25,483 nucleotides of DNA from a virus. Of this stretch, positions 1 to 25,483 are shown piece after piece. The DNA lies in the IMG/VR virus record IMGVR_UViG_3300020596_000100, positions 1 through 25,483 of that record; one strand, written 5' to 3'. Numbering within the stretch: the first letter of the stretch is position 1; each line of letters begins with the position of its first letter. The position numbers and the translations under genes are program-made. The notes below the pieces were generated by a model. That model was given only the letters and a program-made list of their open reading frames with translations. It was not told the origin of the DNA and did no database searches.

Positions 1-15
1 CTGATAATATAATTG

Positions 16-510
16 TCATTTAGTTAACTCCTGTATTAGTTTCTTGATTTCACTTTTACGGCCCAATGCCTTGGCGCGTTCCATTACTTCTTCAATCACT
101 TGATCATAAATTTCCATAAGTTCAGTGGTTTGATTACCCAGAGACTGTTGTTCTTTAAGGTCAATCAATAGTTCAATACCGTCGCAAAGTTTACATAGCT
201 TCTTTTCATCATCTGAAATAAATTGAATAGAATGCTCTGGCAGTAGCTCAAACTCTTTAATAGCAGGTATCTTAGCTTTAACTGGACTAGGACAATCAAA
301 GCCTAAGAAAGCTTCGGACATGTCATGCATTAAAGCTGCAAACACTTCCTTGCCGCCTAGATACTGATACAACATAGCAACTCGTGCTGAATGCTCTAAC
401 ACACTCTTAGGTTTAATCATGGTATAAGAAGTAAACCGGCTTACTCTGTGTAAACGATTGATTACTTGTTTTAGTTTAATAAATGTAAAATCCATTTGAT
501 TTTCTTTCAT
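16..510 (-). CDS. HD-domain phosphohydrolase, YfbR-like 5'-deoxynucleotidase
   Basis: A 164-aa protein with the HD-superfamily metal-binding set laid out as in the YfbR 5'-deoxynucleotidases: Arg25 near the N-terminus, His40 in VLEHSARVA, His62-Asp63 plus Glu66 in LMHDMSEAF, a conserved Pro-rich PSPVK stretch after it, and a distal Asp110 in LCDGIELL. The family removes phosphate from dNMPs in the cytosol; in a phage this would adjust nucleotide pools during replication. It is the last gene of a leftward series, after the helicase and a 73-aa gene. An internal Met6 (start at 495) is a possible alternative start; neither start has a strong Shine-Dalgarno. The family is clear from the motifs; substrate preference is inferred. 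Confidence 0.82.
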   Translation of the reverse strand: MKENQMDFTFIKLKQVINRLHRVSRFTSYTMIKPKSVLEHSARVAMLYQYLGGKEVFAALMHDMSEAFLGFDCPSPVKAKIPAIKEFELLPEHSIQFISDDEKKLCKLCDGIELLIDLKEQQSLGNQTTELMEIYDQVIEEVMERAKALGRKSEIKKLIQELTK

Positions 511-556
511 TAGTTATAGTATATATGCATTTGTTATAATAATCAAGTAAAAAGTG

Positions 557-778
557 TTATTTCTTGCTTCCGTTTATTACTTTCAAATGCTTACGGTCTA
601 ATATATCTAGTTTATTAATACAATCATTTATACCGTCATCAATTGATTCATAGGTGCCGCCGACGGTATTATTACCTTTTGTAATAGTGACCAGTACATG
701 GGCTGATTCAAGTACTTCAATAGAAAAGATTACATTCTTTTTTTCAAACAATTTAGCTAATCTTTCATCTGCTGTCAT
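557..778 (-). CDS. Hypothetical 73-aa protein
   Basis: Not recognised. It is a soluble 73-aa protein with a charged N-terminal helix, then two short strands rich in Val/Ile/Thr and a C-terminal helix containing two short DxL segments. The start is well supported by AAGGGG about 8 nt upstream of the ATG. It lies 12 nt downstream of the helicase stop and 46 nt before the HD nucleotidase, so it is probably in the same leftward transcript. Function unknown. Confidence 0.7.
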   Translation of the reverse strand: MTADERLAKLFEKKNVIFSIEVLESAHVLVTITKGNNTVGGTYESIDDGINDCINKLDILDRKHLKVINGSKK

Positions 779-790
779 TATGTTTCCCCT

Positions 791-2767
791 TTATTCATAT
801 ACAACTTTACCTGCAAATTGTTTCTGATAAATTTCAACCCTTTGGGTTAAATGCTTAGTCATATATTTAGTACACTTGAAATTGAAATCATATACAATAG
901 CTACCTTTTTACCAGGTGATAGTCGTACTGCTCGTCCTATTGCTTGTGTCACCATGATTTCACTTTTGCCGCCTCTAGCCATAATGAGATGTGTGGTCGT
1001 CCTTAGGTCACACCCTTCGCCAAACACAGTTGATCCGATTAGTATACGAGTTTTGTTATCATTAAAATCTTCAATAGCTTCCCTGATCTCATCCTTAGTA
1101 TTATCACCTGTTACATAAGAACAGGTGATACCTGACTCAATTAAGTATTTATAAATAACATCACCTGAATGTTCTTTTTTGTCAATAAGAATAAGAATAG
1201 GCTCGTCTTTGGGTATTTTATTTTTAACTAAATCCTTAATAGATTCAAGTAGTTCTTTACATTTATAGTTAATTTTATATTCATTTTGATAATTACGATC
1301 AGGTTTACCCGATAGGGGTATAATCCTAAACTCCACAGGCGTTAGGTATCCTTCTTTAGTGGCCTGTATTGCATTGTAATCATATATCACTTCACCCGAC
1401 ATACCTTGAAGGTCCATAAGTTTAGAGTCATTGCGAGTATATGTAGCAGTCATGTTTAAACGAAAGTAAATAGGCTGTAGTGCATTTAAAAGATCAAGAT
1501 AGGAGTCAGACGCACTATTTGATACTAAAAGACCATTGGCAAAATAATTATGATTATCTTTAACCTCGATATCATATACAGTCGGATATAATCGTCTAGT
1601 TGCCACGCCATTGCAATATAAATTTTTTATTCGTTTTATTGATTTTATTTTACTCATTTTTGATGTATTATCAAACAATTTATTACAAATAGGGCAACCC
1701 GCTTCAGTTTGAATTATAAAATCATCTTCTAATGTTAAATCTTTAGCCTCGGTATACCCTCGGTTAGAAGTAAATATTTTATGATTTTCAGTACATAAAA
1801 TCGTTTTAGTATGATTATTATGTTCAAATTCTATTTGTATTAATTCAGTTTTAGGTGCATCATATTTAAAATAATTTATTACTTCTTTATATTCTAATGC
1901 GCCGCTAGGTGATTTACTTAAAACTTTACATTGTATTTTTTTATCTACAATTTGTTTTATAGATATTAAGCCTTTATCTGTAATTATTTTTTCTCCGCCG
2001 CTTAAACAATGATGAGCTTCGTCCATTATGAATAAATCTACGTTGTTTAATGGGGTCTTTATAAGCCCTTGCTTATTAAGGGAAGCTAGTGTTTGTATAG
2101 TGGCAACTCTAATAGGTTTAAGCTTCTTATCTTTCTTCATATCCAGTGTAGTTATCTTTTGAACATTCTTTTCGCCAAATGAAGATACAAAGATATCATA
2201 TGCTTGAGTTAATAGTGCACTAGATGGAACCACAAATAAAGTGTTTACACCTAGCTGTTTAATAATTTCTACAGCTATTCTAGTTTTACCGGCACCGCAA
2301 GCTAGCTGTAATACCCCCCTAGAATGCTTTATAAACACATCAACCGCCTCCTGTTGATAGTATCTTAATGCATGGGGTTTGTTATGCCATCTAAATATAT
2401 TATATGGCGCAGGTTTAATCCGTTCGTCTGATATGGTATATTGTGAACCTTGCAAAGATTCTTTAACTAAATGAATCAGCCCTGTGGGGAATTCATTATC
2501 TTTATTTAACCAGCACACTTGATCTGGACCTAAGGCTTTAAATTTACCTCTAAGCGCCATGAGGAGGGGTATATTTCGTTTAGCACCTGCTCTTTTAATT
2601 TGACTATAAAGCATTTGCTTTTCAAGAATAACGTCTTCATTAGTATAAGTTAATGATTTTTTTACCTTTTCAATATCAATGGAGGTAAAACCGTTAAGCG
2701 TACAAAATGAATTGTTAAGTTTAATTGTACTCATATATTCATTTACATTGGAATTAGATACATCCAT
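791..2767 (-). CDS. UvsW-like SF2 DNA helicase interrupted by a mini-intein
   Basis: A 658-aa precursor. Helicase motifs appear in order: a Q-like region YYQQEAV (about 136-142), motif I GAGKT (158-162), motif Ia FVVPSSALL, motif II DEAH (249-252), motif III TAT (440-442), motif V GSTVFGEGCDL and motif VI QAIGRAVR (608-615). Between DEAHH and SASDSYLDLL lies a 164-aa intein, described as its own feature. After splicing the protein would be about 494 aa, close to T4 UvsW (about 500 aa), a helicase for branch migration, fork reversal and recombination-dependent replication. Met1 has no clear Shine-Dalgarno; Met12 (start near 2734) is an alternative. Its start overlaps the end of a 42-aa micro-gene (2743-2871), suggesting translational coupling. 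It is not an HsdR: there is no PD-ExK nuclease domain and it is too short. Confidence 0.88.
   Translation of the reverse strand: MDVSNSNVNEYMSTIKLNNSFCTLNGFTSIDIEKVKKSLTYTNEDVILEKQMLYSQIKRAGAKRNIPLLMALRGKFKALGPDQVCWLNKDNEFPTGLIHLVKESLQGSQYTISDERIKPAPYNIFRWHNKPHALRYYQQEAVDVFIKHSRGVLQLACGAGKTRIAVEIIKQLGVNTLFVVPSSALLTQAYDIFVSSFGEKNVQKITTLDMKKDKKLKPIRVATIQTLASLNKQGLIKTPLNNVDLFIMDEAHHCLSGGEKIITDKGLISIKQIVDKKIQCKVLSKSPSGALEYKEVINYFKYDAPKTELIQIEFEHNNHTKTILCTENHKIFTSNRGYTEAKDLTLEDDFIIQTEAGCPICNKLFDNTSKMSKIKSIKRIKNLYCNGVATRRLYPTVYDIEVKDNHNYFANGLLVSNSASDSYLDLLNALQPIYFRLNMTATYTRNDSKLMDLQGMSGEVIYDYNAIQATKEGYLTPVEFRIIPLSGKPDRNYQNEYKINYKCKELLESIKDLVKNKIPKDEPILILIDKKEHSGDVIYKYLIESGITCSYVTGDNTKDEIREAIEDFNDNKTRILIGSTVFGEGCDLRTTTHLIMARGGKSEIMVTQAIGRAVRLSPGKKVAIVYDFNFKCTKYMTKHLTQRVEIYQKQFAGKVVYE
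1517..2008 (-). other. Mini-intein in the helicase DEAH box
   Basis: Helicase residues 254-417 form a 164-aa Hint-type intein inserted directly after DEAHH. Block A is CLSGGEKIITDKGLISI with nucleophile Cys1. Block B is ILCTENHKIFT (TxxH). Block F is VYDIEVKDNHNYF, and block G is NGLLVSN, followed by extein Ser+1. No LAGLIDADG motif is present. The central region is short and contains CPIC, which could be a remnant of a lost zinc-finger or HNH endonuclease. The penultimate residue is Ser rather than the usual His, a known but less common variation. The insertion point is in the ATPase catalytic motif, so the helicase is inactive until splicing joins the exteins. Confidence 0.9.
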
Positions 2768-2871
2768 GCATGTGGATTTCTATGGTCAGCTGTTAATAGT
2801 TTAATTATTTCATATTTAAAATAAGTTGATGTTTTATATAAATAGCCAAATTGTTTACATAAATGTTTCAT
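2743..2871 (-). CDS. 42-aa microprotein, MxxLxxQxxxxY family
   Basis: A short gene filling most of the gap upstream of the helicase. The first 12 residues are MKHLCKQFGYLY, with Leu4, Gln7 and Tyr12 matching other microproteins in this window, and the C-terminus holds AWMYLI, matching the family W-x-Y motif. The start ATG overlaps the stop of the preceding 46-aa gene by 4 nt (ATGA), and the 3' end overlaps the first codons of the helicase gene by 25 nt in another frame. It is rich in Tyr, Lys and His and has no membrane segment. No Shine-Dalgarno is visible, which fits translational coupling. Function unknown. Confidence 0.6.
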   Translation of the reverse strand: MKHLCKQFGYLYKTSTYFKYEIIKLLTADHRNPHAWMYLIPM

Positions 2872-3008
2872 ACACTATAGAGCCATAAATAATTCAACTC
2901 ATTAATTTTGCTAAATGGATATTCTCTTTCTAATACAACGGTTTTAAGTTCAAAAGAATATACACTTACAAAATAATAAAAATTAAGTTGTTTAACTAGA
3001 TTATTCAT
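2868..3008 (-). CDS. 46-aa microprotein, MxxLxxQxxxxY family
   Basis: Begins MNNLVKQLNFYY (Leu4, Gln7, Tyr12 conserved) and ends with LWLYSV, the aromatic C-terminal motif of the family. The start codon lies 8 nt inside the end of the metallopeptidase/VWA gene, and the stop overlaps the next micro-gene by 4 nt, so the chain VWA, 46 aa, 42 aa and helicase is continuous coding. Between the two motifs is a run of alternating hydrophobic and polar residues suggesting two beta strands. Function unknown. Confidence 0.62.
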   Translation of the reverse strand: MNNLVKQLNFYYFVSVYSFELKTVVLEREYPFSKINELNYLWLYSV

Positions 3009-4164
3009 TACTCGATTTAATTCTTACTAAACTACCGTAAGGTGGTTTAACTGAATCATTATTTATTACCCATAAACATTTATAAGTAACTTCTTTAGCA
3101 TCAGGAAATTCAGCATATCCATCCGTCAAGTAAATTACCCCTTTAAATCGTTCTTCAATGGCTATATCATGGACCGCAATAAAACTTGTACCGCCTTGAC
3201 ATAAACGTGAAGCTTCAAATCCTTTTACATATTTAGCACGTTGGTGTACATTAGTGTCAAATACTGCAATTTCAATATCAATATTTCCAGTTGAGTTAAT
3301 AGCTTCAATTTCTGAATAGAAGGCCCTAAGGTCATCATCACTAACGCTGCCGCTGCTATCAATTCCGATTAGAATCTCAGTCTTAGGAATCTTTTTAATA
3401 CCAGGTATTTTACTGCCAAATCGTCTACTAGGACGTTTCCATGTATTTAAAGTATTGACATCAATTAAACTTTGTGTAAATTGACGTAGCACTTGCTGCC
3501 ATGGTATTTGTTTACTAGCTTCATATTGAAACATAAAGTCTTTAACGTCTTTAGGTAGCTCTCCAGCTGAAAGTGTCTTAGCTTTTTTAGTCGCATTAGC
3601 CACTGCTTCTTTCATTAGATCTTTATTATTAGTAGAATTTTTAAAATACTCATGATCTTGATGGCTGCTATTTTGTACTTTAGCTTTAGATTTTAATTGA
3701 GCATAATAATTAATCCAGCTATCGCCAGTTGTAAAATCAAAGTGTTTAGGATAAACAGGCTGCATTTCAGCTTTTTTTACATCAGGCCCCATCAGTTTAC
3801 TTTTTACAAGTTCTTCGATGTAAGGGTTAATCTCTAGATCCATAGCGATATTAGCCATTTGCATTTGAGTTTCAATACCCATTTTTGCACTAATAGAATC
3901 TAATAAACCTTCTTTAGTTTGTTTAATATGATCTTTATAGATATGACCAAATTCATGAAGGATAATACCGGCCTGCTCTTCCATTGGTAACTTTGAAAAT
4001 AGAGTGGGGTTGATGACCATCTCGATTCTGTTTTGCACTTTAACAGCCGCAATATAAGGCTGTTTATCATCTAATGTAATCTTACATAATTGTAAAAGAG
4101 AATAAAAAAAACTGTAATTCTTTAAAAGATAAAGCTTAACTGGCCTTAAATCTAATTCATCCAT
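3001..4164 (-). CDS. Putative metallopeptidase with C-terminal VWA-like domain (DUF2201 type)
   Basis: A 387-aa protein. The N-terminal half carries a zinc-protease motif HEFGH (70-74), and the C-terminal third is a VWA-like domain with a complete MIDAS: Asp269-x-Ser271-x-Ser273 in GIDSSGSVS, Thr326 in GGTSF and Asp348 in LTDGY. This two-part layout is that of the DUF2201/VWA-like family, usually encoded beside a MoxR-type AAA ATPase, here at 7186-8532. In such pairs the ATPase is thought to act as a chaperone or remodelling partner of the VWA protein. The start is supported by the GA-rich ribosome-binding site GAGAAAGAGAG within a 36-bp repeat that is duplicated upstream of hsdM. The hsdMS cassette now separates it from its presumed partner. 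Confidence 0.85.
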   Translation of the reverse strand: MDELDLRPVKLYLLKNYSFFYSLLQLCKITLDDKQPYIAAVKVQNRIEMVINPTLFSKLPMEEQAGIILHEFGHIYKDHIKQTKEGLLDSISAKMGIETQMQMANIAMDLEINPYIEELVKSKLMGPDVKKAEMQPVYPKHFDFTTGDSWINYYAQLKSKAKVQNSSHQDHEYFKNSTNNKDLMKEAVANATKKAKTLSAGELPKDVKDFMFQYEASKQIPWQQVLRQFTQSLIDVNTLNTWKRPSRRFGSKIPGIKKIPKTEILIGIDSSGSVSDDDLRAFYSEIEAINSTGNIDIEIAVFDTNVHQRAKYVKGFEASRLCQGGTSFIAVHDIAIEERFKGVIYLTDGYAEFPDAKEVTYKCLWVINNDSVKPPYGSLVRIKSSNE

Positions 4165-4358
4165 AAACTGCTCTCTTTCTCAATTAACAATATGATATAA
4201 GTGTCTTTAACCCCAGTGCGCTCGACCGAAAACTCTTCGGCCACGTGGAATACATTATTTTGGAGTTGATAAATCCGCCAAGAGACAAATCCGGTAGCTA
4301 GCGCCGCCAATCCTGCTGCGGCGCTGGAAATGACAGACATAAGTTCGTATGAAGTCAT
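4152..4358 (-). CDS. 68-aa chimeric ORF at the cassette junction (truncated membrane protein)
   Basis: The start overlaps the hsdS stop by 4 nt (ATGA). Residues 1-53 have one hydrophobic segment (about 8-26) followed by a polar segment ending GVKDT. The remaining residues are encoded by the 36-bp direct repeat and by the first bases of the VWA gene, read out of frame. The native C-terminus was therefore cut off where the cassette joins the phage genome. It probably represents the beginning of a gene that followed hsdS in the donor. Expression is possible, but function is doubtful. Confidence 0.5.
   Translation of the reverse strand: MTSYELMSVISSAAAGLAALATGFVSWRIYQLQNNVFHVAEEFSVERTGVKDTYIILLIEKESSLWMN
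4167..4202. repeat. 36-bp direct repeat, left copy (VWA ribosome-binding region)
   Basis: Identical over 36 bp to 7031-7066. On the minus strand it carries the GA-rich ribosome-binding site immediately upstream of the VWA start codon. Together the two copies bracket the hsdMS cassette exactly. Confidence 0.92.
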
Positions 4359-5524
4359 GCTTTAACCCTCACTTTTCCAGTGAGTAGCTGCTGCATTAGA
4401 CCTTGCTTCTGTTTCCACAAATTTGCACGGATCTCACCATAGCGCGCACCAGCGAGAGTTATAGAATTGAGCAGATTTGTAATATTGTCTTGAACAGAAC
4501 GAGTCGGAACATCCAGAGTGATTGACTCCAGCTCAGACTTGTTGAGCTTTGCTCGCGTCCCGCCATTCAAAACCGGAGTAATATCCCTATGCACCAGGCT
4601 ATAAAACAAGAAATCCTGACTCACTAAATTACTGCGTGCGCGGAGAACGTGTGCATGATTGTTTACCCAAGACTTTCCACGAATTTGGTAAGCGATGGGT
4701 CTTGTTCGATATTCAGAAAAATTACCCCCGTCCTCAGCTAGGAGGACTAATGGCTCATCAAAAATGAACTCATTAATACTATCTACCTGGCCATTTGCTC
4801 CATAGTACGGATAGGAGCCCTGCATTACGGCACGCTGTTCTTGGTTTAGGGGCTTTCGTTTATTGTCTAAAATGTCACATGATTCTGAAATGCTAAGTTT
4901 TCGGGCCGAAGGAATGTTTTTAGAATAAATGAGCCTTCGTAGAAGTTCCGATTTTAATCTGAAGATTGATCGTAAAACTGAGTCCACCTCCTCAATCCCC
5001 CGATCCCAGCAGGAGAGGATTTCGGCGATTTTCTTTTGTTCGGGGAGAGGAGGGAGCGAAATCGCAAACAATCTCTGCGCCGTAATCGGAACCTGGTTTC
5101 GCGTCGATTGACCCATTACTTTTTCATACTGTTTTCTAAATATGTAGGAAGACATCGATTGCATTAAAAAGTCTTCGGACAACTTTTTAGCGTCCGTGCG
5201 AAACAGAGTAAGAGTAGTACTAAGAATTGCTTCGGGTATACCGATGAGTTTCGCAACAGGACCAACCGTTGCATTATGTGCAAAGAGGACATCTCCCGCT
5301 CTTGCTTTGCCTTTTCGAAGCGAATCGGCCTTCTCTCTGGTAAGGTACTTTGCTTTAGCGAGGTCAACTACACCGCCAATAATACAATTTGCCGAAAGGT
5401 AGGGTATGCCAGCAGAAACGAACTCATCTGAAGTTGGATATAGTTCCCCATGATTTCCATCAATATGATCTACGATCGATCCATCATCTAAAAGAGATTG
5501 AATTGAACGGGTTGGCCAACTCAC
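4355..5524 (-). CDS. hsdS: Type I restriction-modification specificity subunit HsdS
   Basis: A 389-aa protein with two target-recognition halves, each followed by a conserved helical spacer. The first half ends with LPPLPEQKKIAEIL and a coiled region, and the second ends with NLWKQKQGLMQQLLTGKVRV, the standard HsdS C-terminus. HsdS selects the bipartite DNA target for the HsdM methyltransferase. Translation starts at GTG, overlapping the hsdM stop (GTGA), so the two subunits are coupled. The protein looks full length. GC content and codon use match hsdM and differ from the phage genes around it. Confidence 0.92.
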   Translation of the reverse strand: MSWPTRSIQSLLDDGSIVDHIDGNHGELYPTSDEFVSAGIPYLSANCIIGGVVDLAKAKYLTREKADSLRKGKARAGDVLFAHNATVGPVAKLIGIPEAILSTTLTLFRTDAKKLSEDFLMQSMSSYIFRKQYEKVMGQSTRNQVPITAQRLFAISLPPLPEQKKIAEILSCWDRGIEEVDSVLRSIFRLKSELLRRLIYSKNIPSARKLSISESCDILDNKRKPLNQEQRAVMQGSYPYYGANGQVDSINEFIFDEPLVLLAEDGGNFSEYRTRPIAYQIRGKSWVNNHAHVLRARSNLVSQDFLFYSLVHRDITPVLNGGTRAKLNKSELESITLDVPTRSVQDNITNLLNSITLAGARYGEIRANLWKQKQGLMQQLLTGKVRVKA

Positions 5525-7029
5525 AACCCCAACTCCTTAAGATACCGATTCATCTCCTTACGAGTTTCAGCAAGCTGTCCTTCGATCTGCTCGATCTCCT
5601 TCTGCACAGCCTTAATGTCGATCTGCTCTTCTTCTTCGGCAGTATCTACGTAGCGCGGGATGTTGAGATTGAACTCGTTCTCACGAATCTGATCGAGACT
5701 CGCGACAAAGGAATACTTTTCTTCAGTCTTTCGCTCTTTGAACACTCGCAACACATGCTGAATGTCTTCAGGGCGAAGCTTGTTTTGATTTTTGCCTTCT
5801 TGGTACTCCCGGCTGGCATCAATAAAAAGCACGTCGTCGGTCTTCTTGCCTTTATTCAAGATCAAAATAGCCGCAGGAATTCCTGTTCCGTAAAAGAGAT
5901 TGCTCGGTAGACCAATCACAGCGTCCAGATAGTTTTCTTCAATGAGTCGTTGCCGAATTGTCCCCTCGCTAGAGCCACGAAACAAAACTCCATGAGGTAC
6001 AACGACGCCGACCTTTCCGTTCTTTGCGCTCGCCGTTTCGATCATGTGCGAAATGAATGCAAAGTCGCCTTTGCTCTTAGGCGGAATACCGCGATGAAAG
6101 CGGCTAAACGGATCGCCTGCAGCATGTTCTGCGCCCCACTTATCAAGCGAGAATGGTGGATTTGCGACGACGATCTCAAAGTTCATAAGCTTGTCTTTTT
6201 CGATAAGCTTTGGATTATTGAGAGTATCGCCCCACTCGATGCGGGCGTTGTCCATGCCGTGCAGAAACATATTCATGCGAGAAAGCGCCCAGGTGGCGCC
6301 GTTGTTCTCTTGGCCGTAGAGCGAAAAATCATCGCTCCCGATCTCTTGAGCTACGCGAATCAGAAGCGAACCCGACCCACAAGCAGGGTCGCAGATGCGT
6401 TTCCCTTTTTTTGCCTGTAGAAGTTTAGCGAGTAAGATCGCTACTTCGGTAGGCGTATAAAATTCCCCGCCTTTTTTACCGGCGTCGGGCGCGAATCGAG
6501 AAATAAGATACTCGTACGCGTTACCGATGATGTCTTGTTTGCCGACCTTCGAAGGTCTGAGATCCAGAACAGGATTAGCAAAATCACCAATCAGAAGCTC
6601 AAGCCTGCGGTTACGTTCTTTTGTCTGGCCTAGGTTAGACTTGCTATTGAAGTCGATGTTTCTAAACACACCTTCGAGTTTGGCTTTGTTAGCCTCTTCG
6701 ATTTGCTCAAGAATATTGTTAATGAACTCGCCAATTTTTACGGATTTTCGGTGCTCGTAGATGTCATCAAACGTGCATCCATCTGGAACGATAAAGCGCT
6801 CTCGGGCCAACATGTGTTTGGCGCGCGTTTCGTCGCCCTTGTGTTCTTTCAGGTAAGCGTCTTTTTTATCCTTCCAGACATCACTTAGGTATTTGATGAA
6901 CAAGAAAACCAAAATGTAGTTTTTGTACTCGGATGGATCGACCGTACCGCGAAAAGTGTCGCAGGCTTTCCAGAGGATTTTATTGATTTCTTCTTGGTTA
7001 ATTTGAACGACAGGTTCTTTAGTGGCCAT
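5521..7029 (-). CDS. hsdM: Type I restriction-modification DNA methyltransferase HsdM
   Basis: A 502-aa adenine methyltransferase from the MATKEP start. An N-terminal HsdM_N helical domain (ILWKACDTFRGTVDPSEYK) precedes motif I DPACGSGSLL (about 213-222) and catalytic motif IV NPPF (about 288-291). An open frame extends 18 nt further upstream to 7047, but the start at 7029 has the ribosome-binding site GAGAAAGAGAG in the right place, supplied by the duplicated phage repeat. No hsdR is in the window. The enzyme probably acts with HsdS to methylate phage DNA at a type I site, protecting it from a host system. That role is inferred. Confidence 0.95.
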   Translation of the reverse strand: MATKEPVVQINQEEINKILWKACDTFRGTVDPSEYKNYILVFLFIKYLSDVWKDKKDAYLKEHKGDETRAKHMLARERFIVPDGCTFDDIYEHRKSVKIGEFINNILEQIEEANKAKLEGVFRNIDFNSKSNLGQTKERNRRLELLIGDFANPVLDLRPSKVGKQDIIGNAYEYLISRFAPDAGKKGGEFYTPTEVAILLAKLLQAKKGKRICDPACGSGSLLIRVAQEIGSDDFSLYGQENNGATWALSRMNMFLHGMDNARIEWGDTLNNPKLIEKDKLMNFEIVVANPPFSLDKWGAEHAAGDPFSRFHRGIPPKSKGDFAFISHMIETASAKNGKVGVVVPHGVLFRGSSEGTIRQRLIEENYLDAVIGLPSNLFYGTGIPAAILILNKGKKTDDVLFIDASREYQEGKNQNKLRPEDIQHVLRVFKERKTEEKYSFVASLDQIRENEFNLNIPRYVDTAEEEEQIDIKAVQKEIEQIEGQLAETRKEMNRYLKELGL

Positions 7030-7030
7030 G

Positions 7031-7066
7031 ACTGCTCTCTTTCTCAATTAACAATATGATATAAGT
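7031..7066. repeat. 36-bp direct repeat, right copy (hsdM ribosome-binding region)
   Basis: Identical to 4167-4202. It lies directly upstream of the hsdM start codon and contains the stop codon of a truncated micro-gene (7044-7103). It provides phage translation signals to the acquired methyltransferase. Confidence 0.92.
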
Positions 7067-7103
7067 TATAATGTTTGCCTAATTGTAAAGTTAACTGGTT
7101 CAT
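7044..7103 (-). pseudogene. 19-aa truncated microprotein, MxxLxxQxxxxY family
   Basis: The frame begins MNQLTLQLGKHY, with Leu4, Gln7 and Tyr12 as in the other members, but stops after residue 19 inside the 36-bp repeat, so the C-terminal W-x-Y motif is missing. It is the first reading frame after the promoter at 7124-7152. It may be a decayed family member or may act as a leader peptide for hsdM. The family assignment rests on twelve residues only. Confidence 0.45.
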
Positions 7104-7123
7104 TTATATATCATCTCTTTATT

Positions 7124-7152
7124 AGAGTATAACAGTTACTTCTCACTGTCAA
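7124..7152 (-). promoter_or_regulatory. Sigma70-type promoter upstream of hsdM
   Basis: On the minus strand TTGACA (7152-7147), a 17-bp spacer, then TACTCT (7129-7124). It sits between the MoxR gene and the truncated micro-gene and would have served the VWA gene before the cassette arrived. The -10 is imperfect. Confidence 0.6.
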
Positions 7153-7185
7153 GCCACCCAACTTGAGGCATGTGTCGCCTATAAA

Positions 7186-8532
7186 TTAAGCTTGCTCTTT
7201 CTTTTTGTTCTTATTAACTTCTTTAGTAGCTGCCATAAACTTATCATAAAGGCCTTTATGTCCTTTTACTTTGATAAGATCATCTCGATACATAAAAAAG
7301 ATAATTGAATTAAAAGAGTTAAATCGTTTAATTTGATTTTTATGATATTCTTCAGTTGTTAAACTGCCGTCATTTGCTAAGAATGGGGGCGTAGTAATTA
7401 ATGCATGGCTGATTTGAAACAACGCAGGTGTTTCCATGTTATTTAAAAACGCAACTAAATTAGTAAGTTTATCTGCAATACCGCAGAAGCCCGACTTTAC
7501 AAACCCATTTAGTTCTTCAATACATTCTTTAACAAGTTTTTTATCAACATCTCTATCAAATTCAAGAATACTTACATTATAATCAAAACTATATGCAACT
7601 TGTTCATGTAGTTGTCTAACACCTGATATGATATTCTCATGTGTTCCTGCAATTAAATCATTTTGTAATAGCTTTTCCATTTTGTTATACTTTTTAATAG
7701 CATCTTTTGAATTTGTTACAATCTCATCAAAGGTGATAGGCTTTTCAATGGTTTCTAGGTATCCTAAAAATGCACCGGCAGCTTCAATACCTACAGAACA
7801 AGTGATGATATCTCTAACTAAATCAATATCAGATACATTACCTTCTTCTTCGATTACATTAAGAATATTAGATACGGCATTAGTAAGAAGTCTAGGACAA
7901 GGTTCCATCTTGATAAGGGTATCAAGTTTCTTTTCTGCACCAGTAATTTCAGGTCTATGTTTAAGAAATCCTAGTAATGTCTTATTGAATTTAGAATTAC
8001 CTTCTGCCCAGTTAATAAATTCTTTATTCTCTGGTTCAAATGGCACCACGATAAAACGTTTAACTAGTGCCGATGTCATTGTATTGGCGGTGGTATATTC
8101 TGCGCTGGCGGGGTTAATAGCGCCACAGATATAGCTATCTGGGTGAAGACGATGAGTATGAATACGACCTTCAAGTACAAGCTGTAGCATACCTGATTCA
8201 ACATCAACACGTGCATTGTTAAGTTCATCAAGAAAGATAACACAAGGCTCATGAGGCATCCATTCAGGTCTAGCCCATGATGTAACTTTACTTACCTTTT
8301 TATTACCTTCTTCATCTAACAATGTAAGTGTATTTACTTCAGGGATGCCAATAAAATCGCCCATTTCTTGTTGAGCGGCAAAGATAGAAACAAATTTATG
8401 ATTAGGAAATACTTCCTTAGCAATCTGTTCAGTAATTTGAGTTTTACCAATTCCTGAGTGTCCAACTAGCAAAAACGGCTGCTTTGCTTTCATTGCTAAT
8501 CGCATGATTCTTTGTGATTGTTTAATATTCAT
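7186..8532 (-). CDS. MoxR-type AAA+ ATPase
   Basis: A 448-aa AAA+ protein. Walker A is GHSGIGKT (24-31), Walker B is VIFLDE (98-103), sensor 1 is in GAINPAS (Asn140), and an arginine cluster ALVKRF sits at 155-160. The segment FAAQQEMGDFIGIPE between Walker A and B is typical of MoxR/RavA-like proteins that remodel VWA-domain partners. The partner here is the metallopeptidase/VWA protein at 3001-4164, now separated by the hsdMS cassette. The C-terminal half is helical without a recognised domain. It lies 17 bp after the upstream AAA gene, in one operon. The biological target is unknown. Confidence 0.85.
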   Translation of the reverse strand: MNIKQSQRIMRLAMKAKQPFLLVGHSGIGKTQITEQIAKEVFPNHKFVSIFAAQQEMGDFIGIPEVNTLTLLDEEGNKKVSKVTSWARPEWMPHEPCVIFLDELNNARVDVESGMLQLVLEGRIHTHRLHPDSYICGAINPASAEYTTANTMTSALVKRFIVVPFEPENKEFINWAEGNSKFNKTLLGFLKHRPEITGAEKKLDTLIKMEPCPRLLTNAVSNILNVIEEEGNVSDIDLVRDIITCSVGIEAAGAFLGYLETIEKPITFDEIVTNSKDAIKKYNKMEKLLQNDLIAGTHENIISGVRQLHEQVAYSFDYNVSILEFDRDVDKKLVKECIEELNGFVKSGFCGIADKLTNLVAFLNNMETPALFQISHALITTPPFLANDGSLTTEEYHKNQIKRFNSFNSIIFFMYRDDLIKVKGHKGLYDKFMAATKEVNKNKKKEQA

Positions 8533-8549
8533 ATCTTACATGCTCCTCT

Positions 8550-9482
8550 TTAATATCCATCTTCATCAATTGTTAAACTTGATAAGTTGAATTTTTTACG
8601 CCATTTTCTTAAAGATGATTGTCTTTCAGTTTCTTCATCATCTTTATCTTCATCATATCGATATTCTTTTAATCTGTCAATAGCGTCTTGAAAAGAAACA
8701 TTTAAACATAAAACACTAATAACAAGATCTTTAAGATGGTCAATAGTCATGCCATCTGTTTCTTTTACCCATAGGTCTACATCTATATTCTCATCTGGAA
8801 GGAGTTTACTAGTAATATAAAGCCTACGAGTTGCTTCATTAGGTAGCGGAATCTCAATAACACTAGCAAACCGACTAGGCCGATTTCTAAACCTAGCTGG
8901 AATACGATCTAAGTAGTTAGTGGTGGCCAAATAAACAATATTATCAATTTGATTTTGACCATCTAGTAATGAAAGGTAACCAGATTCATCCGAATTAAGA
9001 GCAGAATCAAATTCTTCCCACACTACTAAGCATCTGATATTACCTTCAATTTCTCTAATAGCTTTAAGGGCGTGAGTTAATGTACCGGGGGTTGGGCCAA
9101 AGAATACTATACCCCCTGCTTTCACTTCTGCTTCCATGATTTGCATCACGCAGGATGTTTTTCCGGTACCTGGTTTGCCGTGCATAAGAATACCGCGTTT
9201 ATAAACGATATTACGTCTCTCAAATTTATCCCTGGTAGCTTGATTCCAAAAGTTATTAACATCTTTAATAACAATTTCAGATGTAAAATCAGGTAAAGTA
9301 ATTAATCCATCGGATACCACTTGCATGGGGGCTACATATATTGCGCCACTTTTATCTACTTCCAGTGTGTATACACCAGGTGGTAGTTTGTTATAAGTAA
9401 CAGAAGGCTGCCCAAAATAGTAATCTGTTCCAGATTTTTCATAATGAGTGACACCTAGTTTTGTTTCATTAAGTATTTTCAT
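8550..9482 (-). CDS. AAA ATPase (classical AAA fold)
   Basis: A 310-aa protein. An N-terminal beta-rich region (1-65) precedes an AAA domain with Walker A GKPGTGKT (102-109), a Walker B region LVVWEEFDS (152-160) in which the usual Asp-Glu pair is replaced by Glu-Glu after Trp, sensor 1 in ATTNY (Asn189) and arginine fingers in ARFRNRPSRF (197, 200, 204). The last 50 residues are highly charged. It precedes the MoxR gene in the same operon. Cellular target unknown; it could be a third component of the MoxR-VWA system or an independent replication or chaperone factor. Confidence 0.82.
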   Translation of the reverse strand: MKILNETKLGVTHYEKSGTDYYFGQPSVTYNKLPPGVYTLEVDKSGAIYVAPMQVVSDGLITLPDFTSEIVIKDVNNFWNQATRDKFERRNIVYKRGILMHGKPGTGKTSCVMQIMEAEVKAGGIVFFGPTPGTLTHALKAIREIEGNIRCLVVWEEFDSALNSDESGYLSLLDGQNQIDNIVYLATTNYLDRIPARFRNRPSRFASVIEIPLPNEATRRLYITSKLLPDENIDVDLWVKETDGMTIDHLKDLVISVLCLNVSFQDAIDRLKEYRYDEDKDDEETERQSSLRKWRKKFNLSSLTIDEDGY

Positions 9483-9641
9483 TTATATTCCTTCATTTAC
9501 ATTGTATCTATAAATCCAGTATGTATAATCCGCCCATTGCCATGTATTCTTATATTGTTTTTGTATACCAATGATGTTTTGATTAAAGTAAATTAATTGA
9601 ACTCCATATCTTAAGTGAATTTGTAATAAAAGTTTGTTCAT
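9483..9641 (-). CDS. 52-aa microprotein, MxxLxxQxxxxY family
   Basis: Begins MNKLLLQIHLRY, with Leu4, Gln7 and Tyr12 conserved, and carries NTWQW and then YWIYRY near the end. The start overlaps the stop of the upstream 50-aa gene by 4 nt (ATGA), and the stop lies directly against the AAA ATPase start (TAA then ATG). The GAAGGA coding bases near its end can serve as the Shine-Dalgarno of that ATPase. The best-formed member of the family described here. Function unknown. Confidence 0.65.
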   Translation of the reverse strand: MNKLLLQIHLRYGVQLIYFNQNIIGIQKQYKNTWQWADYTYWIYRYNVNEGI

Positions 9642-9790
9642 TGCTCTTCATCTTTAATCATTGTATCCCAGTCTGGTTCCCATTGAGCCGCTTCTTCGAT
9701 AGCTTTAGTTAGCTCTTCATCAGTTGGCTCTCTGCGTAGTTCTTCACATAACGCTTCAAATATTTCTTCTTCAATATTAAAGTAATTCAT
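9638..9790 (-). CDS. 50-aa acidic hypothetical protein
   Basis: A very acidic protein with about a third Glu/Asp, largely predicted helical, ending in a Trp-containing stretch EPDWDTMIKDEEQ. The ATG overlaps the PilZ gene stop by 4 nt (ATGA), and its own stop overlaps the following micro-gene by 4 nt. The strong negative charge would suit a DNA-mimic or inhibitor role, as in several small phage proteins, but nothing proves this. Confidence 0.65.
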   Translation of the reverse strand: MNYFNIEEEIFEALCEELRREPTDEELTKAIEEAAQWEPDWDTMIKDEEQ

Positions 9791-10212
9791 ATAACTGGGT
9801 TCCTTCTATTAAAAAATTCTTCCATTAAACGTTTAGTTACTTGAATAATTTGTTTATTTTTTAAATATGTACAATAGGCTTCCATGATGGCCTTGTGACT
9901 AGGTACATCAAAAGTAAATTTAATTCCAAAGCCTAGTGATTCAGTAGAACCTTTTTTTAAAGTCCATCTCTTCCATTTAACAGTCCCTGTTAATTCAAGA
10001 ATACCTAAATCTTTAGGTAGTACAAACTTAACACGGATATCTTCACCAATAACTGGAAATTTACTTGATTTAATGAATACACCATCTGACGTAATATCAG
10101 TTATAGAACAGCTTTCTCCTGTCACGGTGGTTGATGTCCAGTAACATGCTTCTACTAAAAGGGGGATTCTTATTTTAGAACGTTTTTCTTTATTTACCAG
10201 GTTATTGTCCAT
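9787..10212 (-). CDS. PilZ-domain protein (probable c-di-GMP receptor)
   Basis: A 141-aa single-domain PilZ protein. It has the N-terminal RxxxR element (RSKIR near residue 12) and, about 30 residues later, DITSDGVFI, a D-x-[S/T]-x-x-G motif with Thr in place of the common Ser. The strands that follow (IRVKFVLP, LTGTVKWKR, FGIKFTF) complete the beta barrel. The layout resembles the stand-alone PilZ type common in Myxococcus and Bdellovibrio. PilZ domains bind cyclic di-GMP; a phage copy could sense or sequester the host messenger. The gene overlaps neighbours on both sides. Confidence 0.8.
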   Translation of the reverse strand: MDNNLVNKEKRSKIRIPLLVEACYWTSTTVTGESCSITDITSDGVFIKSSKFPVIGEDIRVKFVLPKDLGILELTGTVKWKRWTLKKGSTESLGFGIKFTFDVPSHKAIMEAYCTYLKNKQIIQVTKRLMEEFFNRRNPVI

Positions 10213-10394
10213 ATGATATATCCTAACATGATTAAATAAACTAGCGCAAGATACCCTTTACGAATTCTATCGAGTGATTCTAAGTCATTGTAATATATAG
10301 CAATTACATAAAATAGATATTGACATCCAAGCGCCAATAGAATAAACATGGCTAGAAATGATCTAACCTTGTATTCGAAGCTCCATTCTGGCAT
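10194..10394 (-). CDS. 66-aa two-helix membrane protein
   Basis: Two hydrophobic segments, about residues 12-33 and 48-64, separated by a charged loop with YNDLESLDRIRKG. There is no signal-peptide cleavage motif. The ATG overlaps the preceding gene stop (TAATG), and the 3' end overlaps the PilZ gene by 19 nt. The hairpin topology is seen in small holins, but the position far from lysis genes gives no support. Function unknown. Confidence 0.68.
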   Translation of the reverse strand: MPEWSFEYKVRSFLAMFILLALGCQYLFYVIAIYYNDLESLDRIRKGYLALVYLIMLGYIIWTITW

Positions 10395-10555
10395 TAGCTA
10401 TTCTCGTAATTACTTTTAATATAGTTGACAACATCTTCAATTAGTGATATAGGATCTGTTTCAAGTTTAGCAGTTTGCCAGTGATCTGATCCTAATTGCA
10501 AATACCTAATTTCAGTGATACCATTTTCAGTTGATATGATTAGTTTATAATTCAT
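10394..10555 (-). CDS. 53-aa hypothetical protein
   Basis: Start chosen at 10555 (MNYKLIISTENG) because AGGAAAG lies about 10 nt upstream; an in-frame ATG at 10606 would place 17 extra residues inside the previous gene. The protein has two beta strands, a Trp-containing turn (GSDHWQTAKL) and a C-terminal helix. It overlaps the upstream gene by 11 nt and the next by one base. Not recognised. Confidence 0.65.
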   Translation of the reverse strand: MNYKLIISTENGITEIRYLQLGSDHWQTAKLETDPISLIEDVVNYIKSNYENS

Positions 10556-10757
10556 CAGTTGGTTTCTTTCCTGCGAGTTGAATATAATGTAACAATTGAG
10601 GTGCAATCTGACCTAGAGTTGCAAGAAAGTGAGCATACTGAGGAAGCTTCTCAATTGAATCTTTAGCCATGGCTCCAGCTAAGAAGGCAATATCAAGCTC
10701 TTCTAGCTTTTCAGCATTAGCATACGCTTTAATAAAATCTTTAAGTCCGCCTTCCAT
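10545..10757 (-). CDS. 70-aa helical hypothetical protein
   Basis: An all-helical protein with alternating acidic and hydrophobic residues. It follows the lipoprotein stop by 2 nt and overlaps the next gene. No recognisable domain, membrane segment or signal. It belongs to the chain of tightly packed leftward small genes. Confidence 0.65.
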   Translation of the reverse strand: MEGGLKDFIKAYANAEKLEELDIAFLAGAMAKDSIEKLPQYAHFLATLGQIAPQLLHYIQLAGKKPTDEL

Positions 10758-10759
10758 GA

Positions 10760-11275
10760 TTAATGATGCTCGTTATAAATGTTGCCGTTAGTATCAATAG
10801 AGAAGAAACATCCGCTATTGTCGGTAGTGATATAATTAACGCCCGCCTTTAGAATAGAAAACCTAGTCATATTTCCAGCTGCGTTGTTACTGAAAGATGC
10901 AATAATGGTTCCATTAGCAAGCTTTAAAAGCACTTCATCTTGCCCGCCCGATGCGCCGCATGGGTCAATAATGTTAACAATTCCATATTGTTGGTTAGGT
11001 GCATCTTCGCCATTAGCTCCGTCACATACAACTTCGGAGTCTTGTACTTCTGATAGATCAAGTACGTTATTGCGATTCATATCAAGACCTGTTTTTACAA
11101 ATACACCTGCTTCTGATGCACATACAGATGCATCTGAGGTAAACCGAAGTGTAGAAAGTAAACCATTGTAACCATCTAAGCCATTAGACCCGGCATCACC
11201 TTTAATTAGTTTCTCTTGGTACACTTCTTGACCACATCCGGCCGACAATAAAGTTATAAATAATAGTTTTTTCAT
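10760..11275 (-). CDS. Phage-encoded lipoprotein with collagen-like and calcium-loop-like segments
   Basis: A 171-aa protein. Residues 1-14 form a short signal peptide ending SAGC, a slightly atypical lipobox, with Gly at +2, which would favour the outer membrane. Next comes a Gly-rich collagen-like stretch GDAGSNGLDGYNG, then DMNRNNVLDLSEV, a Dx[N]xNNxxDxxE loop like those in secreted proteins of marine proteobacteria. Five Cys besides the lipidated one could form disulfides. A Shine-Dalgarno AGGA precedes the ATG, which overlaps the previous stop (ATGA). Phage lipoproteins are often superinfection-exclusion or spanin proteins; this one looks like a surface decoration. Role inferred only. 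Confidence 0.75.
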   Translation of the reverse strand: MKKLLFITLLSAGCGQEVYQEKLIKGDAGSNGLDGYNGLLSTLRFTSDASVCASEAGVFVKTGLDMNRNNVLDLSEVQDSEVVCDGANGEDAPNQQYGIVNIIDPCGASGGQDEVLLKLANGTIIASFSNNAAGNMTRFSILKAGVNYITTDNSGCFFSIDTNGNIYNEHH

Positions 11276-11481
11276 TTTTCAATCCTCACAGTTATATTAT
11301 CATCATATTGCCCTAATGTTTCTTCAAACAATGGAGCTAGTTTACATTCTAATTTGAGACGATCAATCGCCTCAAGCATTTCTAAATCACGTTCATTAAT
11401 CTTCTTTGTTTTAAGCATATCAGAAGTATCAAGCATAGTCAATAAATTTAATAGTCTATAATGTCTACTTTTTAATTGCAT
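11272..11481 (-). CDS. 69-aa hypothetical protein with a (GA)12 ribosome-binding site
   Basis: A helical, charged protein beginning MQLKSRHYRLLNLL. No domain recognised. The striking part is upstream: a perfect (GA)12 tract ends 5 nt before the ATG, so the microsatellite itself must act as the Shine-Dalgarno. It overlaps the following lipoprotein gene by 4 nt. Confidence 0.65.
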   Translation of the reverse strand: MQLKSRHYRLLNLLTMLDTSDMLKTKKINERDLEMLEAIDRLKLECKLAPLFEETLGQYDDNITVRIEK

Positions 11482-11486
11482 ATTAT

Positions 11487-11510
11487 TCTCTCTCTCTCTC
11501 TCTCTCTCTC
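11487..11510. repeat. (TC)12 microsatellite = (GA)12 on the coding strand
   Basis: 24 nt of perfect dinucleotide repeat, lying between the stop of the 61-aa gene and the start of the 69-aa gene, in the position of the ribosome-binding site. Confidence 0.95.
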
Positions 11511-11696
11511 CTATTTCAATTCAATATTCAAATATTCTTTGCCGTCATATGACGATAGCTTAGTTTTAGCTGATTCATCTCCATCGGCAACTAGCCCGCC
11601 ATATTCAAATGCGTTAAACTTCACTTCTAAGTTACCGTATTGTTCTTTATATTCCGATAACAATTGAATAAGATCTGTAATTCTATTTAATTCCAT
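11511..11696 (-). CDS. 61-aa hypothetical protein
   Basis: An N-terminal helix, then a strand-rich part with LEVKFNAFEYGG and a C-terminal EYLNIELK. AAGGAGAATG gives a strong Shine-Dalgarno before ATG 11696. It overlaps the preceding gene by 14 nt, and its stop abuts the (GA)12 tract. Not recognised. Confidence 0.65.
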   Translation of the reverse strand: MELNRITDLIQLLSEYKEQYGNLEVKFNAFEYGGLVADGDESAKTKLSSYDGKEYLNIELK

Positions 11697-11958
11697 TTAC
11701 ATTCTCCTTATAATAAACTCTAACATCTTTTACAACATAAAACAAGTCCCCATTAGAACATTGATATTCAGTTTCTGCTTTACCTTGTGCATTCATGTAA
11801 ACATTAACTGATTCACATTTTTTATAGTTATCTGATCTAATTTGAAATTCAACTTGTTGTGATTCGGTAAATGAAGTAATAGTTGCAAAAGGGTGTACCC
11901 AGCAGGTTAATATTGCTCCAGCTGTGAATCCAAATATTAGTTTAATCATTGTATCCAT
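11683..11958 (-). CDS. 91-aa membrane-anchored protein
   Basis: A hydrophobic N-terminal segment (residues 4-20, an anchor or signal) followed by a polar domain with Cys48 and Cys67 in DNYKKCESV and TEYQCSNGD, well placed for a disulfide in the periplasm. No Shine-Dalgarno is present; instead a promoter -10 lies only 6 nt before the ATG, so the message is probably leaderless. It heads a leftward group of genes. Function unknown. Confidence 0.65.
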   Translation of the reverse strand: MDTMIKLIFGFTAGAILTCWVHPFATITSFTESQQVEFQIRSDNYKKCESVNVYMNAQGKAETEYQCSNGDLFYVVKDVRVYYKENVNGIK

Positions 11959-11964
11959 GTTTTA

Positions 11965-11993
11965 AGATTAACATGGTTCTATGATGTAGTCAA
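11965..11993 (-). promoter_or_regulatory. Sigma70-type promoter, leaderless architecture
   Basis: On the minus strand TTGACT (11993-11988), a 17-bp spacer, TAATCT (11970-11965), then exactly 6 nt to the ATG at 11958. Transcription would begin at or next to the A of the start codon. Confidence 0.7.
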
Positions 11994-12044
11994 CAAGGTC
12001 AAAATGCCCTATAAACGACGTAAGGATAAGGGGTGATGTCTTAC

Positions 12045-12108
12045 TATCAACTATAGAGTGAAAATCGTTTATAGGGCAATTGTGTGCGTTTAAATAGGTA
12101 ATTAGAGG
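12045..12108 (+). repeat. Dispersed ~65-bp repeat, copy 1
   Basis: Begins with the core TATCAACTATAGAGTGAAAA and continues through TCGTTTATAGGG to GTGTGCGTTTAAATAGGTAA. A short inverted copy of TCGTTTATAGGG stands at 12007-12018, so copy 1 can also form a 12-bp stem. Part of the gene-free stretch 11994-12207. Confidence 0.9.
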
Positions 12109-12116
12109 GGGTGTTA

Positions 12117-12182
12117 TATCAACTATAGAGTGAAAATCGTTTATAAGGGGTAATTGTGTGCGTTTAAATAGGTAATTAGAGG
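12117..12182 (+). repeat. Dispersed ~65-bp repeat, copy 2
   Basis: In direct tandem after copy 1 with an 8-nt gap and near-identical; differences are confined to the G-run after TTTATA. It is followed by a G-rich stretch up to the 12208 gene end. Confidence 0.9.
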
Positions 12183-12207
12183 AGGAGGGGGAGGTGGGGG
12201 GTGTTAA

Positions 12208-12423
12208 CTACACCTTTTGTCCGTTGGACACGAAGTAACCAATAACTTGTTCTGTATATCCAACGATTCTATCTAGATCGCCGCCCATTGATAACACATT
12301 ACCATTAACTATTGATGTGTACATGCCACTTTTCTTATCAAGCTCAATCTTATAAGGAACAGCTGCAAATATGTTTTCAATTACAATAACTGGTTTCACT
12401 TTAAATTCTAGTATCTTAGCCAT
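12208..12423 (-). CDS. 71-aa hypothetical protein
   Basis: A beta-rich protein starting MAKILEFKVKP, with SMGGDLDRIVGYTEQVI before the C-terminal strand. It follows the 56-aa gene by 6 nt. No recognisable family, membrane segment or Cys. Its 3' end borders the G-rich repeat stretch. Confidence 0.65.
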   Translation of the reverse strand: MAKILEFKVKPVIVIENIFAAVPYKIELDKKSGMYTSIVNGNVLSMGGDLDRIVGYTEQVIGYFVSNGQKV

Positions 12424-12429
12424 AATAAA

Positions 12430-12600
12430 TTATTTATCCTTTTTAAATCCTAATTGATGTGCATAAGGAAACCGGCCATCTTGAAAGCCATTAGCAACCT
12501 TCCAAGCTTCCCAGTCTGCTTTATATTGTGCAAACTCTTTTTCTTGTTCAATTTCTTGAAGCCATTCTGTTTGAGTAAAAGTATTATATTCTAATTTCAT
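12430..12600 (-). CDS. 56-aa hypothetical protein
   Basis: A short gene reading MKLEYNTFTQTEWLQEI at its start, with four Trp and an acidic helix (EQEKEFAQYKADWEAWK), ending in a basic tail. It sits 4 nt after one small gene and 6 nt before the next, with no other explanation for the space. Aromatic-rich and soluble; function unknown. Confidence 0.62.
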   Translation of the reverse strand: MKLEYNTFTQTEWLQEIEQEKEFAQYKADWEAWKVANGFQDGRFPYAHQLGFKKDK

Positions 12601-12604
12601 ATTA

Positions 12605-12775
12605 TTATCCCATTAAATGATACATTAAGTTTAATATAGTTCCAGTTATAGCAATAGGTATGATAACGTCTAGTATACCAGATATAAAGTCTAATCGTTT
12701 AATTTCTTTGTCAATTTGTTTCACTTTACGTGCGAAAGGATGACTTCTTTTTCGTTGCACGATAATATGTTCCAT
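12605..12775 (-). CDS. 56-aa single-pass membrane microprotein
   Basis: A basic N-terminus (VQRKRSHPFARKVKQ) and a C-terminal hydrophobic helix (about residues 31-51), giving a tail-anchored topology. A strong Shine-Dalgarno AGAAGGAG lies 7 nt upstream of the ATG. The first 55 nt overlap, in another frame, the end of the 44-aa gene at 12721-12855. Function unknown. Confidence 0.62.
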   Translation of the reverse strand: MEHIIVQRKRSHPFARKVKQIDKEIKRLDFISGILDVIIPIAITGTILNLMYHLMG

Positions 12776-12855
12776 GAAAATGCTCCTTCTAAGTCTTGAA
12801 TTTCTTTAGCTAATTCAAGCTGTTCATATGTATTTTGTGTATAGTATTTATCCAT
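12721..12855 (-). CDS. 44-aa hypothetical protein, leaderless
   Basis: Starts MDKYYTQNTYEQLELAKEI. The ATG lies 6 nt after a promoter -10 with no room for a Shine-Dalgarno, so the transcript is probably leaderless. Its 3' third overlaps the 56-aa membrane gene out of frame and contains the Shine-Dalgarno of that gene. Acidic helix in the first half; function unknown. Confidence 0.55.
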   Translation of the reverse strand: MDKYYTQNTYEQLELAKEIQDLEGAFSWNILSCNEKEVILSHVK

Positions 12856-12861
12856 ATAACT

Positions 12862-12890
12862 AGATTACCCTAATTCTAATTAGTTGTCAA
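12862..12890 (-). promoter_or_regulatory. Sigma70-type promoter, leaderless architecture
   Basis: Minus strand TTGACA (12890-12885), 17-bp spacer, TAATCT (12867-12862), 6 nt, then ATG at 12855. Same -10 sequence and same spacing as the promoter at 11965-11993. Confidence 0.75.
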
Positions 12891-12963
12891 TAGGCGATTA
12901 TTATTCACTATTTCCATAATTAATTCCTTTTTACCAAGGTTAATTGTAAATAGTCTTAGTTGG

Positions 12964-13254
12964 TTAAAAGCTAATCTTAATAGTTAAAGCACTTAAAGCC
13001 ACTCCAGCGGTATTGGCTAGCATATCCATTGCATGTTGCTCGCCCGTATTCTTCCCGCCATCCATAACTTCTTTAGTTAGTCCTACAGCTAATGTACCAG
13101 CCATAGCAGCTATTAAGCAAGCGTTCTTATCATCTGATATCAGTTCTTTACATACAGCGTAAGAAACTGTATTAATTGTAAAGGATACTCCAAAATGCGC
13201 GGCCTTATCTACTGGAACTTCTGAGGTAAGTAATAGTAATGCTAAGCTAATCAT
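12964..13254 (-). CDS. YfiM/DUF2279-like membrane or periplasmic protein
   Basis: A 96-aa protein with a hydrophobic N-terminus, then DKAAHFGVSF, a central hydrophobic helix ending LTKEVMDGG, and HAMDMLANTAGVALSAL. The pattern D-K-x-x-H-F, K-E-x-x-D and D-M-x-A-N-x-x-G is that of the YfiM (DUF2279) family. AAAGGAAA upstream of the ATG supports the start. In phages such small proteins could act at the cell envelope; no enzymatic role is established. Confidence 0.7.
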   Translation of the reverse strand: MISLALLLLTSEVPVDKAAHFGVSFTINTVSYAVCKELISDDKNACLIAAMAGTLAVGLTKEVMDGGKNTGEQHAMDMLANTAGVALSALTIKISF

Positions 13255-13255
13255 G

Positions 13256-13315
13256 TTATTTGTTTCCTTTGTTTAATTGCGTTAATTCGGTTAATATCTG
13301 CCATTGATACTTCAT
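13256..13315 (-). CDS. 19-aa possible micro-gene
   Basis: ATG to TAA encoding a small polar peptide beginning MKYQWQILTELTQL. The stop lies one base before the YfiM-like start, and its coding bases include the AAAGGAAA ribosome site of that gene, so it may simply couple or lead translation. Low support beyond position. Confidence 0.3.
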   Translation of the reverse strand: MKYQWQILTELTQLNKGNK

Positions 13316-13316
13316 A

Positions 13317-13373
13317 TTAAATCCCATCACTTAATGCGAAGATTACTATTACTGTTAAAATTGCGATAATCAT
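13317..13373 (-). CDS. 18-aa hydrophobic micro-gene
   Basis: Encodes a peptide that is almost entirely a membrane helix (MIIAILTVIVIFALSDGI), with AAGAGG about 8 nt upstream of the ATG. Tiny single-helix proteins are common in phages. About 80 nt without a clear gene separates it from the 58-aa gene upstream. Confidence 0.4.
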   Translation of the reverse strand: MIIAILTVIVIFALSDGI

Positions 13374-13456
13374 ATATATACCTCTTATTAATATTCTACT
13401 ACAGATTTACCGTTTTTACTACCGTGAACTCGATATTCGTTTTAATATTCTTCTTT

Positions 13457-13633
13457 TTAATGTCCACAATCACATGTGGGGTAGTATTCTTCTTTTTCAA
13501 TATCAATGTATCGGCTTAAACCGTTACTTAAGTCTTGTGTATAGTTTACTGCATCATCATAACTATCGAAACATTGAATATGTTGTCCGTCATCGTATAA
13601 ACAGTAAACCATTTGTTCTTCTTTTGTTTTCAT
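13457..13633 (-). CDS. 58-aa hypothetical protein with C-terminal Cys/His
   Basis: An acidic protein beginning MKTKEEQMVYCLYDDG, with FDSYDDAVNYTQDL in the middle and ending TCDCGH, a possible half metal site. The upstream ribosome region is GA-rich (AGGGAGAGAGAGA) and lies inside the end of the 40-aa gene. Not recognised. Confidence 0.62.
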   Translation of the reverse strand: MKTKEEQMVYCLYDDGQHIQCFDSYDDAVNYTQDLSNGLSRYIDIEKEEYYPTCDCGH

Positions 13634-13637
13634 AAAC

Positions 13638-13760
13638 TTATCTCTCTCTCCCTATTGCTTTCATCAACTCTTCAATTAGAATGTGGTCATGAATAACATC
13701 AACTGCATTATCTATCTCATCATTCATTAATGTCTTAATTGTATGCTCATTATAACGCAT
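13638..13760 (-). CDS. 40-aa hypothetical protein with (GA)12 upstream
   Basis: Helical and acidic, MRYNEHTIKTLMNDEI at the start. AAGG about 5 nt before the ATG follows directly on a perfect (GA)12 tract. Its own last codons (GGGAGAGAGAGA) provide the ribosome site of the next gene. Not recognised. Confidence 0.55.
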   Translation of the reverse strand: MRYNEHTIKTLMNDEIDNAVDVIHDHILIEELMKAIGRER

Positions 13761-13768
13761 ATATACCT

Positions 13769-13792
13769 TCTCTCTCTCTCTCTCTCTCTCTC
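13769..13792. repeat. (TC)12 microsatellite = (GA)12 on the coding strand
   Basis: A second perfect 24-nt dinucleotide tract, the same length as that at 11487-11510, again placed between a stop codon and a ribosome-binding position. Confidence 0.95.
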
Positions 13793-13949
13793 AGTTAGCT
13801 TTTTCAATCATGATGTACTGTTTACCTAGTCTTGTTACAATGGATGCATCCAAGAGGCGTTTAAACTCATTAAACCCTACTAATAATGTCCTGAACAAAG
13901 GCAGTCGGTATCCATCTAGTGTTTCTTCATATAAATGTATTCTTACCAT
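13791..13949 (-). CDS. 52-aa hypothetical protein
   Basis: A mixed alpha/beta basic protein starting MVRIHLYEETLDGYRLP and ending YIMIEKAN. The stop codon TGA runs into the (GA)12 tract. Upstream, TTGACA (13984-13979) could be a -35, but the matching -10 is poor. The paired palindrome at 14011-14069 lies just upstream and may control it. Confidence 0.58.
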   Translation of the reverse strand: MVRIHLYEETLDGYRLPLFRTLLVGFNEFKRLLDASIVTRLGKQYIMIEKAN

Positions 13950-14010
13950 ATACTCTAATCTCTCATGCTTTTAATTACTTGTCAACACCGCATGTGAAAT
14001 CAATATGTTA

Positions 14011-14069
14011 TATACCCGATAAGGTATATTATGTCACATATTGCCATCTATTATACCTTATCAGGTATA
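14011..14069. promoter_or_regulatory. Pair of 18-bp palindromic operator-like sites
   Basis: Site 1 (14011-14028) is TATACC-CGATAA-GGTATA and site 2 (14052-14069) is TATACC-TTATCA-GGTATA. The half-sites are identical and the centres are 41 bp apart, close to four helical turns, as for cooperative dimers. They overlap the end of the 99-aa gene and lie upstream of the 52-aa gene. As RNA they could also form a long hairpin. Confidence 0.6.
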
Positions 14070-14350
14070 TTCAATAACATATCTTTAATCCCATCATGTA
14101 AGCTTTTATCTAATTGTTCTTTTAAATCAACACAATAGCTTTCAAATGGCTTTTTAGGTAAAACTTTATGTAATACCCAAAACTTGTCTTTAATAGTTAT
14201 CTTATCAAGTACAACAAACTCTAATACATTGCCATTAAACTCACCGTAATGCATTAGCCAATTACTTAATCGTTCTTCACAAGGTGAAAACCCTTTAATG
14301 ATGTTCGTATTAACGATAAACTGTTCTGGTGGCGGTGGTGGTTGTTTCAT
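14051..14350 (-). CDS. 99-aa hypothetical protein with N-terminal polyproline
   Basis: Starts MKQPPPPPEQF, where the Pro run is encoded by CCACCGCCACC, the complement of a GGT-type repeat recurring in this region. The rest is soluble, with FSPCEERLSNWLMHYGEF and a C-terminal amphipathic helix. It follows the 47-aa membrane gene by 9 nt. The 3' end lies in an operator-like palindrome. Not recognised. Confidence 0.65.
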   Translation of the reverse strand: MKQPPPPPEQFIVNTNIIKGFSPCEERLSNWLMHYGEFNGNVLEFVVLDKITIKDKFWVLHKVLPKKPFESYCVDLKEQLDKSLHDGIKDMLLNIPDKV

Positions 14351-14359
14351 GTTTATTAT

Positions 14360-14503
14360 TCACCTAACAAAGCGTACGTTTAGCATCTCTATTGCGCCTA
14401 GGCCAATAAAACAAGCAACTAGAACAGCAACTACCACTGCGAATAGCAGCAGTGGTGGTGGTATTAGGTATAATGCTAAAAACTCTTTAATATTCATTAT
14501 CAT
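14360..14503 (-). CDS. 47-aa single-pass membrane microprotein
   Basis: A very hydrophobic helix (about 15-38) containing PPPLLLFAVVVAVLV, where PPP is again encoded by CCACCACCA. GAGGGG lies 5 nt upstream of the ATG. The second ATG (14497) is an alternative. Adjacent to the 99-aa gene in one transcript. Function unknown. Confidence 0.58.
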   Translation of the reverse strand: MIMNIKEFLALYLIPPPLLLFAVVVAVLVACFIGLGAIEMLNVRFVR

Positions 14504-14522
14504 AAATCCCCTCTTCCCTCTA

Positions 14523-14585
14523 TTAACCGTTAATGAATTTGTTAAGAATCCACCAAATTGCTACTGTATAAATAATAATCATCAT
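14523..14585 (-). CDS. 20-aa leaderless hydrophobic micro-gene
   Basis: Encodes a single short helix, MMIIIYTVAIWWILNKFING. It is the first frame after the promoter at 14592-14620, again with the -10 exactly 6 nt from the ATG. Its size makes it uncertain, but position and promoter support it. Confidence 0.45.
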   Translation of the reverse strand: MMIIIYTVAIWWILNKFING

Positions 14586-14591
14586 ATAACC

Positions 14592-14620
14592 AATATATCA
14601 CACATGAAATAGAAACACAA
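14592..14620 (-). promoter_or_regulatory. Promoter next to a poly-G tract
   Basis: Minus strand TTGTGT (14620-14615), 17-bp spacer, TATATT (14597-14592), 6 nt, ATG 14585. An 11-nt G run (14623-14633) begins 2 nt upstream of the -35. The weak -35 lowers confidence. Confidence 0.5.
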
Positions 14621-14777
14621 TAGGGGGGGGGGGTGATAGATTATAATAAACACAATTATATCAAATATGACATTAAGTGTAATAGGTATGTATGTATCTT
14701 ATACGGTGTATAATAAACACAATTATATCAAATATGGTGGTGGTGGTGGTGGTATTAAGTAATAGGTACAGTAGATA

Positions 14778-14913
14778 CCACTATAATAGCTAACACACAC
14801 CCACATACCCACCACTATAATAGCTAACACACACCCACATACCCACCACTATAATAGCTAACACATACCCACATACCCACCACTATAATAGCTAACACAC
14901 ACATATACACCCA
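14778..14913. repeat. 34-bp tandem repeat, four units
   Basis: Units begin at 14778, 14812, 14846 and 14880 with CCACTATAATAGCTAACACA. The first three are nearly identical and the fourth decays. A complementary GTGGGTGGGTGGGTATGTGT follows at 14939-14958, so the array can fold back. Confidence 0.9.
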
Positions 14914-14978
14914 CTATAGCTAGTGTAGATACAACTAAGTGGGTGGGTGGGTATGTGTGTACAATATACCAATACTAG

Positions 14979-15118
14979 CTTACAATTAACAGCTTACAAT
15001 TAACAGCTTACAATTAACAGCTAACAGCTAACAATTAACAATTAACAGCTAACAATTAACAGCTAACAATTAACAATTAACAGCTAACAATTAACAATTA
15101 ACAGCTAACAATTAACCG
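14979..15118. repeat. Heptamer tandem array, consensus YTWACAR
   Basis: Twenty consecutive 7-bp units, nineteen of them fitting YTWACAR (TTAACAG, CTAACAA, TTAACAA, CTTACAA), with the last one degenerate. The same TTAACAG unit occurs in pairs within the 44-bp repeats at 18421-18508. Confidence 0.92.
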
Positions 15119-15561
15119 TGTATACATACTGCACACCAGCAACCCGCACACAAGTATACAGCAACCCGCACACACTCACTGTGCAAACTATTGCACACCA
15201 GCAACCCGCTAACAAGTATACAGCGCATACATACTCTTTCTCTCTATTACACCTATACATACCCTCTATTACCATAGGTATATATACACATACATACTCT
15301 CTATTACCATAGGTATATATACACACTCTCTCTCTATTACACTCTCTCTATTACACACACACACTCTATTATTACCATAGGTGTGTATACACACACATAT
15401 ATACACTCTATTATACCTATACACCCCCTCCCCCTATTGTTTGGTATTAGGGTATATGCACACACACACACTCTCTATTACACCTATACACACACATACT
15501 CTCTCTCTCTCTCCCCCTATTGTTTGGTGGCGGGTATGCTGTATACAGCTAACATACACAC

Positions 15562-15627
15562 TATCAACTATAGAGTGAAAATCGTTTATAGGGGGCAATT
15601 GTGTGCGTTTAAATAGGTAATTAGAGA
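15562..15627 (+). repeat. Dispersed ~65-bp repeat, copy 3
   Basis: Same orientation and sequence as copies 1 and 2, from TATCAACTATAGAGTG to AAATAGGTAATTAGAG. Located inside the low-complexity region. Confidence 0.9.
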
Positions 15628-16044
15628 GAGGGTGTATGTATATGTATGTTAGCTGTATGCGCATACACACACACACACACACACACTTCTCTTGCACGTA
15701 CGTAAACATTAAACGGTTAACAGATGGCTCTAATTGGGTTTGGTTGGTATTGCGTACACACACACCCCTATGTAATAGCTAACACATACATATACCTACC
15801 TATGTTAGCTATATACACATCAGCTCTGTGTAGAGAGAGAGAGAGAGTGTATACCGTATACTTGAACACACACTGTATACCACCACCCCAGTTGGGGACG
15901 GAGGGGTATGCTAATGGTTAATGGGTGTCCAGTATACAGCAGCGCGAGATTAAAGATTTTAGTATAAATAGGTTATAGCGGGCTGTAATGGCTAACAGCT
16001 AGCAATAAGGTGGTGGTGGTTGGTATCTAGTTTTATAATGCCTG

Positions 16045-16092
16045 TTAAACGCACACAATCACCCTATAAACGATTTTCACTCTATAGTTGAT
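16045..16092 (-). repeat. Dispersed repeat, copy 4 (inverted, shorter)
   Basis: Reverse complement of the first roughly 48 bp of the repeat, from TTAAACGCACACAAT to CACTCTATAGTTGATA. It lacks the AAATAGGTAATTAGAG end. Confidence 0.88.
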
Positions 16093-16300
16093 AGGTAGAG
16101 AGAGGAGAGAGGTGTATACACCGTTGTATATTACAGTGGTGGTGGTGGCGGTGATTAAACATATGGTTTACAGTTTACTATACACTGTAAACAATGTTAT
16201 AATGTGTGTCAAGTTATAGTTATGTTATGGTTATTATATTATAGTTATGGTTATAATGTCAAGTTATGGTTGTATTAATAAATCCATAGTATGTAAATGA

Positions 16301-16455
16301 GTTTTATCACATAGAAAGTACATAGGAAATGGGTTATAGTGTGTGTAGTGTAGTGTAGTTTTATAGTTTGTTATAATTATGTTAAGATTGTGTTAATAAA
16401 CACCATAGGTAGGGGGGGTTTTATCACATAGAAAGTACATAGGAAATGGGTTATA
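16301..16455. repeat. Duplicated 38-bp block, period 117 bp
   Basis: The 38-bp sequence beginning GTTTTATCACATAGAAAGTA is perfect at 16301-16338 and 16418-16455. The sequences before each copy (a GTTA..TTAATAAA..CCATAG stretch) are also related, so the unit is an older 117-bp tandem duplication. Confidence 0.9.
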
Positions 16456-16498
16456 ATGAAAACAGTGTGTAACGAACGAGGTTGATGTGAGGTTGATT

Positions 16499-16585
16499 TT
16501 AAAATGAAAAGTAGGTATGGATACGATTTATCAATTTACGTTCAACCAGATGGCGTATAGCTCGTTTAAACGCTATTTCTAACAT
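16499..16585 (-). CDS. 28-aa basic micro-gene
   Basis: Encodes a basic amphipathic helix starting MLEIAFKRAIRHLVERKL. It lies 6 nt after the stop of the preceding microprotein gene. No Shine-Dalgarno. It does not share the MxxLxxQ pattern. Weakly supported. Confidence 0.35.
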   Translation of the reverse strand: MLEIAFKRAIRHLVERKLINRIHTYFSF

Positions 16586-16591
16586 ATAAAC

Positions 16592-16744
16592 CTAATCTAA
16601 GCTGTACCATTTCCATTTTATGTTATGGTAGGTGTAAACAGCCACTCGATAGATGGCCATAAACGATGGATGGGTATTGTAACTTATGTGTCCAGTTTCC
16701 AGAACCTGGTAATTATACCCCATATGTTTTAATAAGCTAAACAC
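16592..16744 (-). CDS. 50-aa microprotein, MxxLxxHxxxxY family (GTG start)
   Basis: With a GTG start at 16744 the first residues are MFSLLKHMGYNY, fitting the family Leu4, His7 and Tyr12, and the C-terminus has KWKWYSLD. The GTG lies 8 nt inside the previous gene (GTGTTTAG), the same overlap as at 3001-3008 and 16891-16898. The in-frame ATG at 16723 would lose the N-terminal motif. Third gene in a row of three family members. Confidence 0.58.
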   Translation of the reverse strand: MFSLLKHMGYNYQVLETGHISYNTHPSFMAIYRVAVYTYHNIKWKWYSLD

Positions 16745-16898
16745 CGCTGCCACCACCACCACTTTGAGTATTAACTCCTAGTTTATATTCCATGCTATAG
16801 AACCAACGCCAATATGGTCTAGATATATAACCAATTGCTATATCATCTCTCACTTTGTAAACATAATCTACACCTAGCTGTCGAAATAGCTTAGTCAT
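16737..16898 (-). CDS. 53-aa microprotein, MxxLxxQxxxxY family
   Basis: Begins MTKLFRQLGVDY and has RWFYSMEY at 31-38, matching both family motifs. It ends with a flexible GGGGSG tail encoded by a GGT-type repeat, seen as CACCACCACCAC on the plus strand. The ATG overlaps the stop of the previous micro-gene by 8 nt (ATGACTAA), and its stop overlaps the next by 8 nt. Middle strand region VYKVRDDIAIGYISR looks like a beta hairpin. Function unknown. Confidence 0.62.
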   Translation of the reverse strand: MTKLFRQLGVDYVYKVRDDIAIGYISRPYWRWFYSMEYKLGVNTQSGGGGSGV

Positions 16899-17013
16899 TT
16901 AGCATCCATATCATATTAAAAGGGTCACCGTTATAATGAATACATACAAATATAATTGATCCAAACTTGTTATTAACCATATAAGATGTATAGTGATAAT
17001 TGAATTGGTTCAC
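16891..17013 (-). CDS. 40-aa microprotein, divergent family member (GTG start)
   Basis: With GTG at 17013 the start is MNQFNYHYTSYM (Phe4, His7, Tyr11) and the end is FNMIWMLND, similar to the W-x-Y motif with Leu for Tyr. An ATG at 16980 would give 29 aa, with TATACA 6 nt upstream resembling the leaderless pattern elsewhere. Which start is used is uncertain. First of three overlapping members, divergent from the plus-strand promoter at 17056. Confidence 0.45.
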   Translation of the reverse strand: MNQFNYHYTSYMVNNKFGSIIFVCIHYNGDPFNMIWMLND

Positions 17014-17055
17014 CAATACATTCATATATTATTTATTAAACCCACCACCCCCCTA

Positions 17056-17085
17056 TTGACTTTAAACGGTGTTGTGTGGTATAAT
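17056..17085 (+). promoter_or_regulatory. Strong sigma70-type promoter, leaderless architecture
   Basis: TTGACT (17056-17061), 18-bp spacer, consensus TATAAT (17080-17085), then 6 nt to ATG 17092. It opens the rightward transcription unit carrying the FlbD-like gene and the tRNA. Confidence 0.82.
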
Positions 17086-17091
17086 AACTTT

Positions 17092-17274
17092 ATGAAACTA
17101 ATTAAAGTGACAATCATATCTGGAGCTAATATTTATGTTAATCCATTGGAAGTGGCTTATTTAAGAAGTGACCCTATGGACCCAACCGTTACATGGATTT
17201 ATGCAGGGGATATGGTTCATAAAATTAAACTTTCATTAGAAGAAACAGTTAAACTTTTAGAAAAAAGTAAATAG
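17092..17274 (+). CDS. 60-aa FlbD-like small protein
   Basis: Starts MKLIKVTIISG. The order VT..SG..IYVNP..V.YL..DP, TVTWIYAGD, HKIKLSLEETVKLL resembles the short FlbD fold of flagellar operons: four strands and a C-terminal helix. The in-frame ATG at 16993 is unlikely because the promoter lies between it and this ATG. There is no Shine-Dalgarno; the mRNA is probably leaderless. A second protein of similar pattern follows the tRNA. FlbD similarity is by eye; any link to flagella is speculative. Confidence 0.68.
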   Translation: MKLIKVTIISGANIYVNPLEVAYLRSDPMDPTVTWIYAGDMVHKIKLSLEETVKLLEKSK

Positions 17275-17284
17275 AATATTGTTC

Positions 17285-17356
17285 ACCGAGGTGGCGAAGA
17301 GGAAACGCAGCACGCTGTTAACGTGCCTATCGTAGGTTCGAATCCTACCCTCGGTG
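17285..17356 (+). tRNA. tRNA-Asn (anticodon GTT)
   Basis: A 72-nt cloverleaf. Acceptor ACCGAGG pairs with CCTCGGT; T8 G9; D-stem GCG/CGC with loop AAGAGGAAA; anticodon stem GCACG/CGTGC with loop CTGTTAA (GTT, T33 present); T-stem GTAGG/CCTAC with loop TTCGAAT; discriminator G73. CCA is not encoded. It serves the AAU/AAC codons that are frequent in these AT-rich phage genes. It lies between the two FlbD-like genes on the same strand. Confidence 0.95.
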
Positions 17357-17388
17357 GAGAGTATATATTTTAAAAAGGAGATAATAAC

Positions 17389-17592
17389 ATGATAGAATTC
17401 AATTTAGTATTAGATGGTGATTTAAAGGGACAAGTATCTATTGTTAATCCTCAGCATATTGAAACCATTGTTGATGGTATGCCTTTACATAAGAAACCTG
17501 TTACTCAGATTTGTACAGTATCTGGTGCTCGGTTTTTTGTTGATCATCCTTATCTAGAAGTTAAAAAAATGTTAAATGAATATACTTTGTAA
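17389..17592 (+). CDS. 67-aa FlbD-like small protein
   Basis: Reads GQVSIVNPQHIETIV, then VTQICTVSGARFFVDHPYLEVKKML: strand, NP turn, strand, SGA.F.V strand and C-terminal helix, the same order as the 60-aa protein before the tRNA. AAGGAG about 8 nt upstream of the ATG gives a strong ribosome site. Probably a diverged relative of its neighbour. Function unknown. Confidence 0.7.
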   Translation: MIEFNLVLDGDLKGQVSIVNPQHIETIVDGMPLHKKPVTQICTVSGARFFVDHPYLEVKKMLNEYTL

Positions 17593-17679
17593 AGAAATAG
17601 GTTGTCATTAAACTGTACCAAGTATCTTCGTACACACCTATGACCCCCTTTAATATATAAATATAGGGTGTGTGTGTAT

Positions 17680-17724
17680 ATGCAACAGCTTATGATAGAT
17701 TCATATGGGTGGATTAATTTATGA
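17680..17724 (+). CDS. 14-aa possible leader peptide
   Basis: ATG to TGA encoding MQQLMIDSYGWINL, with AGGGTG about 10 nt upstream. The TGA overlaps the next ATG (ATGA). Upstream, CACACCTAT (17632-17641 region) can pair with ATAGGGTGTG. Very short, so only a coupling or leader role is plausible. Confidence 0.25.
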   Translation: MQQLMIDSYGWINL

Positions 17725-17924
17725 AAAATAACATACCTAATGGGTTCACTGAACTACTTAATTCATTTGATCCTACTAATTTAAATAAATTACCTGCAGC
17801 TGAATTAATTAAAGTATTCAGTCTACTTAAAGATTCTCAACAAGTATTGAGTGAACTATCTCAATATAGTAATTTAAACGCACACATTTCCCCTATAATC
17901 AATAGATACAAAGAATGGAAGTAA
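17721..17924 (+). CDS. 67-aa helical hypothetical protein
   Basis: Starts MKNNIPNGFTELLNSFDP; mostly helical with a Ser/Gln-rich middle (LLKDSQQVLSELSQY). No Shine-Dalgarno is obvious; it may be coupled to the 14-aa frame. It overlaps or abuts the next membrane gene. Not recognised. Confidence 0.65.
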   Translation: MKNNIPNGFTELLNSFDPTNLNKLPAAELIKVFSLLKDSQQVLSELSQYSNLNAHISPIINRYKEWK

Positions 17925-17926
17925 TA

Positions 17927-18118
17927 ATGCAAACAATACTATTAGCTTTAACTGGCAGCCTTCTAGGAGGTTTAACATTATCTTTAACTGTATACTTGCT
18001 ATACCGTCATGAACAAGCTAAGTATAAACAAAAGATAGCTGATGCTTTAAAGCAGACTAAAGATATGTATTATGAAAAGTTAACAGATAGAGCTAATTCA
18101 TTAGGTAAAATGAATTGA
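17927..18118 (+). CDS. 63-aa single-pass membrane protein
   Basis: An N-terminal transmembrane helix (about residues 3-25) followed by a charged coiled-coil-like tail (RHEQAKYKQKIADALKQ). The start at 17927 has GGAAG 5 nt upstream; the ATG at 17915 lies inside the previous gene. The anchor-plus-coil layout is that of small phage envelope proteins, including inner-membrane spanins, without other support. Its stop overlaps the TTG of the next micro-gene. Confidence 0.65.
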   Translation: MQTILLALTGSLLGGLTLSLTVYLLYRHEQAKYKQKIADALKQTKDMYYEKLTDRANSLGKMN

Positions 18119-18228
18119 CATTACTCACTGATAACTTTCAGTATCAATATTTAATATATGAAGATTATAGAAGAATAGTATTATATAAACTTCTTATTAT
18201 GCCTAATACTTGGACTTATAATGTATAA
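18115..18228 (+). CDS. 37-aa microprotein, MxxLxxNxxxxY family (TTG start)
   Basis: Starts at TTG overlapping the previous stop by 4 nt (TTGA). The first residues MTLLTDNFQYQY keep Leu4 and Tyr12 with Asn at position 7, and the end NTWTYNV keeps the N-x-W-x-Y motif. It is the only family member on the plus strand. The rare start codon reduces confidence, but the tiling and motifs fit. It ends 5 nt before the promoter of the small RNA. Confidence 0.48.
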   Translation: MTLLTDNFQYQYLIYEDYRRIVLYKLLIMPNTWTYNV

Positions 18229-18233
18229 TTTAC

Positions 18234-18262
18234 TTGACAGCTAAGCAAATAAAGTATATTCT
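18234..18262 (+). promoter_or_regulatory. Sigma70-type promoter of a small RNA
   Basis: TTGACA (18234-18239), 17-bp spacer, TATTCT (18257-18262). No start codon with a frame follows before the terminator. Confidence 0.75.
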
Positions 18263-18268
18263 ATAGAA

Positions 18269-18364
18269 GAACGAACGTATCTTACCTTTCACTCAGTACT
18301 CACTAACTCCTTTCTTAGTTAGTGAGTGGACCCCGTTAGTTTTTACAGCTAACGGGGTTTTTTA
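18269..18364 (+). ncRNA. Candidate ~95-nt small RNA with an anti-Shine-Dalgarno hairpin
   Basis: Begins about 7 nt after the -10 and ends at the terminator. An unpaired 5' part is followed by a perfect 11-bp hairpin, ACTCACTAACT (18298-18308) with AGTTAGTGAGT (18317-18327), whose loop is CCTTTCTT. The stem-loop border reads CTCCTT, complementary to the AAGGAG ribosome sites of this phage. There is no ATG inside. It may control translation of phage or host messages. Structure read by eye. Confidence 0.6.
18330..18364 (+). terminator. Rho-independent terminator
   Basis: Stem ACCCCGTTAG (18330-18339) with CTAACGGGGT (18349-18358), 9-nt loop, then a run of T. It ends the small RNA and the rightward unit that starts at 17056. 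Confidence 0.93.
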
Positions 18365-18420
18365 TTATTAAGTATCATATGGATTTACCTTTTAAATTAC
18401 TTATAGTTGAACATCTTAAA

Positions 18421-18508
18421 TAATACTAATTATTATAGTTAACAGTTAACAGTATACAGAATACTAATACTAATTATTATAGTTAACAGTTAACAGTATA
18501 CAGAATAC
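18421..18508. repeat. Perfect 44-bp tandem duplication
   Basis: Two identical 44-bp units (18421-18464 and 18465-18508), each containing TTAACAGTTAACAG and GTATAC. The intervening stretch 18509-18731 holds no gene or structure I can support. Confidence 0.93.
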
Positions 18509-18731
18509 TAGCTAACAGAACACAGCGAGACCTCATGGTCAAATCCCATTTGAGCAAATTATTACTGGTTAAACCGCTGATAGATACCTTGTATACTACT
18601 TGTAGCTAAGTCTTAACAACTAGGAAGCTAGGAAGTTCTATATTTGACCTTTGAGCTAGGCATTGAGAACCAAGACTCCGGACCTACTATGTCCTATATC
18701 TAAATATCTATTTTATGATCTAATAAGCTGT

Positions 18732-18875
18732 TCACTGACTAAGCGTGTCTCGTAAATGTTCAACCAATTTCAAATACTCAGTCAACTCTACACTTTGGCT
18801 ATCATCGCCGTTTTCTTTTACGTCTAAACTCCAATTGCGATATAAAAGACGTTTATTTCTAATACGATAAAACAT
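18732..18875 (-). CDS. 47-aa hypothetical protein, opposite to its neighbours
   Basis: Encodes a basic N-terminus (MFYRIRNKRLLYRNW), an acidic middle (ENGDDSQS) and a C-terminal helix. A promoter lies just upstream on the same strand. Tyr12 and the aromatic N-terminus faintly recall the microprotein family, but Leu4 and the C-terminal motif are absent. It is the only minus-strand gene right of 17 kb; it could be a regulator expressed against the late genes. No clear Shine-Dalgarno. Confidence 0.5.
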   Translation of the reverse strand: MFYRIRNKRLLYRNWSLDVKENGDDSQSVELTEYLKLVEHLRDTLSQ

Positions 18876-18898
18876 ATATGTTTAGCCGTATTACTAAT

Positions 18899-18927
18899 AT
18901 GTTACAATAGAACCTATTAATTGTCAA
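18899..18927 (-). promoter_or_regulatory. Sigma70-type promoter for the 47-aa gene
   Basis: Minus strand TTGACA (18927-18922), 17-bp spacer, TAACAT (18904-18899). The leader to ATG 18875 would be about 17 nt. Confidence 0.65.
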
Positions 18928-18934
18928 CTAGTAT

Positions 18935-19026
18935 TTATAATATATTGATTTAATTAGCCTTTAATAACATTATAATAACATTATAATATATTGATTTAAT
19001 TAGCCTTTAATAACATTATAATAATT
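18935..19026. repeat. 46-bp AT-rich tandem duplication
   Basis: Two units (from 18935 and from 18981) starting TTATAATATATTGATTTAAT and containing AGCCTTTAATAACATTATAA. The remaining stretch to 19222 is AT-rich and without a gene I can support. Confidence 0.88.
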
Positions 19027-19222
19027 ATAAATAAATAGTAAGAATTATAATAAGTATTATATAAAGAGTATTAGTTTAGGTTAGCACCTTCAACTTAAAA
19101 CACATATTTGAGTGATCATCCTACTAAGAACCTTTATATTAAAATAAGCTTATTCCACACACTACCATGGAGCAGCTTGCCCCTTTAGTTAACTTAATTG
19201 AAACCACCAAGGAGATAATTCA

Positions 19223-19468
19223 ATGTCTGAACAACCTGTTATTTATAACGAACAAGAACAAAAACAACTTCAACAACTAGATGCTCAAGTACAAGGATTT
19301 GCTAATTTTAAAAATGCTACCCTTCGTTCACTACACTCTGGCCAAGACGCTAAAATAGTTGCAGATTTAGTACAATTCTTACATGAAATTGGCTCACAAG
19401 CTGTTAAACAAGCTGAGACAATTAAAGCCGCTGCCGAAGCTAGAGCTAACGCTCCTAAAGCTGAATAA
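19223..19468 (+). CDS. 81-aa helical hypothetical protein
   Basis: A Gln-, Ala- and Glu-rich protein, almost wholly helical, with QLQQLDAQVQGFANFKNAT and a terminal Ala/Glu-rich helix. AAGGAG 8 nt before the ATG is a strong ribosome site. It is the first gene of the late rightward unit. Possibly a small virion or scaffold component; no family recognised. Confidence 0.75.
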   Translation: MSEQPVIYNEQEQKQLQQLDAQVQGFANFKNATLRSLHSGQDAKIVADLVQFLHEIGSQAVKQAETIKAAAEARANAPKAE

Positions 19469-19513
19469 TAAATTCATTTTTCCCTCTGTTGTTAATAGAA
19501 AGAAAATAAACTT

Positions 19514-19759
19514 ATGGTATTTAAACCAAAACAAAAAGCAGCTAAACCGGAAACAATTAAAGAAGAAACTATTAAGTCTGATTCTCCTATCCATAAAGCT
19601 TTTTATATTGAAAAAGAAAACGGCTCATGGAATCTAGTAATAGCTGATATTCAAGACGATAAGATTATTAGTAAAAAAGTTAAAGTATGTGATAACAAAG
19701 CTTTGTCGTTAGAAAACTTTAAGATACGGTTTGCGGAAACTTATTACTTTGGTCAATAA
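19514..19759 (+). CDS. 81-aa hypothetical protein
   Basis: A Lys-rich flexible N-terminus (MVFKPKQKAAKPETIKEE) followed by a small beta domain, HKAFYIEKENGSWNLVIAD and KVKVCDNKAL, ending FAETYYFGQ. Weak ribosome site (AGAAAG). Not recognised; it lies one base before the next gene. Confidence 0.7.
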   Translation: MVFKPKQKAAKPETIKEETIKSDSPIHKAFYIEKENGSWNLVIADIQDDKIISKKVKVCDNKALSLENFKIRFAETYYFGQ

Positions 19760-19760
19760 T

Positions 19761-20111
19761 ATGATTCATAAACTAAAAGAAATTGAATTAAAAAAACAAC
19801 TACTAAAAATAGGTAGATTCTTTCGTGTAGTAGATGAATCAGAACCTGTACTTTCTATTACTAATACTGCTGTACTTGTAGTGTTAGCTAAAGTAACATT
19901 CTCTGCAGAACCTAGTATTGCAGAAATGGGCGGTCTCTTGATAACATTAGCACTCTATTACGGTAAGAAAAGAATTAATAAAGATAAATCTAAATTAAGT
20001 GATGAAAATAAAAAAGCTATTGAAGACGTGACAGCCAAAGTTCAACAAATAGCTGATAAGACATCAGGACTTGCAGCTTCGATTGGTCTACGTAATCCAT
20101 TACAGAAATAA
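19761..20111 (+). CDS. 116-aa membrane protein near the packaging genes
   Basis: Start at 19761 directly after the previous stop (TAATATG); the upstream in-frame ATG at 19731 lies inside that gene. Two hydrophobic segments (about 32-46 and 55-69) are followed by a charged helical tail DKSKLSDENKKAIEDVTAK. Small holins have such topology, and its location just ahead of terminase is a place where holins occur, but the segments are short. Function open. Confidence 0.68.
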   Translation: MIHKLKEIELKKQLLKIGRFFRVVDESEPVLSITNTAVLVVLAKVTFSAEPSIAEMGGLLITLALYYGKKRINKDKSKLSDENKKAIEDVTAKVQQIADKTSGLAASIGLRNPLQK

Positions 20112-20114
20112 TAT

Positions 20115-20357
20115 ATGACCGAAGAAACTAAAAGTAAGATTGAAACTATACTCATTAGTAGCGTTAATCGTTTATATTCTAAAGAAGAATCAATCGGACT
20201 GGAATATGAAGATTTCAAGGTTTTAGAAATTATTTTTAAAATAGTTAAAGATCATTCAGATACCACCTCTCCTATTTCAACACAAGCCCCTTCTTCAACA
20301 GAAGACATTGTAGAATTATTAAAATCTGTAAGGGGATTTACCCCACGTGGAGAATAA
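20115..20357 (+). CDS. 80-aa protein upstream of TerL (possible small terminase)
   Basis: A helical N-terminal part (residues 1-46), a Ser/Thr/Pro-rich linker and a short C-terminal helix with EDIVELLKSVRG. It overlaps TerL by 11 nt. The position fits a small terminase subunit, but at 80 aa it is shorter than usual and no helix-turn-helix is clear. Confidence 0.62.
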   Translation: MTEETKSKIETILISSVNRLYSKEESIGLEYEDFKVLEIIFKIVKDHSDTTSPISTQAPSSTEDIVELLKSVRGFTPRGE

Positions 20358-21828
20358 ACCTACTGTAGACCAGGCCGCCGCTGCTGAAAAACTATGGAGA
20401 CTAGGTTTAGTTTCATGGAAATTTCATAATGCCCAATTAGATATCTATCAGGCTATAAATAAATCCACTGCATCTACATTTGTTATAAATGTTGCCAGAC
20501 AGTCAGGAAAATCTTATATGCTTTCCGGGTATGCAATTGAATTTGCTTTACAACACCCCGGTGCTAAAATATGTTTTCTAGCTCCTACAGCAAAAGCAAT
20601 TAAAAAAATTGTTTTACCTCGTATAAAAGAAATTCTTTCCGATTGTCCAAGAGATCTTCTTCCATCATATAAAGTAAATGATCAAGTATATAAATTTAAA
20701 AATGGATCAGAAGTACACCTAGCCGGAACGGACGCAGAACGTGCAGAAAACCTCAGAGGACAAGTATTTCATTTAGTTATATGCGATGAAGCTGGGTTTA
20801 TGAATAAACTAGATTACGTTGTATCTAGTATTCTTAGGCCATTAACAGCCACTGTATCGGGAAAAATTATTCTTTCATCAACTCCTCCAGTTTCACCTTC
20901 TCATCCATTTAAAAAAATATTTGTAGAACAGGCCATCAAAACTGGAAATTATATTAAAAAAACAGTACATGATAATCCTTTAATTTCTGATAAAATTAAA
21001 CAACAATACATGCAAGAATCTGGTGGAGAAGACAGCGTAGCCTGGAGAAGAGAATATTTAGCTGAATTTATTATTGATGAAAATGAAGCAGTTATTCCAG
21101 AAGCTAATGAAAAGAAAGTTGAAAGTCTTATTAAAAAAGTTATACCTAACGGGCATAACATATCAGGTGAACATGAAATAATGGAACCTATGTTCTATGA
21201 TGCATATACGGTAGCTGACCTTGGATATACGGATAACACAGGTATTCTATTTGGATACTGGGATTTCAACCGTGCTACATTAGTTATACAAGATGAAGCT
21301 CTTTTTAACAAACCTAATACACAAACAATTTCTAATATAATTGTTCAAAAAGAAGGCGCCCTATGGGGCCAAAAAAAGCCATATCTTAGGTTTTGTGATG
21401 GAGACCCAATTACTATTAGTGATTTAAATTCAGCCCATCAATTGGCTTTTAGTCAAACTCGTAATGATGAATTAGAAGCTTCAGTTAACTCTGTACGTCT
21501 TTTTATACAAGATAATAAAATTAATATAGATCCAAGGTGTACAAATCTAATTCTTCAATTAAAATCAGCCATCTGGGATAGCAGTCGTAGAAAATTCGCT
21601 AGATCAGGAGATCATGGTCATTTTGACTTAATTGCTGCATTGATATACATGGTTCGTAATATCCGTAGAGCACGCAACCCTAACCCAACTGGATACGGAA
21701 CTAGTATTGATAATATGTACCTTCCTCCTGATAATTTTGTTGCAAAAGATAATAGTAACTTACAAAAATTAGTATCAGAGCCAATGAAAAAATATTTCCC
21801 AGGACATTCAGGAAATGATAAGGGTTAA
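20347..21828 (+). CDS. Terminase large subunit (TerL)
   Basis: A 493-aa DNA-packaging motor. ATPase: Walker A VARQSGKS (49-56), Walker B LVICDE (143-148), coupling motif IILSSTPP (about 174-181). RNase H-like nuclease: Asp291 in VADLGYTD, acidic RFCDGDP, and Asp in GHFDLIAAL near the C-terminus. Translation starts at GTG 20347, with AGGGG upstream, overlapping the previous gene. It cleaves concatemers and pumps DNA into the prohead through the portal, the next gene. Confidence 0.95.
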   Translation: MENKPTVDQAAAAEKLWRLGLVSWKFHNAQLDIYQAINKSTASTFVINVARQSGKSYMLSGYAIEFALQHPGAKICFLAPTAKAIKKIVLPRIKEILSDCPRDLLPSYKVNDQVYKFKNGSEVHLAGTDAERAENLRGQVFHLVICDEAGFMNKLDYVVSSILRPLTATVSGKIILSSTPPVSPSHPFKKIFVEQAIKTGNYIKKTVHDNPLISDKIKQQYMQESGGEDSVAWRREYLAEFIIDENEAVIPEANEKKVESLIKKVIPNGHNISGEHEIMEPMFYDAYTVADLGYTDNTGILFGYWDFNRATLVIQDEALFNKPNTQTISNIIVQKEGALWGQKKPYLRFCDGDPITISDLNSAHQLAFSQTRNDELEASVNSVRLFIQDNKINIDPRCTNLILQLKSAIWDSSRRKFARSGDHGHFDLIAALIYMVRNIRRARNPNPTGYGTSIDNMYLPPDNFVAKDNSNLQKLVSEPMKKYFPGHSGNDKG

Positions 21829-21869
21829 TAAGTAAATTATACCAGTTTTAATCTATAAAGGACGTTTAA

Positions 21870-23879
21870 ATGTCAAATAATTATAATGAATATTTCGCCT
21901 CCCTCCCAGGGCCAGAAATTGCAGCTGAATTAGAAAAACGTCATGACACGTGGTATAACAACATTGGCGCCAGTGGTGTTTATCGTAAGATGCGTAAATC
22001 TTATGCAGCTTATTATGGATACAATACAACAGGCGCTGGACACACTGCATCTGAACAAGTAAAAGCCGGAGAACAAGGCGAACTTACTCTTATAAAAGCT
22101 AATCATTTTCGTAACTTAATTCAACATCTTCTTGTTATGACAACTTCTAGCCGTCCATCTATGGATGCACGTGCTATTAATACTGATTATAGATCTATAG
22201 CTCAAACTGTTCTTGCAAATGGAATTCTCGATTATTACATGAGAGAAAAACGTCTAGAACGTTATTTGAAACAAGCTACTGAATATGCCCTAGTATTTGG
22301 AGAAGGGTATATTCGTTTAGAATGGGATACATCTGAAGGTGATGAATATACAGTGGATCCAGAATCTAATAAAATTACATATACTGGTGATATAAAATAT
22401 ACTATTTTAAATCCACTAGATGTAATTAAAGATGTATTTAAAACAGATGACAATGATAACCAATGGTTGATTGTACGTCATTATAAAAATAGATTCGAAT
22501 TGGCCGCTAAATACCCTGAACTTAAAGATGAAATATTAGCCGCTAAAACAAAAGATGAACTAGATATTAATTTTAATTCTAGATTTATCGTAAGTGGTGA
22601 TTTTCGTTCAGATTTAATCCCTGTATATGAATTTTACCATGAAAAGTCAGATGCCCTACCAAATGGACGTCAAGTTGTTTATGTAAATAAAGAAACGATT
22701 CTTTTTGATGGACCCCTTCCATATAAGCATATCCCTGTGTACAGAATCGCCCCAGGTGAGTACATGGGCACCCCAAATGGATATACTGTCGCTTTTGACC
22801 TAATTGCTCTACAAGAGACATTAGACGGCCTTTATTCGGTAGTGGTAACAAATCAATCTACCTTCGGTGTTCAAAATCTACTTTTACCCCAAGGTCATAA
22901 TATTTCATATAGTTCATTACCAGGCGGCCTTAATGTTATTGAATATGACGCTTCGGTTGGTAAACCAGAGGCCCTTAATTTAACAAAAACTCCACCTGAA
23001 ATCTTTAGTTTTATTGATAAAATTGAATCAGTAATGGAAACTATATCCGGCGTTAACTCTGTATCTAGAGGTAACCCAGAAGCTAATTTACGATCAGGTA
23101 ATGCACTTGCTCTTATTCAATCAATGGCGATCCAATTTAACTCTGGATTACAACAGTCATATGCTCAACTTCTTGAAGATGTGGGCACCGCCACTCTTAC
23201 CACATTAAGAGACTTTGCTGCTACCCCTAGAGTTGCAATGATTGTAGGTAAAAATAATAGATCGTTTATGAAAGAATTTACTGGCAATGATCTTGATAAG
23301 ATCAATCGAGTAGTTGTAGATATGGGTAACCCTTTATCTCGTACAACAGCTGGTAAATTAGAAATGGCCAGTAATCTTTTACAACAAGGCATTATTAAAA
23401 ATGCACAAGATTATATCATGGTAATGAAAACTGGTAATCTTGATATGATGTTAGAAGGCGACGTAAGTGAACTTTCTAATATTAAATCTGAAAATGAAAG
23501 ATTATCAGAAGGTAAACAAGTTATTGTAATTGTAACTGATGAACATGTTACTCATATTAAAGAACATAAATCAGTAATTGCTTCTCCAGATGCAAGAGAA
23601 AATCCAGAAGTAGTTAAAGCTGTATTAGATCATATTCAACAACATATTGAGCAACTAAAAACTGCAGACCCTAACCTTTTAAATATACTAGGTCAGCCTT
23701 CATTAGCCCAACCTCAAGGTGCACCTATGCCTGAAGGCGCTCCAGCTCCCGGAGGTCCCTCATCAGGTGCTGCCCCTATGGACCCTAATAATGCAGCCCC
23801 CCAAGAACCTGGAATGCCAGGATTACCAAAAGATCCTATTACTAATCAACCGCCTAATATACCAGGAGTAAACTCTTAA
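21870..23879 (+). CDS. Portal protein
   Basis: A 669-aa protein directly downstream of TerL. The N-terminal region (HDTWYNNIGASGVYRKMRK) and the central stem and wing region, including DLIALQETLDGLYS and SRGNPEANLRSGNALA, have the portal pattern of tailed phages. The C-terminal 60 residues are Pro/Gly/Ala-rich (QPQGAPMPEGAPAPGG) and probably disordered. AAAGGA before the ATG gives the ribosome site. It forms the dodecameric vertex through which DNA enters. Confidence 0.9.
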   Translation: MSNNYNEYFASLPGPEIAAELEKRHDTWYNNIGASGVYRKMRKSYAAYYGYNTTGAGHTASEQVKAGEQGELTLIKANHFRNLIQHLLVMTTSSRPSMDARAINTDYRSIAQTVLANGILDYYMREKRLERYLKQATEYALVFGEGYIRLEWDTSEGDEYTVDPESNKITYTGDIKYTILNPLDVIKDVFKTDDNDNQWLIVRHYKNRFELAAKYPELKDEILAAKTKDELDINFNSRFIVSGDFRSDLIPVYEFYHEKSDALPNGRQVVYVNKETILFDGPLPYKHIPVYRIAPGEYMGTPNGYTVAFDLIALQETLDGLYSVVVTNQSTFGVQNLLLPQGHNISYSSLPGGLNVIEYDASVGKPEALNLTKTPPEIFSFIDKIESVMETISGVNSVSRGNPEANLRSGNALALIQSMAIQFNSGLQQSYAQLLEDVGTATLTTLRDFAATPRVAMIVGKNNRSFMKEFTGNDLDKINRVVVDMGNPLSRTTAGKLEMASNLLQQGIIKNAQDYIMVMKTGNLDMMLEGDVSELSNIKSENERLSEGKQVIVIVTDEHVTHIKEHKSVIASPDARENPEVVKAVLDHIQQHIEQLKTADPNLLNILGQPSLAQPQGAPMPEGAPAPGGPSSGAAPMDPNNAAPQEPGMPGLPKDPITNQPPNIPGVNS

Positions 23880-23947
23880 TAGTTGTTACCAAATATAATA
23901 TTTAGTAATAATTTAAACTTTAACGGATTATAAAAAAGTAAAAATAT

Positions 23948-24301
23948 ATGTCTTTTGAATCTAAACCTACAGAAATATTACTAGCTTCTGATGTTAATAA
24001 CATGGGAAGTACAGTATTTTGTTTACCAGGTAATATTACAAATGTATCTGGTTATTGTATACAAGCTATTTGGTCCGATGGAAGTCCGGTAGGGATCATG
24101 TCATTACAAGCATGTATTGATAGTACTAGTGATAATTGGTCAGATATTCCTAATAGTAGTTTACCAGTTCCAACTGTAGCAGGTGAAACTAATAATATTT
24201 TTAATGTAAGTAAACATGCTTACTATAATTTTGTAAGATTAAAGTATACCAGAACCAGTGGAAATGGTATTTTAGTAGTTTACATGGTATCAAAGAGTTA
24301 A
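23948..24301 (+). CDS. 117-aa beta-rich virion protein candidate
   Basis: A protein rich in Ser, Asn and Val, without charged helices: LPGNITNVSGYCIQAIWSDG, SLQACIDSTSDNW, FVRLKYTRTSGNG. The pattern suggests a beta-sandwich of a virion decoration or tail component. The ATG lacks a clear Shine-Dalgarno. It follows the portal by 68 nt of AT-rich sequence and the next gene by 1 nt. Confidence 0.7.
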   Translation: MSFESKPTEILLASDVNNMGSTVFCLPGNITNVSGYCIQAIWSDGSPVGIMSLQACIDSTSDNWSDIPNSSLPVPTVAGETNNIFNVSKHAYYNFVRLKYTRTSGNGILVVYMVSKS

Positions 24302-24302
24302 T

Positions 24303-24665
24303 ATGGCATATATTGATATTAATGATACAACCGGCGCTGGCGGGGGAGATGCAACCGCTGCTAATCAACTAGTTGAAATAGCTTTACTTACTAGTATAGA
24401 TAGTAAAGACCCCCCCCTTGGGCAAGCGACAATGGCTAATTCTAAGCCAGTTGTTATTGCTTCAGATCAGTCACCCATTGATATAAAAGTAATTGGAAGT
24501 TTAGTTCCAGAACATTATGATAAAATTGATTTAAGTTATATTGTCTCTGGATTTGGTATAGGTCAAATTGGAGTTGTAGTTTATAAATTATCAGCTACAA
24601 CTATTGCAACTCTTACCTTAACATATAATGCAAGCAGTCAAGTAATAAGTATTGTGAGATCATAA
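24303..24665 (+). CDS. 120-aa virion-associated protein candidate
   Basis: Starts MAYIDINDTTGAGGGDATAA, then a segment with PPLGQATMANSKPVVIASDQ, a pattern often seen in phage structural proteins (the NSxPVVIASDQ motif), and ends in a beta domain LTLTYNASSQVISIV. Its stop overlaps the following ATG by one base (TAATG). Likely a tail or neck accessory protein. Confidence 0.72.
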   Translation: MAYIDINDTTGAGGGDATAANQLVEIALLTSIDSKDPPLGQATMANSKPVVIASDQSPIDIKVIGSLVPEHYDKIDLSYIVSGFGIGQIGVVVYKLSATTIATLTLTYNASSQVISIVRS

Positions 24666-24865
24666 TGGCAGCTACTCCACAAATAGTTTTTAATCCATTC
24701 ACTGGAACCTTTGATTATATAGGATCAAATACAGATGGATTTAGTTGGTATAATATACCAGTTGGAGGTACAGTAACTATTGATAATAATAGAGAAATGG
24801 TTACAACTTCGCCTCAAACAGTTTTAGGTACTTTAACTATATTAGGTAGGAATACGGTGCTTTAA
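24665..24865 (+). CDS. 66-aa small virion-associated protein
   Basis: Begins MAATPQIVFNPFTGTFDYIG, then a beta region GSNTDGFSWYNIPVGGTVTI and QTVLGTLTILGRNTVL. The FNPFTGTFDYIG opening resembles N-terminal segments of phage tail-fibre proteins. It overlaps its neighbours on both sides by one base. It may be a separate subunit of the fibre that follows. Confidence 0.68.
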   Translation: MAATPQIVFNPFTGTFDYIGSNTDGFSWYNIPVGGTVTIDNNREMVTTSPQTVLGTLTILGRNTVL

Positions 24866-25483
24866 TGAGTGAAATTAGATTAAAAGAAGATACAGCACCA
24901 GGTACGCCTCCTGCCGGATTAGTTTCAATTTATGTTAAAACAGACGGTAAACTTTATATTAAAGATGACGCTGGAGTTGAAACTCCGGTAGGTTCTGTAG
25001 AATCAGTAAATGGTTATACAGGTATAGTTGTACTTACTAAAGCTGACATTGGGCTCGGAAATGCAGACAATACTTCTGATGTAAACAAACCAGTATCTAC
25101 TGCACAGGCTGCTGCAGATTCAGCAGTACAGGCATTTTCAATCCAACGAGCTAATCATACAGGTACTCAATTAGCTTCAACAATTTCAGACTTTAATACA
25201 ACAGCAAGAGGACTTCTTTCAGGAACGGCTCCAGTTAATTATAATTCAGGTTCTGGCGCTATATCAATTCCTAAAGCCGATAGCGTAACTAATGGATATT
25301 TAAGTGCCGCAGACTTTGTTATTTTTAGTAGTTCAGCTGGTGGAGATGTAGCTGGACCAGTCAGTTCAACAGATAACGCTATTGCTAGATTCGATTTAAC
25401 AACTGGTAAATTAATACAAAATTCTGTAGTAACTGTCGATGACACTGGAATATTAGCAGGTGCTAGTATTTCTGCTTCTAGTA
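24865..25483 (+). CDS. Tail-fibre protein, N-terminal part (runs off the window)
   Basis: Starts MSEIRLKEDTAPGTPPAG and is open to the window edge, so 206 residues are visible. GNADNTSDVNKPVSTAQ is the widespread phage tail-fibre repeat, and RANHTGTQLASTISDFN is the HTGTQ..STI motif also typical of fibres. GDVAGPVSSTDNAIARFD belongs to the same class. The fibre would recognise the host surface. The receptor-binding C-terminus is outside the window. Confidence 0.88.
   Translation, partial: MSEIRLKEDTAPGTPPAGLVSIYVKTDGKLYIKDDAGVETPVGSVESVNGYTGIVVLTKADIGLGNADNTSDVNKPVSTAQAAADSAVQAFSIQRANHTGTQLASTISDFNTTARGLLSGTAPVNYNSGSGAISIPKADSVTNGYLSAADFVIFSSSAGGDVAGPVSSTDNAIARFDLTTGKLIQNSVVTVDDTGILAGASISASS

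Follow-up and report, generated by a model that had tools for sequence, protein, structure and literature searches.

Termination-reinitiation is known to need overlaps between the stop codon of one gene and the start codon of the next, and among the overlaps found in prokaryotes that of 8 nt is the third commonest, after 4 and 1 nt, and the shortest possible in phase 1 (PMC10666635). The phage microgenes described here resemble termination-reinitiation pairs in that there is a 4- or 8-nt overlap of stop and start codons and coupling would be expected, but in the known pairs overlaps of 4 nt far outnumber those of 8 nt, whereas among the microgenes the two are about equal and belong to one protein family. 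Comparison can also be made with MPME1 and MPME2 of mycobacteriophages, which are ~440 bp in length with a 123-residue ORF (PMC4351075, PMC3029335). In both cases an ultra-small phage element carries one small ORF, is present or absent among close phages and in one instance lies inside a gene; however, most microgenes are ~75-260 nt, highly divergent, without terminal inverted repeats and arranged in arrays, with up to dozens per genome. The MPMEs are marked by near-identical copies in new locations; no such copies were found among the microgenes, where DNA similarity is confined to the initial ~36 nt. Freestanding homing endonucleases that split genes (mobE/nrdA, and seg near gene 43 of Aeromonas phage 25; PMC2988022) are likewise small genes between essential genes, one microgene being located at a split B-family DNA polymerase, and presence or absence at the same site in relatives, typical of homing endonuclease genes, was also observed for the microgenes. 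The latter differ in being far too short, with no nuclease domain (HNH, GIY-YIG or LAGLIDADG) and no family match; Pfam and PHROG searches of the members gave no match beyond chance. The Start-Associated Sequences of Cluster K (PMC3203893) are also short conserved sequences at many translation starts per phage genome, but they are upstream of the starts, RBS-like and before unrelated genes, whereas in the microgenes the conserved stretch is itself coding and specifies a peptide that is conserved. Overlap-coupled translation itself is well known, and what is new is the protein family and its genomic behaviour.

The window, i.e. the whole stretch of DNA that was analysed, comprises 25,483 bases of a single IMG/VR virus record and contains a triple of consecutive minus-strand ORFs of 44, 53 and 50 aa, with start/stop overlaps of 8 nt each (Table 1). 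The second and third ORFs (ORF2 and ORF3) and their overlaps are present exactly as described in an initial annotation of this DNA, and the 8-nt overlap that it reported between the VWA gene and the 46-aa gene was found at 3008-3001. For the first ORF the frame given there stood but another start fits better; the GTG at 17013, which yields 40 aa, is internal and the ATG at 17025 (MNVLVNQFNYHY...) was preferred because the family N-terminus is present only in the longer form. Stops or frameshifts in relatives, which that annotation had named as the observation that would speak against it, were looked for in two relatives (L003 and L005) and the frames survived. A close relative, L003, retains all three ORFs of the triple with the overlap between ORF2 and ORF3 intact, the sole change being in the tail of ORF2, which has three substitutions and has lost 9 nt in frame. 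The triple is adjoined by ~2 kb of low-complexity, repeat-rich and apparently non-coding DNA (14300-16500) with tandem units of 14, 34 and 35 nt and a 41-nt direct repeat at 16301 and 16418; an RNA-family search of the region matched only a tRNA. On the other side a near-consensus promoter (window 17056-17094) ends 6 nt before the plus-strand ATG at 17092, suggesting a leaderless transcript.

Table 1. Coordinates in the window of the microgenes, their neighbouring genes and a candidate promoter
Feature	Position	Strand	Remarks
Triple member 1	16891..17025	minus	44 aa, ATG at 17025; L003 copy identical
Triple member 2 (ORF2)	16737..16898	minus	53 aa, ATG; first 8 nt (ATGACTAA) overlap stop of member 1
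Triple member 3 (ORF3)	16592..16744	minus	50 aa, GTG; first 8 nt (GTGTTTAG) overlap stop of member 2; L003 copy identical
Candidate promoter for divergent gene at 17092	17056..17085	plus	TTGACT, 18 nt, TATAAT; consensus match only; bounds the triple upstream
46-aa member	2868..3008	minus	8-nt overlap (ATGAATAA) with stop of VWA gene
42-aa member	2743..2871	minus	4-nt overlap (ATGA) with 46-aa member; identical in L005
52-aa member	9483..9641	minus	4-nt overlap with preceding 50-aa gene; own stop abuts start of AAA ATPase gene
Probable seventh member, 37 aa	18115..18228	plus	TTG start; 4-nt overlap with preceding 67-aa gene
VWA-domain gene, precedes 46-aa member	3001..4164	minus	Pfam DUF2201
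Helicase gene with intein, after 42-aa member	791..2767	minus	Likely start is internal ATG 2734
50-aa gene, before 52-aa member	9638..9790	minus	
AAA ATPase gene, after 52-aa member	8550..9482	minus	
67-aa gene, before 37-aa member	17915..18118	plus	G001 homolog has no such follower

Outside the triple the window contains three further minus-strand members and a probable seventh on the plus strand. The L003 copy of the latter has lost one codon and gained four, with the frame and the W.Y motif kept (it ends W-T-Y), while the L005 copy of the 46-aa member carries six nonsynonymous changes and a deleted codon, the adjoining VWA gene differing at 3 of 1164 bases. The start of the helicase gene was placed at the internal ATG because the homologous helicase of G001, a cousin phage, begins at the equivalent Met. 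Several larger differences between the window and L005 were also seen. An intein-like insertion in the helicase gene (1518-2006; Pfam Intein_splicing) is missing from L005, which is otherwise 99% identical, as is a type I restriction-modification insertion at 4202-7031 with HsdM- and HsdS-like ORFs, in which no HsdR was seen and where the ends of the matches to L005 overlap by ~36 nt, hinting at flanking direct repeats; conversely, L005 has an ATP-dependent DNA ligase-like ORF (646-1800) in a stretch with no counterpart in the window.

Comparison of the predicted proteins places the triple in a previously undescribed family of ~45-residue phage proteins, of which there are at least 44 copies in three related phages or lineages, all of them metagenomic contigs. 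The catalogue used for counting comprises seven members from the window, three from other contigs of the window phage (L022), six from a cousin contig (L018) and 28 from G001, an 84,867-base (84.9-kb) record that is syntenic with the window phage; both ends of the G001 contig interrupt the same helicase gene, and the record may therefore be a full-length circular genome. L018 was found with a degenerate DNA pattern of the N-terminus, a relaxed version of which led to L044, part of G001, and a helicase-based search led to L022 and L023. The consensus N-terminus, M-N-E/K-L-V/C-K-Q-L/F-G-Y-x-Y, is followed by a variable body with W-x-Y/F, and most members are of 24-87 aa. A Trp is found in the body of 39 of the 44, and W-x-[YF] in that of 28, compared with 14 of 378 control ORFs (p = 3e-22). 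When a profile of the first 13 residues was built from five of the six minus-strand window members and the sixth was scored, each in turn ranked first among 247 candidate ORFs, bearing out the earlier proposal that the frames are real genes and paralogs, and the 37-aa plus-strand ORF was among the top-scoring other candidates. In a profile search most members scored at least 14.6 bits against no more than 11.6 for reversed-sequence controls, a separation that is partly circular since most members were in the profile seed, the circularity being limited by the leave-one-out ranks and the non-seed members. Lower scores were obtained for four G001 members, 10308 and the longer variants 16313, 16870 and 17067 (78, 186 and 66 aa), which are counted mainly on N-terminus and position. 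Pattern matches in L030, L032, L033, L037 and L039, with neither W.Y nor a junction context, were treated as chance. One member (L047 15127-14948) has an in-frame tandem duplication of ~12 residues (TEAVWDYFYYMS twice), which is one way that tails may grow, and a 208-aa formylglycine-generating enzyme-like gene (L047 1834-1208) lies inside a G001 microgene array with a microgene-like 4-nt overlap at its start.

The family is protein-coding, judging from the pattern of substitutions and indels and from the helix-plus-three-strands model obtained for one member. Leu4 is present in all 44 members, encoded by five codons, with pN/pS of 0.15, compared with 1.1 for residues 13-22, which argues that selection acts on the peptide and mainly on its N-terminus. 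Among near-identical phages there were 17 nonsynonymous differences to one synonymous, in few orthologous pairs, and all indels were multiples of three, in keeping with the fast divergence that had been suggested; with such small numbers 'diversifying' selection is suggestive. Ordinary compact-genome overlaps of unrelated tiny ORFs, with a likeness arising from AT-rich and tyrosine-rich composition, would account for some of these features, as the region is AT-rich, AT-rich ORFs are rich in Tyr codons and overlaps of 4 and 8 nt are common in prokaryotes (PMC10666635). This is most improbable given the conservation of Leu4 through five codons, the frame-keeping indels, the presence of the family in independent phages and the absence of the pattern from distant relatives and a Silvanigrella phage. 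Chance ORFs of AT-rich composition were also rejected on the leave-one-out ranks, the profile separation and the W.[YF] enrichment.

The overlap with the preceding stop was 4 nt in 19 of the 44 members, counting for the first member of the triple an overlap with a 31-aa, probably non-genic frame, and 8 nt in 17. Among non-family same-strand neighbours, whose start codons were picked nearest possible to the stop, the corresponding figures were 12 and 7 of 95, so that one or other overlap was found in 36/44 of the family and 19/95 of other neighbours (p = 4e-12). In each frame, family members favoured an upstream stop within their first 8 nt over one immediately preceding the start, the ratio being 36:2 for the family and 19:24 for the others (p = 7e-7). 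Overlaps of 4 nt are as frequent as the recurrent 8-nt overlaps, and a special signal was rejected; as 8 nt is the shortest overlap in its frame (PMC10666635) the geometry fits ordinary termination-reinitiation. SD-like motifs were found before 9 of 44 members compared with 40 of 88 longer genes. This scarcity and the overlap geometry make termination-reinitiation, as previously proposed, the most likely mode of translation, overlap or very short stop-start spacing being the mark of genes coupled in this way. Within its first 8 nt each of the 44 heads contains a stop in an alternative frame, and 27 have stops in both alternative frames, compared with 6 of 76 other genes (p = 4e-10), an enrichment that partly follows from the conserved M-N-E/K codons.

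Given this geometry the copies might be regarded as translational relay elements, the 36-nt head and short peptide passing ribosomes between operon genes and setting expression ratios, with the identity of the peptide of little importance. In favour of this, replication and ATPase genes have copies at their stop-start junctions, and the stop of a copy is often where the following gene begins (TAAATG at 9483; an 8-nt overlap with the polymerase in L022). However, a relay has no need of Leu4 conservation with free synonymous change or of a C-terminal W.Y, and the same gene pairs are found without copies in cousins, where they are presumably still expressed, which makes this explanation unlikely.

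Gene-order comparison of the window phage, L018 and G001 revealed different numbers of microgenes at the same junctions. Between helicase-primase and polymerase there is one copy in L022, three in L018 and one in G001, and between polymerase and the next gene there are two, none and none, respectively. The VWA/helicase junction has two copies in the window and six in G001, the locus of the triple three and ~10, and the junction downstream of the 67-aa gene one and none, while that between a 73-aa gene and an HD gene has none in the window and one in L018. In the three informative cases (the 73-aa gene, the polymerase C-part and a 70/88-aa gene) proteins with a copy behind them end 1-4 residues earlier than copy-free homologs. 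A further variation concerns the B-family DNA polymerase, which in G001 is a single 710-aa ORF. In L018 it is encoded by two ORFs, with a 48-aa microgene, overlapping by 8 nt at its start, between residues equivalent to 488 and 490, and in L022 by two ORFs with no microgene between the halves. Each half is 54-72% identical to the intact enzyme, so that both are probably in use. The microgene may have split the polymerase gene or may have entered an existing split; a similar ambiguity over gene 43 of Aeromonas phages is on record (PMC2988022).

BLASTN between members found DNA similarity almost only in the first ~36 nt. No greater similarity was detected between array neighbours than between distant members (permutation p = 0.12), with the exception of the G001 pair 60858/60686, and copies are scattered over the genome. 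Recent local duplication, by which the initial annotation had explained the triple, is therefore not supported and was ruled out. It is conceivable instead that the copies are mobile genetic parasites, whose peptide serves only the spread or harmlessness of the element and whose start-plus-stop head allows landing at gene ends with no silencing of neighbours. The alternative-frame stops in every head and the excess of heads with both fit such a parasite, and high copy number, the confinement of DNA similarity to the head, gain and loss at junctions, the copy between the polymerase halves and the loss of the last 1-4 residues of preceding genes all point in the same direction. Against this, the copies have no transposase, nuclease or terminal inverted repeats (the longest inverted end match averaged 5.4, as in shuffled sequences), in-frame fusions to preceding genes, expected from random landing, were looked for and not found, and the protein-level conservation of Leu4, LGY.Y and W.Y seen in most copies points to use of the protein from each of them. 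A selfish origin is possible, but rather improbable. It may tentatively be suggested that the copies form an endonuclease-free class of mobile microgene of ~130 nt, with a 36-nt head that provides a start codon and stops in both other frames. Such an element could enter an operon gene internally or at its end, in either of the two frames, bring that gene to a stop, be translated through re-initiation and hand ribosomes on. A replicative DNA polymerase may have been divided by one such copy into two chains that both work, and the repeated head may be a recombination substrate.

Searches of Pfam, PHROGs, PADLOC, PDB sequences, cultured phages and plasmids yielded no credible match for any member. 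Likewise tblastn with single members against INPHARED and PLSDB gave nothing credible, and matches to PADLOC defence profiles were isolated and restricted to single members, the best (E 0.0027) being to one restriction enzyme model. The AlphaFold model of ORF2 was poor (pLDDT 55), whereas that of a 43-aa member from L022 (pLDDT 80) had a helix at residues 2-7 and strands at 11-16, 21-28 and 31-39. Foldseek gave no significant match. dsRNA-binding domains (alpha-beta-beta-beta-alpha) recurred among the weak ones, with a best E of 0.79, and resemble the helix-plus-three-strands part, but the matches are not significant, the L022 model has no second helix and no Pfam match to this domain was found at E 10 for 25 members.

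The explanation that best accommodates these observations, to which we assign a probability of about 0.6, is that a phage group possesses a new, fast-diversifying microprotein family with many copies, one array of which is the triple. Each copy would be a small gene set at the junction of two operon genes, its first 8 bases providing both its own start codon and a stop for the preceding frame (in one frame by an overlap of 4 nt, in the other by 8 nt), and a ribosome finishing the upstream gene would be expected to re-initiate on the microgene. Comparison indicates that copies have been gained and lost at such junctions during phage evolution. The protein probably folds into a small module in which a helix at the N-terminus, containing the invariant Leu4, precedes three strands that bear Y-x-Y and W-x-Y. 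A common partner would be contacted by the conserved N-terminus, while the variable body would diverge under little constraint or diversifying selection. The most likely role would be that of small binding proteins, perhaps for early host takeover or counter-defence.

As regards distribution, terminase and portal of the window phage are 29-32% identical to those of the Silvanigrella phage CP017838, in which no family members were found. Nor were any found in portal relatives from two metagenome-assembled genomes (L052 and L053, 47-49%), and a search of GTDB genomes with the strict family pattern gave 0 matches. A run of small neighbouring ORFs on the minus strand of L053 (4255-7156) shares P-C-G-x-Y/F followed by W, and is possibly a second, unrelated paralog family. 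As to the host, Bdellovibrionota-like bacteria would be a guess. Most copies would be discarded by gene callers that apply a size threshold, and other phages may therefore harbour similar families that have escaped notice. Three overlapping tiny ORFs, at first sight a curiosity, are part of a new protein family with an unusual genomic lifestyle, in which very small and divergent copies, dozens in number, are gained and lost at stop-start junctions with the operon not visibly broken. Two questions thereby become testable, namely to what extent termination-reinitiation allows phages to accommodate additional genes at any point of an operon, and by what route essential genes are split.
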